From the NCBI GenBank assembly GCA_002841375.1, contig PGZO01000007.1, forward strand, positions 62,001 to 126,000: 64,000 nt of DNA, in the 5' to 3' direction. This document shows, one piece after another, positions 1-64,000 of this stretch. The DNA comes from Firmicutes bacterium HGW-Firmicutes-7 (lineage in GTDB: Bacteria; Bacillota; Clostridia; Lachnospirales; Vallitaleaceae). A model generated the notes under the pieces. It made no database searches, was not told the origin of the DNA, and worked only from the letters and a program-made list of their open reading frames with translations. The position numbers were made by a program, and so were the translations under genes. Position 1 is the stretch's first letter; the number at the start of each line of letters is the position of its first letter.

Positions 1-1427
1 AACGCTAATGTCTTAATTACAATTGGTACTACTCTACCATTTGCCAAAGGCTTTCCTATATCGATAAAATCCCCATTCCCAACATTTACAGCATCGATAC
101 AAACAATGTCCTTCTTATACTCAAGATATCTTTGAATGGTTTGTCCTAGTGCCTTTGCAATGTCATGTTCTACAATCACCACAAGTGGAACATCCATACT
201 TAATATTTCCTCCATTCCACCAATGATCGTTTGTGCCAGTAATTCAAGTTCTCTAAAGCTTATACTCTTCACCCCCTTTAAAGCCAACGCTACTTGTTGC
301 TTCTCATTTTGTAAGCCAAACCAACTTATTTTTTCTTTGATCGCTTTACTCAGTTCTTCATAACCTAGCAATTCATCTTCACTGGAAAGCTTTAAAATTG
401 GAATGTTTTTGAGCGGAAAAATATCATTTGTAAATGTAATCGTGCTTCCGCTTATATCCGTCGTATGACTTCCCGCTCCTACTACTGTTGCCCTGATCGT
501 TTCTGTTGGTTCGTATATGATAAATTTGTTAGGAAGTCCAAGTTTATTGATGCTCTTTCCAAGAAAAACACCAATATCTCCATAAATCAAGTTGTTTTCA
601 TCCGAGTATTCTCCATATATACAGTCTGCAACTCCTCCGGAAAAAGAGATATATTGAATATCATAATTTCTTTTTAAATCTTTTGTCGTCAGAATTAGGT
701 TTAAATCCTCTGTCGCTTTTTTAACGCCTAATACCTCTTCAATTATTTCCGACATTCTATTCGTAATTCCATTTATTTTATCAACCGTGATTGCTTCGCC
801 CACCTCAATTTGAACACCCATGTTTTCTGCCAACTTTTTTATTTTTTTTGATATGTATTCCACTTTCATACTATCTGGATGAATCTTTATGAGCCTTCCT
901 CCAAGATCTAAACAAGTGGTATCAATAATTTCACCATCCTTGAATACAGATATATTCGTAGTTCCTCCTCCAATATCTAGATTAACTACAACACCTCTCT
1001 TTGCTTTAGACAAAAGATCTGCTCCCGCACCTTTTCCAGCGATGATAGATTCAAGATCTGGCCCTGCTGTAGCAACTACAAAATCACCAGCCAAACCACT
1101 TAATTTTTCCAATACCAGAGAAGCATTTACTTTCCTAGCCGTTTCACCTGTTATGATTACCGCCCCTGTATCCACATCTTTGGATTTGATCCCCGCTTTT
1201 ACATATTCACTTTCAATCATTTCCCTAACTAATTCCCCATCTATCTCCGTCTCAGATTTTAATGGCGTAAAATAAATTCTACTTTTGTAGATTACTTCTT
1301 TTTCTACAATACTTATTTTGGGTATAGAAAAAGCAGTTGCTGTGTTTTCTATAGTCAACCTACTAAAGACCAATTGCGTTGTTGATGTGCCAATGTCTAT
1401 TCCTACGCTAATGATTTTCTCTTTCAA
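1..1427 (-). CDS. eutA: Ethanolamine ammonia-lyase reactivating factor EutA, partial (C-terminus off window)
   Basis: EutA exchanges damaged adenosylcobalamin on ethanolamine ammonia-lyase (EutBC) at the expense of ATP. The visible 475 codons show the actin/Hsp70-like ATPase fold: a first phosphate loop GIDIGTSTT near residue 10, a second one NLDIGGGTTN near residue 157, and a late VIVEHDIAKALGQ segment. I chose the TTG start at 1427 because AGGAGGGG lies 5 bases upstream; no ATG fits better. The 3' end is cut by the window edge. It follows eutW behind an intrinsic terminator preceded by two EutV-type hairpins, so its expression should depend on phosphorylated EutV. Gene order S-P-V-W-A matches the Firmicute eut locus, so eutB and eutC should follow outside the window. 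Confidence 0.92.
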   Translation of the reverse strand, partial: MKEKIISVGIDIGTSTTQLVFSRLTIENTATAFSIPKISIVEKEVIYKSRIYFTPLKSETEIDGELVREMIESEYVKAGIKSKDVDTGAVIITGETARKVNASLVLEKLSGLAGDFVVATAGPDLESIIAGKGAGADLLSKAKRGVVVNLDIGGGTTNISVFKDGEIIDTTCLDLGGRLIKIHPDSMKVEYISKKIKKLAENMGVQIEVGEAITVDKINGITNRMSEIIEEVLGVKKATEDLNLILTTKDLKRNYDIQYISFSGGVADCIYGEYSDENNLIYGDIGVFLGKSINKLGLPNKFIIYEPTETIRATVVGAGSHTTDISGSTITFTNDIFPLKNIPILKLSSEDELLGYEELSKAIKEKISWFGLQNEKQQVALALKGVKSISFRELELLAQTIIGGMEEILSMDVPLVVIVEHDIAKALGQTIQRYLEYKKDIVCIDAVNVGNGDFIDIGKPLANGRVVPIVIKTLA

Positions 1428-1451
1428 AATAACCCCTCCTTACAAAACAAA

Positions 1452-1527
1452 AAAAGTAGCCTAAAAAGTATGATTTCATACTCCTTAGGCTACTTTGCCT
1501 TTTATAAAAACACTGCGTTGTGTTTTC
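1452..1527 (-). promoter_or_regulatory. EutV (ANTAR) antiterminator with overlapping intrinsic terminator before eutA
   Basis: Read on the minus strand: hairpin P1 (1508-1527) has stem AAACAC/GTGTTT with hexaloop AACGCA; hairpin P2 (1487-1500) has stem AGGC/GCCT with hexaloop AAAGTA. Both loops have A at position 1 and G at position 4, the known ANTAR recognition signature. The 3' arm of P2 is part of the 5' arm of a long terminator hairpin (1454-1464 pairs 1485-1495, inner arm 1467-1473 with 1476-1482) followed by a T-run. P2 and the terminator are mutually exclusive, so EutV binding should permit transcription into eutA. Function is inferred from the known EutV mechanism. Confidence 0.85.
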
Positions 1528-2936
1528 TATTCATTTTTAAAATCAAATATTATTTTCGTACCACTTTCATTGGAATATATGTTGAGATGACCGTGTAACT
1601 TGTCTTTAACGATACTTCTCACTATATTAAGTCCTAAACTATCTACTTTTATGGATTTTACATCAAATCCTTTTCCATTGTCAATGATAGATATGCTTGA
1701 ATATAAACTTCCTTTTTGAATCCATATATCTATATATCCTTCAGATTTTTCATCAAAAGCATGCTCGATAGAATTTTGCAAGAGCTCATTGACCACTAAG
1801 GCGATCGAAGTTGCTTTATCTGAGTTAACAGTAAGGCTATCTCCTTCTATGGAAATAATAATATTTTTCATAGATGGTAAACTATATTTTACAGTACTCT
1901 TTTTTATTTTTGTTACAATTGTCTTTAAATCAACATCATCTACCCCATTTTGAGCCAAAAGCTCATGTGTAACAGCGATTCCAAGAATCCTATTGATGCT
2001 CACATTAAACGCTTTATTGACCAAATCATTGTTGATCCTTCTAGATTGAAGTCTCAAAAGGCTTGCAATTGTCTGTAAATTGTTTTTGACTCTATGATGT
2101 ATTTCTCTAATAGCTACGGATTTGAGAATAATTTCTTTTTCTTTTTCTCTTACTTCCGTAATATCTTTCATCAACATGGTAAGTCCTATTGTTTTGTTTT
2201 TTTGTTTCAATGCAGCATACTTTATTTGTAAGGTAAGCTTTCCAACTGTTACTTCAGATACCGTTAAGCTAGGTTCTTCTAAAAGCTTGTCAAAAAAAGA
2301 TCCATCTAACACCAAATTTTCAAAATTCATACCAATAATACTGTCTCTATACCCCAAATCCTCGTACAATTTTCTTGCTCCAGGATTACCATAAATACCA
2401 ATTCCCTGTTGATCAAACATAACAATGGCATCATTTATATGATAGGTTACCGTGTATTCACTATCTTTAACATTAAGTAAGGTTTCTGTAAGTTGTTCAG
2501 CTGTTTCAGCCAAAAATTCCATTTTTTTATTTTGCTTTTCAGATTTCGTTATGTCCTGTTCCATAATCAATACGCCAATTACATTACTTCCGTCATTATG
2601 TATGGGTACAACATTTTGTCTTACTGTTTTGTTTTCTTGGGTTATAGCCTTCAAATCTCTTGTGGCCATACCTATTTCTAATGTTCTAAGAGCTGCAGGT
2701 TCATTCTTTCTATAAGCCAATTCCCCGACTACAGAATACTGATACATAGATGTATTGGTAGAAGGCTTGGCTTCTGCAACTACTATTGCTGCATTAGAAT
2801 CGCTAGTCATACAATCTATAAATATATCCGCCCTTACCAAATCCGCTATGATTGGAAGAACCTTGGAAATGCTTTCTAGCTTTATAATATCTTCATCCTC
2901 AAGATCAGTATATTTATTGCACAATTCTCTTAGCAT
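1527..2936 (-). CDS. eutW: Ethanolamine sensor histidine kinase EutW
   Basis: This is the sensor kinase that phosphorylates EutV when ethanolamine is present. It is 469 aa with no obvious membrane segment, so it is probably cytosolic. The N-terminal ~150 residues look like a GAF-like sensor, residues ~155-265 like a PAS domain, then a HisKA_2-type phosphoacceptor site (IREIHHRVKNNLQ, His near residue 280) and a C-terminal HATPase_c domain with VVNELLQNSIEHAF and DNGKGFD. HisKA_2 kinases paired with ANTAR regulators are the known EutVW type. It lies 19 bp after eutV and upstream of the eutA antiterminator. The stop codon overlaps the P1 hairpin region. Confidence 0.92.
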   Translation of the reverse strand: MLRELCNKYTDLEDEDIIKLESISKVLPIIADLVRADIFIDCMTSDSNAAIVVAEAKPSTNTSMYQYSVVGELAYRKNEPAALRTLEIGMATRDLKAITQENKTVRQNVVPIHNDGSNVIGVLIMEQDITKSEKQNKKMEFLAETAEQLTETLLNVKDSEYTVTYHINDAIVMFDQQGIGIYGNPGARKLYEDLGYRDSIIGMNFENLVLDGSFFDKLLEEPSLTVSEVTVGKLTLQIKYAALKQKNKTIGLTMLMKDITEVREKEKEIILKSVAIREIHHRVKNNLQTIASLLRLQSRRINNDLVNKAFNVSINRILGIAVTHELLAQNGVDDVDLKTIVTKIKKSTVKYSLPSMKNIIISIEGDSLTVNSDKATSIALVVNELLQNSIEHAFDEKSEGYIDIWIQKGSLYSSISIIDNGKGFDVKSIKVDSLGLNIVRSIVKDKLHGHLNIYSNESGTKIIFDFKNE

Positions 2937-2955
2937 TATATTTTTCTCCCAGTTA

Positions 2956-3528
2956 CTATATATGATTCAATATAATTGCATTTGCAATATTCTTCATAGA
3001 AGAGTGTTTATCCATGCTAAGTTTTCTAATTCTATTATAGGCCTCTTTGTCTGATATGCTATCCTTATCCATAAGAATCCCTTTTGCCCGGTCAATAGAT
3101 TTTCTAGCCTCTAACTGATCCTTTAGCTTGTCTGTATCTTCTTTTATTCTTTTTATTTCCCTTCCTTTTGCTACAGCAATTTCAATGGTTGGAATGAGGT
3201 TTTGGCTGCTAATGGGTTTCACAATATACCCCATAACACCCACCTCTTTAGCCTGTTCTAAAAACTCTATTCCGCTATAAGCTGTTAGCAAAACAACACT
3301 CAAGGCAAGCTCTTCATTGATAATTACTTTTGATGCCTTAATGCCATCTAATATTGGCATCTTTACGTCCATCAGCACCAAATCCGGTTTAAGTTTTCTA
3401 CACAATTCAACTGCATCAAATCCATCAGAAGCTTGACCTACTACGTCGTAGCCTTCTTCCTTAAGTATCTCACTGAGGTCCATCCTAGTAATAGGTTCAT
3501 CGTCGGTTACTACTATTCTGCACTTCAT
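2956..3528 (-). CDS. eutV: ANTAR-domain response regulator EutV (antiterminator)
   Basis: EutV is a two-component response regulator that acts on RNA rather than DNA. The receiver domain (residues 1-120) has the acidic pair in VVTDDEP, the phosphoacceptor Asp in VLMDVKMP (about residue 54) and the conserved Lys in YIVKP. A coiled linker leads to an ANTAR domain (about 135-190) with SIDRAKGILMDK and a terminal helix. When phosphorylated it dimerises and binds paired A1/G4 hexaloop hairpins; two such targets are present in this window (before eutS and before eutA). Length of 190 aa is normal for the family. Confidence 0.94.
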   Translation of the reverse strand: MKCRIVVTDDEPITRMDLSEILKEEGYDVVGQASDGFDAVELCRKLKPDLVLMDVKMPILDGIKASKVIINEELALSVVLLTAYSGIEFLEQAKEVGVMGYIVKPISSQNLIPTIEIAVAKGREIKRIKEDTDKLKDQLEARKSIDRAKGILMDKDSISDKEAYNRIRKLSMDKHSSMKNIANAIILNHI

Positions 3529-3561
3529 TCTATTATCCTCCTTAAAATATGTTGAAACGGT

Positions 3562-3984
3562 TTATTCTAGATAGTTTTCTAATTCTTCTAAGCCTAAACC
3601 CTTTGTTGCACTGATTTCGAATATTTTTTTTACTCCTGCCAATGTAAGGCAATTTCTTGCGTACTCTATATCTTTTATTTCCTCATCTACTTTCGTAACA
3701 ATACCTATTACAGGTTTCACAAACACAGAAGCGAAATTCGGAGGAAATAGACAACTTTTTCCACTAGCATCTTGAAGTAATAGTACCACATGGCAGTCAC
3801 AAGATGCAACAATTAACGCATTATTAAATCTTCGACTTTCTAAGTATTCACCTGGTGTATCGATGATGTTGTCATAATACTCCATCGCTTGGGTTTTTTT
3901 ATATTTCAAGCTTGCTTTGACCATCGCTTGTACAAAAGTAGTTTTACCACATCCCACAGCCCCAATTAATATTATTTTTTTCAT
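3562..3984 (-). CDS. eutP: Ethanolamine utilization GTPase-like protein EutP
   Basis: A small P-loop protein of the EutP/PduV family associated with metabolosomes. Walker A is LIGAVGCGKTTF at residues 5-16. The G3-like IDTPGE and the base-recognition region GIVTKVDEE are visible, so it looks like a Ras-like fold GTPase or acetate-kinase-like EutP. An upstream in-frame Met at 4029 would add 15 residues that resemble nothing in the family and would overlap eutS, so I start at the ATG at 3984, just after the eutS stop at 3989. No clear Shine-Dalgarno is visible, which suggests translational coupling to eutS. Confidence 0.88.
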   Translation of the reverse strand: MKKIILIGAVGCGKTTFVQAMVKASLKYKKTQAMEYYDNIIDTPGEYLESRRFNNALIVASCDCHVVLLLQDASGKSCLFPPNFASVFVKPVIGIVTKVDEEIKDIEYARNCLTLAGVKKIFEISATKGLGLEELENYLE

Positions 3985-3988
3985 ATTT

Positions 3989-4339
3989 CTATGATTTTGT
4001 AACCATTGCAGGGGTAAAGGACAAAACATTGGTCAATAGATTTAGAATTTCATTCAAAGCTGATTCTATGCTAGAAACATCCCCAGTAATGACCAAGGAA
4101 CCACTAAACCGATCTATAAAACCTATTTCTACACTTGCTGCTTTCGTTGCAACATCTGCCGCAATAATAACTGCTTCACTGGGCGTAATTGTAAGGATTC
4201 CTAGTGCATCACTATGATCATCTGCCAAGCCTAATTTCATATAGATGCTCTTTTGTGGTTTTGCAATGATATGGGCAAGAGTCACTTGTTTTCCAGGAAC
4301 ATATTCTTGAATAATCCTTTGTTTTTCAAAATTTTCCAT
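3989..4339 (-). CDS. eutS: Bacterial microcompartment shell protein EutS
   Basis: A 116-aa BMC-domain shell protein. Residues ~35-115 carry the BMC fold hallmarks ([19 protein letters not shown], then [18 protein letters not shown] and the [12 protein letters not shown] segment). EutS hexamers form facets of the ethanolamine metabolosome that contains acetaldehyde. It is the first gene of the operon, 120 bp downstream of a sigma-A promoter and just behind an ANTAR-controlled terminator, so the whole eut transcript is gated here. Confidence 0.93.
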
Positions 4340-4370
4340 AGGTTTAACTTCCTTAAGAGATTTTTTTCTT

Positions 4371-4453
4371 AAAAATACAAAAAGCTGCTACAAATCATAT
4401 TTCTATGCTTCATTGCAAGCTTCTTCGCTTTTGTTAATGCACTTCGTTGTGCA
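4371..4453 (-). promoter_or_regulatory. EutV (ANTAR) antiterminator in the eutS leader
   Basis: On the minus strand, hairpin P1 is TGCAC-AACGAA-GTGCA (4438-4453), with A1 and G4 in the hexaloop. Two alternatives exist for P2: AAGC-GAAGAA-GCTT (4417-4430), or TGC-AATGAA-GCA (4406-4417), which has the A1/G4 signature. Either overlaps the 5' arm of an imperfect terminator (AAGCT with AGCTT, about 4381-4422) followed by a T-rich tract. The logic is the same as at the eutA leader. The exact P2 register is uncertain. Confidence 0.75.
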
Positions 4454-4472
4454 ACAATATTAATTTAAAATA

Positions 4473-4538
4473 ATTATAGCATTCTGAACATTTAAAGTCA
4501 ATGCTATCCTTTTCCATTTTGTTATCCTTTTCCATTTT
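4473..4538 (-). promoter_or_regulatory. eutS operon promoter with upstream 18-bp tandem repeat
   Basis: TTGACT (4496-4501) and TATAAT (4473-4478) with a 17-bp spacer form a near-consensus sigma-A promoter reading left. Immediately upstream, a 16-bp purine-rich motif (AAAATGGAAAAGGATA on the minus strand) occurs twice, at 4523-4538 and 4505-4520, with an 18-bp period and ending 3 bp before the -35. The repeats look like an activator or repressor site; no regulator is identified. Confidence 0.8.
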
Positions 4539-4599
4539 CGTTTTTTCGGAACCACCTCATTTAAAATTAGAACTATATGAGCAATATCTTCTAATATAG

Positions 4600-4687
4600 G
4601 GTTACCTTGCTCTTGGCTAACGGTCGGCACTACCAGCCCCCCGTACTGGACTTTCACCAGCAAGTTCGCGCCCCATGCTAGTCGCAC
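4600..4687 (-). mobile_element. Group IIC intron 5' fragment (domain I stub)
   Basis: On the minus strand the sequence begins GTGCGAC, then shows GCATGGGGCG, GGTGAAAGTCCAG, GGTAGTGCC, GTTAGCCAAGAGCAAGG in order. This series matches, from memory, the 5' end of bacterial class C introns such as that of Oceanobacillus iheyensis. It starts 6 bases after the T-run of the ftsH terminator hairpin, exactly where group IIC introns insert. After about 88 bases the similarity stops; no maturase, domain V or 3' end is present, so it is a truncated relic. An 82-codon open frame across it (4460-4708) is not a gene. Confidence 0.8.
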
Positions 4688-4693
4688 CATTAG

Positions 4694-4728
4694 AAAAGAG
4701 GTTACCATTATTCAATTGGTAACCTCTT
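4694..4728 (-). terminator. Intrinsic terminator of the tilS-hpt-ftsH operon
   Basis: Perfect 11-bp stem AAGAGGTTACC/GGTAACCTCTT (4718-4728 with 4696-4706) followed on the minus strand by TTTT. It lies 51 bp after ftsH and is the landing site of the group IIC intron stub. Confidence 0.88.
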
Positions 4729-4778
4729 ATTTTTCGTTTTTATATTATCAATTGTTTCATTTTTACTTAGACAAATTA

Positions 4779-6722
4779 TTAACTCTTAGGAAGCTCTTCA
4801 TCTTTATTCTTCTCAGTAGTTTTCACTTCTGAAGATGTGCTTTCCTCAACTTCTTCTTCTATTTCTTTTACCTTTTCTTCTACAAATATCTCATCTTCGA
4901 TAGGTTCATTATTAAATGCCTTCTCAAATTGAGCTCTAGTAATCTTTTCTCTTTTAAGAAGCTCTTCTGCAACTCTATGGAGCGCATCTTTATGTTTCTC
5001 TAAAAGCTCCATAGCTTTTTCATATGCGTCTTCTACAATACGTCTTATTTCGCTATCTATCAATCCGGCAACATTCTCACCGTAATTTCTTGTGTGACCC
5101 CAATCTCTTCCGATAAAGACTTGGCTATCGTCTTCTCCAAATTGAATTGGTCCTAGCGCATCTGACATACCATAGCGTACTACCATATTTCTTGCAATTG
5201 CAGTTGCACGTTCAATATCATTTGATGCACCCGTTGTTATATCATCTAGAACAAGCTTTTCAGAAACACGCCCACTTAAAAGGATGACGATTTCTTGTTC
5301 CATTTTCTTCTTAGTCATGTACATCTCATCTTTTTCAGGAATAGACATCGTATACCCACCAGCCATGCCAGTTGGGATTATAGAAATACTATGAACATTG
5401 TCTACATCTGGCAACACATGTTGAATAATTGCATGCCCTGCTTCATGAAATGCAGTAATACGTTTTTCTTTTTCTGAAATGACACGGCTTCTCTTTTCTG
5501 TACCGATGCCTACCTTAACAAATGATCTTCTAAGATCCTCTTGCTTAATTACTTTATTATTATTTCTAGCAGCATAAATTGCAGCTTCGTTTAATAGATT
5601 TTCTAAATCTGCACCCGTAAAGCCCGCCGTAGTTTGGGCGGTTTCCTTTAAATCAATATCGTCTGATAGTGGTTTACCTTTTGCATGCACTTTTAGTATC
5701 TCTTCTCTACCTCTTACGTCTGGTTTTCCTACATATACTTTTCTATCAAAACGTCCAGGACGAAGAATTGCAGGATCTAGTATATCTGCACGATTCGTTG
5801 CGGCAATAACAATAACACCTTCGTTATTACCAAAACCATCCATCTCTACTAATAATTGATTGAGCGTTTGCTCTCTTTCATCATGTCCACCACCAAGGCC
5901 TGCCCCTCTTCTTCTACCAACTGCATCAATTTCATCGATAAATATAATACATGGTGCGTTTTTCTTAGCCTGTTCAAATAAGTCTCTAACTCTAGATGCA
6001 CCAACACCAACAAACATTTCAACAAAATCTGAGCCTGATATACTAAAAAATGGAACCCCCGCTTCACCTGCCACTGCTTTTGCTAACAAAGTTTTACCTG
6101 TTCCTGGAGGGCCAACTAAAATAACACCCTTTGGAATTCTAGCACCAAGTTCAACAAACTTTCTTGGACTCTTCAGGAAATCAACTACTTCTTCGAGCTC
6201 TTCTTTTTCTTCTTGAAGTCCTGCTACATTTTTAAATGTGACCTTTTTCTTATCGTCAATTACCATCTTCGCTTTACTTTTGCCAAAGGCCATAGCGCGG
6301 TTAGCTCCACCACCTTGTGATTGACTAAAGATAAAGAAAAACAGTATAACTGAAGCACCTAAAATAACCAACCAAGGTAAAATCGTCCATAATACACCTG
6401 GTTTTTGAATATCCGATGTATAAATGCCTACCTCATAATCTTTCATACTTTCTTGAAATAATGCTGTACTTGGCACAAAGAATTCTTCTTTAGGAACTTC
6501 TCCAACCTCTGAACTTTTAAAATAAACCGTTACTTTGCCTGTAGGAATTTCTGTATTTTGAAATACCTCAATACGCTGTATTTGATCTATTTTTTCTATT
6601 AACTCATTATATCCAAAATCCTCTTTCATTGGTTCTTTCGTCTTTTCTGTCCAAAAAAGAACCAGAAGCAAAACAATCAAAATTATAGCATAAAAACTAA
6701 AGCCTTTTAAATTTCTTTTCAC
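4779..6722 (-). CDS. ftsH: ATP-dependent zinc metalloprotease FtsH
   Basis: Membrane-bound AAA+ protease that degrades misfolded and regulatory membrane proteins. Order: TM helix at residues 7-26, extracytoplasmic domain, second TM near 110-132, AAA module with Walker A GPPGTGKT near 205, Walker [12 protein letters not shown], arginine fingers in the second region of homology (RPGRFDRK), then the zinc site HEAGH near residue 425. The acidic Glu/Lys-rich tail is typical. 647 aa is normal. It is the last gene of tilS-hpt-ftsH, the classical Firmicute order, and is followed by a strong terminator. Confidence 0.97.
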
Positions 6723-6844
6723 CTTTATCCTCCTCTCAATGAGTATATTTTATACATCATTGAAATTCATTCTTTGTAATATAGTTATTTATGTTATCAT
6801 ACTTCATAAAAAAATTCAATGCTTGCTAAAGCAAAAAGAAAAAA

Positions 6845-7369
6845 TTATTCCACTTCTTCTACAATAGCTATATAAGGCAGATTTCTATAAAGTTGTTTAT
6901 AATCTAATCCGTATCCCACAACAAATTCATCGGGTATAGAAAAGCCCACATAATCAACATGAACATCAACAACTCTTCTCTCTGGCTTGTCTAACAACGT
7001 ACATATTTTAAGACTCCTTGGGCTTCTGTCTTTTAGTATTTGTACTAAATAGCTTAAGGTCCTTCCGGAGTCAATAATATCCTCAACAATAATTACATCC
7101 TTATCTTCAATACTTTCATCTAAATCTTTTACTATTTTAACGACACCTGTACTGCTTGTTTCACTACCATATGACGAAACCGCCATAAAATCCATAGTTA
7201 CTGGTACCGTAATTTCTTTCGCTAAATCCACCATGAACATTACGCCACCTTTTAAAACACATATTACACATACGTTCTTACCTGCATAATCTCTTGTTAT
7301 TTGGGCTCCTAAATCTTTTACTCTATTTTTTAAGTCATTTTCTGATATTAGTACTTTCAAATTGTTCAT
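6845..7369 (-). CDS. hpt: Hypoxanthine phosphoribosyltransferase
   Basis: Purine salvage enzyme converting hypoxanthine or guanine with PRPP to IMP or GMP. The PRPP-binding loop VIIVEDIIDSGRTL lies near residues 94-107; the flexible-loop SYGSETSSTGVV and the C-terminal VVGYGLDYKQLYRNLPYI are family signatures. I start at ATG 7369; the TTG one codon upstream is less likely given the AAGGAGG that ends at the tilS stop. It overlaps the tilS end almost directly, so the two are probably translationally coupled. Confidence 0.95.
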   Translation of the reverse strand: MNNLKVLISENDLKNRVKDLGAQITRDYAGKNVCVICVLKGGVMFMVDLAKEITVPVTMDFMAVSSYGSETSSTGVVKIVKDLDESIEDKDVIIVEDIIDSGRTLSYLVQILKDRSPRSLKICTLLDKPERRVVDVHVDYVGFSIPDEFVVGYGLDYKQLYRNLPYIAIVEEVE

Positions 7370-7372
7370 CAA

Positions 7373-8758
7373 CTAGTCCTCCTTTATGTAGTTCACTTCT
7401 AGTATTCTTTTCGTGTCCTTTGATACCTTGTACTGCTCACTTATTCGTAGACCAACTATCCATATAACATGCGATCCATCGGTTAAAAGAGGGAGCTTGT
7501 TTCTCATGTCTCTAGAAATCTTCTCATCAATAAAATAATCTTTTAATTTCTTTTTACCATTTATTCCATTTAAACAAATAAAATCTCCCGTTCTGCGGTT
7601 TCGTATTGTTAAATTACATTTTATTTTATCATAGTCAAACCATTTCGTATACTTGTTTTGAGAAATTTCAAGGTAATTTAAATTGTCCAATTGTTTAAAC
7701 TCAAATTTTCCATTTATTTCCTTCACATCTACTGCCTGAGCATTATTATCAACTAAATATTCCCAACTTTCTGAAGTTGTCTCTATTGTTTTGAAATATA
7801 ATTCATTATATTCTCTCTCCACAATTATTCCATAAGGCAACGATATCTTTTTTCCTGTTTCTTTATTTAACAGCGCATCAATGAGAAGCATATGTTTGCT
7901 TTCATAGTCTTTCAAACCTAGACTTAAATTAAAAATAATTTTTCTATATACCCTTTTTCGAATCACCTTATCTATTTGAATTAATTGATCAATTGCTATA
8001 CTTCTTATATTATTACTAATTGTATTCATTTTCATGCGAATAAAATAATCTGCTTGATTATCTAAATATGCATCTTCCTCCCGAATTTGTTCACCCATTG
8101 TACTCATTTGCTTAATAAAGGAAGGATTAAAATTTTGTTCTATATAGGGTATTAGATTAAGTCGAATTTTATTTCTTGTATATCGTTCTAGCTCATTGGT
8201 TAAGTCGCTCACAAAGGGAAGCTTATGTTCTCTGCAAAAATCCTCTAATTCAAGTCTCGTACAATCGATTAACGGTCTAATAATAACTCCTCTAATTGGA
8301 CTTATTCCACTTAAGCCCTTCAAACCGCTTCCTCTCATCATATTAAATAAAATAGTCTCCGCTTGATCATTCATATGATGCCCAACAGCAATTTTGCCAG
8401 AGCCTAACGCTTCTCTTTTTGCATAAAAACACGCATACCTTGCTTTTCTACCTGCTTCTTCCTCTGAAATTTTATGTAGTTTTGCTTCTTCATTAATATT
8501 ACGGTATACAATCTCTATTGGTATAGTCAGCCCTTCACATAACGCTTCAGAAAATTTTGCATCTTCATCTGCTGCCACACCTCTTAAACCGTGATGAACA
8601 TGGATTGCATAAATTTGAATACCTAAAATCTCTTTAAGTTGATTTAAAGTCCAGAGCAAACATACAGAATCAACACCACCAGATAGTCCAACTATAACGT
8701 GATCCTTCGCTTCTATCATATTATATTTTCTGATTGTTGCCAACACCTTATCCAGCAT
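7373..8758 (-). CDS. tilS: tRNA(Ile)-lysidine synthetase
   Basis: Adds lysine to C34 of tRNA-Ile(CAU) so that it reads AUA; essential. The N-terminal PP-loop ATPase motif VGLSGGVDSVCLLW is at residues 23-36, followed by HVHHGLRG and the GHHMNDQAETILFN motif. The central region and the C-terminal TilS substrate-binding domain (about 385-455, TIRNRRTGDFI) are complete. 461 aa is normal. It sits directly upstream of hpt, as in Bacillus. Confidence 0.95.
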   Translation of the reverse strand: MLDKVLATIRKYNMIEAKDHVIVGLSGGVDSVCLLWTLNQLKEILGIQIYAIHVHHGLRGVAADEDAKFSEALCEGLTIPIEIVYRNINEEAKLHKISEEEAGRKARYACFYAKREALGSGKIAVGHHMNDQAETILFNMMRGSGLKGLSGISPIRGVIIRPLIDCTRLELEDFCREHKLPFVSDLTNELERYTRNKIRLNLIPYIEQNFNPSFIKQMSTMGEQIREEDAYLDNQADYFIRMKMNTISNNIRSIAIDQLIQIDKVIRKRVYRKIIFNLSLGLKDYESKHMLLIDALLNKETGKKISLPYGIIVEREYNELYFKTIETTSESWEYLVDNNAQAVDVKEINGKFEFKQLDNLNYLEISQNKYTKWFDYDKIKCNLTIRNRRTGDFICLNGINGKKKLKDYFIDEKISRDMRNKLPLLTDGSHVIWIVGLRISEQYKVSKDTKRILEVNYIKED

Positions 8759-8878
8759 AAACCCTCAACCTTTCCATTACTAACTATACGTATGCTTATT
8801 ATACTATACTTAATACAAAAAGCAACAAGAAAAGAAATCTGCCACATTTATGCTTATGCAGGACAATAGTTTGCTATA

Positions 8879-11212
8879 TTATATAGCCTTTTCCCAAACT
8901 CTAAATACCAAAACGGTCATATCATCAGCTGCACTACCACCAGCTTTTGCTTTTGCGGTATCTAAAATCAAATCAGCAATTCTTTGTGGATTTAACGAAT
9001 CAAGCTGTTCAATCATTTCTTCTAGCCACAACGTATTTTGTTCCTTACCATATGGCAAATCACTGATACCATCTGACATCATTATGACAACGTCATCTGC
9101 CTTTAACCGTCGTTTAAGTGCACTGAACTCAATTTCCTTAAACATTCCAAGAGGTAGCGTATCTGTTTTAATTTTTTCTAGATGCTCTCCCCTTTTTAGA
9201 AATGTTGATACTGCGCCGCTTTTTATAAAGCTGCACTCGCCAGTATACCTATCCACCATACTTATATCTAACGTAGCAAAGGCTTGGTGATTATTTCTGA
9301 TTCCAAGAATACTATTTACAGTTTTAATCGCTACATCAATTTCAAAACCCCCTTCAACTAGCTGTTCCAACATTTCAATTGTTGCTTTACTTTCCATAAG
9401 CGCTCGTTCACCAGTTCCCATTCCATCTGATAACGCAATAATATCCTTTCCACTTTCTAGATCAATAAAGGTATAACAATCTCCCGAAACTGGTTGCTCA
9501 TTCTTATGAATACTCGCATAGCCTTTTACAAGCTTATAGTTTTCCTTTTCTGTGAATACGCATCTTTTTATTCCACTTTCTAAAATATCTCCAACCTCTT
9601 TTATTGAAAATTTTTGTGGCCCTACCTTGTTTATGATTTTTAAAAGCTCTTTTGTAATACCCGCTTCCATTTCTAAGCTTGTATCGATGATAATTTGTTG
9701 TCTTTCATTAGAACAATAATCCATTTGTATATCAATAACGTCCAAGTTTCCAAGCTCATTTCGTATTTTATTAATAAAAATACTTTGCGCTTCTCTACTC
9801 TTTGTAACACTTTCAGATAAAGTCTTTATAATATTTGAAACATTTAGAAATTGATCTGCAAACAATCCTCTATGCTCTATCATTTTGTTTTCCCATCTAA
9901 GGTTCGTTTTATAGATCTCAAAAACTCGGTTTACCATTATAACAAACTCATCCACCTTTAAGCATTGCTTATAAAATTCACTAGGAATATCCTCTACTAA
10001 TACCTCCCCTTTGCTTTCAACTGCAGATAGAATACTATATACCGCTCTATATGTATCATAGAAGTCTTTTTGCCAACACATATTACACATACTACATTCT
10101 TTACAAACCTTATCTGCAACATGATCAATAAGTTGATTAATTTCATTATTCGTTAGTTGCTCTTGAAGTGGCTTTACTCTAACAAATTTTTTCGCAATAT
10201 TTTCATAAGTTAAGGCAAATCTATTTAATTTCTGATGGATCATTTTTTCTAGTTCATTTTCATTTTCCTCAGTTAACTCCCTTTGAATTATTCGTTCTTT
10301 TTTTCTAGTTGGCATCAAAAGAAATAGCCCTATTGTAAGAATAAGCATCTCCATCGTTTTAAAATCTATGCCATTTGGTCCATATTGAAGTGTAAGAAAT
10401 ATAAAGGCGGTAAAATATGCAATGGCTGTTCCAACTTTACCGATATCTCTAAAGAGCCCTGCAACAACACCTAAAATACTCCAAATAATAAATTCATCAA
10501 CTACACCTGAAGACTTTGTATAGTATGCAGCAAATCCAATTGCAACCCCCATTATGGAAGATGCCTCCAACCCATATTGAAACCCAATATACAGGAGTAC
10601 ATTTAACGCAATGAGCTGTAAAAGAGATACTTGAATTACTGTAATCCCCATCATCCCCAAGGTTGCGGCACATGCAAGGATAGAAAAGCTAATAAATGTT
10701 TCTTTTGCGACCCCCTCCTTGTTGGTATCTGTTAAAAAACTCAATCCTTTCCTAAAAAGAATAGTTAATAGAAAAACGCTTGCCGCTTCAAGTAATAACG
10801 TAACAATAGATAACTTGTAATCTTTAACATAGATCTTTGTGCCGATTACTACTGCGATCGTACTAACCGTACAAATAACACCCATTACATATCTGATGTT
10901 TTTCTTATATACCATTTCAACTATCGTACCGAGTAGCGTCACCATAATCATAATAGATAAATATTTAAAAACATTAGGTATCGTTTGAATGGATACAAGT
11001 CCAAGAACGGTAGATAAAAATCCCCATATGCGCATTTTTTTATTCTCAAACACACACCCATAATAGGCAACCAACATCGGACTAATTGTTTCTACCACGC
11101 CTCTTCCAATCATAAAGCCCAAAACACAAATAATGGCACCTTTAGCTAGGGTGCTAAGCCTTTCTGTATTGACCCTTCTTTTTTCAATTGTTGTACTTAC
11201 CATCTTACTCAT
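8879..11212 (-). CDS. spoIIE: Stage II sporulation protein E (SpoIIE)
   Basis: Serine phosphatase that dephosphorylates SpoIIAA to activate sigma-F in the forespore and interacts with FtsZ. The first ~300 residues contain about ten hydrophobic membrane segments; a central linker has the CxxC-type pairs (VCKECSMCNMCW); the C-terminal PP2C domain (about 560-777) has ALSDGMGTGERA and MMSDGISDLP, which hold the metal-binding aspartates. 777 aa is close to the usual ~820. It stands alone with an upstream promoter of spoIIG/spoIIE type. Confidence 0.96.
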   Translation of the reverse strand: MSKMVSTTIEKRRVNTERLSTLAKGAIICVLGFMIGRGVVETISPMLVAYYGCVFENKKMRIWGFLSTVLGLVSIQTIPNVFKYLSIMIMVTLLGTIVEMVYKKNIRYVMGVICTVSTIAVVIGTKIYVKDYKLSIVTLLLEAASVFLLTILFRKGLSFLTDTNKEGVAKETFISFSILACAATLGMMGITVIQVSLLQLIALNVLLYIGFQYGLEASSIMGVAIGFAAYYTKSSGVVDEFIIWSILGVVAGLFRDIGKVGTAIAYFTAFIFLTLQYGPNGIDFKTMEMLILTIGLFLLMPTRKKERIIQRELTEENENELEKMIHQKLNRFALTYENIAKKFVRVKPLQEQLTNNEINQLIDHVADKVCKECSMCNMCWQKDFYDTYRAVYSILSAVESKGEVLVEDIPSEFYKQCLKVDEFVIMVNRVFEIYKTNLRWENKMIEHRGLFADQFLNVSNIIKTLSESVTKSREAQSIFINKIRNELGNLDVIDIQMDYCSNERQQIIIDTSLEMEAGITKELLKIINKVGPQKFSIKEVGDILESGIKRCVFTEKENYKLVKGYASIHKNEQPVSGDCYTFIDLESGKDIIALSDGMGTGERALMESKATIEMLEQLVEGGFEIDVAIKTVNSILGIRNNHQAFATLDISMVDRYTGECSFIKSGAVSTFLKRGEHLEKIKTDTLPLGMFKEIEFSALKRRLKADDVVIMMSDGISDLPYGKEQNTLWLEEMIEQLDSLNPQRIADLILDTAKAKAGGSAADDMTVLVFRVWEKAI

Positions 11213-11269
11213 TGGTAATTTCCCCCTTTGATTATTAATATTTTTTCTTCGTTTTGAGTTGTGTTATAT

Positions 11270-11305
11270 ATTATAATCACTTGTCTACACAGTTGTTTGT
11301 CAAAA
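11270..11305 (-). promoter_or_regulatory. spoIIE promoter, Spo0A-dependent type
   Basis: On the minus strand TTGACA (11298-11303) and TATAAT (11270-11275) are separated by 22 bp instead of 17. A Spo0A-box-like TTTGTCAAAA (plus strand, 11296-11305) overlaps the -35, and a weaker CTTGTCTAC lies at 11280-11288. Bacillus spoIIE and spoIIG promoters are known to have 21-22-bp spacers with 0A boxes, so this is very likely the spoIIE promoter. Confidence 0.8.
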
Positions 11306-11456
11306 CCTATACATTAAATAAAGAAATTTATAGACATTTTTTCCCATTAAGGTATTCATCTGCGATTCAACGGTAGTAGAATAATATTACTTCCGTAAAA
11401 TAAAAATGAAGCCATTCAACGTGAATAGCTTCTATATTGCTCAATATATTAATTTT

Positions 11457-11756
11457 TCATTCGGGTTGTATTATAAATAACGTCTCATTCGGCTTAATTA
11501 AACCAAACTTATCTCTTGCTAATTGTTCTATGTACTCAGTGGAGTTCATATATTCTTGATAATCTAATAAATTAATCTGTTCATCTAACTCCTTTTGCTT
11601 TTGGGCTTCAATAAAAGCCGCTTCTTTTTCAAGTATACTATTCCTTTTATAAAGGTCTGATACTTTAACAGAAACAACACTGATTAATACAACGAGCACA
11701 AATATTAAAAACCCAATTGGCTTCCTTGTTTTTTTCCTTTTTTTCCTCTTTCGCAT
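11457..11756 (-). CDS. divIC: Septum formation initiator / DivIC-like protein
   Basis: A small bitopic division protein (99 aa): basic N-terminus (RKRKKRKKTRKP), one TM segment (IGFLIFVLVVLISVVSV, residues 17-33), a short coiled coil rich in E, K and Q, and the terminal EQLARDKFGLIKPNETLF motif typical of FtsB/DivIC. The ATG at 11756 has GGGTGA just upstream; the GTG four codons earlier is less likely. It ends the rqcP-yabP-yabQ-divIC cluster, which is conserved in spore formers. Confidence 0.9.
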   Translation of the reverse strand: MRKRKKRKKTRKPIGFLIFVLVVLISVVSVKVSDLYKRNSILEKEAAFIEAQKQKELDEQINLLDYQEYMNSTEYIEQLARDKFGLIKPNETLFIIQPE

Positions 11757-11769
11757 GATTTCACCCACG

Positions 11770-12249
11770 TTATATTTTATTAATAATAAATCGAATTTCT
11801 TTTAGAAAACCTTTTATCTTTATTATTAACCATTTTTCATTTTTTTTCAAGCCCTTCGTTGTACTTTTTAAAAATATATGAATGGGTTTAGTCAATATTC
11901 GTATGGGACTAATGATAAGATTGATCACTTTAGAAATAAAGCGTGTTACATAATATATGATTATTGAGCTCAATAGCATAAAATAAAACGTTGCGCCAAG
12001 GCTTAATCCAATAAATATAAACCCTCTCATTTTTCCATCATTCGTATTAAATACGTAACCAAATATTATTATTCCTGCAATAAACCAAAATAATAAGTCT
12101 TCTATACCAATGGCAAACTTTTCGTGTGGTAGAAGTCTTCTAAATATTCTAATAAAATCATAAAACAGCCCTAGCAATCCGCCAAAAATTATCGCCCATG
12201 CAAATATGTATAATTGATCAACAACTAATATATTCATACGCTCAACCAA
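11770..12249 (-). CDS. yabQ: Spore cortex biosynthesis protein YabQ
   Basis: Polytopic membrane protein needed for spore cortex formation in Bacillus. The N-terminal region has three to four hydrophobic helices (LYIFAWAIIFGGLLGLFYDF; LLFWFIAGIIIFGYVF; GFIFIGLSLGATFYFML) followed by a basic tail, as in the family. The TTG at 12249 and the ATG at 12237 are both possible starts; the gene overlaps or abuts the yabP stop at 12242, so it is translationally coupled. Confidence 0.9.
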   Translation of the reverse strand: MVERMNILVVDQLYIFAWAIIFGGLLGLFYDFIRIFRRLLPHEKFAIGIEDLLFWFIAGIIIFGYVFNTNDGKMRGFIFIGLSLGATFYFMLLSSIIIYYVTRFISKVINLIISPIRILTKPIHIFLKSTTKGLKKNEKWLIIKIKGFLKEIRFIINKI

Positions 12250-12523
12250 ATAATCGACTTATTATGGATTTGCCTCCTTTTTTGTATGTTGTTTTATCAT
12301 CATATTCGATGCCTTCTATATCTCCTGTTAAACTCATTTCCCCACTTTCTAAGTTTAATTGGTTTACATGTAATTCTTCACCTTTTATTTCCAATATTCC
12401 CATATCCGTTTCAATAACAACGAGGGTTTCGTCAAAGGATACAACGTCTGATACCCCTGTTATTGCCATCTCTTCTCTATTCGTAACAACTATTCTATGG
12501 TTGGTATATGCGCGATCTTCCAT
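12242..12523 (-). CDS. yabP: Sporulation protein YabP
   Basis: A 93-aa beta-rich soluble protein of the YabP/YqfC family, needed for spore coat or cortex assembly. Visible family features: HRIVVTNREEMAITGVSDVVSFDE, then TDMGILEIKGEELHVNQLNLESGEMSLTG in which the ~18-residue repeat-like strands occur, ending with a basic Phe-Gly tail. It is followed without gap by yabQ. Confidence 0.92.
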   Translation of the reverse strand: MEDRAYTNHRIVVTNREEMAITGVSDVVSFDETLVVIETDMGILEIKGEELHVNQLNLESGEMSLTGDIEGIEYDDKTTYKKGGKSIISRLFG

Positions 12524-12596
12524 GTTTGATAACCTCCTCTCCTCATATTTTATGACAACTTTAAGTAAATATGCATAAAGAGTATATCAACAAACT

Positions 12597-12836
12597 TTAG
12601 ATATATTTAAACATTTCTTTCGTCTCTTCTTTTCTAACAGTTTCCTTTACAGTTAACACCTCAACTTTAACAATTTTATTCCCAAATCGTATTTCAATAA
12701 TATCGCCTTCACTAACCGTAGCACTTGCCTTAGCAACTTTATCATTAATGAATACTCTTCCACCATCACAGGCTTCATTCGCAACAGTTCTTCTTTTTAT
12801 TAGTCTTGATACCTTTAAATATTTATCTAGTCTCAT
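12597..12836 (-). CDS. rqcP: S4-domain RNA-binding protein RqcP (YabO/HslR type)
   Basis: An S4 RNA-binding protein of 79 aa: MRLDKYLKVSRLIKRRTVANEACDGGRVFINDKVAK is the S4 fold. RqcP works with RqcH in adding alanine tails on stalled 50S-nascent chain complexes. Gene order HU-rqcP-yabP-yabQ-divIC is the Firmicute standard. A weak hairpin with flanking A/T runs lies between it and the HU gene (about 12860-12915). Confidence 0.92.
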   Translation of the reverse strand: MRLDKYLKVSRLIKRRTVANEACDGGRVFINDKVAKASATVSEGDIIEIRFGNKIVKVEVLTVKETVRKEETKEMFKYI

Positions 12837-12926
12837 AAGATCCCCTTCTTTATTAATAAATAAAAAAGGGCTGCCTCGTCGTAGAATTAAATCCCACTTA
12901 AAGACATCCCCTTTTCTTTTTTACTA

Positions 12927-13205
12927 TTAACGTGCGTTAATTATATCTTTTAAAGCTTTACCAGCTTTAAATCTAGGTGCTTTTGATGCTGCTATTTTCA
13001 TAGGTTCACCAGTTTGAGGGTTTCTACCTTCTCTTGCAGCTCTTTCAGATGTGTCAAATGTTCCAAATCCCACCAATTGAATTTTTTCGCCATTTTTAAG
13101 TTCATCAGATACTACATCAATAAATGCCTTTAATGCAATTTCCACGTCTTTTTTACTTAAATCAGCTTTTGATGCCATCGCAGTTATTAACTCAGCTTTG
13201 TTCAT
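12927..13205 (-). CDS. hup: HU family DNA-binding protein
   Basis: Nucleoid-associated histone-like protein, 92 aa. It begins MNKAELITAMASKADLSKKDVE, contains VQLVGFGTFDTSERAAREGRNPQTG-type DNA-binding arms (GRNPQTGE near 57-64) and ends in FKAGKALKDIIN. An AGGAGG site is 8 bp upstream. It follows mazG by 24 bp. Confidence 0.96.
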   Translation of the reverse strand: MNKAELITAMASKADLSKKDVEIALKAFIDVVSDELKNGEKIQLVGFGTFDTSERAAREGRNPQTGEPMKIAASKAPRFKAGKALKDIINAR

Positions 13206-13229
13206 TGAATAACTCCTCCTCTATTAAAA

Positions 13230-14036
13230 TTATTGTGTTATCTTGAACTCATCCCACAACTGATCCATTTCAATTATTGAGAGCTTGTCCAATTCAAATC
13301 CTTTGTTTTGAGCCATTTCTTCAATGCCCTTAAATCTATTTATAAACTTTTCTGTGGCATTTGTCAAGGAAATTTCGGGATTTAGTTCAAAAAACCTTGA
13401 AATATTGACCATAGAGAACAATAAGTCCCCATATTCGTCCTGAATTGCACTTTTTTCACCCTTGGCTAATGCTTCTTCAAATTCCCTTAATTCTTCCAAA
13501 ACTTTTGAAAATGCTTGTTTATACTCTGAAAAATCAAACCCGATCATTGAAGCCTTTTGTTGAACTTTATAGGCTCTCAAAAGTGCCGGCATAGCTCTTG
13601 GAACACTTTCAAGTTTATGTCCAAAAGATGAATATTGCTTTTCAGCCTTTTTAATTTCTTCCCATTGTAGTTTAACCTCATCAGACGATTCTGCCTTCTC
13701 ATCTTGAAACACATGAGGATGCCTTCTAATCAGTTTTTCAGAAATATCATGAATTACTTCGTCTAAATTAAAGTTTTCAAGGTTTTCTGCAATTTTACTA
13801 TGAAACATAACGTGTAAGAGTAAATCACCAAGTTCTTCTTTTAGGTTTTCAACGTCTTTGTTTTCAATTGCCTCTAATACCTCATATACTTCTTCCAACG
13901 TTCCACTTTTTAACGATTCATGTGTTTGCTCCATATCCCAAGGGCATCCACCTTCACCACGCAAAATATCAATAATCCTTCTTAAGTCCTCAAACCCATA
14001 TTTCTCTTTTTTTGACTGCCATTTTTCTATTTGCAT
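13230..14036 (-). CDS. mazG: Nucleoside triphosphate pyrophosphohydrolase MazG
   Basis: Hydrolyses (d)NTPs to (d)NMPs and PPi, limiting aberrant nucleotides. Two MazG domains are present: CPWDMEQTHESLK with EEVYEVLEAI and EELGDLLLHVMFHSKIAE in the first (residues ~25-110), and the degenerate second domain with FEEALAKGEKSAIQDEYGDLLFSM (about 175-240). 268 aa is normal. It lies between spoVT and hup as in many Clostridia. Confidence 0.95.
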   Translation of the reverse strand: MQIEKWQSKKEKYGFEDLRRIIDILRGEGGCPWDMEQTHESLKSGTLEEVYEVLEAIENKDVENLKEELGDLLLHVMFHSKIAENLENFNLDEVIHDISEKLIRRHPHVFQDEKAESSDEVKLQWEEIKKAEKQYSSFGHKLESVPRAMPALLRAYKVQQKASMIGFDFSEYKQAFSKVLEELREFEEALAKGEKSAIQDEYGDLLFSMVNISRFFELNPEISLTNATEKFINRFKGIEEMAQNKGFELDKLSIIEMDQLWDEFKITQ

Positions 14037-14156
14037 TTAAATATTCACCACTCTTTAATTAAGTTTTGGTTACAATGTCAAAAGTATATTATTCTAAATA
14101 TAATATCAGCTTCATAAGAATAGTGCAAGAAAAACCAAATTTGAGTGCTTTCCTAG

Positions 14157-14243
14157 AAAAAGAGCGCTTGTCGACACGTTATGAAAGATTATAATTTTTC
14201 AACGCTCTTTTTACGGCTTCGTAGGAAAGTAGAACTTTCCTAC
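14157..14243. repeat. Dispersed intergenic repeat, copy 1 (two hairpins)
   Basis: A 10-bp outer stem AAAAAGAGCG/CGCTCTTTTT (14157-14166 with 14203-14212) is followed by a second perfect hairpin GTAGGAAAGT-AGA-ACTTTCCTAC (14221-14243). A related copy lies at 14962-15044 on the other side of spoVT. The outer stem could end transcription in either direction. Confidence 0.7.
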
Positions 14244-14251
14244 TGGACTAG

Positions 14252-14285
14252 AAAAAAATAAAGCAACTGGAATCGTCGCTTTATT
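14252..14285 (-). terminator. Terminator of spoVT
   Basis: Stem formed by 14275-14285 and 14257-14267 (AATAAAGCGAC with GTTGCTTTATT on the minus strand), followed by a T-run. It lies directly after the spoVT stop. Confidence 0.85.
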
Positions 14286-14292
14286 CATAACA

Positions 14293-14844
14293 TTATTGTT
14301 CCATTTGTTTACCTAAAAATCCGGCTGCTGAATGTGCAAGTTTCGTTTCTACTTCACCCATTCTCAGTTTGTTATCTTTGCTTAAAAAAACAACAGCTCC
14401 AATCGCATCACCTTCTGATATAATTGGCGTAATAACTTCTGACGTATAATCTCGCTCACTTGTATCAAATAAAATATCAATAAATTTCTTTTCATCAACA
14501 CTGGCTACAATAGTTTCTCTATCATTTATGGCCGTTTCTAATTCTTTGCTAATTTGTTTTTCTAAGAACTCTCTTTTAGACCCCCCTGAAACTGCTATAA
14601 CTTGATCTTTATCAGCAATACAGATAATGTGTCCAGTCGTTTGAGACAATGCTTCCGCATATTGTTTTGCAAATGACCCTAACTCACCAATTGGTGAATA
14701 TTTCTTTAAAATAATTTCTCCATCCTTGTCAGTAAAAATTTCTAATGGATCGCCTTCTCTTATCCTCAAAGTTCTTCTTATTTCTTTAGGGACTACAACT
14801 CTTCCTAAATCATCTATTCTTCGTACTATTCCTGTTGCTTTCAT
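14293..14844 (-). CDS. spoVT: Stage V sporulation protein T (AbrB-family regulator)
   Basis: Forespore transcription factor that modulates sigma-G genes. It begins MKATGIVRRIDDLGRVVVPK, the AbrB swapped-hairpin DNA-binding domain, and has a C-terminal GAF domain (about 55-180). Upstream in-frame Met codons (to 14937) would add 31 non-conserved residues; the ATG at 14844 has AAGGAGGAAACC in front and gives 183 aa, close to the Bacillus protein. A sigma-G-type promoter lies upstream. Confidence 0.95.
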   Translation of the reverse strand: MKATGIVRRIDDLGRVVVPKEIRRTLRIREGDPLEIFTDKDGEIILKKYSPIGELGSFAKQYAEALSQTTGHIICIADKDQVIAVSGGSKREFLEKQISKELETAINDRETIVASVDEKKFIDILFDTSERDYTSEVITPIISEGDAIGAVVFLSKDNKLRMGEVETKLAHSAAGFLGKQMEQ

Positions 14845-14885
14845 AGTGGTTTCCTCCTTATTTGTCTTACTAAACTGTCCATAAT

Positions 14886-14914
14886 TATTATGTGTCAAAA
14901 ATACTAAAATATTC
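14886..14914 (-). promoter_or_regulatory. Putative sigma-G promoter of spoVT
   Basis: On the minus strand GAATA (14910-14914), 17 bp, CATAATA (14886-14892), matching the sigma-G pattern GHATR-17/18-CATNHTA. spoVT is sigma-G dependent in Bacillus, which supports the call. Confidence 0.65.
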
Positions 14915-14961
14915 ATTTTGGAGGAAGCCATTGACATATAATAATTACCAAAAAGGAGAAC

Positions 14962-15044
14962 AAAGCACTTGCCAGCGCGTTACATAATAATTTATGCTAT
15001 CTAACGCTTTATTCTATGCTTCGTGGAAAGTAGAACTTTCCTAC
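14962..15044. repeat. Dispersed intergenic repeat, copy 2
   Basis: Homologous to the 14157-14243 repeat: same order of AAAGC-CTTG, ACGCT and a closing GTGGAAAGT-AGA-ACTTTCCTAC hairpin (15023-15044). It lies in the ~320-bp gap between the spoVT promoter and the prsA-like gene; apart from a short GTTCC/GGAAC hairpin near 15140 I see nothing else in that gap. Confidence 0.65.
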
Positions 15045-15262
15045 GAAATTAAACTTGATATGTGACGTCGAAACTTTCATGTTTTATTTCATCCTAGTTG
15101 GTGAATATATTTCATGAAAGGTTTCCTACTAGACAAGAAAAGTTCCCTAAGGAACTGAGTATCATGAAAACTAGTTACATGAATTACTTATTTAACTTTT
15201 CTTGTTCAGTAAAATGTATGTTTTTGCTGCATTTAACAACGTATGCTAGTTAATCTTATCCT

Positions 15263-16369
15263 TTAAAACAAACTCATTTTTTCCCAAAGTTCATTTTCTA
15301 AATTAATTAACGTTTCCTTTTTCCATTCTTCATATATTTCATTAAACGCTTGTTGTTTTAATGTTTTAATGGATTCTTCTTTAAGTGTCTCTTCCCATAC
15401 TTTAAACTCTGCTTCATAACTAGAAATCTCTTGATCTGAAGGCGGTTCAATCGCTATTAACTTAAACATATGATACCCATATTCAGTCTTTGCAACCTCA
15501 CTTACTTGCCCAACTTTAAGGTCTTCAAGCACAGCTTTGAGTTCATCACTTAATAATACTATGGATAACTTATATTCACCGTTGTACGAGTCTTTTTCTA
15601 TCTCTTCAGAATATTGGTTAATTATTGAATTAAAGTCATCTCCACTTTGCGCTAGTTTATAGGCTTCTTGTATTTTATTATATGCTTTTTTTTGAGCTTC
15701 TTCAGATAAAGGTACTAATTCATCATTCGTATTTAACTCTGCAGTATTGGTCAGAACGTGCTGTACTATTGAAAGAGTTAAAATTTCTTTTGTGTCATAT
15801 TCCTTAAGCCTCTTATAATCTTCATCCAATAACATGACTTCAACAATTTGTTCTTCTTTTGGTACATACTTACTATTTATAGAATCAGAAACTTCTTTTG
15901 CCAATCTGAAATCTAAAAATGTGTCTTCAACAATTTGGTTTGTAATGCTATACTTCACAACAATTTCTTTGGGAATTTTATTGAAATAATCTGTAGCGAT
16001 TTGTTTCGTTTCTTCAATAACTGAATCTTTAAGGCTAATGCCTAAACTGCTTGCTTTTTTATCCAATATTTTATTTTTTATCAAGTTATCATAAGCTTGA
16101 TTCTTGGCAACCTGTTCTGGTGGTATCCCTCCAGTAAAATCTTCTTTTGGAATCTCCCATACTTCAGTACCACCTACTTTTTCAAAATCCTCTTTAACCT
16201 GTAAAAAATAGATCATCACTTCTGCTGCTATTATTTTCTCACCGTCAATGGCAACAATGATTTGACCCTTTTGATTGCTTTTTGAGCCTGTACAGCTCGT
16301 AAAAATCATCATGATAATCAACACAACAATCCATTTTGTCCAATGCTTTTGTGCCTTCATATTACTCAC
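15263..16369 (-). CDS. PrsA-like peptidylprolyl isomerase lipoprotein
   Basis: Probable extracytoplasmic foldase. A type II signal peptide ends in the lipobox-like IFTSC (Cys near residue 27). The N-terminal SurA_N-like helical region (VAKNQAYDNLIKNKILDKKA) is followed by a parvulin-type rotamase domain, recognisable from its end: LKVGQVSEVAKTEYGYHMFKLI (about residues 290-312). It lies next to mfd, as in other Clostridia. Some catalytic parvulin residues are not obvious, so it may be mainly a chaperone. Confidence 0.85.
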   Translation of the reverse strand: MSNMKAQKHWTKWIVVLIIMMIFTSCTGSKSNQKGQIIVAIDGEKIIAAEVMIYFLQVKEDFEKVGGTEVWEIPKEDFTGGIPPEQVAKNQAYDNLIKNKILDKKASSLGISLKDSVIEETKQIATDYFNKIPKEIVVKYSITNQIVEDTFLDFRLAKEVSDSINSKYVPKEEQIVEVMLLDEDYKRLKEYDTKEILTLSIVQHVLTNTAELNTNDELVPLSEEAQKKAYNKIQEAYKLAQSGDDFNSIINQYSEEIEKDSYNGEYKLSIVLLSDELKAVLEDLKVGQVSEVAKTEYGYHMFKLIAIEPPSDQEISSYEAEFKVWEETLKEESIKTLKQQAFNEIYEEWKKETLINLENELWEKMSLF

Positions 16370-16469
16370 TCCAATTAGTTAACGATGCTTCGGATATTTT
16401 ACCAATTTCCTCGGTTAAATTCCACCTCAATTAGCATCATTATACAATTACTATTATACTTTTCTTTCA

Positions 16470-19400
16470 TTAATCATTCAAACTTTTTATACGCTGTAAT
16501 AGAATCTTAATCTGTCTGAAAGTTTGTTTCTTTTCGCCTTTATTAATTGATAACGCAAAGCATATCTTCTCATTGACGGTAAACTTAAGCTTTTTATTGT
16601 AACTTCCAATCAACTCAGGTATCTTTTCTGGATTAAGTGCTGCATCTTTGTTAATCTCAAATATATATTCTTCCCCTTTTTGATCCACTGAAATCATATC
16701 AAGCTGATTCGCCATAGCTTTTATCAACGCAATATCAAGTAAATTTATTACAACCCGTGGTAATTCTCCATATCTATCTGTTAATTCGTCATGAACATCC
16801 ATGTAATCCTCGTCTGTTTCTATAGATGCAATCTTTTTATACGCTTCAATTTTCCTAATTTCTTCCTTAATGTATTTTTTAGGGATATAGGCATCTACAT
16901 CAATATTAATCGTTGTCTCTATCTTTTCTTTATCAGGATGATCACTCATTTTATGAAGTGCTTGCTCTAAAAGTCTACAATATAGGTCATAACCGACAGC
17001 GTCTAAATGACCATGTTGCTTTTCACCTAATATGTTACCTGCACCTCTTATTTCTAAATCTCGCATGGCAATCTTAAAGCCTGAACCAAATTCTGTAAAC
17101 TGTTTTATGGCTTGCAACCTTTTTTCAGCCACCTCTTGGAGCACCTTATCCTTCTTATACATTAAGTAAGCATACGCTACTCTATTTGATCTTCCTACCC
17201 TTCCTCTGAGCTGATAAAGCTGTGACAAGCCCATTCTATCTGCATCTTGGATAATTATTGTATTGACATTTTGTATATCTAATCCCGTTTCAATAATTGT
17301 GGTAGATACCAAAACATCAATTTCTCCATTAATAAATTCGACCATCATTCTTTCTAATTCTCTTTCGGTCATTTGTCCATGAGCATAAGCTACTTTAGCT
17401 TCTGGAACAAGCATTGCAATATTGTTCGCAACTTCATCTATATTATTTACTCTATTGTATACATAATATACTTGTCCGTTCCTACCAATTTCACGATAAA
17501 TAGCATCTTTAATAAGTTGCTCATTGTGCTCTAACACATAGGTTTGTATTGGATGTCTTTCTTCCGGCGGTTCTTCTAAGGTACTCATATCTCTAATTCC
17601 AACCATACTCATATGAAGCGTTCTAGGAATAGGCGTTGCAGTTAATGTTAAAACGTCAACATTATCTTTAAGTTTCTTAATTTTTTCCTTATGAGATACA
17701 CCAAATCGTTGCTCTTCATCAACAATAAGTAGTCCAAGATTTTTAAATTTAACATCTTTAGAAATAATTCTATGTGTTCCAATTACAATATCCACTAACC
17801 CTTTATTTAAATCCTCAATAACAACTTTTTGTTCCTTTGGACTTTTGAATCTCGACAGCATTTCCACCCTTACGGGAAAATCTTTCATCCGTTGCAAAAA
17901 GTTGTTATAATGTTGCTGTGCTAAAATAGTTGTAGGCACTAAGTACGCTACCTGTTTGCCGTCCTGAACTGCTTTAAAAGCCGCTCTTATGGCTACCTCT
18001 GTCTTACCATACCCAACATCCCCACAAATTAAACGATCCATTATTTTATTGCTTTCCATGTCTTTCTTTGTATCTTCAATAGCATTTATTTGGTCATCTG
18101 TTTCATCATATGGAAACATTTCTTCAAACTCTCTTTGCCATAATGTATCTTTGCTGTAAATAAAGCCTTTTCCAATCTCTCTTTTTGCATAAAGATCAAT
18201 CAGATCCTTCGCAAGCACCTCTACTTCAGACTTTACTCTTGCTTTGGTTTTTTTCCATTCACTAGTTCCTAACTTATTAAGCCTTGGCTTCTTGCCTTCT
18301 ACACCGACATATTTTTGTATTGCATTAAGCTGATTCGTTGTAATATATAAATTGCCTCCATCTTGATAAGATATCTTAATGAAGTCTTTGCTAATACCAT
18401 CTATTTCTATTTTTTCGATGCCTCTAAATACGCCGATTCCATGATTTTCATGAACGATATAATCTCCGACTTTTAAATCCGTAAAACTATCTAATTTTCT
18501 ACCTTCTTTAAATTTCTTTTGTCTTGATTTTTTCTTTTTCTTCCCACCAATTTCCGTTTCAGATAACACTACAAATTTAGCTTGAGGATATTCAAAACCT
18601 TTATGAAGGCTACCATAGCTTACAGTTACAACGCCTTTTTTTAGGGGCTCCTCTAAGGTGCTTGAAAACACTGCTTGAATATGATTTTCCATAAGTAGGT
18701 TGCTCATTCTTTCAGCACGCGTATAAGAAGCACTCAAAAGTATAATCTGATAATTGTTTTTAATAAAGTAATTCAAGTCATTTTTCAGCATCTCAAAGTT
18801 ATTATGATAAGGACTAATTGTCTTCATTGAAAACTCTACCGGTGAATGCCATTTCATAAAATGAATCTTTTGCATTAGCGTACTCATAAGCACCCTTTTT
18901 TGCATTTCTAACTTTGTTACAATCGCACTTAGATCATGGACTATTTCTAGCTGTCCTTTTAACAAATATCCTTTTTCAAATCTTCCCTTAATGCTTTCGT
19001 CTAATTCTTGCTTAATAGAATCCCATCGTTCTTGAATTCTAATGGGTTCATCTACAAATATAATTGGGTTGTTAAAATAATCAACAATTGAATATAATTT
19101 ATTGTAGTAATAGTTCATATAGCCTTCTATACCATTAAAATTTCCAAGATTTTCCACCTTATTCAATATTTCATTTGTAACTTTTTTTATCCTGACCGCT
19201 TCCTCTTCACTTCCAGCCTTCGAAAAATGATTGATCATTTCTTCAGAATCTTTTTTTATCTTTTTTATAGCCTGGCTGATTGCTTCATCTGTTACAACAA
19301 TTTCTCTTGCGGGTAGAACTTTAATCTCGTCTTTATTTTCTATAGATCTTTGACTCGTAGGATTCACAAGCCGAATCGAGTCAATTTCATCACCAAATAG

Positions 19401-19985
19401 TTCAATTCTATATAAATTGTCTTCGTTAACTGGATATATATCAATTATTCCACCTCTAACAGAAAATTGACCGGTCACTTCAACCTGCTCCGTTCGCTCA
19501 TATCCCATATAGGTAAGCTGTTTAGCAAGTGAATTAATATTTAATGTTCCCCCTATTTTAAAGCACAACGTATTATTCAAAAAAATATCCTTATGAATAA
19601 TAGGATCCATCAATGCTTCAATAGAAATAACTACCGTTATCTTTTCTTCGTCTAAAATAGCTTTTATTACTTTAAGTCTTTCTCTTACAATGTCGTTACT
19701 ATGCACATCTGCGCTATAAAATATGATATCTTTTGAAGGGTATAGCATCACACTATCCCCTTCAAAGAACTTTAAATCTTCTTCAATTTCTTTTGCTCTA
19801 ACTTCATTATAAGTTATTATTAGCTTACTATCCGCACCCCTTAAACTACCAAGGGCATGTATTAAGTGACTTTTTGCCGAATCAGCCACACCTAATATAC
19901 ATGTTGGCTCTTTATCATATTTCATTTTCTTTGATGCACTTTCAAAAGCTTCTAGCATCATTAACGGATTTATTAATGCCTTCAT
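16470..19985 (-). CDS. mfd: Transcription-repair coupling factor Mfd
   Basis: Displaces RNA polymerase stalled at lesions and recruits UvrA. Order: UvrB-like N-terminal domains, RNA-polymerase-interacting CarD-like domain (VGDYIVHENHGIGVFRGIEKI near 500), RecG-like translocase with Walker A CGDVGYGKTEVA near 660 and DEEQRFG, the helicase C domain with QLRGRVGRSNR, and the C-terminal TRCF domain. 1171 aa is the expected length. Confidence 0.97.
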   Translation of the reverse strand: MKALINPLMMLEAFESASKKMKYDKEPTCILGVADSAKSHLIHALGSLRGADSKLIITYNEVRAKEIEEDLKFFEGDSVMLYPSKDIIFYSADVHSNDIVRERLKVIKAILDEEKITVVISIEALMDPIIHKDIFLNNTLCFKIGGTLNINSLAKQLTYMGYERTEQVEVTGQFSVRGGIIDIYPVNEDNLYRIELFGDEIDSIRLVNPTSQRSIENKDEIKVLPAREIVVTDEAISQAIKKIKKDSEEMINHFSKAGSEEEAVRIKKVTNEILNKVENLGNFNGIEGYMNYYYNKLYSIVDYFNNPIIFVDEPIRIQERWDSIKQELDESIKGRFEKGYLLKGQLEIVHDLSAIVTKLEMQKRVLMSTLMQKIHFMKWHSPVEFSMKTISPYHNNFEMLKNDLNYFIKNNYQIILLSASYTRAERMSNLLMENHIQAVFSSTLEEPLKKGVVTVSYGSLHKGFEYPQAKFVVLSETEIGGKKKKKSRQKKFKEGRKLDSFTDLKVGDYIVHENHGIGVFRGIEKIEIDGISKDFIKISYQDGGNLYITTNQLNAIQKYVGVEGKKPRLNKLGTSEWKKTKARVKSEVEVLAKDLIDLYAKREIGKGFIYSKDTLWQREFEEMFPYDETDDQINAIEDTKKDMESNKIMDRLICGDVGYGKTEVAIRAAFKAVQDGKQVAYLVPTTILAQQHYNNFLQRMKDFPVRVEMLSRFKSPKEQKVVIEDLNKGLVDIVIGTHRIISKDVKFKNLGLLIVDEEQRFGVSHKEKIKKLKDNVDVLTLTATPIPRTLHMSMVGIRDMSTLEEPPEERHPIQTYVLEHNEQLIKDAIYREIGRNGQVYYVYNRVNNIDEVANNIAMLVPEAKVAYAHGQMTERELERMMVEFINGEIDVLVSTTIIETGLDIQNVNTIIIQDADRMGLSQLYQLRGRVGRSNRVAYAYLMYKKDKVLQEVAEKRLQAIKQFTEFGSGFKIAMRDLEIRGAGNILGEKQHGHLDAVGYDLYCRLLEQALHKMSDHPDKEKIETTINIDVDAYIPKKYIKEEIRKIEAYKKIASIETDEDYMDVHDELTDRYGELPRVVINLLDIALIKAMANQLDMISVDQKGEEYIFEINKDAALNPEKIPELIGSYNKKLKFTVNEKICFALSINKGEKKQTFRQIKILLQRIKSLND

Positions 19986-20092
19986 GGTGTTACTCCTTAT
20001 TCATCCAACATGCTTCTATCTCATTACTATTATAGTCTAATAGAAAAATATTTCAACCGTTTAATCAACTTTATTAAGGTTCTATCGTGGAC

Positions 20093-20133
20093 AAAAAAAA
20101 GCTCCCTGACACTTGAGGGATGTCAACGAGCTT
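20093..20133 (-). terminator. Terminator of the transglutaminase gene
   Basis: Two-part stem: AAGCTC with GAGCTT (outer) and TGACA with TGTCA (inner), followed on the minus strand by eight T. It lies 15 bp after the gene. Confidence 0.88.
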
Positions 20134-20147
20134 GGGGCCTAATTAAG

Positions 20148-21002
20148 TTAAAACATTAATTCTGCAGTATATTGCGTACTAGATTTTTCCATTGCATACT
20201 GCTTTTGATTCTTATTCATATAAGCATCATAGGTCGTATCTACAATAATCCACCTGTTTTCACTACTTAGATATATTTCATTCCACGCATGATATACATC
20301 TGTTGTTGTTGATTGACCTTTAATTAGTTTTGTAGGTATGCCTTGGCTTCGTAACATTGAAGCTAAAAGCACGGAATAATCAAAACAAATACCCTTTTTA
20401 TCCTGAAGGATTACATCAATATCAGGTATATAATCAAATGTAAGTCTATCAATTTTCTCATGGTCATAATCAATATTTTTTACAATATAAGTATATAGCG
20501 TATCAATGATTTCTTTTTCTGAAAGCTCATATTGGCTATTTTGAGTTACTGCAATCTTGTCCTTCTTTGCGTCAGCTAACAACTTTTGAGATAATTTAAC
20601 AGCTAAGTTTGTTGCGTCCCATTTAACCTGTTGCGTTGATGCTAGAAAAACACTATTTATGGAATCAATTGTTACATTCCCAGATGCAGAATAAACATTT
20701 TTATATTTTGTACCGGTCGTATTTTCATAAATATTAACTGTATACTTTCCATTACCAAGTTGTAATGGGTAGTTCACATAGTCGATACAATTTGCGATGT
20801 TGTATATGTACGTTTCATCTCCACTTTGTATAACGAGTTTTGATTTAACATTACTTTCAGTATTCAATAGAACCTTGACAATTCCATTGCTGCTATAACT
20901 AAAGTCAACATCATATGCTGACGTATTTCTAGCTAATATATTAACACTTAATATGCCTGCCAATAAAACGATCATAATAAGGTAGCTAATTTTCCTTTTC
21001 AT
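20148..21002 (-). CDS. Exported transglutaminase-like protein under c-di-GMP riboswitch control
   Basis: A secreted protein of 284 aa. A signal peptide or anchor covers residues 1-25. The first half is beta-rich (about 30-130). The second half is a transglutaminase/protease-like core with the Cys-His-Asp triad in GICFDYSVLLASMLRSQG, VYHAWNEIY and WIIVDTTYD. It may crosslink or cleave cell-surface proteins. I use the ATG at 21002, 8 bp after AAGGAG. Its ribosome site directly follows the closing stem of a c-di-GMP-I aptamer, so production should respond to c-di-GMP. A sortase gene lies upstream in the same direction. Confidence 0.85.
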   Translation of the reverse strand: MKRKISYLIMIVLLAGILSVNILARNTSAYDVDFSYSSNGIVKVLLNTESNVKSKLVIQSGDETYIYNIANCIDYVNYPLQLGNGKYTVNIYENTTGTKYKNVYSASGNVTIDSINSVFLASTQQVKWDATNLAVKLSQKLLADAKKDKIAVTQNSQYELSEKEIIDTLYTYIVKNIDYDHEKIDRLTFDYIPDIDVILQDKKGICFDYSVLLASMLRSQGIPTKLIKGQSTTTDVYHAWNEIYLSSENRWIIVDTTYDAYMNKNQKQYAMEKSSTQYTAELMF

Positions 21003-21016
21003 AAGTACCACTCCTT

Positions 21017-21098
21017 CGATAACCGGCTACCCTTCAATAAAGCGAAAGGCCCAATGGTTTTGCGTCCCAATCTTACGATTGGTTTGCCTTTATCGGTA
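21017..21098 (-). promoter_or_regulatory. Cyclic di-GMP-I (GEMM-I) riboswitch, gene-proximal aptamer
   Basis: Minus strand: closing stem CGATAA (5') with TTATCG (3'); GGCAAACC; P2 capped by the GNRA loop GTAA; GGGACGCAAA; P3 CCTTTC/GAAGGG; and GGTAGCC. These are the conserved GEMM-I blocks. The 3' strand of P1 ends at the AAGGAG of the downstream gene, so control of translation initiation is plausible. Confidence 0.93.
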
Positions 21099-21107
21099 AT
21101 GAACGTA

Positions 21108-21198
21108 CAAAAAAACTCCCTTTCGGAGGCTAGGCTGCCATATGAATAGGCCCTGTAGCTTTGCGTCCCAATCTTTCGACTGGTTTGCCATTATCGGT
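21108..21198 (-). promoter_or_regulatory. Cyclic di-GMP-I (GEMM-I) riboswitch, distal aptamer with terminator
   Basis: A second aptamer upstream in tandem: GGCAAACC, P2 with GAAA loop, GGGACGCAAAGC and GGCAGCC. Its 3' end runs into a short GC hairpin (CTCC-GAAAG-GGAG) followed by seven T (about 21111-21127), i.e. a terminator. The P1 partner strand is not obvious, so ligand binding may work through competition with the terminator, or this copy may be weaker. Confidence 0.85.
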
Positions 21199-21310
21199 GA
21201 AAGTACCAAATTTGTATTTATTAAATTGTTATATTCCGTTAATACCGTCATTATATCATAGGTTCTTGCCTTTTACAAGTTCATTTTTCATTATTCTATA
21301 ATTTTCTACG

Positions 21311-22066
21311 CTATTCGTCTTTACTAACAGCATGAATAATAAGTCTACTATCCGGGTTTATTGCTGGATGACAAGTGATAAGTGTCACAACTTTATTATG
21401 AGAACTTCCATTAATTACCGAAGTGTCGTTTGGTTTAACGAAAAGTTTTTCATATACCTCATAATAAACTTTTGTTCCATCTGCCTTTTGTATAGTGATC
21501 TCATCGCCCACATATACCTCGTCTAATCTATTAAAAAAACTACCAAAAGAGTGGCTTCTATGTCCTGCTAATACGGCATTTCCAATTTCACCTAAAAGTG
21601 CTGATTCAGGCATATGACCAATCGAAACCTTTAAGGTTTCAAGGTCCACTCCCTCTGCAATAGGAAGCTTAACATTTATTGAATCAATCGTAATAATACC
21701 TATTGTTTTTGGCATCTTTTTTATGATTGTTTGTTTAATCTGTCCTTCTTCAATATTCTCAGAACTTTCATCTATTTCACTTTGGTTGTGCTGATCTGTT
21801 CCCCACGCAAGTACTTCATCTAATTCGTTAAACGCCTCCACTTGAGTTGTTTCACTATTTTCAATCTCAAGATAAAAACTCTTAATCATTTCTTCCTGCT
21901 TCCTATTCGTAACCATCTTCCCAATAATCGGAATGGCAACAATAATTAAACCTAGTGCAATAAGCAGTGAACTAAGGTATCGTTTTGTATTGTTTCTATT
22001 AGTCGTTTCTTTATTCTCTTCCCTCTTAACTTCTTTATCTTCCATATAAAATACTACGCCCCTCAT
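21311..22066 (-). CDS. Sortase (class D-like)
   Basis: Membrane-anchored cysteine transpeptidase that attaches proteins to the cell wall. A TM segment (LSSLLIALGLIIVAIPII) lies near residues 31-50. The catalytic His is in LAGHRSHSFGSFF, the Cys in VTLITCHP and the Arg in DSRLIIHA. The ATG at 22066 is used; an ATG seven codons in (22045) is also possible. It lies 10 bp after pth and upstream of the riboswitch-controlled transglutaminase; no LPXTG substrate gene was recognised in the window. Confidence 0.9.
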   Translation of the reverse strand: MRGVVFYMEDKEVKREENKETTNRNNTKRYLSSLLIALGLIIVAIPIIGKMVTNRKQEEMIKSFYLEIENSETTQVEAFNELDEVLAWGTDQHNQSEIDESSENIEEGQIKQTIIKKMPKTIGIITIDSINVKLPIAEGVDLETLKVSIGHMPESALLGEIGNAVLAGHRSHSFGSFFNRLDEVYVGDEITIQKADGTKVYYEVYEKLFVKPNDTSVINGSSHNKVVTLITCHPAINPDSRLIIHAVSKDE

Positions 22067-22076
22067 AATAAAGCAC

Positions 22077-22634
22077 TTAATTGAATGTATTCATTGCCAC
22101 TTCAACACCACTGGAAATCATCTTCTCAACAGCCTTAGAAGCTTGTTCAACCGCGTCCACTACCGTTGGTAATTCATTCTTTTTAAACCTCGCCAATACA
22201 TAATTTGCCAAATCCCAGCCTGGTGGTTTTTCTCCAACCCCAAACTTTATTCTTTTGAATTCATTTGTCCCTATATGGCTTATAATACTTTTAATCCCAT
22301 TGTGTCCACCCGCACTTCCTTTGCTACGGATTCTTAAAATTCCAACATCTAGGCTTGTATCATCGTAAACAACAATCAAACTATTAATATCTGCTTTATA
22401 AAAGCTTAATAGTTCACTAACACATTCTCCACTTAGGTTCATATATGTCTGCGGTTTAACAACGATTACTTTTTCACCACAAACCACGCCTTGTCCTATT
22501 ATTGCTCTATGCTTTTTTATATTGATCTTAATGCCGTTATCATACGCAAAGCGTTCTACAACCTCAAAACCAATATTATGTCTAGTGGAATCATACTGTG
22601 ATCCCGGATTTCCAAGCCCTATTACGAAATACAT
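22077..22634 (-). CDS. pth: Peptidyl-tRNA hydrolase
   Basis: Recycles peptidyl-tRNA released from stalled ribosomes. MYFVIGLGNPGSQYDSTRHNIGFEVV holds the catalytic Asn and His; KPQTYMNLSG and VVYDDTSLDVG...GSAGGHNG are further signatures. 185 aa is normal. It has its own promoter (see 22678-22706). Confidence 0.96.
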   Translation of the reverse strand: MYFVIGLGNPGSQYDSTRHNIGFEVVERFAYDNGIKINIKKHRAIIGQGVVCGEKVIVVKPQTYMNLSGECVSELLSFYKADINSLIVVYDDTSLDVGILRIRSKGSAGGHNGIKSIISHIGTNEFKRIKFGVGEKPPGWDLANYVLARFKKNELPTVVDAVEQASKAVEKMISSGVEVAMNTFN

Positions 22635-22677
22635 ATTGTTTCACCCTTTAACTTTCAGTTTTAAAAAATATATTTTT

Positions 22678-22706
22678 ATTATACTTGATTCCACCTGTTT
22701 GTTCAA
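22678..22706 (-). promoter_or_regulatory. pth promoter
   Basis: On the minus strand TTGAAC (22701-22706), 17 bp, TATAAT (22678-22683). It lies downstream of the terminator of the candidate RNA at 22737-22910, so pth is transcribed independently of it. Confidence 0.75.
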
Positions 22707-22736
22707 TGCAATTCTACCTTACAATAGACACGCAAC

Positions 22737-22910
22737 AAAAAGAAGCCTCAAGCTATATTACATATCTTAAAGGCTTCTCCACATTCTAGTATCGTGCTAA
22801 AAGTATTTCCCCCACTTTTATTCGCACTAACGAGACCGATCTTTCCGATTCTAATCACGTTTCTATACTCTAATTTCCCCTTGCCATTTACAATAGCAAA
22901 TCGTTGCCGC
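22737..22910 (-). ncRNA. Candidate structured RNA divergent from agrBD (RNAIII-like position)
   Basis: A ~170-nt transcription unit on the minus strand: promoter TTGTTT-17-TATAAA (22917-22945), two clear hairpins (UUGCUAU-UGUAA-AUGGCAA at the 5' end; GUGC..UAAAAGU/ACUUUUA..GCAC in the middle) and a terminator GAAGCCT/AGGCTTC plus T-run (22737-22777). Its promoter has LytTR-like direct repeats in the same geometry as agrB. A 36-codon frame from GTG 22858 to TGA 22748 stays open through most of it, but it lacks a well-placed ribosome site and runs into the terminator stem, so I favour RNA. Identity with a known RNA family (for example 6S) cannot be excluded. Confidence 0.55.
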
Positions 22911-22916
22911 CTTTAT

Positions 22917-23063
22917 TTTATACAACTTTTACTCATTTAAAACAATAGAAAGTCGGTGAAACTGTATTTTCAGAACACAAAAATGCAACCAAAACATTTT
23001 CGTATTCTAATCTGACAATTTCAACTTCCAATGATTGAGTAAAAAATATCTCTCTGATAATAT
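22917..23063. promoter_or_regulatory. Divergent LytTR-type promoter region of agrB and the candidate RNA
   Basis: Rightward (agrB): ACATTTTCG (22994-23002), 12 bp, ACAATTTCA (23015-23023), 11 bp, TTGAGT (23035-23040), 17 bp, TAATAT (23058-23063). Leftward (RNA): GCATTTTTG (22978-22986), 12 bp, ACAGTTTCA (22957-22965), 11 bp, TTGTTT (22940-22945), 17 bp, TATAAA (22917-22922). The same repeat spacing and the same distance to the -35 occur on both sides. LytTR regulators such as AgrA bind paired 9-bp repeats about two helical turns apart. Binding by the regulator at 25040-25783 is an inference. Confidence 0.7.
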
Positions 23064-23101
23064 GAGGGAATAATAGAAACATTAAGAAAAGGGTTGATTA
23101 T

Positions 23102-23695
23102 ATGTCATTTGATAAAACCATTACCTTCTTCGTCAATGCTGTTCAAGAAAACAAGCTTTTATCAGAAGAAGATATTTGCAAAATGAAGTATGGGATGCAA
23201 GTAACTTCAAATGAAGTTATAAAGATTTTAATATTTCTATTGTTGTTCGGGACTATTAGGAAACTTGATGCTTTTATTTTATCTTTTTTGGTTTTAGCTA
23301 CAGTTCGTAGCTTTGCAGGAGGCCTCCATTTTTATCGCTGGTCAAGTTGCTTTTTGTTTTCACTAGCTTTTTTTATAACAAATATTTTGATACTTCCAAA
23401 TATTGTAGTGATTAACAATAGCCTAGTTTATTACATAGTTGTATTGTTTTCAATAATTATTACATTGTTATTTGCACCTAAGCCTTCAAAGCACCGACCT
23501 GTTACACAAAAAAAATACATCTATAAAGCTAAAGGAACTGCATTCATTGTTACACTTACTTGGCTCCTTGTTTTATTTACATTCTTCAAGTACTCTCAGT
23601 TGTTTTCTATAGGGATATGGACTGTAACCTTACAAAACATCCAATTGATGATATCAGGAGGTCTAAAACATGAAAAAAATGTCAAAATTGTCTAG
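23102..23695 (+). CDS. agrB: AgrB-like autoinducer peptide-processing membrane protease
   Basis: Cleaves and helps cyclise the AgrD precursor. 197 aa with about five to six TM segments. The catalytic pair is visible: His76 in FAGGLHFY and Cys83 in RWSSCF, seven residues apart as in staphylococcal AgrB (H77/C84). It overlaps agrD by 26 bp. Its promoter has two LytTR-like repeats, suggesting positive feedback by the regulator encoded nearby. Confidence 0.93.
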   Translation: MSFDKTITFFVNAVQENKLLSEEDICKMKYGMQVTSNEVIKILIFLLLFGTIRKLDAFILSFLVLATVRSFAGGLHFYRWSSCFLFSLAFFITNILILPNIVVINNSLVYYIVVLFSIIITLLFAPKPSKHRPVTQKKYIYKAKGTAFIVTLTWLLVLFTFFKYSQLFSIGIWTVTLQNIQLMISGGLKHEKNVKIV

Positions 23696-23813
23696 CCAGC
23701 TTATCGCTTCTTTTGCTTTTGTTTTTATTGCAGTTGCTACCGTTACTTCAAGTGCTTATTGTTGGGTCTTTTGGGGAGAAACAGATTGCCCTGCTTGTTT
23801 AAGGAAACACTAA
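23670..23813 (+). CDS. agrD: AgrD-like cyclic thiolactone autoinducer precursor (47 aa)
   Basis: A small gene directly behind AGGAGG (inside the agrB 3' end). The peptide has a basic start (MKKMSKLSSQ), a hydrophobic amphipathic leader (to residue ~26), then SSAYCWVFWGETDCPACLRKH. By comparison with AgrD, Cys31 and the four residues after it (CWVFW) could form the five-residue thiolactone ring, followed by an acidic/Pro tail ending in LRKH. The tail holds an unusual CPAC pair (Cys40, Cys43). The stop overlaps the 3' end of the convergent kinase gene by 15 bp. Confidence 0.88.
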   Translation: MKKMSKLSSQLIASFAFVFIAVATVTSSAYCWVFWGETDCPACLRKH

Positions 23814-25043
23814 TGTAACAGTAATCCACCCAACCGAATTAACGATTTCTATTTTTCCATAATAACTCTCAACTATTTTATTAATATTATACAATCCATA
23901 TCCCCTATTATCACCTTTAGTAGAATATCCTTTTTTTAGAATATTGTTAATCATATCTTGCGATATAGGCAATCCCGTATTGGCTACCTCAATAATCTTA
24001 TGATCAGAATCATTCTTCATCGTAATGGTTATTCTTTTATCTCTGTCACCGCTTACTAAAGCTGCATCTTTTGCATTATCAATTAAATTTCCTATCACCT
24101 CTACCATTTCATAATCTTTTAATGGATATGATGGTAACGGCATATCATAAATAAATTCAAATTCAATGTTCTTACTTTGTAATTCAGAATTTTTACTATA
24201 CAAAAGTGCACTAATAATATTGTTATTCGTATTAAGAAACTTTTCGTTTTTATAAGAAGTCTGCATAACATCCTCAATATAAGTTGCTATTTGAGTATTT
24301 CTATCTAATTCCGCAATACTATATAGCGCTTGAAGATGATTTTTATAATCGTGTTGTTTTGTTTTAACTTCATCAATTAATCTTTCTAGTATAGGATAAT
24401 ACTCATTATAAATTTTGGCTATTTTTCTTCCTTCGTTTATTTTCACTATTTCTAAAAAAAGAATTATAACGATTAAAGTCCATATTATAATTGCTGTAAA
24501 TATTAACGATACATACTGCCAACTATTCGCTTGATTGCTGTCCCAAATTATACTATAAAAAACTACGGGTACCAATAGCACAAACATCAACGTATTGATG
24601 AAGCTTTGTTTTTTCAAATAAAAGACCAGCACCTTATTCAAAGGAAAAATCCTTACTATAAAATAAACAGCTACGATCAAAATGCTGTTTATTATAACGC
24701 CATTAAAAAAAGAGTATGTTGTGTTCTTTACAATTAAGAGTACGACCATTTGACATATTTGAACTGTGGCCAATATCACTATCACAAAAACGTGAAGAAA
24801 CAATCCTTGTAAATAGGGAATCCTCATCAGCACCTTGAACGCAATAACTGCAAATAAAAACCCCCAAAGCATACGCAAGGGTACATTAAAATATCCTACT
24901 AAAGTTCCTTCAATAATCATAAGTGAACTCCATACCATTACCATTTTTGAATCTTTGCTAAACCGCTCATCCGTATTATAAATAACCACGTAGTAAGCCA
25001 CAATTTCTAAAGCTGATAGAATGAACATTTGCCATAACTTCAA
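23799..25043 (-). CDS. AgrC-like sensor histidine kinase (GHKL domain)
   Basis: Probable receptor for the AgrD-derived peptide. 414 aa: six to seven N-terminal TM segments (residues ~1-205), a coiled linker, the H-box KQHDYKNHLQALYSIAELD (phosphoacceptor His near 240), and a GHKL ATPase domain with EVIGNLIDNAKDAA and GYGLYNI. It overlaps the upstream regulator gene by 4 bp (ATGA) and is convergent with agrBD, so peptide genes and receptor are on opposite strands. Confidence 0.9.
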   Translation of the reverse strand: MKLWQMFILSALEIVAYYVVIYNTDERFSKDSKMVMVWSSLMIIEGTLVGYFNVPLRMLWGFLFAVIAFKVLMRIPYLQGLFLHVFVIVILATVQICQMVVLLIVKNTTYSFFNGVIINSILIVAVYFIVRIFPLNKVLVFYLKKQSFINTLMFVLLVPVVFYSIIWDSNQANSWQYVSLIFTAIIIWTLIVIILFLEIVKINEGRKIAKIYNEYYPILERLIDEVKTKQHDYKNHLQALYSIAELDRNTQIATYIEDVMQTSYKNEKFLNTNNNIISALLYSKNSELQSKNIEFEFIYDMPLPSYPLKDYEMVEVIGNLIDNAKDAALVSGDRDKRITITMKNDSDHKIIEVANTGLPISQDMINNILKKGYSTKGDNRGYGLYNINKIVESYYGKIEIVNSVGWITVTLVFP

Positions 25044-25783
25044 TATTTGTCACCCCATTCAAATTTGCTCTTTAGATCTGCTTTGAATGTTTCTCCAATT
25101 AATGCTACTTTGTCATAATCGTCAAATATTACACTACTTGCACATCGATTATTATGTATGATACTTTTAATATAATGAACATTTACAATATATGCTTTAT
25201 GTGACCTAACGAAACAATCTGATTGTAGTAATTGTATTTTACTCATTATCTTTTTTAACGAAGTCTTAATTTCTTTATATACGCCCATCTTAGAATGATA
25301 GTAAACGAATCTACCCTGGGCTTCAATAAAATAAATATCGGATAATAGAATTTTATTCGTTATATTCCCACTCGTAATCGTTAAGTATTTCTTTTTATTT
25401 ATTGTTAGATCTTTTCCAATAATTTTTTCTAGCTTTCTAATAGTCTCTATAATCTTTTCCATTTTAAAGGGCTTCTCAATAAAGTCATAACAATGATAAT
25501 CATGTAAAGCTCTGGGCAAGAGCGTAATATGCGTTGTGATAAAAATAATTGGAGCAAGTTCATATCGTTCTATACTACGAATATTTTGCGCAATATCCAT
25601 TCCGCTAACATCAGGCAATTCTATATCCAATAAAAACATATCAATATAGTTATTTTCTAAAAATTCTATCGCTTTTTTCCCCGTCGCTGCTTCTAATACA
25701 CAACAACCAATAAAATTTTTTTGTATTGTCTTTGTAAGGCTTTTCCTCGTTATATCATTATCTTCAACTACAAGAAAGTTCAT
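25040..25783 (-). CDS. LytTR-family response regulator (AgrA-like)
   Basis: 247 aa. Receiver domain with VVEDND at the start, phosphoacceptor Asp in MFLLDIELPDVSGMD (near 53) and the Lys of EKPFKM (near 103); C-terminal LytTR DNA-binding domain (about 140-240) with YYHSKMGVYKEIKTSLKKIM and FVRSHKAYIVN. It is co-transcribed with the kinase. Likely targets are the paired 9-bp repeats between agrB and the divergent RNA. Confidence 0.92.
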   Translation of the reverse strand: MNFLVVEDNDITRKSLTKTIQKNFIGCCVLEAATGKKAIEFLENNYIDMFLLDIELPDVSGMDIAQNIRSIERYELAPIIFITTHITLLPRALHDYHCYDFIEKPFKMEKIIETIRKLEKIIGKDLTINKKKYLTITSGNITNKILLSDIYFIEAQGRFVYYHSKMGVYKEIKTSLKKIMSKIQLLQSDCFVRSHKAYIVNVHYIKSIIHNNRCASSVIFDDYDKVALIGETFKADLKSKFEWGDKY

Positions 25784-25930
25784 AATTCGACCATCTCCAA
25801 TTAATATTTACAATTTAACCGTAGTATATCACAATTTTTATTCGCTTTCAATGATAATACTGGAAGCAACAAAACACCATTTTTCTTTTTCTTTATTATC
25901 TCTTTGTATAAAACCCCTTCCATGAAACGC

Positions 25931-25992
25931 AATATGCTCCCCTCGTAGTCGCCAGTTTATTAATAAACTGTCCAATACTAGGGGAGCACATT
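25931..25992 (-). terminator. Large nested hairpin between prs and the LytTR regulator gene
   Basis: Outer arm GCTCCCCT with AGGGGAGC (25936-25943 and 25980-25987), inner perfect 18-bp palindrome CAGTTTATTAATAAACTG (25953-25970). It follows prs by 28 bp, so it probably terminates or stabilises that transcript, although no T-run follows on the minus strand. Confidence 0.55.
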
Positions 25993-26020
25993 ATATTTCA
26001 TATAGACTATTGATTATAAT

Positions 26021-26986
26021 TTAGTGAAATAATTTTGACACAGACTCATTGTAGTGAATACTATGTATTGATTCTGCTAAAATTTCTGCCACGGACAATT
26101 GTTTAATCTTATCACATTTCTTTTCATCTGGTAGCGCAATAGTATCTAATATTACCAACTCTTTTATTGCTGACTTTTCAATACGCTCAATGGCTGGTCC
26201 AGATAACACACCATGGGTACAACATGCATAAACTTCTATTGCACCATGATCCTTCAAGGCATTTGCAGCATTGCATATAGTTCCTGCTGTGTCTATCATA
26301 TCATCTACTAATATTACCCTTTTTCCTTGTACGTTACCAATTATATGCATTACTTCGCTCACATTTGCTTCCGCTCTTCTTTTATCAATAATTGCCATTG
26401 GAACATCTATTTTTTCAGCAAATGCACGTGTTCTTTTAACGCTTCCAACATCTGGTGCTACAACAGCTATCGTATCTTTATCTTCAGAGAATTTATCGCA
26501 ATAGTATTTGACGAGTAACGGTGTTCCCCTCATATGATCAACTGGTATTGTAAAAAACCCTTCTATTTGTGCACAATGTAAATCCATCGTTAAAATTCGG
26601 TCTGCCCCAGCTGATTGTATTAAGTCAGCAACCATTCTTGCACTAATTGGATCTCTTGCTTTTGCTTTTCTATCTTGTCTAGCATACCCATAATAAGGCA
26701 TTACCGCAGTAATTCTACCTGCAGATGCACGTCTCAAAGCATCTATCATAATAAGTAATTCCATCAAATTATCATTTCCTGGTTGAGAGGTTGGTTGTAT
26801 TATAAAACAGTCAACGCCACGTACCATTTCACACACTTTAACAAAAGTCTCGCCATCACTAAAATGACCTGCTTCTGATTGTGATAATTCAAGGCCTAAG
26901 GACTTCGCAATATTTTTAGCTAACTCCTTATTTGCACTTCCAGCAAAAATCTTAATGCCCTCTGTGTTTTTGATTGTACTCGTCAT
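26021..26986 (-). CDS. prs: Ribose-phosphate pyrophosphokinase
   Basis: Makes PRPP from ribose-5-phosphate and ATP for nucleotide, His and Trp synthesis. Signatures: GIKIFAGSANKELA, GHFSDGE, YGYARQDRK, MDLHCAQIEGFF and the PRPP-binding loop VILVDDMIDTAGTI. 321 aa is normal. It follows glmU by 27 bp, the conserved Firmicute glmU-prs pair. Confidence 0.97.
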   Translation of the reverse strand: MTSTIKNTEGIKIFAGSANKELAKNIAKSLGLELSQSEAGHFSDGETFVKVCEMVRGVDCFIIQPTSQPGNDNLMELLIMIDALRRASAGRITAVMPYYGYARQDRKAKARDPISARMVADLIQSAGADRILTMDLHCAQIEGFFTIPVDHMRGTPLLVKYYCDKFSEDKDTIAVVAPDVGSVKRTRAFAEKIDVPMAIIDKRRAEANVSEVMHIIGNVQGKRVILVDDMIDTAGTICNAANALKDHGAIEVYACCTHGVLSGPAIERIEKSAIKELVILDTIALPDEKKCDKIKQLSVAEILAESIHSIHYNESVSKLFH

Positions 26987-27013
26987 TTTAAATCCTCCTA
27001 TAATCTATTTGAA

Positions 27014-28387
27014 TCAGAAAAGCTTATTTCTTTTACGTTTAACCCAATCCTCTATATTAACCTGTTGTGCTCTGGCTATACCCAATCCATAAGCAGGAAC
27101 ATCTTTTGTAATGGTTGATCCTGCTGCTGTATAAGCTTTTTCTTCTACTTTAACTGGAGATATAAGATTCGTATTACATCCAATAAACGCATAATCTTTA
27201 ATTGTTGTTCTAAATTTATTGACACCATCGTAATTTACAACTACTGTTCCACATCCAAAATTAACATATTCACCAACATCAGCATCCCCAATATACGTTA
27301 AATGAGATACCTTTGTATTGTTACCTATCCGTGCATTTTTTATTTCTACAAAATCACCGATTTTTACATGGTCACCGATTGTACAATTTGGCCTAATATA
27401 TGCATAAGGGCCTACATTAGTGTGCTCACCTACCGAACTACTTAATATTGTTGATTGATCGATTATAGAAAAATCATTAACTGTACTACTAATAAGTTTT
27501 GCACTCGGACCGATCGTACAATTTGTTCCAATGGATGTTCTGCCTTCAAGAAAGGAATTCGGATATACAATAGTATCTAATCCTATTTTTACATCTTTCC
27601 CAATATAGGTTTGATCTGGATTTATTATTGTAACTCCACCTAACATATGCTGTTCATTAATTCTTTTTCGCATGATTTTTGAGACTTCTGCTAATTGTAC
27701 TCTAGTGTTAACGCCTAAAATCTCTTCATAGGAATCGATAACTAAAGCATCAGCCTTTAACTTCTTATTTAAGATGTGTAGGACTGCATCAGGCAAATAA
27801 TATTCTCCCTGCGCATTGTGAGGTGTAATTTCTTTAAGAGCTTCCTTAAGTATTGCTGCATTAAAGCAGTACATACCCGAATTAATTTCTTTGACTTTTA
27901 ATTCTTCAAGGCTCGCATCTTTATGTTCAATACTTTTAATAAAAGTACTATTGTTATCTCTAATAATTCTTCCGTATCCTTGTGGATTTGAAACCATTGC
28001 AGATAGCACCGTAACAGCATTTTCATTTGTGTTATGGTAATCTACCATACTCTTTAAAGTGTCCCCTGTAATGAGTGGCGTATCACCGAAAAGAATTAGT
28101 ACATTGCCTTCTTCCCCAATAAATTCTTCAGCTTGCATGACTGCATGACCTGTTCCAAGCTGCTCTTTTTGTTCTACAAACGCTACTTCATAGGGCGTTT
28201 CTTTAATTACAGTTTCCGCTTTGTGCCCAACTACAACACATATTTCTTTGGCTCCAGCTTCATTCGCCGCTTCAATTACATATGCAAGCATCGATCGATC
28301 CAGTACTTTATGCAACACCTTTGGTATTTCAGATGCCATTCTTGTTCCAGCGCCAGCTGCTAAGATCACTGCCTTTAGCTTACTCAT
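27014..28387 (-). CDS. glmU: Bifunctional GlcNAc-1-P uridyltransferase / glucosamine-1-P acetyltransferase
   Basis: Makes UDP-GlcNAc for peptidoglycan. The N-terminal pyrophosphorylase domain has LAAGAGTRMASEIPKVLH and LFGDTPLI; the C-terminal left-handed beta-helix has hexapeptide repeats and the acetyltransferase region (NARIGNNTKVSHLTYIGDA, NYDGVNKFRT). 457 aa is normal. Forms an operon with prs. Confidence 0.97.
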   Translation of the reverse strand: MSKLKAVILAAGAGTRMASEIPKVLHKVLDRSMLAYVIEAANEAGAKEICVVVGHKAETVIKETPYEVAFVEQKEQLGTGHAVMQAEEFIGEEGNVLILFGDTPLITGDTLKSMVDYHNTNENAVTVLSAMVSNPQGYGRIIRDNNSTFIKSIEHKDASLEELKVKEINSGMYCFNAAILKEALKEITPHNAQGEYYLPDAVLHILNKKLKADALVIDSYEEILGVNTRVQLAEVSKIMRKRINEQHMLGGVTIINPDQTYIGKDVKIGLDTIVYPNSFLEGRTSIGTNCTIGPSAKLISSTVNDFSIIDQSTILSSSVGEHTNVGPYAYIRPNCTIGDHVKIGDFVEIKNARIGNNTKVSHLTYIGDADVGEYVNFGCGTVVVNYDGVNKFRTTIKDYAFIGCNTNLISPVKVEEKAYTAAGSTITKDVPAYGLGIARAQQVNIEDWVKRKRNKLF

Positions 28388-28483
28388 TAACAGTTCCTCC
28401 TTATTCGGTTCTTTTAGCCTTAATAATTGTACAATACTTATCCATATTTATCAATGTATCAATAGTACTAAAACTCTTCCCAT

Positions 28484-28511
28484 AAAAAAGGCACTTCTAC
28501 ATAGAAGTGCC
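28484..28511 (-). terminator. Terminator of spoVG
   Basis: Perfect 10-bp stem GGCACTTCTA/TAGAAGTGCC (28490-28499 with 28502-28511) followed on the minus strand by six T. It separates spoVG from glmU. Confidence 0.92.
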
Positions 28512-28518
28512 TAAAAAG

Positions 28519-28821
28519 TTAATCTACCTCTTCGGTAATTGCAATTTCGTCAACTGCATTGTCCGTTAATAAAATAGCTTGGTATTTCTCTAATATGGAC
28601 TTTTGAATTCTGTCCCTAGTCTCTGAATTAATAGGATGTGCTATATCTCTGAATTCGCCATCTAAGGCTTTTCTACTTGGCATAGCAATAAACAACCCCT
28701 TTTCACCTTCGATAATCTTAATATCATGTACTACAAATTCATTTTCAAAGGTTACTGATACCACTGCTTTCATTTTACCGTCCTTTGCTACCTTTCGTAC
28801 CCTTACATCTGTAATCTCCAT
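28519..28821 (-). CDS. spoVG: Septation/regulatory protein SpoVG
   Basis: Small nucleic-acid-binding regulator, 100 aa. It begins [11 protein letters not shown], has the conserved [20 protein letters not shown] and [19 protein letters not shown] blocks, and an acidic tail. It affects septation and spore cortex in Bacillus and binds DNA/RNA in other Firmicutes. Transcribed alone from a strong promoter. Confidence 0.96.
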
Positions 28822-28925
28822 AAGCTAACCCCTTTCTGTAACTTGGTGTTCGAGGCTAATTACCCTCTTGTGCCCTTTCCCATTCCCTTGTTTGCTTTGT
28901 TAAAAATAAAATATATCTCGATTTA

Positions 28926-28954
28926 ATTATAGTATAATCTTAAGCTTTTATCAA
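28926..28954 (-). promoter_or_regulatory. spoVG promoter
   Basis: TTGATA (28949-28954), 17 bp, TATAAT (28926-28931) on the minus strand, about 105 bp before the start codon. The rest of the 346-bp gap to glgD shows only a 14-bp palindrome TCAAAATATTTTGA near 29003. Confidence 0.7.
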
Positions 28955-29150
28955 TGTTTTTTTGTATATTCTCACCAATTTTAATCGTTATTTTATGCGA
29001 CGTCAAAATATTTTGACATATTGTATCGTTAATAAGATATTATTTTACTTTATCCGACACAAGCCTACATTCAGCGGAATATTTGGAATTGGTTTTCGTT
29101 AATTGTAAACAACTTAAAGGGGAGTTTATAAAATGGTTCCAGGTTTATAA

Positions 29151-29193
29151 GTAAAAGGGTTCCCTATTTACAGGTAAAAGGGTTCCCTATTTA
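29151..29193. repeat. Tandem 20-bp direct repeat spanning the glgD stop
   Basis: GTAAAAGGGTTCCCTATTTA occurs at 29151-29170 and 29174-29193 (period 23). The right copy encodes the last residues of GlgD (NREPFYL), the left copy lies across and beyond its stop codon. Confidence 0.85.
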
Positions 29194-30283
29194 TTATGAT
29201 ATCAATTTCACCTGCTTGAGCTTTGTGGATTGAGTCGTTGGGTATGTTGGATTTGCTATCTACGATACAATTTTCTATTAAGCAGTTATCCCCGATATAG
29301 GTTCCGTTTAGTATAATAGAATTTCTTACTATCGTATTTTTTCCAATGAATACCTTTCTAAACAACATAGAGTCTTCAACTTGCCCATTAATAATGCAAC
29401 CACTTGAGGATAAACTATTTCTCACTCTCGCTCCAACATTAAATTTTGCGGGCGGTTCGTCTTCAACTTTAGACATAATTGTTGGCTCTGTTCTGAAAAA
29501 TGTATCTCTTATATCCTTTTTCAAAAAATCTAAATTAGTTTTATAATATGCTTCTAAACTTGCAATACTTTTCCAATAACCTTCATGAATATAGGCGTAA
29601 ATTTTTTTTTGTTTTCTATATCTAATTATAATGTCATTGACAAAATCATAGCGTTCTTCCATGGCTATTTCTTCTATAAGTTCTATAAGAAGCCTGCGCC
29701 TTATAATATAAATTCCTGTTGATACAATATTACCTTGTGGTGTAATCGGCTTTTCTTCAAGTTCTGTAATACGATTCTCTTCATCAACTTGTATTAACCC
29801 AAACCTATGCAAATTCTCATCAGTTACCTGCTTACAAACAATTGTAATATCCGCTCTTTTATCTACGTGATACGATAATACTTCATTATAATCTATTTTA
29901 CAAATTCCATCTCCAGGCGCAATAATTGCATATGGCTCATGGCTACTTTTTAAATACTCCATATTTTGAAATATCGCATCTGCCGTTCCTCTATACCACA
30001 TGCTGTTATCATGGGTAATATACGGTGTAAATACAAATAATCCACCATGCTTTCGTCCAAAATCCCACCACTTTGATGAGCTTAAGTGTTCAACTAAAGG
30101 CCTAGAATTATATTGGGTAACAACTGCAACCTTGTTTACTCCAGAATTTGCCATATTGCTTAATGCAAAATCAATCGCACGATAGCTTCCTGCAACAGGC
30201 ATTGCAGCTAATGCTCTTTGATGTGTTAACTCTTTAAGCCGTTCATTTTTCCCACCTGCCAAAATAATTCCTAAGGCTCTCAT
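29168..30283 (-). CDS. glgD: Glucose-1-phosphate adenylyltransferase-like subunit GlgD
   Basis: Second subunit of the Firmicute ADP-glucose pyrophosphorylase. Nucleotidyltransferase motif [23 protein letters not shown] at residues 8-30, then a C-terminal beta-helix. Compared with GlgC the catalytic GGxGxRL/PxKPAV motif is degenerate, which fits a modulatory GlgD subunit. It overlaps glgC by 4 bp. Its last codons are duplicated as a direct repeat. Confidence 0.93.
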
Positions 30284-31572
30284 TCTTCAACCTCCTCAAT
30301 TATTAGATTTTCACCACTTTCTAGTCTATTACTTATGAAGTTTTCATTCTCTAGCTTGCCATAAAGCGCACAATTTTTACCGACAATTACGTTACTAGGT
30401 ACCCATGTTTTTTCTCCAATAACTGTTAACCCTGATTCATAAATATTTGGTAATTCTGTATTAATAGCATAATCCCCATATCCAATATTTACTCCTTCAC
30501 CAACATTACATTCTTCTGCAATGATTGTCCGATCAATATAACAATTGTCAGCAATTTTCGTATCACTCATTATTATTGAGTTTTTAACTATAGTACCTTT
30601 GCCGATCGTCACATTAGAACCAATAACGGAATTATACACCTCTCCATATATTTCTGTTCCATCCCCTAATATGCAGGTTTCAAGATTTGCTTCTGATCCA
30701 ATAAATTGAGGTGGTTGAATTGAATTCTTCGTATATATTTTCCAATATGGCTCATATAAGTTAAATTCTGGGACGATATTTATTAGCTCCATATTTGCTT
30801 GCCAATAAGCCTCTAGAGTTCCTACATCCTTCCAAAATCCATCAAACTCATAAGCAAATAACTTCTTGCCATTATTTAATAGATGAGGAATAATATGTTT
30901 ACCAAAGTCACTATCATCGTGTCTTTTTTCATTGTCCAATAATGCCTGTCTAAGGACTTTCCAGTTAAAAATATAAATCCCCATAGATGCTAAGTCATTT
31001 TTAGGTTTGTTTGGTTTTTCTTCGAAATCAATAATTCTATTATCTTCCCCCGTGTTCATAATACCAAAACGATTCGCTTCATCCAATGGCACTTTTAGTA
31101 CAGCTATGGTTGCATCTGCCTTTTTTTTCTTATGGCAATTTAACATCATTTCATAATCCATTTTATAAATATGATCACCCGATAATATAAGAATATATTC
31201 AGGATCATAATAATCCATAAAGGGCATATTCTGAAATACTGCATTTGCGGTACCTGAATACCACGCAACACTCACATCACTTACATAGGGTGGCAATATA
31301 GTAACCCCACCATAACTTCTATCTAAATCCCAAGGAATCCCAATTCCAATATGTCGGTTTAATTTTAACGGTTCATATTGTGTCAACACTCCTACGGTAT
31401 CAATTCCTGAGTTAATACAATTACTTAAAGGAAAATCAATTATTTTATACTTTCCCCCAAATGCAACTGCTGGCTTTGCTATATGCTTTGTCAAAATACC
31501 CAACCTACTACCCTGCCCTCCCGCTAATAGCATCGCTACAATCTCTTTTTTTTGCACGCCTTTTCCTCCCAT
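30280..31572 (-). CDS. glgC: Glucose-1-phosphate adenylyltransferase GlgC
   Basis: Makes ADP-glucose for glycogen. Motif [21 protein letters not shown] near residues 16-36, [10 protein letters not shown] active site and GIYIFNW region, followed by a left-handed beta-helix domain. First gene of glgC-glgD. Glycogen synthase and branching genes are not in this window. The first four residues before [14 protein letters not shown] are not conserved, so an internal start is possible. Confidence 0.95.
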
Positions 31573-31632
31573 TAAATGTTTATTATCTGACCTATTATCA
31601 CTACATAATTCTATGCATAGTTACCAATTTAT

Positions 31633-32451
31633 TTATTTTTTCGGGTGAACTTTTATAATTCTTTTTTCCTCGTCTATATCTTCAAGTTCAATAAGTGAAT
31701 AATAGTTCTCAACAAGTTTCTTTACTGGCTCTTTTGTTGCCATTACCACCGAAACCCCAACTACCTTAACTTCGAATTCCTTCATTAAATCAATAACACC
31801 CTTTGCTGTCCCTCCTGCTTTCATAAAGTCGTCAACGAATAATACCTTGCTGCCTCTTTCTAATGCTCTAATCGGCAATGCCATTGTCTTGATTGTTTTG
31901 GATGAGCCTAAGTAATTCATCTGAATTGTAGGCCCCTCTGTTAATCTAGCTGATTTTCTAACTACAATGATTGGCTTATTAAGTATATCTGCAAGAACTG
32001 TCGCAAGTGGAATACCTTTTGTTTCTATTGTAACAACATAGTCAATTTCTTGACGTAAAAAAGACGTTGCCATTACTCTTGCAATTTTTTTAAGCATTCT
32101 TGGATCATAAAATATATCATTCATATACAAGTATCCACCTGTAATTATCCTCTTTTTATCATTTAAATGCTTACACAGCTCAATTTTTACATCTTCCATT
32201 TGGGAAGGCGTATAAGTCGGTGCATAATAAACGCCCCCTGAAGCTCCAGATAATGAAAAGATTTCTCCCATTTCGGTATTTTTAAAGAGTTTACCAATAA
32301 CATCAACATCTTCACTTAATGTTGATTTTGCACAATCTAATATATCTGAAAAGTATTGAAGCGTAAAAACCCGCGCTGGGCTTTCAACTAGTATTTTTGT
32401 TATAAAGGCTTGCCTTTCTGCCTTGTTAAGTTTATTATTCACAATTTTCAC
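31633..32451 (-). CDS. purR: Purine operon repressor PurR (PRT-domain type)
   Basis: Represses purine synthesis genes; PRPP relieves binding. N-terminal winged-helix (RQAFITKILVESPARVFTLQYFSDILDCAKSTLSEDV, residues ~14-48) and a phosphoribosyltransferase-like domain with the PRPP loop VLFVDDFMKAGGTAKG near 205-220. 272 aa matches the family. It is divergent from murC with a ~190-bp shared upstream region. Confidence 0.95.
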   Translation of the reverse strand: MKIVNNKLNKAERQAFITKILVESPARVFTLQYFSDILDCAKSTLSEDVDVIGKLFKNTEMGEIFSLSGASGGVYYAPTYTPSQMEDVKIELCKHLNDKKRIITGGYLYMNDIFYDPRMLKKIARVMATSFLRQEIDYVVTIETKGIPLATVLADILNKPIIVVRKSARLTEGPTIQMNYLGSSKTIKTMALPIRALERGSKVLFVDDFMKAGGTAKGVIDLMKEFEVKVVGVSVVMATKEPVKKLVENYYSLIELEDIDEEKRIIKVHPKK

Positions 32452-32641
32452 CTATTACTTCCTCACAATTAATAATTAATTACATCCATTATACTTCATT
32501 TGAGTGAATAATTTAAGTACTTTTCAAAAAAATGTTCGTATTTTAAGGAAAACCCTTTAAAAACTTATCGAAAATGGTTATAATACTATTAATGTTGAAT
32601 TAGTTAATATAACATATACTGTACAATATATTTTTAGGAGA

Positions 32642-34030
32642 TTGAAGATGTATAAAATTGATTTTAATAAACCCTTGAGTGTACATTTCATAGGTATCGG
32701 TGGTATTAGTATGAGCGGCCTAGCTGAAATACTAATGTACAATGATTTTACAGTGTCCGGTTCTGATATCTCAACATCAAATATGACAGAACATTTAAAA
32801 AACATAGGCGTAACTGTAAATATTGGACACCATGCCGATAACATAACTAGCTCTTTAGATTTAATTGTCTATACTGCGGCAATTTCAAATGATAATCCCG
32901 AGTTACTATCAGCAATATCACGATCTATTCCAACTATGGATAGGGCTGAACTACTTGGTCAAATAATGGATAATTACAGCCATTCAATTGGTATCGCTGG
33001 TACCCATGGCAAGACAACAACTACATCAATGATGTCTCAAATCTTTTTAGATGCAGATTTAGATCCGACAATAACTGTTGGCGGTATTCTTGACATACTT
33101 GATGGTAATATTCGTGTTGGCAACTCTTCTTATTTTATTACAGAAGCTTGTGAATATGCCAACAGTTTTTTAAAGTTTTCACCTTTCGTTGCAATTGTCC
33201 TCAATATCGAAGAAGATCATCTTGATTTTTTCAAAAATATTAGTGATATTAGAAGCTCTTTTAAAGGATATTTATCTAATGTTCCAGAAAACGGATATAT
33301 CATTATTAACAGTGATATTGAAAATTATGAGCAACTGCTAATCGGACTAAACTGCCACATCATTACTTATGGAACCGATGAAACGAAATCTGATTGGACC
33401 TGTAAAAATATAAGCTTTAATGAAAAAGGTTGTGGAAACTATGACTTATACTATAAATCAACCCACATTGACACTATTCAGATTAACTCTACAGGAATCC
33501 ATAATATCTATAACTCCATTGCCGCTATCGCAGCTTCACATACGATAGGAATTGACATATCTTCTGCAAAGTCCTCTCTTGAAAGCTTTTCAGGACCTAA
33601 AAGAAGGTTTGAATACAAAGGCTCTTTGATGGGCGTAACTGTAATAGATGATTATGCTCATCATCCGACAGAAATAGAAGCTACTATTCATGCTGCACAA
33701 CGATTAGACTACAATAAACTATGGATTGTGTTTCAACCTCATACGTATTCAAGAACAAAAGCCTTTTTAAGCAAATTTGCAAAAGCATTATCAATAGCAG
33801 ATTATGTGGTAATAACTGACATATATGCAGCAAGAGAAAAAGATCCCGGTGATATCCATTCAAACGACTTATTATCACAACTTAAAGAAATGAATGAAAA
33901 CTGTTACTATTTATCTTCTTTTGATGACATTGAAATATTCTTATTAGAAAATTTAGTCCCTAATGATATGTTGATAACTATGGGTGCTGGAAACATTAAT
34001 ATTATCGGAGAAGATTTACTCAACGGGTAG
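32642..34030 (+). CDS. murC: UDP-N-acetylmuramate--L-alanine ligase
   Basis: Adds L-Ala to UDP-MurNAc in peptidoglycan synthesis. Signatures: HFIGIGGISMSGLAEIL near residue 15, ATP loop GIAGTHGKTTTTSMM near 115, DDYAHHPTEIEAT and FQPHTYSRT. 462 aa is normal. Rightward and monocistronic; AGGAG is 9 bp upstream of the ATG. Confidence 0.97.
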   Translation: MKMYKIDFNKPLSVHFIGIGGISMSGLAEILMYNDFTVSGSDISTSNMTEHLKNIGVTVNIGHHADNITSSLDLIVYTAAISNDNPELLSAISRSIPTMDRAELLGQIMDNYSHSIGIAGTHGKTTTTSMMSQIFLDADLDPTITVGGILDILDGNIRVGNSSYFITEACEYANSFLKFSPFVAIVLNIEEDHLDFFKNISDIRSSFKGYLSNVPENGYIIINSDIENYEQLLIGLNCHIITYGTDETKSDWTCKNISFNEKGCGNYDLYYKSTHIDTIQINSTGIHNIYNSIAAIAASHTIGIDISSAKSSLESFSGPKRRFEYKGSLMGVTVIDDYAHHPTEIEATIHAAQRLDYNKLWIVFQPHTYSRTKAFLSKFAKALSIADYVVITDIYAAREKDPGDIHSNDLLSQLKEMNENCYYLSSFDDIEIFLLENLVPNDMLITMGAGNINIIGEDLLNG

Positions 34031-34213
34031 TTTTCCACACTATCCACATACTTATTAACATATGTTCGTATTTTTTTATGTGAATAACCTAGTTTACATA
34101 AAAACAATGCTATGTTAATCAATTAACATGAAAATGCTTGAAAATAAGGCTATTATTTTCAAGCATTTTTTATATTTGCCATTTTATGTAAAATGCTATC
34201 CACATTATGCACA
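34031..34213. promoter_or_regulatory. Cluster of five DnaA-box-like 9-mers
   Basis: TTTTCCACA (34031-34039) abuts CTATCCACA (34040-34048); TTATTCACA on the minus strand (34079-34087); CTATCCACA (34196-34204) abuts TTATGCACA (34205-34213). Two fit TTATNCACA exactly, three have one mismatch to TTATCCACA. An AT-rich stretch follows (34230-34270) and the next genes are a DnaD-like and a DnaC-like protein. Could be DnaA-controlled promoter DNA or part of an origin. Confidence 0.6.
34131..34172 (+). terminator. Terminator of murC
   Basis: AAATGCTTGAAAATAA pairs with TTATTTTCAAGCATTT, followed by TTTTATA. It lies between the two DnaA-box groups. Confidence 0.85.
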
Positions 34214-34452
34214 TAGTTATTAACAACCAAAATTCGCTCTTTTTTCTTATTTTTTCTTATAAAATTTATTAATGCGCTTCGTTACGACTTGTTTCGTTCT
34301 TAATTTAGTTACTAAACCATTTTATTTTTATTCCGTTATTTTATTTAGCACAATGCTAATAATTTATGTTATAATTAATTCATTATTAGAGCTTACTGTT
34401 AAAAACAGGCTCATGATGTTAACATAACTTCAGCAAAAAGGATCTGTAAAGA

Positions 34453-35523
34453 ATGAATACAATTAAAATTAATCCAACTTTAAATAAAAATTATATCTTG
34501 GTTCCCAATTGGTTTGTAGATAGCTATATGGCAAGTTCAAATGGTGACTTTGTTAAGGTTTATCTACTATTACTACGTTATGACGCTAGTGACTATAAGG
34601 AGTTTTCTACAACAGATTTTGCTGATCAACTAAATCTAACTGATTCAGATATTATTAGGGCACTTAAGTACTGGTCTTCAAAAGAGCTTCTTAGCCTTGA
34701 AGAAACAGGCATACAAATTACTGCTATTTCTTTCTTAGACCCTCATTTAGTAGTTACAGATGAACCCGTAATAGAATCAACGACGCCACAAGTTGATACC
34801 ATACATTTGGATCTATCAACAAAGCCTCAATACAATATGGAAGAATTGTCTTCCTTTGTAGCTGCTACTGCGTATAAAGACTTAATTTATGTTACAGGCA
34901 GGTATTTAGGCAAAATCTTAAATCAACAAGATTTAGGCACACTCGTTAGCTTTCACGATTGGTTAGGCCTGCCTATCGATGTTATTGAATGGCTTATAGA
35001 ATATTGTGCCTCAAATGATCATAGAAATATGAGATACATTGAAAAAGTAGCCTTAGAATGGGCAGATAATAATATCAACTCCTTAGAAAAGGCAAAGGTA
35101 CATACAGAAACTTATAACAAAAAATACTATGCAATTAAAAAAGCTTTAGGCTTTGCAAATAGAAATCCAGTACATTTTGAAATTAAAATGATGGATAAAT
35201 GGCTAGAGGAATATAAATTTGATCTTGAAATCGTTCTAGAGGCTTGTAACAGAACGATGAAGCAAGCACCAAATGGGTCATTTAACTACACTGATAAGAT
35301 ATTAACTCAATGGCACAAAAAGAAAGTACATACAATGCAAGATATCGTTCTATTAGATGAGCAACATAACACAAAAAATGCTCAATCAAAGAGTTCCCTA
35401 ACACCTATTACTTCTAATAACAAGTTTATTAACTTTGAGCAACGAGATTATGATTTTGATAAGATCGAAAAAAAAGCTATGGAAATGGTGTTAAAAGAAA
35501 ATGCTGAGGGAGGTTACAAATAA
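34453..35523 (+). CDS. DnaD-domain primosome-like protein
   Basis: Probable replication-initiation or restart protein. N-terminal winged-helix-like region (residues ~15-100; FVKVYLLLLRYDASDYKEF, STTDFADQLNLTDSDIIRALKYW) and two DnaD/DnaB_2-type helical domains (about 160-230 and 235-310; the second shows MMDKWLEEYKFDLEIVLEAC). It overlaps the following helicase-loader gene by one base (TAATG), so the two form an operon, as dnaD/dnaB and dnaI partners do. Confidence 0.88.
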   Translation: MNTIKINPTLNKNYILVPNWFVDSYMASSNGDFVKVYLLLLRYDASDYKEFSTTDFADQLNLTDSDIIRALKYWSSKELLSLEETGIQITAISFLDPHLVVTDEPVIESTTPQVDTIHLDLSTKPQYNMEELSSFVAATAYKDLIYVTGRYLGKILNQQDLGTLVSFHDWLGLPIDVIEWLIEYCASNDHRNMRYIEKVALEWADNNINSLEKAKVHTETYNKKYYAIKKALGFANRNPVHFEIKMMDKWLEEYKFDLEIVLEACNRTMKQAPNGSFNYTDKILTQWHKKKVHTMQDIVLLDEQHNTKNAQSKSSLTPITSNNKFINFEQRDYDFDKIEKKAMEMVLKENAEGGYK

Positions 35524-36512
35524 TGCCATTGTCTTCCTCACAATTTAAAATAATCCTTCGGGAATATGATTATAAAAGAACTAAAAACGCTCAATTACTG
35601 CGCAGCAGACAAGTTGAGGTTAACGAAAAAATTAGTTTGATTCAAGCGTTAGACGCAAAAGTAGTAGCAAAAGGAATCGAAGCTTCCAAACTTATAATAA
35701 AAGAGCCCTTTAATAGAGACGTTCATTTAAAAACCTTAAAACTAGAACTTAAAGCACTAAAAGAAGAAAAAGAGAATTTATTAGAAAAATATGGATATAA
35801 TAAAACCTACCTAGATCCAATTTATGATTGCGAACTATGTCAAGATACTGGATATATTCACAATAAAAAATGCAAGTGTTTAAAGCACGCACTAATTGAT
35901 GTTGCTTATGAACAATCTAATTTAAAAAGCATATTATTAAAAGAAAACTTTTCAACATTTTCTTTTGATTATTATTCATCAAATAAACTTCAAGGCGTAG
36001 GTGCTTCCCCTTTAGATAACATTAAAGGCGTCTACAGCAGATGCAAGAAATTTACCGAAAGCTTTGATAAAGAATTTTCTAACTTAATTCTTTTCGGGCA
36101 GACTGGTCTAGGAAAAACCTTTCTTTGCAATTGTATTGCAAAAGAACTACTAGATACCTCTCATTCCGTGCTTTATTTATCTGCTTTCAAATTGTTTAAG
36201 CTACTAGAAACTTATCGTTTTAAAAATGATGATCAAGAAATCACCTATGATGATATTGATGATATTTACACTTGTGATTTACTTATAATTGACGACCTTG
36301 GTTCAGAGGTAATCAATTCCTTTACAAGCTCAGAATTGTTTAGCTGTTTAAATACACGCCTTTTATCAAAAAAACCAACCGTTATATCAACAAACCTACA
36401 CCCTTCAGGGTTATCAAAATACTATTCTGATCGAATTGTATCTAGAATTCTAGGTGACTTTGTTGCTTTACAGTTGGTCGGCGCTGATATAAGACTTCAA
36501 AAATACAATTAA
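35523..36512 (+). CDS. DnaC/DnaI-type helicase loader ATPase
   Basis: AAA+ helicase loader, 329 aa. The N-terminal coiled region is followed by a Cys cluster (YDCELCQDTGYIHNKKCKCLKH, residues ~101-120) that probably binds zinc, as in DnaI. Walker A is FGQTGLGKTFLCN near 193, Walker B LLIIDDLGSE near 255, then sensor region STNLHPSGL. With the upstream DnaD-like protein it should load the DnaB-type helicase. Confidence 0.92.
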   Translation: MPLSSSQFKIILREYDYKRTKNAQLLRSRQVEVNEKISLIQALDAKVVAKGIEASKLIIKEPFNRDVHLKTLKLELKALKEEKENLLEKYGYNKTYLDPIYDCELCQDTGYIHNKKCKCLKHALIDVAYEQSNLKSILLKENFSTFSFDYYSSNKLQGVGASPLDNIKGVYSRCKKFTESFDKEFSNLILFGQTGLGKTFLCNCIAKELLDTSHSVLYLSAFKLFKLLETYRFKNDDQEITYDDIDDIYTCDLLIIDDLGSEVINSFTSSELFSCLNTRLLSKKPTVISTNLHPSGLSKYYSDRIVSRILGDFVALQLVGADIRLQKYN

Positions 36513-36535
36513 CTAAGACGCTAGCGTCAAATTTT

Positions 36536-36609
36536 GCACGTATAGCTCAATTGGATAGAGCATCCGGCTTCGGACCGGAGGGTTGTGGGTTCAAGTCCTA
36601 CTACGTGCG
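36536..36609 (+). tRNA. tRNA-Arg (anticodon TCG)
   Basis: Acceptor stem GCACGTA (36536-36542) pairs with TACGTGC (36602-36608), discriminator G. Anticodon arm TCCGG-CTTCGGA-CCGGA places TCG at positions 34-36. T-arm GTGGG-TTCAAGT-CCTAC. CCA is not encoded. Its 3' half is the attachment site of the adjacent element; integration leaves the tRNA intact. Confidence 0.95.
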
Positions 36610-36614
36610 TTAAC
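36568..36614 (+). repeat. Attachment-site repeat, tRNA side (47 bp)
   Basis: Bases 36568-36614 are repeated exactly at 38179-38225. The repeat runs from the anticodon loop of tRNA-Arg through its 3' end plus GTTAAC, the classical target of tyrosine integrases. Confidence 0.9.
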
Positions 36615-36720
36615 AAAAAATTAACGGTTTTATAGACTTTTCATAGACCTTTATCTTAAGATTTAAGTGTTTAATGTGTCGTTAAATATTTTTAACTATA
36701 TCTTATAAAGTTAATAGTTT

Positions 36721-36734
36721 TCCAGACGTCTGGA
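36721..36734. repeat. 14-bp perfect palindrome
   Basis: TCCAGACGTCTGGA inside the mini-element, 35 bp before the large nested palindrome; possible protein-binding site or recombinase site. Confidence 0.7.
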
Positions 36735-36768
36735 TATGAACTTTTAACGGACAGAAAATTCCATCTTG

Positions 36769-36872
36769 ACAGTAGGAACCCACGCATATGTTTTCCAACT
36801 CGTGCCAACACGCCCGAAAGGGAAGAGACGGTCGAGTTGCCCCTAGCAGGCTAACATATGCTAACCTACTGT
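36769..36872. other. Nested palindrome / structured origin-like element (104 bp)
   Basis: Three nested perfect stems: ACAGTAGG/CCTACTGT (36769-36776, 36865-36872), GCATATGTT/AACATATGC (36784-36792, 36853-36861), CAACTCG/CGAGTTG (36796-36802, 36833-36839), plus an inner CCC-GAAA-GGG hairpin (36813-36822). It is more GC-rich than its surroundings. Either strand could fold into a branched RNA or a cruciform; oriT, a rolling-circle origin or a small RNA are the main options. It overlaps the stop codon of the 55-aa gene. Confidence 0.7.
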
Positions 36873-37033
36873 AAAGACGGATTTTTCAAAACGTCCTCTA
36901 TAAAGCCCAATCTAACTAAAAACTCCCTCAAAGCAATATTTACTAAAGATTTTTTTGTTATATCCATCTCATTGGATAGTAAATCCAATATTTCCATATT
37001 TCTATCTGAAATAGACGTATTTAAACGTTTCAT
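36866..37033 (-). CDS. Small ribbon-helix-helix-like protein (55 aa)
   Basis: Translation MKRLNTSISDRNMEILDLLS... continues NEMDITKKSLVNIALREFLV and ends near GFIEDVLKNPSLQ. A short N-terminal strand followed by two helices with a KKSL turn resembles CopG/Arc-type DNA-binding proteins. GGGGTG lies 8 bp before the ATG. Its stop is inside the large palindrome. Its role could be control of element excision, copy number or mobilisation; this is inference. Confidence 0.6.
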   Translation of the reverse strand: MKRLNTSISDRNMEILDLLSNEMDITKKSLVNIALREFLVRLGFIEDVLKNPSLQ

Positions 37034-37155
37034 TTGTATACACCCCTTAATTTTATTAAATTAGTTATAAAGGGAATTATAGTGAGGTTTTATAACCCCT
37101 TTATAACCATCTATAACAAAGGAGCCTCACAACACCCTTATTATCAATTTTAAAT

Positions 37156-37200
37156 CAGCCCCAGGGACTTGAACCCCGGTGTATGCCTTTAGCTGTAATC
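37156..37200 (-). pseudogene. 3' tRNA fragment inside the mini-element
   Basis: On the minus strand CGGGG-TTCAAGT-CCCTG forms a T-arm, followed by GGGCTGA as a 3' acceptor strand. No matching 5' half (TCAGCCC at the right distance) exists upstream, so it is only a tRNA 3' portion. It does not match tRNA-Arg and may record an earlier insertion in another tRNA gene. Confidence 0.55.
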
Positions 37201-37329
37201 CTAGGATACTCTAACTAAATCTTGTTTATCTTTTAATAACGAAATTAGCTCTAAACATTTCTTGCGATTTTTAAATTCTAAGTCTAACAAAATAAACATT
37301 TCTAAATATCCCAATATGTAATAATCCAT
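37201..37329 (-). CDS. Hypothetical 42-aa protein
   Basis: Starts MDYYILGYLEMFILLDLEFK and ends KDKQDLVRVS; a GAGG precedes the ATG by 8 bp. It is divergent from the 64-aa ribbon-helix-helix gene, and the three palindromic operators lie between the two. Not recognised; it may be a short regulatory or toxin-like peptide, or not be translated. Confidence 0.4.
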   Translation of the reverse strand: MDYYILGYLEMFILLDLEFKNRKKCLELISLLKDKQDLVRVS

Positions 37330-37368
37330 ATATCATACCTCACTTATGCAATTTTGGTTATACTTCAC

Positions 37369-37478
37369 AGTGAATTCACTTTGCAATCATAATTATACAG
37401 TGAGTTCACTTTAATGTCAATATGAAATATTGATTATTTATGATATTTAATGTATTATAGTTTCATAGTGAATTCATA
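37369..37478. promoter_or_regulatory. Three palindromic operators and promoter of the 64-aa RHH gene
   Basis: AGTGAATTCACT (37369-37380, perfect palindrome), AGTGAGTTCACT (37399-37410) and AGTGAATTCATA (37467-37478). A rightward promoter TTGATT (37430-37435), 17 bp, TATTAT (37453-37458) lies between operators 2 and 3. Operator 3 is at the likely transcription start. This is a typical layout for autoregulation by the ribbon-helix-helix protein downstream. Confidence 0.7.
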
Positions 37479-37537
37479 TATATTAATTGTCATTTACTTA
37501 CGTGATCTATAAATTCATAAATAAGGAGTATTATAAT

Positions 37538-37732
37538 ATGGCAACTGATAAAAGACCTTTTACAATGAGAATGACAAACGAAAACTTTAACAAGATAAAA
37601 TATATAGCTGAATCGAATAAACGTTCAATAGCAATGCAAATAGAGTACTTAATTGAACAAGAAATAATAAAGTTTGAATCACAATATGGTTTAATAACAA
37701 TTAATGACATAAACGATTCTAACAAACTATAA
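37538..37732 (+). CDS. Arc-like ribbon-helix-helix DNA-binding protein (64 aa)
   Basis: The ATG at 37538 has AAGGAG 9 bp upstream; earlier in-frame codons are not convincing. MATDKRPFTMRMTNENFNKI gives the beta strand, KYIAESNKRSIAMQIEYLIE the two helices of an Arc/MetJ-type repressor (Arc itself has a similar SKRSxNxE turn). A strong terminator follows at 37761. It probably represses its own promoter and that of the divergent ORF through the AGTGAATTCACT sites. Confidence 0.8.
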   Translation: MATDKRPFTMRMTNENFNKIKYIAESNKRSIAMQIEYLIEQEIIKFESQYGLITINDINDSNKL

Positions 37733-37760
37733 ATATAATTAAATTGATACCTAAATGAAC

Positions 37761-37804
37761 AAACGCCACTCCTGTGGGAACCCACGAGGAGGAGGCGTTT
37801 TTTG
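37761..37804 (+). terminator. Terminator of the 64-aa RHH gene
   Basis: AAACGCC with GGCGTTT plus CTCCTGTGGG with CCCACGAGGAG, then TTTTTT. One of the strongest hairpins in the window. Confidence 0.92.
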
Positions 37805-37891
37805 TTTTCTCATTTTTAGTTACATAACCTTACAATTAGTGAGATTTTATTAATCATATTCCTATTATTAAAATTATTAATCGGTACCCAC

Positions 37892-37982
37892 TAACACAAG
37901 TAGTCTCCAAAATACATTGATTATTCAACATATTTAAACCCTTACTTGTGTTACAGCCCCCCCTATTAGTAAGGAGGGGGGC
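37892..37982. repeat. 11-bp inverted repeat and C/G-run hairpin at the element's right part
   Basis: TAACACAAGTA (37892-37902) and TACTTGTGTTA (37943-37953) are perfect inverted copies 40 bp apart. Directly next is a hairpin of C-run and G-run (37956-37964 with 37971-37982) and a further C-run at 38008. In the 37805-38178 stretch I see no gene. Confidence 0.65.
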
Positions 37983-38178
37983 AAAGTTAAACTCTAAAGT
38001 CTACTTGCCCCCCTTGGTGAACTTATTGAAAACAAATTCATAAAGTTCACTACAACATATTCGATTAAGATAAGTATACATATTATGCATTATCTTGTCA
38101 ATATTCACACTTCTATATATATTTATGGGTCATACCATGTAAACCGATTCATAATTAACATTTTTTCCCAATAACTAA

Positions 38179-38225
38179 CTTCGGACCGGAGGGTTGTGGG
38201 TTCAAGTCCTACTACGTGCGTTAAC
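38179..38225 (+). repeat. Attachment-site repeat, distal side (47 bp)
   Basis: Exact copy of 36568-36614: the 3' half of tRNA-Arg from the anticodon loop on, without the 5' half. Its last base is the first base of the complement of the sbcC-like stop codon. Confidence 0.9.
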
Positions 38226-40801
38226 TAATACAAATTTACTACATGTAAGTCTTCAACAATTCTTTTTATAACCTTTGATTCTCTTTTATGGCAAGTAAAG
38301 AGGATTATTTGACGGTTTAGCTTTGACAAATATTCTAACATCTTAATCAAACGTCTTTCATCGTACTGAACAAAACTATCATCTAAAATAATCGGTACCG
38401 CTTGGCAGCTATTAACAACCTCTGCGATACTTAACCTTAGTGCAAAATACATAAGGTCTATTGTTCCTGCACTTAAATCATCAATCCTTACTAATTTGTT
38501 TAATTCATTGTCCACTACTGATATTTCCATGTTTGCGCTTACTTTTACGTCTGTATACTTGTAGTCCGTAGCTATAGATATAACTTTAGATATTTTTTCA
38601 TTCAACCTCGGTGCAAAATTATCTTGAATATTTCTTGATATGTGTCTTATGGCGTCTTCTATAATATTATAGGTGTTGAGCTTAAACGTCATTTTGTCAA
38701 ACTCTTCGTAATTTTTGCTTAATTCTTCATCAATTTGCGATGAGCTTCTAACGCGATTCTCCTTCTCGGCAATTGAGGTGATAATCCTGCTAATTTCTTT
38801 ATTTTCATATACTATTTCATCGTTAAGCTTCTTTAAGTGTTCTTCTAGTTCATCATAACTTCCATCAACATCAACAGCTTCATCTTCCGTTAGCAAGCTA
38901 AGGTCTTGTTCACTTTCAATTAATCCATCATTATCTACTTCCTCAGCGCTTTCAATACTTAAATAGGATTTACCCTCTGTCATTTGAGCAAAAAGATATT
39001 CTTTGTTTTTTATTTCCTGTTCTATCTCCTTATATGTATCAAATTGATCAAGCGTACTCTTTAACACTTCCATTGAGCTTATTCCTAATTTCTTCATAAG
39101 CTTTCCAATTCTATCGGTATCATCATCTATAATTCGTTGTTGTTCTTTAAGCTTTTCATTTTCTTGATTGATCCGTCTTTCTAAAACTTCCTTTTCTTCT
39201 TCTAATTGTCTTGCTTTCATATAATTTTCTTCGTACAATAGTTCTTCTCTAATGGTTTTATCTCTTAATAGCTTAAGTCCATCCACATTCTCGCACTCAT
39301 AATTACTCAAAAGCAATTGTTGGCGTTCTTCAATATCCTTAACTCTTTTTATGGAATCACTTTCACTTTCTAATAACTGCTTTGTTTTGTTTTCTAAATC
39401 TCTAAGTTCAATTTTTTTATTTTTAGTACTTGACCATAACAAAAGCGTTACAACGAGCATCAGCAAAATCCCAATTAAAGTCACGAAAGAAAGATTTTTA
39501 CCTGTTGTTAATATCCCAAATAAAACTGAATTATCTTTTATCCGAATACTACCTATTGTTTCAAAAAGCTTAATTAGTCCTAATAATACAGTAATGAATA
39601 AGGATAAAGTGTACATAGCTTTAGTACGACTTACCTTACCTTTAATTTTCCCAGTTTCATTCTTTAACTGTTCAACGTTCTCTGGTTCAATTGTCTGTCC
39701 TGCGTACTTTTTGCTATTTTCAAATTCCTCATATCTATATACATCTCTTGATATTTTTTCTGAAGTACCGATTTCAATAATAATGCTATCAATTTGATCA
39801 ACCTCATTTTCAATAGAAATCTTCTTTTGAATCATGTCTGAAATTTTTTCTTGCTCCTCTTCAAAAGCCTTTTTGTAGAACTCCCTATTATTCATTTTAA
39901 TAATAATATCATTAACTTCTTCCTTTGATATATTTTCAAAGGCATAATATTTTTGTATATCAAGCTTATGTGCATTGATTTCTTCTCTAATTTGATGAAC
40001 TTTTTGATAACTTTCTTCTGAGTCCTGCTTTTTAAGAAATATCATTTTCTTTTCTATATGCTTTTTCTTTTTTTCTAAATCATGGATATCCTGAGCTAAT
40101 TTATTTTCAGTTAATTTTAGTTGCTTAATTTCTTCCCATATTTTAAGTGTATCAACCTTCTCACTTTCTATATATTCAATGGTTTCTTTTGTTTTGCCAT
40201 AATTTGATTTTTTACTTCTTTCTGTTCCAATTGCTGCTTTTCTTTCAGATAACGTCTTTAGAATATTATTAACTGACACATCCACTCTTTTTGTATCGCC
40301 AAGATTAATAATATTATCTTTAATCTCACCAATTAACTCTTCTGTTGTTTTGCTTTTCATTTGCGTTATGCTAATTGTATTTTGATACGCTGCTAAGTTC
40401 AAACCTAAATGATTCAAAGCAGGTTGATAGGTTTTTGTCACTGAATCATAAGGATAACGTTCCGAAATATTTTCTCCTGTTACCTCATCAAATATTTGAA
40501 CAGAATCTCGATTCTTCATGAAATTTCTTTCAATCCTAAGTTCTCTACCATCTTCAATAATCATTACGCCTGAATAATCAGTTGCATTTTCCCAAGGAAA
40601 ATATTTATCATAGGTTTCACTTGTTTTCTTGGTCTTAATATTTGGCTTGTAAAAACCATAAAACATTCCCTCGATGAACTGATGAATGGTGCTTTTTCCT
40701 GATTCATTTTCTCCAACTATGAGATTTAGCCCGTCCTTTAATTCTATCGTTGTATTTTGAAATTTACCAAAGCTTTTGATCATGAGCCTTCTAATATTCA
40801 T
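38225..40801 (-). CDS. YhaN/SbcC-like AAA ATPase
   Basis: SMC/Rad50-like ATPase of 858 aa. Walker A LIVGENESGKSTIHQFIEG near residues 27-45; long coiled coils; a membrane hairpin with two TM segments in the middle (about 395-415 and 440-460); C-terminal signature LSAGTIDLMYFALRLS and Walker B PIILDDSFVQYD. The membrane segments point to the YhaN branch rather than classical SbcC. It overlaps the phosphoesterase gene by 4 bp; together they resemble a Mre11-Rad50-type nuclease. Confidence 0.9.
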   Translation of the reverse strand: MNIRRLMIKSFGKFQNTTIELKDGLNLIVGENESGKSTIHQFIEGMFYGFYKPNIKTKKTSETYDKYFPWENATDYSGVMIIEDGRELRIERNFMKNRDSVQIFDEVTGENISERYPYDSVTKTYQPALNHLGLNLAAYQNTISITQMKSKTTEELIGEIKDNIINLGDTKRVDVSVNNILKTLSERKAAIGTERSKKSNYGKTKETIEYIESEKVDTLKIWEEIKQLKLTENKLAQDIHDLEKKKKHIEKKMIFLKKQDSEESYQKVHQIREEINAHKLDIQKYYAFENISKEEVNDIIIKMNNREFYKKAFEEEQEKISDMIQKKISIENEVDQIDSIIIEIGTSEKISRDVYRYEEFENSKKYAGQTIEPENVEQLKNETGKIKGKVSRTKAMYTLSLFITVLLGLIKLFETIGSIRIKDNSVLFGILTTGKNLSFVTLIGILLMLVVTLLLWSSTKNKKIELRDLENKTKQLLESESDSIKRVKDIEERQQLLLSNYECENVDGLKLLRDKTIREELLYEENYMKARQLEEEKEVLERRINQENEKLKEQQRIIDDDTDRIGKLMKKLGISSMEVLKSTLDQFDTYKEIEQEIKNKEYLFAQMTEGKSYLSIESAEEVDNDGLIESEQDLSLLTEDEAVDVDGSYDELEEHLKKLNDEIVYENKEISRIITSIAEKENRVRSSSQIDEELSKNYEEFDKMTFKLNTYNIIEDAIRHISRNIQDNFAPRLNEKISKVISIATDYKYTDVKVSANMEISVVDNELNKLVRIDDLSAGTIDLMYFALRLSIAEVVNSCQAVPIILDDSFVQYDERRLIKMLEYLSKLNRQIILFTCHKRESKVIKRIVEDLHVVNLY

Positions 40802-41895
40802 CCGTTCACCTTCTCACTTAGCAAAATATTAAGTCCTTCATATAAAGCATCTTTAATTTGAGGGTCATCCAACCCTTTTTCTTCCATATATTCAATAAAA
40901 TCTCCAATCAAATTTCCTTCATTGTTTCTTTTAATACTTTCTATATCATAGTTGCTTTGAGTTTGATCAATAACCTCACAGTAAAATACCTGTGTCTCTA
41001 GTAGCTCTTTAATTATTTCCTTGTTTATAACAGTCTCTTCATCCTTAATTCCTTCAATAATTAATCTATACATTGAATGAACTTTCAACTCTTTTTTTAT
41101 TTCTTTCAAAGACATTCCTTTTATTTGTTCAAAAGACATATCTGGGTTAATGGTAATTGTTTTTATTTCAAAACTTCTTTTTGCTATTGGCCTAAAGCTT
41201 ATAGCCACTTGTTTTTCTTCAATAACGCCTACTATAATCCCATGCGTGCCTGTTTCCTTAAAATCCAAAGGCTCTGGGCAACCACTATACGCAAAGCCTT
41301 TGCTAATATCCGGCTTATGAATATGTCCTAATGCAATATAATCAAAGCCTTTTTCCTGAAGTTCATAAATATCTAACGGTAAATAAGCGCCTTGTGTATA
41401 TATATCACCATGAAGCATTAAAATATTCGTTTTTGCATGATCCTCAATAATAAGCTCTTCAAAGCCCATAGACCGAATTTCTTTCTTGTTCCAGCTAAAA
41501 CTATAAATATCGATATTTAAATTCTCAATTGAATATTTAGTTAAGTGCTCGTCAAATATGTGAACATTATCACTCCAGGTAATCATATTATAGCCTGATG
41601 TAGAATTAATAAGGGCATCATGATTTCCTGCACAAATAATAATCTGAATTTCTTTAAGTTCCTCGAACTTCTTCTGAAGGTCTTTTAATTCACTGATTTC
41701 TACATACTCGTTTTCAAATAAATCACCCGCAATTAGCAGAAATTGAACACCTTCTTCTTTACATACTTCTAATATGTTAAAAAAGGTCTCTTTCACTTCT
41801 GCTCTTCGCTTCAGCCCTAATGTAAAGCCAAAGCTAGCTGCTCCAAAACTTCTGCCTATATGAATATCTGCAGTATGCACAAATTTTACGCTCAT
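40798..41895 (-). CDS. YhaO/SbcD-like metallophosphoesterase (DNA nuclease subunit)
   Basis: Calcineurin-like phosphoesterase of 365 aa with the metal ligands in FVHTADIHIGRS (residue ~8), IAGDLFEN, CAGNHDA, MLHGDIYTQG and ALGHIHKPD. A C-terminal capping domain follows. It is the Mre11-type partner of the ATPase encoded directly downstream. Confidence 0.92.
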   Translation of the reverse strand: MSVKFVHTADIHIGRSFGAASFGFTLGLKRRAEVKETFFNILEVCKEEGVQFLLIAGDLFENEYVEISELKDLQKKFEELKEIQIIICAGNHDALINSTSGYNMITWSDNVHIFDEHLTKYSIENLNIDIYSFSWNKKEIRSMGFEELIIEDHAKTNILMLHGDIYTQGAYLPLDIYELQEKGFDYIALGHIHKPDISKGFAYSGCPEPLDFKETGTHGIIVGVIEEKQVAISFRPIAKRSFEIKTITINPDMSFEQIKGMSLKEIKKELKVHSMYRLIIEGIKDEETVINKEIIKELLETQVFYCEVIDQTQSNYDIESIKRNNEGNLIGDFIEYMEEKGLDDPQIKDALYEGLNILLSEKVNG

Positions 41896-41907
41896 GTTAA
41901 AACCTCC

Positions 41908-42981
41908 TTAGTTACCAAATCTAACGCCAACTTTACTTGCTGTACTAATTAATTCTTCATTTGGGTCTACTAGCTTTAACTTACCAGCTATTTCTCTTAA
42001 TGGTGTTGCTTTTGTTTTATTGTTTACTATAGAAATTGTAATTCCATATTTTTTTTCTGCAATCATTTCAGCCGCAAAGGTTCCTAAAGTAGTTGATAAC
42101 ACACGGTCATATGGCGAAGGAGAGCCTCCTCTTTGTTGATGTCCTGGAATTGTGACCCTTGTTTCTAAGCCTGTCCTCTTCGCAATTTCACTCGCTAATT
42201 GATATGAGGCTGAGTAATTAGGTGTTAAATCTCTTAACTTCTTAAGCTCTTTCTTACTCATCATAGCTTCCTCTTGCGTCATTGCACCTTCTGCAATTGC
42301 TAAAATAGAAAAATTCTTTCCAGCTGTTCTTCTATTTTCAAGTGCTTCAAATACCTTTTCTTCATTATATGGTATTTCTGGAATAAGTATAATATCGGCG
42401 CCTCCAGCTATACCCGCATATAACGTTAACCAACCAGCCTTATGTCCCATTAGCTCAACTAGCATAACACGATCATGGGAATCAGCGGTCGTGTGTACTC
42501 GATCAATTACTTCGGTAGCAATATCTACTGCGCTGTGAAATCCAAATGTAATATCTGTACCCCAAATATCATTATCAATAGTTTTTGGTAGTGCTATTAC
42601 ATTTAACCCTTCTTCTCTTAGTAGGTTAGCATTTTTATGGGTGCCATTTCCACCCAATGTAACAAGACAATCCAGCTTAAGTGCTTCATAGGTATTAACC
42701 ATATTTCTCACTTTATCAATATTGTCCTGTTCAATAACTCTCATTTGTTTATATGGGGTTCTAGATGTACCTAGAATCGTACCACCCCTAGTCAAAATGC
42801 CCGAAAAATCAAACTCGTTCATTTGCTTGTGCTTATTATATATTAACCCTTTAAAGCCGTCTTCAATTCCAATAATTGAACAATCAAACATACCAAACGA
42901 TGCTTTCGCAACGCCTCTTATTGCGGCATTAAGCCCTGGGCAATCTCCACCACTTGTAAGAATACCAATTCGTTTTTCCAT
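41908..42981 (-). CDS. pfkA: 6-phosphofructokinase
   Basis: Phosphorylates fructose-6-phosphate in glycolysis. Motifs: GILTSGGDCPGLNAAIRG, TLGGNGTHKNA, ALPKTIDNDIWGTD, MGHKAGWL, and PGHQQRGGSPSPYDR. At the two donor-selecting positions it has Gly (GGNGT, equivalent to G104) and Lys (PKTIDND, equivalent to K124). ATP enzymes usually have G/G and PPi enzymes D/K, so the phosphoryl donor is not certain; the usual GGDG aspartate is Asn here. 357 aa is slightly longer than bacterial ATP-PFKs. Confidence 0.9.
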   Translation of the reverse strand: MEKRIGILTSGGDCPGLNAAIRGVAKASFGMFDCSIIGIEDGFKGLIYNKHKQMNEFDFSGILTRGGTILGTSRTPYKQMRVIEQDNIDKVRNMVNTYEALKLDCLVTLGGNGTHKNANLLREEGLNVIALPKTIDNDIWGTDITFGFHSAVDIATEVIDRVHTTADSHDRVMLVELMGHKAGWLTLYAGIAGGADIILIPEIPYNEEKVFEALENRRTAGKNFSILAIAEGAMTQEEAMMSKKELKKLRDLTPNYSASYQLASEIAKRTGLETRVTIPGHQQRGGSPSPYDRVLSTTLGTFAAEMIAEKKYGITISIVNNKTKATPLREIAGKLKLVDPNEELISTASKVGVRFGN

Positions 42982-43148
42982 GGAACCTCCATCTATATAG
43001 GTTTTATCTTATTATTATATCATAATTTGTTGCAAAAACGCATTTTTGCACATTAGAATAATATAGGTAATTTTGGCTACTTTTTGCATAAAGCATTGCA
43101 TTTTTTTGGTTATACTGTATTATATATTATATAAAATATTATTAATTA

Positions 43149-43338
43149 ATGAAAAACGGCTTGGTAAATTAATTTTTATAGATACATAATATGCCGCTTT
43201 TCCAATTACTTATGCAAAACATTACTAATAAAATGAAAAACGGCTTGTAAAATTAATTTTTATAGATATTAACATGCCGCTTTTCCAATTGCTTATGCAA
43301 AACATTACTAATAAAATGAAAATCGGCTTGTAAGTTAT
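43149..43338. repeat. 83-84-bp tandem repeat (two full units plus partial third) upstream of gntR
   Basis: Units begin with ATGAAAAACGGC at 43149, 43233 and 43316. Each holds AACGGCTTG and ATGCCGCTTTTCC, a possible imperfect hairpin, and TATGCAAAACATTACTAATA. They fill most of the 390-bp gap between pfkA and gntR. Confidence 0.85.
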
Positions 43339-43373
43339 ACTAATCGATATAAAAAAGTTAGCAGGTGAAACCA

Positions 43374-44135
43374 ATGACACAGTTAGAAAAATTCAAACGG
43401 TATACTCTTGATAAATCAGCCGTCATTCCCCTATATTTTCAAGTAAAAAACCTTCTGGTGGATATGTTAGATAAAGGCCACTTATCTCCTGGTGATATGA
43501 TTCCTACAGAAAATGAGCTTTGTACTGCCTATAGTATTAGCAGAACCACAATTCGCCAAGCCTTAACCGAATTAGTTGAAGAAGGGGTTTTTTACAGAGT
43601 AAAAGGCCGTGGTACTTTTGTATCACAAAAAAAAATTCATCACAATTTATGCCAAGAAAAATCGCTTTTTACTAGTGAACTCATTAACAAAGGTATTGTT
43701 CCCACAACTACTGTTCTTGAAACAAAAACCGTTCCTGCTCCAATTGAAGTAGCGAGTAACTTAAATCTTCCCATTGGCTCCGACGTTATTAGGCTTAAGA
43801 GATTAAGATTTGCAGATAATAACCCTATATTATTAAGCCATACCTATTTACCTTATTCTGCATATAAACATATTTATCAACATAACTTAAATATTGATTC
43901 TCTAGCCCAAGTTATTTCACCAAGTATTCACACAAAACTTGCACGCACGCATCATTCTCTTGAAGCAGTTACTGCTACCAAGGAAGATTGTGATCTCCTT
44001 TTAATATCAAAAACAACCGCCATTTTATTAGTTCATAGTATAGGGTATAATAAATTTGATGTTCCTGTTGACTATACATTATCAAGATATCGTGGTGATA
44101 AAAATGTTTTCATTATGGAACAAATGCTAGTATAA
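43374..44135 (+). CDS. GntR-family transcriptional regulator (HutC/UTRA type)
   Basis: 253 aa. Winged helix (VIPLYFQVKNLLVDMLDKGH, PTENELCTAYSISRTTIRQA, VKGRGTFV; residues ~18-80) and a UTRA ligand-binding domain (about 95-240, LKRLRFADNNPILLSHTYL). ATG 43374 is preceded by AGGTGA; the GTG at 43365 is less likely. Ligand unknown; such regulators often sense sugar phosphates. The tandem repeats upstream may be its regulatory region. Confidence 0.92.
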   Translation: MTQLEKFKRYTLDKSAVIPLYFQVKNLLVDMLDKGHLSPGDMIPTENELCTAYSISRTTIRQALTELVEEGVFYRVKGRGTFVSQKKIHHNLCQEKSLFTSELINKGIVPTTTVLETKTVPAPIEVASNLNLPIGSDVIRLKRLRFADNNPILLSHTYLPYSAYKHIYQHNLNIDSLAQVISPSIHTKLARTHHSLEAVTATKEDCDLLLISKTTAILLVHSIGYNKFDVPVDYTLSRYRGDKNVFIMEQMLV

Positions 44136-44153
44136 CCTTCTTAGCCTTTTTAA

Positions 44154-45998
44154 TTACATAACTGGAGACTCTTGTAATGTTATAATTTCGGGCAGATCTT
44201 CTAATACCTTTTCAGCTGTCTCCTTGTCATATACGGTTTGTAAATACATGCTATATACCTTATATACATATTCTCTTCCATCAGACAGCATAAAATATAT
44301 ATATTGATTTCCATAAGAACAATATTCTATTGTATAGCTATTCTTCGAAGCAATAACATCTTTGTTTTCAAGATCCTCTAATATCACATCATACATATCA
44401 TCGCCTAAATTATATATGGTAACCTTTTCAATCTCCATTGTCGCAGTCTCTAAATTAAAATCTGGATACTTCTTACTAAGTTCAGAAATCGATTGAATAT
44501 CGCCCTCTAGCAGTTCCCAATCTTCATCATTTTTTACAAAAGTCATTACTTTAAAGGCTTGATAATTATATTTTGGTGATGCTACTACAAAAGCATATTT
44601 GTCATCTGCCTTCATATATCTAATAAAAACTTCTTCAGTCTGGAAATATAAGTTCACTTCTTTTAATACACCATTCCACGTTTCAATATCATTTACAAAA
44701 GACACTCTACCTGTAGCTACAAATTCATTATTTTTCAAATATTCGTCTGCACGCATAGACGCTACTTTGTCCTCATTCATAATCAAATAATTATTTTCAT
44801 CAAGCTTGTAGGAAATGAGTAATGATTCATACGTTTTCTCGTAATAAAAGGAAAGTCTTTTCATTGTTTCTTCTGGAATATTGATATTCTGTTCCTCACA
44901 AATTACTTGTACAGTTAAATACCTGCCACTTGATACAGAATAGAGTTGTCCTTTGTTAATGTGCATCGGCTCTTGTTGAAAATAAATGTTATTTAAGTTT
45001 TCTAATAATAAATCACGATAGGGTAACAAACTCATTCCAAGAAGCTTATTTCTCTTTTCTGTTATTTCCGCTTGATTAGAACGCTTAAAGTTCGTTCCAT
45101 ATTTTTCAAATATTCTTTCAGCTGTAGTCTGCTCTGCGATTATTAATATATTATTAAGGATTTTAGAATCAGAAAGAATATCCTTAATTAAAATTTCTAT
45201 GTCTTGTTTCGTTAATGCTTCAATATTATTAATATAATTTGCCGCTAAACTTTCAGCTTCTATATCACTATTTTCAAATTTACTTAGTATTTCTGGATTA
45301 GCCATGCGCCTTACTATTTTAAGTTCCTCTATCATAAGTGCATCATTTATTTGAGCATATACCTTGAAGCTTTCCTCTGACCATTCTAATCCACTAATAT
45401 TGATTGCCGCTGATTTAAATAAAGTCTTTGAGTCAATGATCATTGGAAGGCTATCATTAAACAAGAAATTCTTAAGCTTATTAGAAACTCCTTCATTTAA
45501 CTTGATTTGTCCTTTGCCAATCGTGATATTATCTAGGGATATAATGATCCTATCCCCTTCTAAATATGGATTAATCCTCATACGAATTGGAAGCTTAATT
45601 CCATAAATACGCCCATTTATATTGATCATTTTATTAGAAAAATCAACTTGCGCATTACTAATTTCATAATGCTTTGACAGTGGACTTTTCTTCAAATACA
45701 ACATCAATTCGGTGTTTACTACATTTTCAGGGAGCACCAATTCAAGTTCATTCCCCTTCGTAATAAATTGCTCAGTTAAATTATTTTCATCCCAAAATTG
45801 CGCAACCGTCTGAAGTTCATAATTAATTTCGAAGGTATTCATATATAAATATAAAATACTTAACAAAAAACCTCCAAGTATGACACCTAAGCCAATAAGC
45901 GCAACTCGTTTGCCCTTATTGGCTTTTGTATGTTTAGGCTCTATAGGCTCATGTGGTATAAGCATTACTTCTTTAATCTCTTTTTTGTCCCTCTCCAT
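44154..45998 (-). CDS. Hypothetical membrane-anchored protein (614 aa)
   Basis: Not recognised. About 30 cytosolic residues rich in Glu and Lys, one TM segment (VALIGLGVILGGFLLSILYLY, about 30-50), then ~560 extracytoplasmic residues. The middle is helical, the C-terminal third (about 420-600) is beta-rich with many aromatic residues, resembling small ligand-binding or nuclear-transport-factor-like folds (VNLYFQTEEVFIRYMKADDKYAF). It lies between asnS and the convergent gntR. Confidence 0.6.
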   Translation of the reverse strand: MERDKKEIKEVMLIPHEPIEPKHTKANKGKRVALIGLGVILGGFLLSILYLYMNTFEINYELQTVAQFWDENNLTEQFITKGNELELVLPENVVNTELMLYLKKSPLSKHYEISNAQVDFSNKMININGRIYGIKLPIRMRINPYLEGDRIIISLDNITIGKGQIKLNEGVSNKLKNFLFNDSLPMIIDSKTLFKSAAINISGLEWSEESFKVYAQINDALMIEELKIVRRMANPEILSKFENSDIEAESLAANYINNIEALTKQDIEILIKDILSDSKILNNILIIAEQTTAERIFEKYGTNFKRSNQAEITEKRNKLLGMSLLPYRDLLLENLNNIYFQQEPMHINKGQLYSVSSGRYLTVQVICEEQNINIPEETMKRLSFYYEKTYESLLISYKLDENNYLIMNEDKVASMRADEYLKNNEFVATGRVSFVNDIETWNGVLKEVNLYFQTEEVFIRYMKADDKYAFVVASPKYNYQAFKVMTFVKNDEDWELLEGDIQSISELSKKYPDFNLETATMEIEKVTIYNLGDDMYDVILEDLENKDVIASKNSYTIEYCSYGNQYIYFMLSDGREYVYKVYSMYLQTVYDKETAEKVLEDLPEIITLQESPVM

Positions 45999-46039
45999 GT
46001 CATCAACTCCGTTACGAATAAATACTCAACTTTTATCTT

Positions 46040-47431
46040 TTATAGTTCACAATTATTTACGGTTCTTGGGAAAGATATAACGTCTCTAATATTGCCCATT
46101 CCCGTAATATACATAATTGCTCTTTCAAATCCTAATCCAAAGCCAGCATGTCTTGTTCCACCATATTTTCTTAGGTCTAAATACCACCAGTAATCTTCTT
46201 CATTTAAATCCATTTCCTTCATTCTATTTACTAATTTATCATGTTTTTCTTCTCGCTGACTACCACCAATAATTTCACCAACTCCTGGAACTAATAAGTC
46301 CATAGCCGCTACTGTTCTATTATCCTCATTAAGCTTCATATAAAATGCCTTAATATCCTTTGGATAGTTAATGACAAATACTGGTTTCTTGTATACTTCT
46401 TCTGTTAAGTATCTTTCATGCTCCGTTTGAAGATCTATTCCCCAACTAACGGGGTATTCGAATTTTTCCTTATTCTTTTCTAGTATTTCTATTGCTTCTG
46501 TATAAGTTATTCTTGCGAAATCGTTATTTACAACATTATCCAGTCTCTCTAACAAACCTTTATCTATAAAATTATTAAAGAATTCCATTTCCTCTGGTGC
46601 ATGTTCTCTCACATAACGAATGATATACTTTAACATATCTTCTGCCAATACCATGTTATCCTCAATATCTGCAAAAGCAATTTCAGGCTCAATCATCCAA
46701 AACTCAGCTGCATGTCTTGCAGTATTTGAATTCTCTGCCCTAAAGGTTGGCCCAAAAGTATACACATTTCTAAATGCCATAGCATAAGCTTCTACATTAA
46801 GCTGACCACTTACTGTTAGGTTTGTTTCTTTACCAAAAAAATCTTTACTATAATCAATCCCACCTTTTGAGTTCTTAGGTAGTTTATCGGAATCTAATGT
46901 AGATACCTTGAACATTTCTCCTGCACCCTCTGCATCACTTCCCGTTATAATAGGTGTTTGAACATAGACGAAACCTTTTTCTTGAAAAAATTGATGAATA
47001 GCAAACGACGTAATTGATCTAACTCTAAATACTGCAGAAAAAGTATTTGTTCTTGGTCTTAAATGTGCAATAGTTCTAAGATATTCAAAAGAATGCTTCT
47101 TCTTTTGCAACGGATAATCTGGTGTTGATTCTCCTTCTATTACTACTTCAGATGCTTGTACCTCAAAAGGTTGCTTAGCTTCTGGTGTTGCTATAAGTTT
47201 ACCTGTAACCACAATTGCAGCACCAATGTTTAACTTAGCAACATCCTTGAAATTCTCAAGATCTCCTTGTACGACTATTTGCAAATTACTAAAGCAAGAA
47301 CCATCGTTTAACACAATAAATGCAAAGGTTTTAGAATCCCTAACACTCCTAATCCACCCTGATATTGTAATATTTGTCTCATAATACTTACTTGGATTGC
47401 AAAACAATTGTTTAATTAATAGGCTTCCCAT
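46040..47431 (-). CDS. asnS: Asparaginyl-tRNA synthetase
   Basis: Class IIb aminoacyl-tRNA synthetase, 463 aa. N-terminal OB-fold ([25 protein letters not shown]), then the catalytic core with motif 2 ([25 protein letters not shown]) and motif 3 ([15 protein letters not shown]). Length and motifs fit AsnRS rather than AspRS. Confidence 0.96.
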
Positions 47432-47594
47432 AAAAAGCCCTCCTTTTTTTGTATATTCTATTACACATTATACCACAATATATAGGACTTATTTCAATGA
47501 TTTTCTTATTTACTGTACATTTCTAGGCATATATTTTAAATTGTGATATACTAAATACATTATAAAAATGTAATAATGAAAGGATGTAATAATA

Positions 47595-48710
47595 ATGGAT
47601 ACTAGAATTCAATTGTTAGCAAAAAATCTTGTTAATTATTCCTGTAAGGTTACGGAGTGCCAGAAAGTCTTAATACATTATGTTGGCGACTCAACTCGTG
47701 AGCTTGCAAAAGAACTTGTAAAAGAAGTATATAAAGCAGGCGGAATTCCTTTCCTTGATTATACTGATGTACGCCTACAAAGAGAGGTCCTCTTACAAAC
47801 AACAAAGGAGCAACAAACGCTTCAGGCATCGTGGGATTGTCTTCGTATGAAAAATATGGATTGTTATATTGGTGTTAGAGGCTCAGATAATGTATCAGAG
47901 TTAAGTGATGTTCCATCAGATAAGATGACACTTTATAATAAATACTATTCTACGCCTGTACACCATGATATTCGTGTGCCTGAAACAAGATGGGTGGTTT
48001 TAAGATATCCAAATAATGCTATGGCACAACTTGCTAATACGAGCTTAGATAATTTTGAAGACTTTTATTTTAATGTATGTAATTTAGATTATTCAAAAAT
48101 GTCTCTTGCAATGGATCCTCTTGTGAAGTTAATGGAGCGTACTGATCGTGTTAGAATCGTTGGCAAGGGCACCGATTTAGCCTTTTCAATTAAAGATATT
48201 CCAGCAATCAAATGTGATGGGATATTAAATATACCAGATGGTGAGGTATTCACGGCACCCGTTAGAGAATCGATTAATGGAAAAATATCTTATAATGCTC
48301 CAGCTGTATTTCAAGGAGTTACCTATGAGGATATTTGTTTTGAGTTTAAAGATGGTAAAATTATCAATGCTACGTCTAGTGATACTAAGCTGATTAACGA
48401 CGTACTCGATACAGATGAAGGCGCAAGGTATATTGGAGAGTTCGCTATTGGTGTAAATCCATATATCCTTAAACCAATGAAGGATACATTGTTTGATGAA
48501 AAAATAATGGGTAGCATACATTTAACTCCTGGAAATTGCTATCAAGAAGCTTATAATGGTAACAAATCAGATATTCATTGGGATTTAGTATATATCCAAA
48601 CACCTGAGTATGGTGGGGGGGAAATATATTTTGATGATGTGTTGATTAGAAAAGATGGATTGTTTGTTATTGGAGAACTTGAGGGATTAAATCCTGAAAA
48701 TCTTAAGTAG
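47595..48710 (+). CDS. M29-family aminopeptidase
   Basis: Metallo-aminopeptidase of the AmpS/PepS/AP-T type, 371 aa. Metal-ligand segments: IPDGEVFTAP (Glu), GEFAIGVNP (Glu), GSIHLTPGNCY (His), SDIHWDLV (His, Asp). The N-terminal domain CQKVLIHYVGDSTRELAKEL is typical. Likely a cytosolic peptide-degrading enzyme. AAAGGATG lies upstream of the ATG. Confidence 0.93.
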   Translation: MDTRIQLLAKNLVNYSCKVTECQKVLIHYVGDSTRELAKELVKEVYKAGGIPFLDYTDVRLQREVLLQTTKEQQTLQASWDCLRMKNMDCYIGVRGSDNVSELSDVPSDKMTLYNKYYSTPVHHDIRVPETRWVVLRYPNNAMAQLANTSLDNFEDFYFNVCNLDYSKMSLAMDPLVKLMERTDRVRIVGKGTDLAFSIKDIPAIKCDGILNIPDGEVFTAPVRESINGKISYNAPAVFQGVTYEDICFEFKDGKIINATSSDTKLINDVLDTDEGARYIGEFAIGVNPYILKPMKDTLFDEKIMGSIHLTPGNCYQEAYNGNKSDIHWDLVYIQTPEYGGGEIYFDDVLIRKDGLFVIGELEGLNPENLK

Positions 48711-48716
48711 CTGTGG

Positions 48717-51464
48717 TTAGTTGAGAACAACTAACGCTTGGCTTCCTTGATTTTCCCAGCCAGCTTGGAAGGCTATCCGAGGTTGCTTGATTACCCTTCC
48801 TTGTTGGGGATCATTAAGGTATACGTAGTTTTCGTCATATCCGACCATAACGACGGAATGCTCGAGAAAGGAAACCTCCATAAATCCTGATGGGGTTTGC
48901 CAATATTGTAGTAAGTTGTCAGAAACTTTATTATAGTTTATTGGTGTTATAACCCATACCGGACGCCCTTCACCTACAAACATAAGCATTTGCTCAAAAC
49001 TGGCTCCTGTAATATTGTATAGGTTATCTACATAAGTCGAAGCAAGTTCGTAGATAGGTTCTACATATACACCCAATCCTGGCTGAGACTTATTTGATTG
49101 GCTTCCTACAAATCCTTTGTTCATATCTCCATAATTAGTTATTCCGTTTACAATCGTTTTAGGTGTTTCATCAATTTTAAGCTGTTGTGATAGTACCATT
49201 TTGCTAATGCTTTCTGCTTTATAATAGGATAAGAACATGGCAAGTGCTGTAACCTCACAGCCTCTTACTAGCTCTGGGTGTTGGGAAATGATAGGCACAT
49301 TTATTAGAATGCTCTTTGGATGCTCCTGGGAAGAAAAAATTGCTCTTCTTTGTCCGTTTGTATTTTCATAAAGAATTGTCGAAGCATCATTACGAGTCAT
49401 GAGAAGTGCTTCATCGATTTCTTTTGCTACACCTATTATTTCTTTCTTATTCGTATAGACTTCATATACGTGATAATCATTCTTTAAACTCGTCTCCAGA
49501 AGAACGTGTTTCTTACGGCTATTTGTTGCTATGGGAACGTTGTCATCCTTTAACGATATACCTTCTTGGTTGATTATTATATAATTCATTCCATCAAGTA
49601 ACTCATTATTAAGTATGGATGAAGAAAGAAGATTTTCTTTATTAAATTGGTATATGGTTTCACTTTTCAATTTTTCATAGGAAACTTTACTGGCTGTTGG
49701 ATTAGAGCTTATGCGCTTATTCAACGTATATATTGATGCACTTATTAAGCCCTCCTGCTTGTTAAAAATTACATCTTGATAGTAGGTTTCTTGATCTGGC
49801 GTAACACTTTGGATAACCTTTCCTGAGAAATCTACTATACTAAGTTCATCAAAAGGATAAAATACCGTTCCATCTAAAAGCTGATACGTTTTCTCAAGTG
49901 AATAAGTCCCTAGAACAAGCTTACGATCTATTGATCCAACTACTCTAGTAAATTTGTTTTGAAACATGACTAGTTTCATTTTCTTTTCAATTGATTTAGA
50001 GGTTAAGTCAATGAATTGAATGCCTATATTCTCCTTCAATTTAGGATCATAAGAATAGATTAATCCATCCTCAGTGTAAACTGAATTGCTCGGTAAGGAC
50101 ATAATATTAGTAAAAGTACTTTTATCAAAATTCACAGCATACAATTCTTCCTTAATGTTCATGAAGAAGCTTTCATCGCCAGAATTGAAATAGGAAGCAT
50201 TTTCTATGTAATATTCTAATTCTAGGTAGCTCAGACCCATTTTAACAAACAAAGCACTTTCGTTGTCTAACTTTTTATGATTATAAACATTTTTTAGTAT
50301 TCCATTATAACCTGCAAAGTCTCCAGCAGACATATATCCATATACTAAATACTTAACATTACCTTTGTCATCAATATCTAAAAGTTTAATTCTATGTTGG
50401 TCTGCTTCATCCATAATATAATCACTGTCGAGTATATCAAAGCCAAATACCTTCGTTAATTCGTTGTATTTTTTATCTAGTAACCAGACTTCATTTTTAT
50501 ATACAAATGCGTTAAATTGATTATTAGCTGAAAGTATTGTTTCGGATTCATTATTCTTATAGCCTTTATCTAATATCCATTGAAGTCGATTTTGGTCATA
50601 ATACGGTTCGTTTTTCTTGTTTCCTTTTCGCTCATAGCTATTGATCTTCACCTTGCCATTTAAAGTAGTAGCCGTATAGAATTCATTAAAATCCCAGTAT
50701 TCAAATTCATATTCTTTACGGGTTGCTACAGTAAACCTCATTCTGACTTCATAGATTCCTGTTGATGGTGTATAAGAAATAATTTCTGGTATCGGTTCAT
50801 TCATCTTTACATAATCTGTAATCGTATTCCACATAAGAACATCTTCTGATGCATTTTGGTTTGCTGAGTAAAATAACCCATCATTCCCCTCACCCTCAAT
50901 ATATTTCTTATAATCCTTATTTCCTTCAAACATAAAGGAATGGGTTTGTCTTATAGCCTTTAACAAATCACTTTGATTGTTATGATCAATATAAAAACTT
51001 TGATAATAAAAAATATTCATATCGCCTCTTTTAGCAACCACTTTTAGGACATATCTTTTGGAAGGATCAAGGTATATTAATTTAATATGTGCCTTTACGC
51101 CCTTTTCTTCTTTAATAATATTGTAAAGTTCTTTTTTATATAAACTTTCCTTCGTCAAAGGATCGATTATTTCATATGAAAGACTTCCTATATCTTTTTC
51201 ATCTATATATAGGGATATTGTTGCTTCATTATTAAGCACAGTAACAGAATCTACCATCGAAAACGCTTCCATTTCATTTAAAAAAGGGTATAAAATATTA
51301 TATGCCTTACCTTCATCCATCAAATAACCTATTGGGAAGGCTTGCATATTCTTTAATACCTCTGGTTTTTCTATATGTATTTTAGTATTTATATCTCTTG
51401 AAAATGCTATTAGGACGCCTGATACTGCAATAATCAAGAAAATTAAAAAGAAAAAGCGTTTCAT
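48717..51464 (-). CDS. Exported protein with C-terminal C39-like peptidase domain
   Basis: About 915 aa. N-terminal signal anchor FFFLIFLIIAVSGVLIAF. Residues ~30-720 are a long beta-rich region not recognised (possibly propeller-like, many aromatic and Asp residues). The last ~190 residues look like a C39_2 papain-like domain: VPIISQHPELVRGCEVTALAMFLSYY (Cys), EHSVVMVGYDENYVYLNDP (His, Asp). I use the ATG at 51464, behind AGGGG, rather than the one six codons earlier. Possible processing protease or bacteriocin-type peptidase; substrate unknown. Confidence 0.8.
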   Translation of the reverse strand: MKRFFFLIFLIIAVSGVLIAFSRDINTKIHIEKPEVLKNMQAFPIGYLMDEGKAYNILYPFLNEMEAFSMVDSVTVLNNEATISLYIDEKDIGSLSYEIIDPLTKESLYKKELYNIIKEEKGVKAHIKLIYLDPSKRYVLKVVAKRGDMNIFYYQSFYIDHNNQSDLLKAIRQTHSFMFEGNKDYKKYIEGEGNDGLFYSANQNASEDVLMWNTITDYVKMNEPIPEIISYTPSTGIYEVRMRFTVATRKEYEFEYWDFNEFYTATTLNGKVKINSYERKGNKKNEPYYDQNRLQWILDKGYKNNESETILSANNQFNAFVYKNEVWLLDKKYNELTKVFGFDILDSDYIMDEADQHRIKLLDIDDKGNVKYLVYGYMSAGDFAGYNGILKNVYNHKKLDNESALFVKMGLSYLELEYYIENASYFNSGDESFFMNIKEELYAVNFDKSTFTNIMSLPSNSVYTEDGLIYSYDPKLKENIGIQFIDLTSKSIEKKMKLVMFQNKFTRVVGSIDRKLVLGTYSLEKTYQLLDGTVFYPFDELSIVDFSGKVIQSVTPDQETYYQDVIFNKQEGLISASIYTLNKRISSNPTASKVSYEKLKSETIYQFNKENLLSSSILNNELLDGMNYIIINQEGISLKDDNVPIATNSRKKHVLLETSLKNDYHVYEVYTNKKEIIGVAKEIDEALLMTRNDASTILYENTNGQRRAIFSSQEHPKSILINVPIISQHPELVRGCEVTALAMFLSYYKAESISKMVLSQQLKIDETPKTIVNGITNYGDMNKGFVGSQSNKSQPGLGVYVEPIYELASTYVDNLYNITGASFEQMLMFVGEGRPVWVITPINYNKVSDNLLQYWQTPSGFMEVSFLEHSVVMVGYDENYVYLNDPQQGRVIKQPRIAFQAGWENQGSQALVVLN

Positions 51465-51728
51465 CACATCGCCCCTAGTCAAAAAAATATTAAATAAGTA
51501 TAATCAACTTAACAAAAAAACCAATGAAAGTCAATGTTATTGTCTATATCGTCACAAATCATCTTTTTTCTAACCTTTTATTTCTGGTAATATAGTGCAC
51601 TTAGCAATCACACTTAATATTTATGCTTATATAGTGTAATGCCTGTCACAGAAATACAATTCTTCTTTGCATTGTTTGTTTGTATAGTTTATAATGAATT
51701 CTATCATTTGTTAAAGGGAGAGGATGTT

Positions 51729-52322
51729 TTGTCAAAAATACAATGGAAACCAGGTAATATGCTATATCCCCTGCCAGCAGTACTAATTTCTTGTGGAGAT
51801 AGCGATGAAAATTATAATATGATTACCATTTCATGGGCTGGAACGATTTGTACAAACCCTCCTATGACTTCAATTTCAGTAAAACCAAATAGACACTCTT
51901 ATGAACTGATTAAGAAAACGAAAGAATTTGTTATTAACCTAACGACAGAAAGCATGGTGTGGGCAGTTGATTATTGTGGCGTAAAATCAGGACGTGATGT
52001 AAACAAATTTGCAATAACGAAGTTAAGTACAAGCAAAGCCTCCGTTGTAAACGCTCCACTTATTTTAGAAAGTCCAGTAAATATCGAATGCAAAGTCATT
52101 GAAATTAAGCCGCTCGGATCTCATGACTTATTTATAGCTGAAGTGGTTGCAGTTCATGTTGACGATACTTATATAGATCAAAATGATAAGTTTCATTTAA
52201 ATCAATCTAAACCTATTTGTTACTCACATGGTCATTATTTTGGTCTAGGCGATCCTCTTGGTAGCTTTGGATACTCCGTAAAAAAGAAACAAAAAAAGAA
52301 AAAGAAACCTAAACCTGAGTAA
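51729..52322 (+). CDS. Flavin reductase-like FMN-binding protein
   Basis: 197 aa, split-barrel flavin fold. Conserved: PAVLISCGD, MITISWAGTICTNPPMTSISV, SYELIKKTKEFVINL and the final YYFGLGDPLGSFGYSVKKK. The TTG at 51729 follows AAAGGGAGAGG by 5 bp; the longer frame from 51639 adds 30 residues without family support. Lys-rich C-terminus. Substrate unknown. Confidence 0.88.
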   Translation: MSKIQWKPGNMLYPLPAVLISCGDSDENYNMITISWAGTICTNPPMTSISVKPNRHSYELIKKTKEFVINLTTESMVWAVDYCGVKSGRDVNKFAITKLSTSKASVVNAPLILESPVNIECKVIEIKPLGSHDLFIAEVVAVHVDDTYIDQNDKFHLNQSKPICYSHGHYFGLGDPLGSFGYSVKKKQKKKKKPKPE

Positions 52323-52358
52323 CAAGTTCTGTTAATTCACTTTATACTGCAAAAATAA

Positions 52359-52444
52359 CGAGGGCGTAACAAATATATTTGTTACGCCCTCGTAGTCCAT
52401 AATACAAAACCTCCGCGTTCACCCCCCACTTAAAAAAGTGGGGG
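52359..52444 (-). terminator. Two hairpins between flavin reductase and DUF3892 genes
   Basis: A 34-bp perfect palindrome (52359-52392; arms CGAGGGCGTAACAAATA) with a T-rich tract on the minus side, and a second stem CCCCCAC/GTGGGGG (52423-52429 with 52438-52444). They separate two convergent genes and probably terminate both. Confidence 0.85.
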
Positions 52445-52459
52445 ACTTTCTTCGTTAGG

Positions 52460-52699
52460 TTAAAAGGTTGGAAGTTGGTCTAAATTATTGCTTACATCAC
52501 CATCTGGATCAGCTCTTAAGAATTCTATTCCATTTTTTGATTTTCCTACATTGACACCATCAATCTTTTCATCCTTTGTCATACGAATAGCTTCGTCAAT
52601 TGGGAAAACCGTTCCATCTTGCAACATAACATTGGTAATGTCACCATCGTCATTCTTTCTTACTTTTACAATTGTATTTGCATCATTCATATTTTTCAC
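52460..52699 (-). CDS. DUF3892 domain protein
   Basis: 79 aa: ANTIVKVRKNDDGDITNVML..., then DEAIRMTKDEKIDGVNVGKS and EFLRADPDGDVSNNLDQLP. This matches the DUF3892 pattern of small Firmicute proteins with unknown role. An AGGTG precedes the ATG. Confidence 0.85.
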   Translation of the reverse strand: MKNMNDANTIVKVRKNDDGDITNVMLQDGTVFPIDEAIRMTKDEKIDGVNVGKSKNGIEFLRADPDGDVSNNLDQLPTF

Positions 52700-52935
52700 C
52701 TCATATAATATAATAACTATTAGTATTGTTTCCTAAGAGATAAAATATTCATGGGTTTTTAATTCACTTTTTAATACATTATTTTTTAGAATGAACACGC
52801 TTGTATACTGTTATATGCGTATCATCAAAAATCAAGTGCTGGAATAACCATTTTGTTATATCCAACACTTGGCATTTTTATAAGCTATTAGTTCATTTTT
52901 TTATAGCACTAAACCACTTGAATCCGTGACTTTGT

Positions 52936-53913
52936 TTACTGATTAAGATTTACTCTAATCCTCTTATCTCCAAATTGATAAAGTGCTTCTATGTTTTCTT
53001 GCGAAGAATTTTTATCATTTTTAATCAACTCAAAAATCAAAACAGTATTGGAAATCTTAGACGGTCTACTTGGGTAAATGCTATATTGAATCATTGTGTC
53101 TGCTAAACCACCTTCTTCTAATGTGATTTTGACGGGTTGATATAACATAATATTACTGGCACCAATCCTTATGTTTTGCTGCGAAATTATATCACTCTTC
53201 ATAGATGGAGGATTAAAGAAGAATATTTTGGATTGATCGTTGGACAAATCCAATTTAAAATCATAATGTGCATTAAATCCATCTAATTTATAAGTTTCAC
53301 TAGTAACCGCATACAGATTCAATTCTTCCTGACTAATTATTTCTTTACTCCTTTTAATAATCTTTGATTGTAACGAAAAACTTTTTGATATAAAGAAGAA
53401 GTTAATATCAGGAGTTATATAGGTTATTCCATCAAAGCTTTTACTAATTATATTTTTATTCTCTTGATATTCCTGTTTTTTTCTCTCTTGTATGAATTCT
53501 AAAAAAAGTATTAAAACATCTTCTTCTTTTAAATTTTTATCTTGATAAATAGGCACAAATGAATCACTAGCATTTTCAAAATAATAACCTAAAAGATAGT
53601 CATCGTCTTCCATGATGTATTGATTGTAATAAAGCTGTTTATGATCTAAAGTATTTATTTCATTAGCATCATCAATTAAGAAAATCAACGGTACAGATAT
53701 TTTCTCGTAGTCAATCTTTTGTACGAAGACTCCAACATCTTCTGAATTAACAATAATTAAATTATAATTCTCAAAATCAATATCATTTGATGCAGCTACA
53801 AATCTCAATATCTTTTTATCATCACTTAACCCTTTATATTTAATTAGCACGCTAAGTACAATTAAAATCAATACAATAACTCCTAGCTTAATTATGCCTT
53901 TTATTTTTTTCAT
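52936..53913 (-). CDS. Hypothetical membrane-anchored protein (325 aa)
   Basis: One N-terminal TM (LGVIVLILIVLSVLIKY, residues 11-27), then an extracytoplasmic region rich in Ile, Asp and Asn. Not recognised. It is the last gene of a three-gene operon (lipoprotein, broken gene, this one) whose promoter carries LytTR-type repeats. Confidence 0.6.
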   Translation of the reverse strand: MKKIKGIIKLGVIVLILIVLSVLIKYKGLSDDKKILRFVAASNDIDFENYNLIIVNSEDVGVFVQKIDYEKISVPLIFLIDDANEINTLDHKQLYYNQYIMEDDDYLLGYYFENASDSFVPIYQDKNLKEEDVLILFLEFIQERKKQEYQENKNIISKSFDGITYITPDINFFFISKSFSLQSKIIKRSKEIISQEELNLYAVTSETYKLDGFNAHYDFKLDLSNDQSKIFFFNPPSMKSDIISQQNIRIGASNIMLYQPVKITLEEGGLADTMIQYSIYPSRPSKISNTVLIFELIKNDKNSSQENIEALYQFGDKRIRVNLNQ

Positions 53914-53951
53914 AACAGCTCACCCTCATTTTTATAACTAAGTGCCTATAA

Positions 53952-54421
53952 TTATATACCTGAACCTGTAAGAAGTGTAGAGTAATTAACAGTTCTTACC
54001 GAAGTAGTACCTGTAACATTGTTTATTGTCTTAAATTTCATATCTATTCTTAAATTTCCTTTCAATGTTGAACTTGGCGTTTCAAATTCAGCGAAAACAT
54101 CCCCATTCACTTTATTATAGGAAGCACTAGTAGAAGGAGTATGCATGATCCCAATATTATTATAGCCAATTCCCCCTGTGCTAACAGCCACATCACATCG
54201 ACCTTACCACCTAGGTTAAAACTAACTGATACACCCCATGGATATGACAACGTAACAGAGGTGGAATTATAAGTATTTCTAGGTGTATATGTACGTACTT
54301 TGCTTCCTGAAGTAGGGAATTGTAATTTAATTAAATAATTTTGTGTAGTGTAAGTGTAATTATATGCATCAACTTCGACTATATTTTTTAATTGTTTAAC
54401 TTTTTCTGCATTCATTTTCAA
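53952..54421 (-). pseudogene. Beta-rich exported-type protein gene broken by a 5-bp tandem duplication
   Basis: Two frames read as one protein: 54421 to ~54199 encodes MKMNAEKVKQLKNIVEVDAY... up to VSFNLGGKVDV, and the second from 54191 on gives VSTGGIGYNNIGIMH... to STLLTGSGI. The junction holds ACATCACATC (54190-54199), i.e. GATGT twice on the minus strand. Removing one copy restores the frame as KVDVAVSTGG. The start overlaps the lipoprotein stop (ATGA). Lack of a signal peptide and the product are unexplained; a sequencing error would give the same picture. Confidence 0.7.
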
Positions 54422-54987
54422 ATCATTTTGAAACTTTTTGCAATTTTTATAATATTATTTTCATCTATATATTTCGTATTAAAAAATATCTCATAGATTG
54501 TCGTTTTGTCTTTAATTAGAAAAATATATATCCAGTTTTCAGTACTAACGTCTGTAGATGCAGCTGGTGGTGAAGTGATTAATTTTATTTCTTGTGCCTC
54601 TGTAAAAAAGCCATCTAATTTTTTAGACTCAATTATTTCAGAATGATTTGGTAGCAGTTCCTTCACTGGATCACTTATATCTGAATAGTATGGTTGAATA
54701 TATAACCCTCCAACTTCTTTGTCATTTTTCTTAAAATATAATGTTCCAGTTTCAAGTTCTTCATAAGACCAGTCCTTTGGAATGGAAATCGAATAACTTT
54801 TGGTTTTTATTTCTTGTTCAAGTGTTGAATCACTCTGTTCCACGATAGCTTTTATACTCTTAACATTCACATTATCCTTGGTATTCTTTGTTTGTTCAGT
54901 TGAGCTATTATTTAAAAATTCGCCTCCACAAGCAACTAAATGGATATAAACAATAGTAATACATACTATAAGAAATAATTTTCTCAT
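54418..54987 (-). CDS. Predicted lipoprotein (PsbP/DcrB-like)
   Basis: 189 aa with a type II signal peptide (LIVCITIVYIHLVACGG; lipobox Cys near residue 20). The mature part contains YSISIPKDWSYEELETGTLYF and a terminal NIIKIAKSFKM, the pattern of PsbP/DcrB-like small lipoproteins. First gene of the operon controlled by the promoter at 55115-55183. Confidence 0.75.
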   Translation of the reverse strand: MRKLFLIVCITIVYIHLVACGGEFLNNSSTEQTKNTKDNVNVKSIKAIVEQSDSTLEQEIKTKSYSISIPKDWSYEELETGTLYFKKNDKEVGGLYIQPYYSDISDPVKELLPNHSEIIESKKLDGFFTEAQEIKLITSPPAASTDVSTENWIYIFLIKDKTTIYEIFFNTKYIDENNIIKIAKSFKMI

Positions 54988-55114
54988 ATTGACATCGCAT
55001 TCCTTTCACTGTGCTTCAGGCAAAAATTAATAGAATATCTTTTTTTCACCATGCTCTAATAAAAATGCTTAATATTTTAATCTTAAGACTCGTCATCGAT
55101 CATGGTTTATCATC

Positions 55115-55183
55115 ATTATATAAAAAATACCAAAAAAAACAACCCCTTTGGTGTAAACGACATCCGTGGGGGTATAAACGACA
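55115..55183 (-). promoter_or_regulatory. LytTR-type operator and promoter of the lipoprotein operon
   Basis: On the minus strand TGTCGTTTA (55175-55183), 12 bp, identical TGTCGTTTA (55154-55162), 11 bp, TTGTTT (55137-55142), 16 bp, TATAAT (55115-55120). Repeat length, spacing and distance to -35 equal those of the agrB and divergent RNA promoters, but the repeat sequence differs. It lies directly after the LytTR regulator gene at 55196-55885, its likely binder. Confidence 0.75.
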
Positions 55184-55195
55184 ATTTATGAAATC

Positions 55196-55885
55196 TCATA
55201 CACTATCTTTAAATTTTCTTCCAATAGGGATGGGGTCATTATTTTTCTCTAAATATAGAAAATTATTAGTCTTATCAACCTTTTTTATATAATAACAATT
55301 AACTATAAAGCCTTTGTGGCAACGTATAAATTTATTTGTTAATTGATCTGAAATCTTCGATAACGAACATTTTTTGATGATAGCATTTTCATAAAGTGTT
55401 CTAATCAAAAGATTGTTATGCATTGATTCAACACATATTATATCATCTTGATTCATTACATAGGTAATTCCTTTCTCTTTAACCTTAATAATATCAGGAA
55501 CTTTTTTTCCAACTATTCCATGAGTAACAACATCTTGAAAAACTCGAGCAACTTCAATATTAGTAAATGGTTTTATCATGTACTTGTAACATTGAATATT
55601 TCTAAATGCCTCAAGTTCACTACAATGAACTCCTGTAATAAATATAATAGGTGTAAATCTATAAATATCCATTTCCCTTATTTGCTCCGCAAGTTCAAGA
55701 CCTGTATAGTCTTCAAGTTGAATATCCAGAAAAAAAGCATCTATTACTTCTGATTTAGCAATTTCCAACGCTTTTCTTGCGGCTCCAGTCTCATAAACCT
55801 CTGAACATGCGTTAATACTTTTTGCAATTTTAACTAACCCACTACGAGTATTCACATCATCTTCAACAATCAATATTTTTCCCAC
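55196..55885 (-). CDS. LytTR-family response regulator
   Basis: 229 aa. Receiver domain: ILIVEDDVNTRSG, phosphoacceptor Asp in DAFFLDIQLEDYTGLE (near 53), Lys in MIKPF. C-terminal LytTR domain (about 130-229) with IICVESMHNNLLIRTL and FIRCHKGFIVN. No kinase gene is adjacent, so it is an orphan here. It should act on the paired TGTCGTTTA repeats just downstream. Confidence 0.9.
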   Translation of the reverse strand: MGKILIVEDDVNTRSGLVKIAKSINACSEVYETGAARKALEIAKSEVIDAFFLDIQLEDYTGLELAEQIREMDIYRFTPIIFITGVHCSELEAFRNIQCYKYMIKPFTNIEVARVFQDVVTHGIVGKKVPDIIKVKEKGITYVMNQDDIICVESMHNNLLIRTLYENAIIKKCSLSKISDQLTNKFIRCHKGFIVNCYYIKKVDKTNNFLYLEKNNDPIPIGRKFKDSV

Positions 55886-56073
55886 TTCTACTCCTTACCC
55901 TCAAATATAATACCATTGAATCATTAGTTTCATATGACACCTAAATGAATCAACAGCTTAATTGAGGGCTATTTTATATAACAATATTGGCATATTACAA
56001 AATCATGCTCTTTTTTATCTATATATCGTTTTATCTTCTCACCCTCAAAATCTCTCTGTATAACTCTTACACA

Positions 56074-56102
56074 ATTATACAATAAAACCACTTATTTTAC
56101 AA
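56074..56102 (-). promoter_or_regulatory. Promoter upstream of the second LytTR regulator
   Basis: TTGTAA (56097-56102), 17 bp, TATAAT (56074-56079) on the minus strand, 190 bp before the start codon. The rest of the 55886-56364 gap holds nothing I can identify. Confidence 0.6.
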
Positions 56103-56364
56103 GAACCAATTTTTTTCTCGTTTTATATAGTTAATTAATCAAAAAAACTTCCAACCAACATTCTTTAATATAACTACCTCATTTAAATACTTTCATGTGC
56201 AATAATATTATGAGAGTTATAAGTAAGCAAAATACCTTTTTTACTAATTAAAAATGCAACAAAAAAGAACCTACCAACAGATATTACTCCAATTTGAGGA
56301 GGCTCTTAGTCTATCGGAATACCTCTAACCAATAGATAGTTAGCTTTTTATCTACTACTTCTAT

Positions 56365-56604
56365 TTATTCCACTCGTTCTATTGTATCCAACTCACGGCT
56401 TGCGATTACTTGTTCAAATACCTTTGTAAGCTCTTCAAACTCTTGAATACTATACCTTCTCATTGAGTCACTTTCATGACCTACACCCTTATGTACCACA
56501 ATTACTTCTTTATAGCCTCTCCATATTTCGGTTTCTCTTCCAAATTGATCACCAAAGGAAGTAATAGATAATCCTGTAACAAACTGGTTTCTTTCAACAT
56601 CCAT
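56365..56604 (-). CDS. Hypothetical 79-aa protein
   Basis: Not recognised. MDVERNQFVTGLSITSFGDQ..., then YKEVIVVHKGVGHESDSMRR and EFEELTKVFEQVIASRELDT. AAGAGGTG lies upstream. Composition looks like a real small soluble protein. Confidence 0.5.
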   Translation of the reverse strand: MDVERNQFVTGLSITSFGDQFGRETEIWRGYKEVIVVHKGVGHESDSMRRYSIQEFEELTKVFEQVIASRELDTIERVE

Positions 56605-56835
56605 CTTACACCTCTTTCATCACCACATAGAATAATTAATTCTATTTTATGATTACATTCAAATTTTTTATATTTATAGTATAAGTATAGATATCATGTT
56701 AACTTAAGTCAATAATAATAGGCGTATTTTACTAGCATAAAATGCTGAAACCTACTTGCATCATATTATTAACATAAACATCCGTGTATTTTAATTCCTT
56801 ACTAGCTATGGCTACTTCGCATCAAGCTTATCACA

Positions 56836-57795
56836 CTACGGCTTACACGCATCACAAGGAAATGCACCTTCAAGCGCGCAAGCTTTCGGACTATTGAATC
56901 TCAGATCTTTCTGAGTTAGTAATCTACAATCTTCTCTATGATAATAATTTATTCCACTTGCCAAATCAGCCTGAAGGTAATATCCCTCTCCTTTGATGAC
57001 TTGTGCTCCTCCTAAAGCATAGTTATTATAATACGCTCCATCAATTCCCATAGGCATCCCTTGAAAAAAAACAAGCATTCCAATATCATCAACGGTGCGA
57101 TACCAGTCTTCATCTGCGATAACTGGCAGTGTAAATTGATAACTAAGGCCGTAATGTTTAGCGACTTCATTGTGTCTATTTATATAATAATTTATTTCTC
57201 TTTGCAATGTTTCAATAATTGTTCTTCGTCTAACCTTGTCAAATAGCTCTTCATCCTGAAGAAGGCTACTCTCTATCTGTTCCTTTAAATCCTTCTGTCT
57301 ACCTTCTAAAAATATTCCTGTTTCTATATTATATACCGTTATATAATCTTCAACTGTAAAACCATAAATATAATCATCTGTCGTATATGCAAAAACCTTC
57401 TTTGGTTGCCACACAGGTTGTATTTGTTTAAAGCCATCTTTTCCTAAAAAGGTCTCACTAGCAAGGGTGGTATATCCATCATATTCAATGATTACAATAA
57501 CAGGAATATACCCCTTTATCTTTTCCTTCGCATGCTGATCCCCCACAATGCCAAAGTTCACGTAAAGGGTGTTGTAAAATGATTCCAAGCATTTCTCTTT
57601 ATTTAAGCTTATTTTACTACCGTCGCCTTCACCAACCAACACAGTAACACCATCTTGGGTAGCTGTATCAAGTATATGATTCATTTCAACTTTTTTGTTT
57701 ATTATTTGCTCCATATTTCTAGCATGAATATTTAGTATAAACCCAAAGGGCAGCGTAATAATTACAAATAAAATAATCAAGTCCGTCAGCTTCAT
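56836..57795 (-). CDS. Exported protein of the Tad-like cluster with C-terminal Cys/His metal site
   Basis: 319 aa. N-terminal TM LIILFVIITLPFGFILNIHA acts as anchor. The C-terminus has YYHREDCRLLTQ...KACALEGAFPCDACKP, a His/Cys pattern resembling the Ada-type metal-binding motif seen at the ends of some exported proteins. It overlaps the preceding gene by 4 bp, so it belongs to the pilus-like operon, perhaps as a minor or tip component. Confidence 0.65.
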   Translation of the reverse strand: MKLTDLIILFVIITLPFGFILNIHARNMEQIINKKVEMNHILDTATQDGVTVLVGEGDGSKISLNKEKCLESFYNTLYVNFGIVGDQHAKEKIKGYIPVIVIIEYDGYTTLASETFLGKDGFKQIQPVWQPKKVFAYTTDDYIYGFTVEDYITVYNIETGIFLEGRQKDLKEQIESSLLQDEELFDKVRRRTIIETLQREINYYINRHNEVAKHYGLSYQFTLPVIADEDWYRTVDDIGMLVFFQGMPMGIDGAYYNNYALGGAQVIKGEGYYLQADLASGINYYHREDCRLLTQKDLRFNSPKACALEGAFPCDACKP

Positions 57796-58319
57796 TTAAT
57801 CATGCCTCCATACTGTACAAAAATCGTTTCTGCAGGCAAATCTTTGCCATATAGTAGCTGTCCAACCCTCGTTGCAAGTGTCTTGTTTTTATTAACTACT
57901 TTCACTAAAAAATAATCTTCCCGGGAAAATTCATACTTACTTGGAGTTATTTCTCCCTCAGGAAAGAGGACCTCTAAAATATCGTCTGTATAAAATGCAC
58001 TATAATTTACACCAAAATCCTCCTTAAAAGAGCTACTATCAAGTGGATCATCGTAAATAGGATCGTATTTTTTGTGTTGATGCTCTAAGCTTATATCATA
58101 ATAATTATTTGTTGCTGCAAGCTTTGCACTATACTCCTCATACATTTGAGGCGTCAGATTTCCAACATTTCTAACTGCATCTACTAACTTCGTCGTTTCA
58201 ATATAAACAAAATTTCTTGTAATGCTGTCTTGCTGCTGAAACATTTGATTGAGGGGGTAAATGAACAACAGCAAGACTGCAAGAATTACCACAAATATTT
58301 TACTTATCGAATTTCCCAT
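57792..58319 (-). CDS. Pilin-like membrane protein (175 aa)
   Basis: One N-terminal hydrophobic helix (IFVVILAVLLLFIYPL, residues 8-23) followed by an extracytoplasmic domain with Tyr and Asp. The size and position fit a TadE/TadF-like minor pseudopilin; no TadE signature can be shown. Operon member between the 123-aa and 319-aa genes. Confidence 0.6.
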   Translation of the reverse strand: MGNSISKIFVVILAVLLLFIYPLNQMFQQQDSITRNFVYIETTKLVDAVRNVGNLTPQMYEEYSAKLAATNNYYDISLEHQHKKYDPIYDDPLDSSSFKEDFGVNYSAFYTDDILEVLFPEGEITPSKYEFSREDYFLVKVVNKNKTLATRVGQLLYGKDLPAETIFVQYGGMIK

Positions 58320-58332
58320 TGTTTAATATCCT

Positions 58333-58704
58333 TTACTTAAAAATCACTTTAACTATTTCTCCCGAAGCATTAATTCTATTTGTTATTTCATATTGTCGAA
58401 ATGGTTGGATAATTGTTAAATCAAAATTGCAGGCATCAATATTCTTTGAAATTTCAATGCCCTCTACTTCAATATCGCATTCTAGTCCATTATGTGCTTT
58501 AACAATAATTTCGCAACCAGATATTGTAAAAGCTTTAGCCTCTTTACTCGTTTCATATACTGTTCTATCTGTTCTATTCGCATTATTAAGGGCTTCATTC
58601 ATGCTAATGGAAATATCGTTCATGAAAAAAAAGAGTGCAAGTGCTAAAACAAACAAAAAAAGTGCTGTGGTACTATATATAAAATCCTGTACATTTTCAT
58701 TCAT
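58333..58704 (-). CDS. TadE/TadF-like minor pseudopilin (123 aa)
   Basis: MNENVQDFIYSTTALFLFVL with the hydrophobic helix at residues 10-28, and a short soluble domain with two cysteines (ISGCEIIV, LECDIEV) plus a third in IDACNF. It shares the MNENV start with the next gene upstream, suggesting a common secretion or processing signal. Confidence 0.6.
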   Translation of the reverse strand: MNENVQDFIYSTTALFLFVLALALFFFMNDISISMNEALNNANRTDRTVYETSKEAKAFTISGCEIIVKAHNGLECDIEVEGIEISKNIDACNFDLTIIQPFRQYEITNRINASGEIVKVIFK

Positions 58705-58713
58705 GCTATATGC

Positions 58714-59178
58714 CTACTTCTGAACAAAAACCATTGCAACTGCCGCACCATTAGCATCTCTATGCACCTTACTCATAAACCGCCCATTTGGATTAATGTA
58801 TTGATTACTTTTTTCATCAATTGCACTCGTTATTGTCGTTGATGAGGTCGCCCCTATTGTTGCAACGCCTGAGGAGATTGAGCCACTATAGCCATACCAA
58901 GTCCCACTGGAATTTTTACCTGTTTGAACTTGAATTGCAAGATAACTTTTTTCAAATTTTCTAATAACATTTACTACTTCTGACCCTGAAATTTCCTGAT
59001 TATCATATATTGTTACATCACTTTCAGCTATTTGCGCATTCATAGCGCCAATTTTATTTACGCCTTCCATCGTTCCATCCTTTGCCATATTGAATACAAC
59101 AAAAGCAATGCTAATAATTGCTAGCGTAATAACAATTCCTGCTGCCCATTTTATAAAGCCTAAAACATTTTCATTCAT
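58714..59178 (-). CDS. Flp-like pilin candidate (154 aa)
   Basis: MNENVLGFIKWAAGIVITLA, TM helix at residues 10-30, followed by a Ser/Gly/Thr-rich beta domain (GYSGSISSGVATIGATSSTT) and a Val-rich end. AGGAGGAG precedes the ATG. As the first small gene after the TadB/C-like platform it is the best candidate for the major subunit. Confidence 0.65.
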   Translation of the reverse strand: MNENVLGFIKWAAGIVITLAIISIAFVVFNMAKDGTMEGVNKIGAMNAQIAESDVTIYDNQEISGSEVVNVIRKFEKSYLAIQVQTGKNSSGTWYGYSGSISSGVATIGATSSTTITSAIDEKSNQYINPNGRFMSKVHRDANGAAVAMVFVQK

Positions 59179-59199
59179 ATCGTTCTTCTCCTCCTTCGG

Positions 59200-61212
59200 T
59201 TATAAAAAACTCTTTATTTGGTTTGAATAATTAACAAACTGTGTAATACTTAAATGTATAAACGGTGTAATTAAATATAGCATTAAGGTTCCCGTTAATG
59301 GTGTAAATGCAATGACCTTCCCCCATGCACCCTTTTTACTCACAACGATTTCATTGTCCTGTTTTCTCTTTTCTTGATAATAATCTCTTTCTATCTTTAA
59401 TTCATCAAAGGCTTGAGAAATAGATATTTTATCTGATGCTGCTTGTAAATTCTCCACAATTCTAACAAAGGGGGTAAAAGGTTCATCCGTTTTAAGCTGT
59501 TCAAGTGCGCGCATATCGCCAAATTCATAATCGTTAAGCGCTTTTTGTATTGATTCTTTAAAGATGATTGCAAATATTCCTATCCACTGTAATAAGTCCT
59601 CAACAGATACTCGCTCGATGTTCATAAGCATCAATATGATGGTATGAAACTGCATAACTTCATCCTCTCTATTCATATTCATTACACTTTCTCTAAATAA
59701 CATTATCCAATAAGGTATGTAATAGAACATTCCTCCAATTAGAATGCAAATGATCAGTTGCCACCATTTAAAATATTGATTCTCATATCTATCTCGTTTT
59801 TCTATTATTCTTTTTGCTATGCTTGGAATCATCTTTTTATTAACAACCTTCGTATCAGCACTTAAAGCTTGTTCCATCTGTATGTAGGATAGCTTTTTCC
59901 TGTGATACTTTAAAATATAAGACCTATCAAATGTAACGATGTTTTTTTCTACAGCTTGATTAATAACGTCTTCTTGTACTTTGAGTGGTTGTGAGGAATA
60001 TAGAATATTGTGTTTAATGATATGGTGTACATTAATAACAACCATACTACTAAGCAAAAAACCGACAATCGAATAGATAATCCTTTTCATATAAAACCCT
60101 TCAACCGTCATTCTTGCTCCAGTAATTTTTATCATTTCTTCGTATTTCATTGACTTACTAAAGTGGCTTGTAGCTATTCTATGTAACATCTTATACAGTT
60201 TTTTATTTTTAAAAATAATTTTTTGGAAGCTGTGATTTATAGGTTCAAATTCATGATTGCTTTGCATCTTATTTATTAATTCAAAACACCCAATGACTAT
60301 TATAAACAGCAAAATCTGAACCATAAACCCATATGCACCTTCATAATAAATTCTAAGCTCTGGCAAATTACCCTTCGCCCATTTTTCTATTGCTGACAGA
60401 AAAAATATTGGTAGTATCGCGATTACTGAAAGGCTTTTAAACAAGTAATTAAGCTTTTTTCTCCTTAAGGTTTCAAGATTAATTTCCTGCTTTAAATAAT
60501 TCAAATTTGTTAAAAACATTGATTTTCCATCTATTATTTTATCTCCAAATTTCTGAGCTGTATAACATAATGCTAAGAACGTCTTAAAATATTTATTAGG
60601 AACCAAATCATTATACTCTGCTTGCTTTTCCTCCACGTCTTCTGAAGTGAGCACCTCATACATTTTTGCTGCATGATGAGATACCTCATATGGACTTTCA
60701 TCTATAGCCTCATATATTGCTTCATCAATCATTCCATGCTCATGGTAATGGTGACGTATATCTCCTAAAAACTTTTCAAATTGATATAGTAGCTTATCTT
60801 CTAGCTTTTCAACCAGTAGCTTAATAATTTGTTTATGTATAATATAAATAGTAAGTAAACCAATGATGGTATAATATAATCCTTGTTGAATGAACAGTAC
60901 AATCCCAAATAAAACAATCGATATGCCAAGAGAAACATAAGTAAACTGCATTGTTTTTTTATTTATTGTCCAATTATCTGATAAATCTAACATTTCTATT
61001 CTGCTTCTAATTTTCATCAAATATTTTTTTAATAGCTTGCTCTTACTAAAAAAGTAATAGGAATTAACAAAAAAATTCCTGTTTAATCTATTCGTAACCT
61101 TAATGGTACTTCTCATACTTTTCCTTTTGAAAATCATCATTGACGTAATGAGCAGTACCCCCATTAATAGAACAATAATAATTAACAATCTTAACAATTC
61201 TACGTAGCCCAA
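59200..61212 (-). CDS. Fused TadB/TadC-like inner-membrane platform protein
   Basis: 670 aa, twice the length of a TadB or TadC protein. Two T2SF-like halves: N-half with TM helices near 7-25, 87-130, 275-300 and 305-325; C-half with helices near 380-400, 485-510 and 640-660. The helical F-domain motif QFEKFLGDIRHHYHEHGMIDEAIYEAIDESP and the second FHTIILMLMNIERVSVEDLLQW are visible. It overlaps the ATPase gene by 13 bp. Confidence 0.75.
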   Translation of the reverse strand: MGYVELLRLLIIIVLLMGVLLITSMMIFKRKSMRSTIKVTNRLNRNFFVNSYYFFSKSKLLKKYLMKIRSRIEMLDLSDNWTINKKTMQFTYVSLGISIVLFGIVLFIQQGLYYTIIGLLTIYIIHKQIIKLLVEKLEDKLLYQFEKFLGDIRHHYHEHGMIDEAIYEAIDESPYEVSHHAAKMYEVLTSEDVEEKQAEYNDLVPNKYFKTFLALCYTAQKFGDKIIDGKSMFLTNLNYLKQEINLETLRRKKLNYLFKSLSVIAILPIFFLSAIEKWAKGNLPELRIYYEGAYGFMVQILLFIIVIGCFELINKMQSNHEFEPINHSFQKIIFKNKKLYKMLHRIATSHFSKSMKYEEMIKITGARMTVEGFYMKRIIYSIVGFLLSSMVVINVHHIIKHNILYSSQPLKVQEDVINQAVEKNIVTFDRSYILKYHRKKLSYIQMEQALSADTKVVNKKMIPSIAKRIIEKRDRYENQYFKWWQLIICILIGGMFYYIPYWIMLFRESVMNMNREDEVMQFHTIILMLMNIERVSVEDLLQWIGIFAIIFKESIQKALNDYEFGDMRALEQLKTDEPFTPFVRIVENLQAASDKISISQAFDELKIERDYYQEKRKQDNEIVVSKKGAWGKVIAFTPLTGTLMLYLITPFIHLSITQFVNYSNQIKSFL

Positions 61213-63086
61213 TCTAATTCTCCTCCCCAGTATCTTTTAAGAAAGTCTTCAAACGCTAATTTTTCTTTATCCGTTAGAAATTTGCATATCTCTGTTTGGC
61301 TTTTTGTAGTGATTTTCTGATCTGTAATATATTCTCCCTTCTCGTATATTAAAATATTTCTAGTTTCAAACGTTTTTCTGTCTGTCATTCTCACGAAAAA
61401 TTCATGCATCGTCTCCATAAAAGCTTCCGTTTTCTCCTCATGTGTTTTTCCCTCTTTATAATTGCTTGGATAATTGCTATAGCTCATTAACGGAATAATT
61501 TCTGTTATTCTTTCAATATATCTATGGCCCGTTATTGATTTGCTTAAATGAATATCAAAATTAATCACATCAACTACTTGCTGCTCGGCAACTTTTTCAT
61601 TACTAAATACGCCTGTTTGAAGCAAATTATTTCTTATTGAAAATATTAGACTTTCCGAGGTCTTTGCATGATGGGTAAATAAAGTAAATAAGGACGCAAC
61701 CTGAGCCATTTGAATCATCCACGAACTTACACCTGCTTCTGCAACTTCACCTAGTATATTAACCGTTCCATCTGTCTTTTTTTGTAAATTCAAACCCTCT
61801 TGTCCGGAAATAGTCGGTGTTTCTCTAAAGGTAACAATATTTCTATTTGGATATATTTTCCGAAGTTGAAGCTCAAAAGACATTTCTTGAATACGAAGTG
61901 CAAAGGACGGGTTAATGTATTTTACAATAGACATTAATAACGTTGTCTTTCCGGTGCCCTGACTACCTGTCACTGCCGTTACCCTACACCCTTTAATTAA
62001 CCACTTCATAAATTCAATAGGTAATTGATTGTTTTGATCTACAATAAGATCCTCTGCGCTGGCCTTCGTAATGCTATCAAACTTTCTCACAAAAAACACC
62101 CAGCTTTCTGAAAAAGGCGGTCGTGCTACTACAACTCTTGAACCATCTTTCATTTCATTAACCTTATACCCATTGCTTTCTGAAAGCTGTCCTGGATTGT
62201 TAAATCTGTAAATATTCTTGCATACCCTAACCAGCTCATTTTCACTTTTAAACGATAAAAATGACAAATGGATTGTTTTACCTTTCAGGAAAATCCATAC
62301 GGAGTCATAACTAAAAGGGAGTTCTTTAACAATATTTAACCCACTTGCAAAGTCTACTTCTTCATGAAAGGTAGGTGGGATTCCTGACACACCACCAGAC
62401 ACGCCATCGATCTTCATATCCCTTATTTCATCTATAACACCATATCCTTTATAAACTTGATATATACGTTGTACAATAATTGAAACTTTGTCTTCAAAGG
62501 CTGTAATCTTCTTTACCTTTTGGGAATAAAGCATTTCAATATCTTGTTTATTAATAAAATAGGCAAAAGCATCTTCTACTTCTCTTTGTTTATCAAGCCC
62601 ATTATCAATGATCAATCTTTCTAGTGCGTTATAATAATACTTTTTTTTATACACTAACAATAAAATTTCAAATTTATCTTGTATACTCAACGCTCTAGCG
62701 TTATCAAAATCAATAATTCTATTAATGTTATCTTCATTGATGCCATAAAGATTCACTAGTATATCCCTAATAAAGCTCTTAATATAATTTTTTGAATTAA
62801 CATCCCCATAACTACAAGTTTTTAATGCTTTTCTAAGTTGTGCTCTGTTTTTCATTCTCTTCTCAAACTCTTCTTTTGACAGATTCATTTCATGAAGGTT
62901 TGTTTTTAAAATATCATTAAACTTGTTCTTAATAAAATCAATAAGTTGATCCATACAATATTTATCTTCTTCTATTTCATAATCCCTCATTCCCTTTGAT
63001 TGACCTTTTACTATTATTATTATAAAGATGCTTGTCCCAATAAAAATCATTCCAAGCATAACGCTATTCATTACCATATTAATCAC
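61200..63086 (-). CDS. TadA/CpaF-like secretion ATPase with N-terminal membrane anchor
   Basis: 628 aa. Residues ~10-28 are a TM segment (MLGMIFIGTSIFIIIIV), unusual for this soluble family. The C-terminal half has Walker A VTGSQGTGKTTLLMSIVKY near 378, the Asp-box-like region and the Walker B equivalent VNILGEVAEAGVSSWMIQMA, then LFTHHAKTSESLIFSIRN. It should power assembly or export by the fused platform. It overlaps the CpaE-like gene by 8 bp. Confidence 0.85.
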   Translation of the reverse strand: MINMVMNSVMLGMIFIGTSIFIIIIVKGQSKGMRDYEIEEDKYCMDQLIDFIKNKFNDILKTNLHEMNLSKEEFEKRMKNRAQLRKALKTCSYGDVNSKNYIKSFIRDILVNLYGINEDNINRIIDFDNARALSIQDKFEILLLVYKKKYYYNALERLIIDNGLDKQREVEDAFAYFINKQDIEMLYSQKVKKITAFEDKVSIIVQRIYQVYKGYGVIDEIRDMKIDGVSGGVSGIPPTFHEEVDFASGLNIVKELPFSYDSVWIFLKGKTIHLSFLSFKSENELVRVCKNIYRFNNPGQLSESNGYKVNEMKDGSRVVVARPPFSESWVFFVRKFDSITKASAEDLIVDQNNQLPIEFMKWLIKGCRVTAVTGSQGTGKTTLLMSIVKYINPSFALRIQEMSFELQLRKIYPNRNIVTFRETPTISGQEGLNLQKKTDGTVNILGEVAEAGVSSWMIQMAQVASLFTLFTHHAKTSESLIFSIRNNLLQTGVFSNEKVAEQQVVDVINFDIHLSKSITGHRYIERITEIIPLMSYSNYPSNYKEGKTHEEKTEAFMETMHEFFVRMTDRKTFETRNILIYEKGEYITDQKITTKSQTEICKFLTDKEKLAFEDFLKRYWGGELDWAT

Positions 63087-63888
63087 CTCTTTTTGAATCT
63101 ATATCTAATTGATTAAATAAGCTTATGACACTTTTTCTAACTTCATTGATAAACGTATAATATAGATCATTCTTTTCTGCACGTATGTTTTTTACAAAAA
63201 AATCAATTGCCTTGCCATCATTACAGGCATCTGCAAAGGCTCTGCAATAAGGAATACATCCAATATTATCTTTAACCTTATACCTTCTTTGTAGATTCCT
63301 TATACCTAAGCTTGAACTTTCATCATACATGGATATTAAAAACATGCATTTATGTAAGAATTTTGGGTAATCTTTCTTAAAAAAATCCTCTAATATGTTT
63401 ATATTCTGATTCAAATTAATAACAATGATATCTGAATTATCCAATATCTTCTGATTTATCTCGCTATCACCTGCCGGTACATCAACAATCAACAAATCAT
63501 ATTGACGCTTAATTGCGTTCAAAATTGTTACAATCATATTGTTAAAATCACTTAAATAAAGCGCTTTATTCGTATTTTTTGTTCCAACCAAAAGATCTAA
63601 TCGTCCTTTAAGCAACGTAGTTGTATAGCTTAAAATACGCTCGTTATCTAATGTACTAAATTTAACTAATCTACTTAGTGCATCAATTCCATTATCCTTT
63701 AACTCCGTTAAGCCTGTATTTAGAAATAGCTTATCTACCATGGAGGCTTCCAATGTTGACTTTTCAAAGTGACTATGCGTAATCAAGGTTTTCATTTTAT
63801 ATTCAAGGGCAATTGCACAAGCAATAGCTACAGAATTAGTCGTTGTTGTTGTCTGTCCATGCACCGTACTCCAAAAGGCTATTTGCAT
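63079..63888 (-). CDS. CpaE/MinD-like ATPase with degenerate P-loop
   Basis: 269 aa. The deviant Walker A position reads FWSTVHGQTTTTTNSVAIA and lacks the usual GKGGxGKT lysines, while LLIVDVPAGDSEINQKIL and DIIVINLNQN keep the MinD fold. In Tad systems CpaE places the apparatus at the pole. The gene start ATGCAAATAG overlaps the stop of the upstream gene. Confidence 0.75.
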   Translation of the reverse strand: MQIAFWSTVHGQTTTTTNSVAIACAIALEYKMKTLITHSHFEKSTLEASMVDKLFLNTGLTELKDNGIDALSRLVKFSTLDNERILSYTTTLLKGRLDLLVGTKNTNKALYLSDFNNMIVTILNAIKRQYDLLIVDVPAGDSEINQKILDNSDIIVINLNQNINILEDFFKKDYPKFLHKCMFLISMYDESSSLGIRNLQRRYKVKDNIGCIPYCRAFADACNDGKAIDFFVKNIRAEKNDLYYTFINEVRKSVISLFNQLDIDSKRGD

Positions 63889-64000
63889 GCTTTCGCCCCC
63901 TCCACTGCCTTGATCACCTTCATTACTTTCCCAAATTCAATGCCATATAATTCTTCAATAATATCTGCAAACATCTCTTTATATTTCCTTGATAGCTTTT
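63879..64000 (-). CDS. C-terminus of an upstream gene of the Tad-like operon (partial)
   Basis: The last 40 codons of an open frame (ends YGIEFGKVMKVIKAVEGAKA then CK and stop). The stop overlaps the start of the CpaE-like gene by ten bases, so it is co-transcribed. Too short to identify. Confidence 0.6.
   Translation of the reverse strand, partial: KLSRKYKEMFADIIEELYGIEFGKVMKVIKAVEGAKACK

Follow-up and report, generated by a model that had tools for sequence, protein, structure and literature searches.

Why would a single gene be headed by two aptamers of the same riboswitch class? This question is raised by a locus on the minus strand of the DNA stretch analysed here (64,000 nucleotides, in the following called the window), where two c-di-GMP-I aptamers precede the gene of a secreted transglutaminase-like enzyme, which we refer to as Tgase.

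Two complete aptamers between a sortase gene and Tgase

The elements of the locus follow each other on the minus strand in the order pth, sortase, promoter-like site, aptamer 1, a run of seven U (U7), aptamer 2, ribosome site, Tgase, and mfd. Their positions in the window are as follows.

22634-22077, minus strand: pth, before the sortase gene
21311..22066, minus strand: sortase gene (PF04203, E 6e-31), on the same strand as Tgase and upstream of both aptamers
21250..21278, minus strand: promoter-like site TTGTAA-17-TATAAT with TG ahead of the second hexamer (consensus scan)
21199..21204, minus strand: ACUUUC, the 5' strand of the P1 extension of aptamer 1, pairing with 21120-21115
21121..21198, minus strand: aptamer 1, c-di-GMP-I, with G20 (21189), A47 (21162), and C92 (21126); RF03167 61.4 bits, RF01051 63.1 bits
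21115..21120, minus strand: GGGAGU, the 3' strand of the P1 extension of aptamer 1 and lower end of the proposed terminator stem
21109..21115, minus strand: U7 run of the proposed terminator, its first U also paired in the stem
21098..21108, minus strand: GUACGUUCAUU, the 5' strand of the P1 extension of aptamer 2 (predicted fold)
21014..21097, minus strand: aptamer 2, c-di-GMP-I, with G20 (21088), A47, and U92 (21019); RF03167 62.5 bits, RF01051 69.1 bits
21011..21016, minus strand: ribosome site AAGGAG, partly within the lengthened P1 (sequence and pairing probabilities)
20148..21002, minus strand: Tgase, secreted transglutaminase-like enzyme of 284 aa, start codon at 21002 (PF01841, E 7e-19)

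A cmscan search identified two complete aptamers of the c-di-GMP-I clan, at 21198-21121 (E 4.7e-12) and 21097-21014 (E 2.3e-12). The two GEMM-I aptamers in series that had been proposed in the original prediction, made from the sequence alone, are therefore both complete and significant, and their span is essentially the one claimed. RF01051, the model suggested there for a search, matches them with 63.1 and 69.1 bits against a cut-off of 35. The proximal aptamer also adjoins the ribosome site as anticipated, with AAGGAG located immediately 3' of the P1 bases of aptamer 2. The sortase additionally scores above the cut-off of TIGR01076, a match that does not fix its class.

The two aptamers are separated by 23 nt. 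This short spacing, together with the promoter-like site upstream of both, suggests that one transcript can carry the two of them. The site comes from a consensus scan whose site count is about the same as in shuffled sequences; it is partly retained in the congeneric orthologue, and transcription would be expected to start near 21242. Overall, the genome of the window contains nine c-di-GMP-I aptamers at seven places. A probable Agr-type quorum-sensing locus is found elsewhere in the window (23102-25783), where genes for a GHKL sensor kinase and a LytTR response regulator are located opposite to an AgrB gene and an ORF for a short peptide.

The layout recurs from Clostridia to Paenibacillus

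c-di-GMP-I aptamers were present in 38 of the 59 relatives searched. Many genomes of the same family carry tandem or triple aptamers before the Tgase orthologue, with mfd downstream in several. A profile scan of genome contigs with an alignment of 24 Tgase members resulted in 80 Tgase loci, which span Clostridia and Bacilli (Petrocella, Vallitalea, Anaerotalea, Alkaliphilus, Geosporobacter, Clostridium, Lutispora, Tissierella, Paenibacillus, Brevibacillus, and others); the window's locus groups near Petrocella and Vallitalea. Within 700 nt upstream of Tgase, two or more aptamers were found at 44 of the 80 loci, one at 23, and none at 13, some of the latter being truncated by contig ends. The same layout is found from Clostridia to Paenibacillus. 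One related genus (L052, L060, L064, L067, L068) has three c-di-GMP-I aptamers in series before the Tgase orthologue. The first of these looks degenerate, and the orthologue seems to start at a CTG codon.

Aptamer class and bases in contact with the ligand

On E-value, cmscan ranks RF03167 (c-di-GMP-I-GGC), which we take to be an orphan variant class, first for both aptamers. Both pass the gathering cut-offs of the two models (35 bits for RF01051, 59 bits for RF03167), and both score higher with RF01051 (63.1 and 69.1 bits) than with RF03167 (61.4 and 62.5 bits). We read the GGC of the model name as bases 20, 47, and 92 of its consensus, positions that we mapped from the Rfam alignment. The G47 of this consensus is A47 in both aptamers and in all 111 aptamers located before Tgase homologues (111/111). 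A47 has been described as conserved across all class I members (PMC9049102). Because G47 is absent and RF01051 gives more bits, we call both aptamers canonical c-di-GMP-I and rejected a c-di-GMP-I-GGC identity. That they are c-di-GMP-I-GGC riboswitches for another ligand, as the Rfam label with the best E-value would have it, appears very improbable on these two grounds, even though RF03167 is the model retained by cmscan for both and for the majority of the aptamers ahead of Tgase in other genomes. RF03167 often beats RF01051 by E-value on aptamers with A47 (window 21014-21198; most of the loci L147-L226), and automatic annotation may mislabel such aptamers of Tgase loci as the orphan variant. 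We infer that the ligand is c-di-GMP.

The ligand contacts G20, A47, and C92 are all found in aptamer 1, and aptamer 2 has G20 and A47 but U92. In known structures, C92 pairs with a guanine of the ligand, and its replacement by U92 in aptamer 2 may weaken binding, tune it, or shift its preference. U92 is rare, occurring in only 5 of the 111 aptamers before Tgase homologues (L150 twice, L155, L159, L204), and the congeneric orthologue has C92 at the same position.

This base could mean that the tandem reads two signals, c-di-GMP by aptamer 1 and, by aptamer 2, an adenine-bearing ligand such as cGAMP, or nothing at all if it is a decayed sensor. U92 indeed stands in place of the base that pairs with the ligand guanine, and natural A20, C20, and U92 aptamers are present among the Tgase loci; moreover, a G20A/C92U mutant of Vc2 binds c-di-AMP (PMC7288161, PMC9049102). 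A typical cGAMP aptamer has A20, however, and not U92, and the C92 of the congeneric orthologue also argues against a second signal, as does a survey of 29 GGDEF hits in which the Ser of cGAMP-making enzymes was not seen. We regard the two-signal explanation as quite unlikely. A supply of cGAMP by Hypr GGDEF proteins was rejected on the same survey, in which the readable motifs have Asp and one degenerate copy has Asn; it covered GGDEF proteins only, and one of the 29 is a partial hit off the active-site motif.

Unusual contact bases were also seen in other tandems. In a Petrocella-like genus (L055, L059, L063, L066), the Tgase tandem consists of an A20 aptamer followed by a C20 aptamer, C20 being unusual at a ligand contact. 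The window's genome contains a second tandem of the same design (L048; G000:C75:45991-46229) before two repeat-rich secreted proteins, with A20, the base linked to cGAMP sensing, in its first aptamer and G20 in its second.

Lengthened P1 helices lead to the U-run and the ribosome site

According to the original prediction, the distal aptamer leads into a terminator. The U7 run after aptamer 1 agrees with this, but no ordinary terminator hairpin precedes it, and the conserved pairing is the lengthened P1 of aptamer 1 itself. A separate inter-aptamer terminator was rejected, since a terminator scan found none on the minus strand between the aptamers and weak local hairpins are not conserved across loci. 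The 5' flank of the first aptamer pairs with the bases between P1 and the U-run (ACUUUC with GGGAGU in the window, GCUUUU with GGGAAG in Petrocella, and AAAGC with GCUUU in Paenibacillus), so that P1 continues into a helix ending at the U-run. At the last aptamers, the 5' flank pairs with the ribosome site. In the predicted fold of aptamer 2, CAUU pairs with AGUG (21012-21009) and GUAC with GUAC (21008-21005). Of 45 first aptamers, 44 have a run of five or more U no further than 22 nt from P1; the start codon lies 8-26 nt past P1 in 65 of 68 last aptamers.

The match between the two arms was examined by an arm-swap test, which ignores relatedness and pairs each 5' arm with the 3' arms of other loci of the same bacterial class: own arms beat swapped arms at the last aptamers (Z -6.3 in Bacilli, -5.8 in Clostridia) and at the first aptamers in Clostridia (Z -4.3), and 0 of 20,000 swaps reached the own arms in each case. 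The first aptamers of Bacilli have invariant arms without covariation, for which the swap test is uninformative (Z 0.3). Shuffled 5' arms never attained the observed mean pairing, and the P1 extension was found in all 44 first aptamers tested. Folding of the single aptamers was of little help, with z -0.6 for aptamer 1 and z -3.0 for aptamer 2.

A probable OFF switch at two levels

We consider it probable that the two c-di-GMP-I aptamers form a homotypic tandem riboswitch, that each has an expression platform of its own, the first acting on transcription and the second on translation, and that both are OFF switches. OFF is predicted at both levels because of the geometry of the lengthened P1 helices, the matching of their arms, the folds, and the precedent of Vc2, a translational OFF switch in which P1 stability is the key (PMC9262584). 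At high c-di-GMP, the ligand would close P1 of aptamer 1, and P1 extended by ACUUUC/GGGAGU and followed by seven U would form an intrinsic terminator whose loop is the aptamer. RNAs that escape termination would carry aptamer 2, whose closed, lengthened P1 would cover the ribosome site and the start codon region. At low c-di-GMP, P1 would open and Tgase would be made. The original prediction that transcription and translation may both be gated thus gains support from the sequence and the comparison of 80 loci, with the two switches now predicted to be OFF. What we observed directly are the two aptamers, the geometry of U-run and ribosome site, the conserved layout, the arm matching, and the linkage to sortase and adhesin genes described below.

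According to the folding model, the bound-like fold of aptamer 1 is less stable than the free minimum by 3.2 kcal/mol. Ligand binding can make up for such a difference, as a ligand-driven switch requires. The proposed terminator stem is weak (-5.0 kcal/mol), with two G-U pairs and internal mismatches beside P1. For the leader with aptamer 2, the fold prediction places the start codon and the final part of the ribosome site largely in paired regions. This mask is stable in the prediction even without ligand and may be hard to open. U92 of aptamer 2 is expected to weaken c-di-GMP binding and counts against the double-OFF model.

An ON function of aptamer 1 is unlikely. In such a design, a short hairpin formed by the 3' strand of P1 and downstream bases would terminate transcription of the unliganded RNA, and the ligand would capture this strand in P1, allowing polymerase to pass. 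A 4-bp CUCC/GGAG hairpin (-4.5 kcal/mol) does directly precede U7 in the free fold of the window and could act as a terminator of the unliganded RNA, but its stem of only four pairs was not called by the terminator scan, and most of it is missing from the congeneric orthologue, in which the P1 arms are kept. Likewise, 11 of the 44 first aptamers have a local fold of -4 kcal/mol or better before the U-run, whereas 14 of the 44 have no local hairpin at all and yet possess the P1 extension. That c-di-GMP-I ON switches of such design are common in the same genomes also speaks for this possibility. We infer OFF, and not ON, as the direction of both switches, and further information on the sign comes from the neighbouring genes.

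Single aptamers followed by a U-run were also found before a type IV pilus operon (L071, G000:C77:65904-65980; L076, G001:C1:42271-42349), apparently in an OFF design, which is opposite to the situation in C. difficile, where pili are switched on by c-di-GMP. The aptamer at L071 has A20.

Sortase and adhesin genes at the Tgase loci

The sortase gene that had been noted just upstream of the tandem is a kept neighbour: at 35 of the 80 loci, a sortase homologue is encoded directly upstream of Tgase and in the same orientation. The survey gave 37 hits, from which L207 and L217 were excluded because the sortase is downstream there. An LPXTG-type adhesin is encoded upstream at 15 loci (the one at L224 was recognised by eye), and at 11 of these 15 the adhesin has a c-di-GMP riboswitch of its own. 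Seven belong to class I (L175, L177/L236, L182, L186, L190, L215, L224). Their P1 3' strand lies inside a terminator hairpin, which by sequence is a clear ON design. Class II riboswitches precede the adhesins at L164/L235 (two copies plus one of class I), L166, L180/L237, and L189/L238. We count the opposite sign of the ON-type riboswitches on adhesins of the same loci in favour of OFF control of Tgase. With the adhesin riboswitches ON and Tgase OFF, c-di-GMP should raise adhesin and lower Tgase in those genomes.

No LPXTG protein was found in the window's genome (best PF00746 E 0.129; the LPxTGE DNA pattern gave no anchored protein), and the adhesin reading proposed for this genome rests on its relatives. 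The original prediction had linked c-di-GMP to surface modification. The link to the surface is supported by the conserved sortase neighbour, but adhesin turnover seems likelier than a generic modification. In two Clostridium genomes (L237, L238), a single long surface locus carries two aptamers each of c-di-GMP-II and c-di-GMP-I; its genes encode LPXTG adhesins, a sortase, Tgase, and a small secreted protein next to further surface proteins.

Tgase has a predicted transglutaminase-like fold

In agreement with the predicted target, a secreted transglutaminase-like enzyme, a Pfam scan of Tgase returned PF01841 (Transglut_core, E 7e-19) and PF04473 only; NCBIfam provided no name. The protein has an N-terminal helix resembling a signal peptide and a beta domain (predicted model, pLDDT 92.5), and its triad Cys206-His238-Asp255 is invariant among homologues. 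A structure search ranked 3ISR, a putative cysteine protease, at the top, followed by S. pyogenes TglA, animal transglutaminases, TgpA, and LapG (E about 1e-3). LapG was matched by fold alone, since the Pfam scan does not place Tgase in the LapG sequence family.

Sequence and modelled fold do not choose between a protease and a cross-linker. A role as a true transglutaminase, with the surface built up or stiffened at low c-di-GMP, is a real possibility, if somewhat short of an even one, given the Transglut_core domain with Cys-His-Asp and the presence of TglA, TgpA, and animal transglutaminases among the structural matches. The best of these matches is nevertheless a putative cysteine protease, with LapG also among them, and a role in building the adhesive state would fit poorly with the predicted OFF control of Tgase, the neighbouring adhesin being ON in relatives. 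Under the double-OFF model, Tgase would be active when c-di-GMP is low and cells disperse, probably as a processing enzyme of surface proteins.

Discussion

The association between tandem c-di-GMP-I aptamers and COG1305 genes is already known: it is statistically enriched in Bacillota and reported as one table row (PMC12452182, 2025). Aptamer class, tandem arrangement, and gene family are the same as here, but that row comes without the expression platforms and the sortase/adhesin link, both of which are given here. Homotypic c-di-GMP-I tandems are common (347 doublets), and tandems combining transcription and translation are known from SAM-II/SAM-V and some SAM-II pairs (PMC9481103). As proposed for Tgase, the first sensor of SAM-II/SAM-V ends transcription and the second governs translation in response to one ligand, but two aptamer classes are used there and one class twice here. 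Bc3-5 of B. thuringiensis (PMC4759541) also has several complete c-di-GMP-I sensors in series, which are pseudo-cooperative, but all of them are transcriptional and ON, unlike one transcriptional and one translational platform, both predicted to be OFF. The HMP-PP riboswitch (PMC6478431) likewise has its aptamer embedded in a terminator with a shared stem. There, the ligand breaks the terminator (ON), whereas here it is predicted to close it (OFF).

With respect to the enzyme, two systems can be compared. In C. difficile, PPEP-1 and the sortase-anchored adhesins CD2831/CD3246 are under opposite c-di-GMP control (PMC6366702, PMC6447587), with a class I OFF riboswitch on the secreted surface enzyme and an ON riboswitch on the adhesins. 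PPEP-1 is a zinc metalloprotease behind one aptamer, in contrast to Tgase, a predicted cysteine-type enzyme behind two. With regard to a reciprocal circuit of this type, adhesins with a c-di-GMP riboswitch of presumably opposite sign are present at 11 of 15 adhesin-bearing loci of relatives, and none was found in the window's genome. The second system is the Gram-negative adhesin/protease pair LapA/LapG, which is under c-di-GMP (PMC3032545). LapG is a transglutaminase-like cysteine enzyme active at low c-di-GMP and related to Tgase in fold, but it is held by the protein LapD, whereas the expression of Tgase would be held by RNA.

By likeness to PPEP-1/CD2831 and LapG/LapA, Tgase may release adhesins. 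Only tentatively, and with considerable doubt, we propose that it is a cysteine protease that releases adhesins and is gated by riboswitches. It would be a Gram-positive equivalent of LapG, wired by RNA and spread across Clostridia and Bacilli, and c-di-GMP would turn adhesin and sortase on while doubly locking the release enzyme off. Our literature search found no account joining sortase, transglutaminase, c-di-GMP, and riboswitch, which is weak evidence of absence as subscription papers were mostly outside its coverage. Three features appear in none of the accounts that we found and may be new: a homotypic c-di-GMP-I tandem that combines a terminator platform with a ribosome-site platform, an OFF design in which P1 of the aptamer itself is the terminator stem, and the module of adhesin, sortase, and Tgase.

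If true, a single gene would be controlled twice by the same aptamer class, in its transcription and in its translation, and this arrangement would be deeply conserved; the closing helix of the aptamer would itself provide the terminator stem as well as the mask over the ribosome site. The sortase and adhesin genes under opposite c-di-GMP control would provide a testable function for the large uncharacterised family of secreted COG1305 proteins. The release of sortase-anchored adhesins at falling c-di-GMP, for which C. difficile provides a Gram-positive example, could then extend to many lineages that use a different enzyme.

Follow-up and report, generated by a model that had tools for sequence, protein, structure and literature searches.

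A predicted structured RNA divergent from agrBD under mirrored LytTR-type repeats in a convergent clostridial agr locus

In Staphylococcus, AgrA activates the divergent promoters P2 (agrBDCA) and P3 (RNAIII, 514 nt). The agr-like locus described here raises the question of whether a clostridial agr system has an RNA effector of its own, transcribed divergently from agrBD under the same kind of LytTR repeats, as the initial annotation of this DNA had proposed. The locus lies in a 64-kb window, which is the whole stretch of DNA analysed.

Locus layout and mirrored promoters

The genes, promoters and repeats of the locus are listed below, with G001 denoting the one congener available for comparison.

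22077-22634, minus strand: pth, left neighbour of the divergent intergenic region
22706-22678, minus strand: separate pth promoter TTGAAC-N17-TATAAT, from a promoter scan, 83% conserved in the congener
22917..22945, minus strand: left (RNA) promoter TTGTTT-N17-TATAAA (-35 at 22945-22940, -10 at 22922-22917), read from the sequence, with the same hexamers and spacing in G001
22986-22978 and 22965-22957, minus strand: left LytTR-type repeats GCATTTTTG, N12, ACAGTTTCA, read from the sequence
22994-23002 and 23015-23023, plus strand: right LytTR-type repeats ACATTTTCG, N12, ACAATTTCA, read from the sequence
23035..23063, plus strand: right (agrBD) promoter TTGAGT-N17-TAATAT (-35 at 23035-23040, -10 at 23058-23063), read from the sequence
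23102..23695, plus strand: agrB, peptide-processing membrane protease (Pfam PF04647, 105.9 bits against a cut-off of 23)
23670..23813, plus strand: agrD, 47-aa precursor containing ...YCWVFWGETDCPACL..., from position and motif
23799..25043, minus strand: agrC-type histidine kinase (GHKL; Pfam PF14501 and PF02518)
25040..25783, minus strand: agrA-type response regulator with a LytTR domain (Pfam PF00072 and PF04397), the presumed binder of the repeats

Pfam bears out the AgrB protein, the GHKL sensor kinase and the local LytTR-domain protein at 25040-25783 that had been named as the regulator, but the gene order is not that of a single agrBDCA operon. The agrC-agrA pair is transcribed towards agrBD, such that the two pairs are convergent, tail to tail, and the same order is found in a related subfamily. 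The agrD product was without a match in the Pfam scan; it is called AgrD from its position, its motif (a cysteine ring region and then a GE-type tail) and relatives that occupy the corresponding position in other loci. The ends of agrC and agrD share 15 bp (23799-23813), and the distance between their stop codons ranges from overlap to close adjacency (-6 to +18 bp) in 20-odd loci from several families, representing nearly all convergent loci, which leaves no space for a terminator between them. Transcripts of agrBD could run antisense into agrC at 23799-23813, and in most convergent agr loci. Elsewhere in the window (21014-21198, minus strand), two c-di-GMP-I riboswitch aptamers of the GGC type occur in tandem upstream of the gene for a secreted transglutaminase-like protein (20148-21011), beside a sortase-like gene.

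Direct reading of the sequence between pth and agrB revealed two divergent promoters with mirrored repeat pairs. This confirmed the initial annotation, which had described 9-bp repeats with a 12-bp gap and 11 bp to the -35 on each side, as well as a promoter belonging to pth itself. The geometry is identical on both sides (9-bp repeats, N12 between them, N11 to the -35 and N17 to the -10), and the pairs are centred approximately -61.5 from the expected starts. Upstream of the predicted RNA stand two LytTR-type repeats 21 bp apart, as at small RNA promoters of the VirR/RgaR type. The two members of a pair agree at 7/9 positions on the right and 5/9 on the left, where the distal repeat and the -35 (TTGTTT) are the weak points, and of the four repeats only one has the G that is canonical in LytTR sites (ACAGTT). 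Both promoter spacers are 17 bp, compared with 18 and 20 in P2/P3 of S. aureus (PMC4227749), so promoter leakage is possible.

Chance occurrence was evaluated with a site defined as two cores 21 bp apart, each with no more than one mismatch to ACATTT, plus a promoter at that spacing, a core taken independently from the sequence preceding agrB in other genera of the order. Exactly two sites in the 64-kb window fit, namely the right and left arrays. Simulated DNA gave 0.9 sites per 64 kb, and a divergent pair in none of 300 simulated 64-kb stretches. Across the whole 4.08-Mb genome, the right site was the sole one-mismatch match and the best for repeats and promoter together. Compared as inverted repeats, the two 30-bp arms are identical at 21/30 positions, a value reached by 5 of 150 shuffles; the congener arms are identical at 24/30, and its best arm (25/30) was reached by no shuffle. 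The left site alone was not significant in the window by a generic score, and its congener copy had p 0.013. No large regulon was visible genome-wide, with matches close to those of a reversed-pattern control (44 vs 36; 39 vs 26), and a search for an exact ACAGTTTCA pair in this genome gave none. Because the scan returned no clear excess of sites elsewhere, the RNA is the only evident regulon partner of agrBD.

The predicted RNA and its conservation in a congener

The RNA is predicted to have the following parts.

22737..22910, minus strand: predicted small RNA of ~174 nt, start expected near 22910 and end at the T-run past the terminator (promoter and terminator by sequence, fold and homologue)
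22830..22860, minus strand: hairpin H2, ACGUGAUUAGAAUCGGAAAGAUCGGUCUCGU, nearly invariant (fold; 88% identity to the congener)
22794..22827, minus strand: hairpin H3, a G-rich apical loop GGGGGAA(A)U on an AU-rich stem (fold and congener comparison)
22742..22777, minus strand: terminator hairpin GAAGCC...GGCTTC followed by a T-run (sequence and fold; kept in the congener)

The hairpin-rich unit of ~170 nt that had been annotated past the left promoter, ending in a terminator, is present by sequence and fold. The ~174-nt unit folds into three to four hairpins at -41.7 kcal/mol (z -2.1). A consensus terminator scan missed its terminator because the hairpin is interrupted, and the pth promoter lies ~30-60 bp beyond it. 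The Rfam scan proposed along with the annotation returned no match for the unit at the gathering threshold or at E<=10, so by Rfam it does not belong to a housekeeping family such as 6S. No ORF in the unit is conserved between the window and G001; a GTG-initiated frame of 36 codons (22748-22858) is shifted and truncated by insertions in G001. The H2 core had zero matches in a scan of genome contigs, and a query of the same contigs with the regulator protein gave only distant Bacteroidota matches.

In G001 the same neighbouring genes, the RNA, the left promoter and all four repeats are present. Both agrB and agrD are deleted, and the kinase (L051:5157-5942) has an in-frame loss in its sensor part, covering approximately residues 14-168, and carries changes in its N box (DNA to DHA) and G box (GYG to GYK); the regulator, at 75% identity, is intact. 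As far as its sequence can be read, this is a degenerate agr locus that retained its output, which suggests that a regulator-RNA pair can outlive the signal. Since the RNA survives there without agrBD, it is not strictly tied to the agrBD signal.

Between the two species the RNA is 77% identical over its body, with 88% identity in H2, 84% in H3 and 79% in the left promoter, compared with 41-59% at four-fold sites, which are close to saturation. Conservation of the repeats in a related genome, on which the annotation had staked its reading, was borne out, with the four 9-mers identical at 31/36 positions and the 12-bp spacers at 15/24. The left promoter of G001 keeps the hexamers and spacing of the window, and its left repeats (ACATTTTTA/ACAGTTTTA) keep their distance to the -35 and are nearer the consensus than those of the window. 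The loop-closing U-A pair of H3 is C-G in G001, a compensatory change read by hand, and the GGGGGAA loop is conserved. The covariation check that had been suggested thus yielded one compensatory pair, but covariation is thin because the RNA is known from two species only. Given hairpins and a promoter conserved above four-fold sites, the compensatory change in H3 and the broken GTG frame, the unit most likely represents a non-coding RNA that, like its promoter, is under selection.

Divergent units at other convergent agr loci

A covariance model of the RNA, searched over 392 genomes of the order, found only the two congeners, all other scores being <=25 bits; judged by this search, the RNA is restricted to its genus. 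A 53-bp DNA match in G016 falls inside an ftsX-like gene and was rejected as chance.

The convergent subfamily comprises 19 loci below 1e-45 with the AgrB profile in the 392 genomes, and further convergent agr loci occur in other orders of the class. Inverted repeat arrays and a divergent promoter are often present in the related loci. When a fixed geometry was applied (9-N12-9, 10-11 bp, -35, 16-18 bp, -10), forward sites were found upstream of agrB in G001 C9, G000 C30, G028 and G005, and divergent sites in G028, G055, G471b and G564 (p 0.005-0.013 against shuffles, per locus and uncorrected for their number). Regulator similarity and site type showed only a loose relation.

Genus g8, in the same family, has a divergent site that three species conserve, although each copy taken singly is weak (p 0.05-0.19). 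Past it lies a divergent unit of ~180 nt (L097:4202-4386, minus strand; L098:7633-7807, plus strand; L099:9644-9820, plus strand) which is 82-88% identical between species over alignment columns, compared with 46-74% at four-fold sites. This unit folds into four hairpins with three compensatory pairs and a loop GAGGGGAAG on an AU-rich stem. The RNA model built from it recognises g8 agr loci specifically, and no homology to the window RNA was detected, as each model misses the other. The gene for a small acidic protein follows ~100 nt downstream, for which reason the g8 unit may be a leader of that gene rather than a free RNA. In the two species of genus g29 (four-fold sites 31-36%), the stretch just past the divergent start is conserved, and both have a hairpin-plus-T-run terminator on the divergent side. 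The conserved non-coding stretch upstream of agrB in that genus, TAGGTCGACC...AATCTAGT, lies at L059:5303-5622 (minus strand) and L063:6136-6455 (minus strand).

The divergent promoter faces protein genes in G028, G471 and G564; in the latter two it seems to reach secreted proteins past a leader, not an RNA. Inverted arrays in G076 and G104 are without an obvious divergent RNA. The motif GGGGA occurs 10 times on the divergent strand (1.9 expected) and once on the forward strand (0.5 expected), an enrichment that serves as no more than a lead, given the non-independence of the loci. One cluster in G471 (L123, L124) contains several copies of agrB together with agrC fragments, which suggests duplication and decay of an agr locus. 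At L094, L095 and L096 two different agr systems adjoin, the convergent type being followed by a second agrB/agrD/agrC set.

We put forward a broader reading tentatively, with somewhat less than even confidence: that convergent clostridial agr loci have a standing architecture, an inverted LytTR array flanked by two divergent promoters, whose divergent slot is filled by lineage-specific effectors. In two or more genera (that of the window, g8 and perhaps g29) these would be structured RNAs unrelated to one another, and elsewhere proteins; a functional module, a G-rich GGGGA loop borne by an AU-rich hairpin, may be common to the RNAs. On this view, RNAIII would be a single case of a general design, one that has arisen or been refilled repeatedly.

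Proposed mechanism, alternatives and comparison with known systems

The locus is probably a peptide quorum-sensing module of the agr type, in which one inverted array of LytTR-type half-sites drives two outputs, agrBD feedback and, as the main one, the ~174-nt RNA. AgrB and AgrD would make a cyclic peptide sensed by AgrC, and phosphorylated AgrA would bind both direct-repeat pairs, each ~61 bp upstream of a start. Rightwards, AgrA would activate agrBD as positive feedback; leftwards, it would activate a free RNA of ~174 nt ended by its own terminator before pth. The RNA, probably the chief output since no other strong sites were seen, may act by base pairing or protein binding through H2 and the G-rich H3 loop, its obvious candidate contact points. 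The mechanism is supported by the geometry and chance tests, by conservation of the RNA and left promoter, including in a species with an intact AgrA and no agrBD, by the same spacing at the agrB and divergent sides of other loci, and by the structured RNA of g8. Also in support is the precedent of C. difficile, in which the LytTR regulator RgaR directly activates agrB1D1 and the small RNA SpoZ (PMC10602386). Against it stand the weak left distal repeat and -35, the canonical G in one repeat of four and the 17-bp spacers, and retention of the RNA without agrBD in the congener implies some independence from this signal.

The same weak distal repeat and 17-bp spacer, together with the RNA that G001 keeps without agrBD, would suit a genus-specific small RNA outside agr control, constitutive or otherwise regulated, lying by chance beside an agrBD promoter with partly symmetrical repeats. 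We consider this unlikely, as G001 retains the left repeats at an unchanged distance from the -35 and in a form nearer the consensus, the repeats are better conserved than their spacers, and other genera share the inverted array. It is less likely still that the unit is a regulated 5' leader or attenuator of pth, with partial read-through tying peptidyl-tRNA hydrolase to cell density. Although the unit is on the pth strand and directly upstream in both species, its terminator and the separate pth promoter that follows are conserved in both, and the analogous divergent units of other genera adjoin a different gene.

A short peptide encoded by the unit, as hld is in RNAIII, would find its reading frame in the 36 GTG-initiated codons and is very improbable; no ribosome-binding site precedes the frame, G001 does not preserve it, and conservation falls in hairpins, not codons. 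We give equally little credence to symmetrical repeats that only load the regulator for agrBD, with the left promoter and terminator as decaying remnants lacking a functional product. Relatives such as G076 and G104, with their inverted arrays and no obvious divergent RNA, would fit such decay, but in the window's genus H2 and H3 remain 84-88% identical, against 41-59% at neutral sites, in a species without agrBD. An agr-controlled small RNA working in place of RNAIII is most likely what the unit represents.

The description of this RNA as RNAIII-like holds for layout and not for the molecule. As in S. aureus, a structured RNA stands divergent from agrB, each promoter has two direct repeats centred close to -60 (AgrA repeats of P2/P3 lie at about -60; PMC4227749), and the two-component pair encoded at the locus is of the same type; binding of the regulator to the paired repeats is predicted. 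The sequence, size, coding content and loops differ. The window RNA is approximately one third the size of RNAIII, has no Rfam match, and lacks an hld-type ORF or other conserved peptide ORF. Its conserved loop is G-rich (GGGGGAA) and UCCC is absent, whereas the loops of RNAIII are C-rich and pair with ribosome-binding sites. Identity with RNAIII is thus ruled out by size, Rfam, ORF content and loops. At the locus level, agrC-agrA is convergent with agrBD here and part of a single operon in S. aureus, and the spacers differ as described above.

Among clostridia, the VirS-VirR system of C. perfringens, with VR-RNA, VirT and VirU, likewise combines an AIP-responsive kinase, a LytTR regulator and small RNA effectors (as cited in PMC10602386); unlike the regulator proposed here, VirR is reported not to activate agrBD, and the RNAs are not described as divergent partners of agrBD. 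RgaS-RgaR of C. difficile is closer, having a LytTR regulator, agrBD and a small RNA as targets, and two direct repeats 21 bp apart (PMC10602386). There, however, agrBD and spoZ are listed as distinct promoters within a set of several targets, the orphan kinase and regulator are encoded elsewhere, and the loop is reported not to be autoregulatory (PMC10602386), whereas kinase, regulator, signal genes and RNA all share one locus here. In a search of open-access papers, which excludes most subscription journals, we found no account of an RNA divergent from the agr genes in any non-staphylococcal locus, and such an RNA is reported as not described in this group. If the locus works as drawn, the conjunction of signal genes, sensor, regulator, self-directed repeats and divergent RNA would contradict earlier generalisations, and the unrelated RNA in the same slot of a second genus makes the repeated evolution of an RNA-output design directly askable. 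The theme of LytTR regulator, agr and small RNA is already known in clostridia from SpoZ and VR-RNA; the new part is the physical arrangement of the P2/P3 type.
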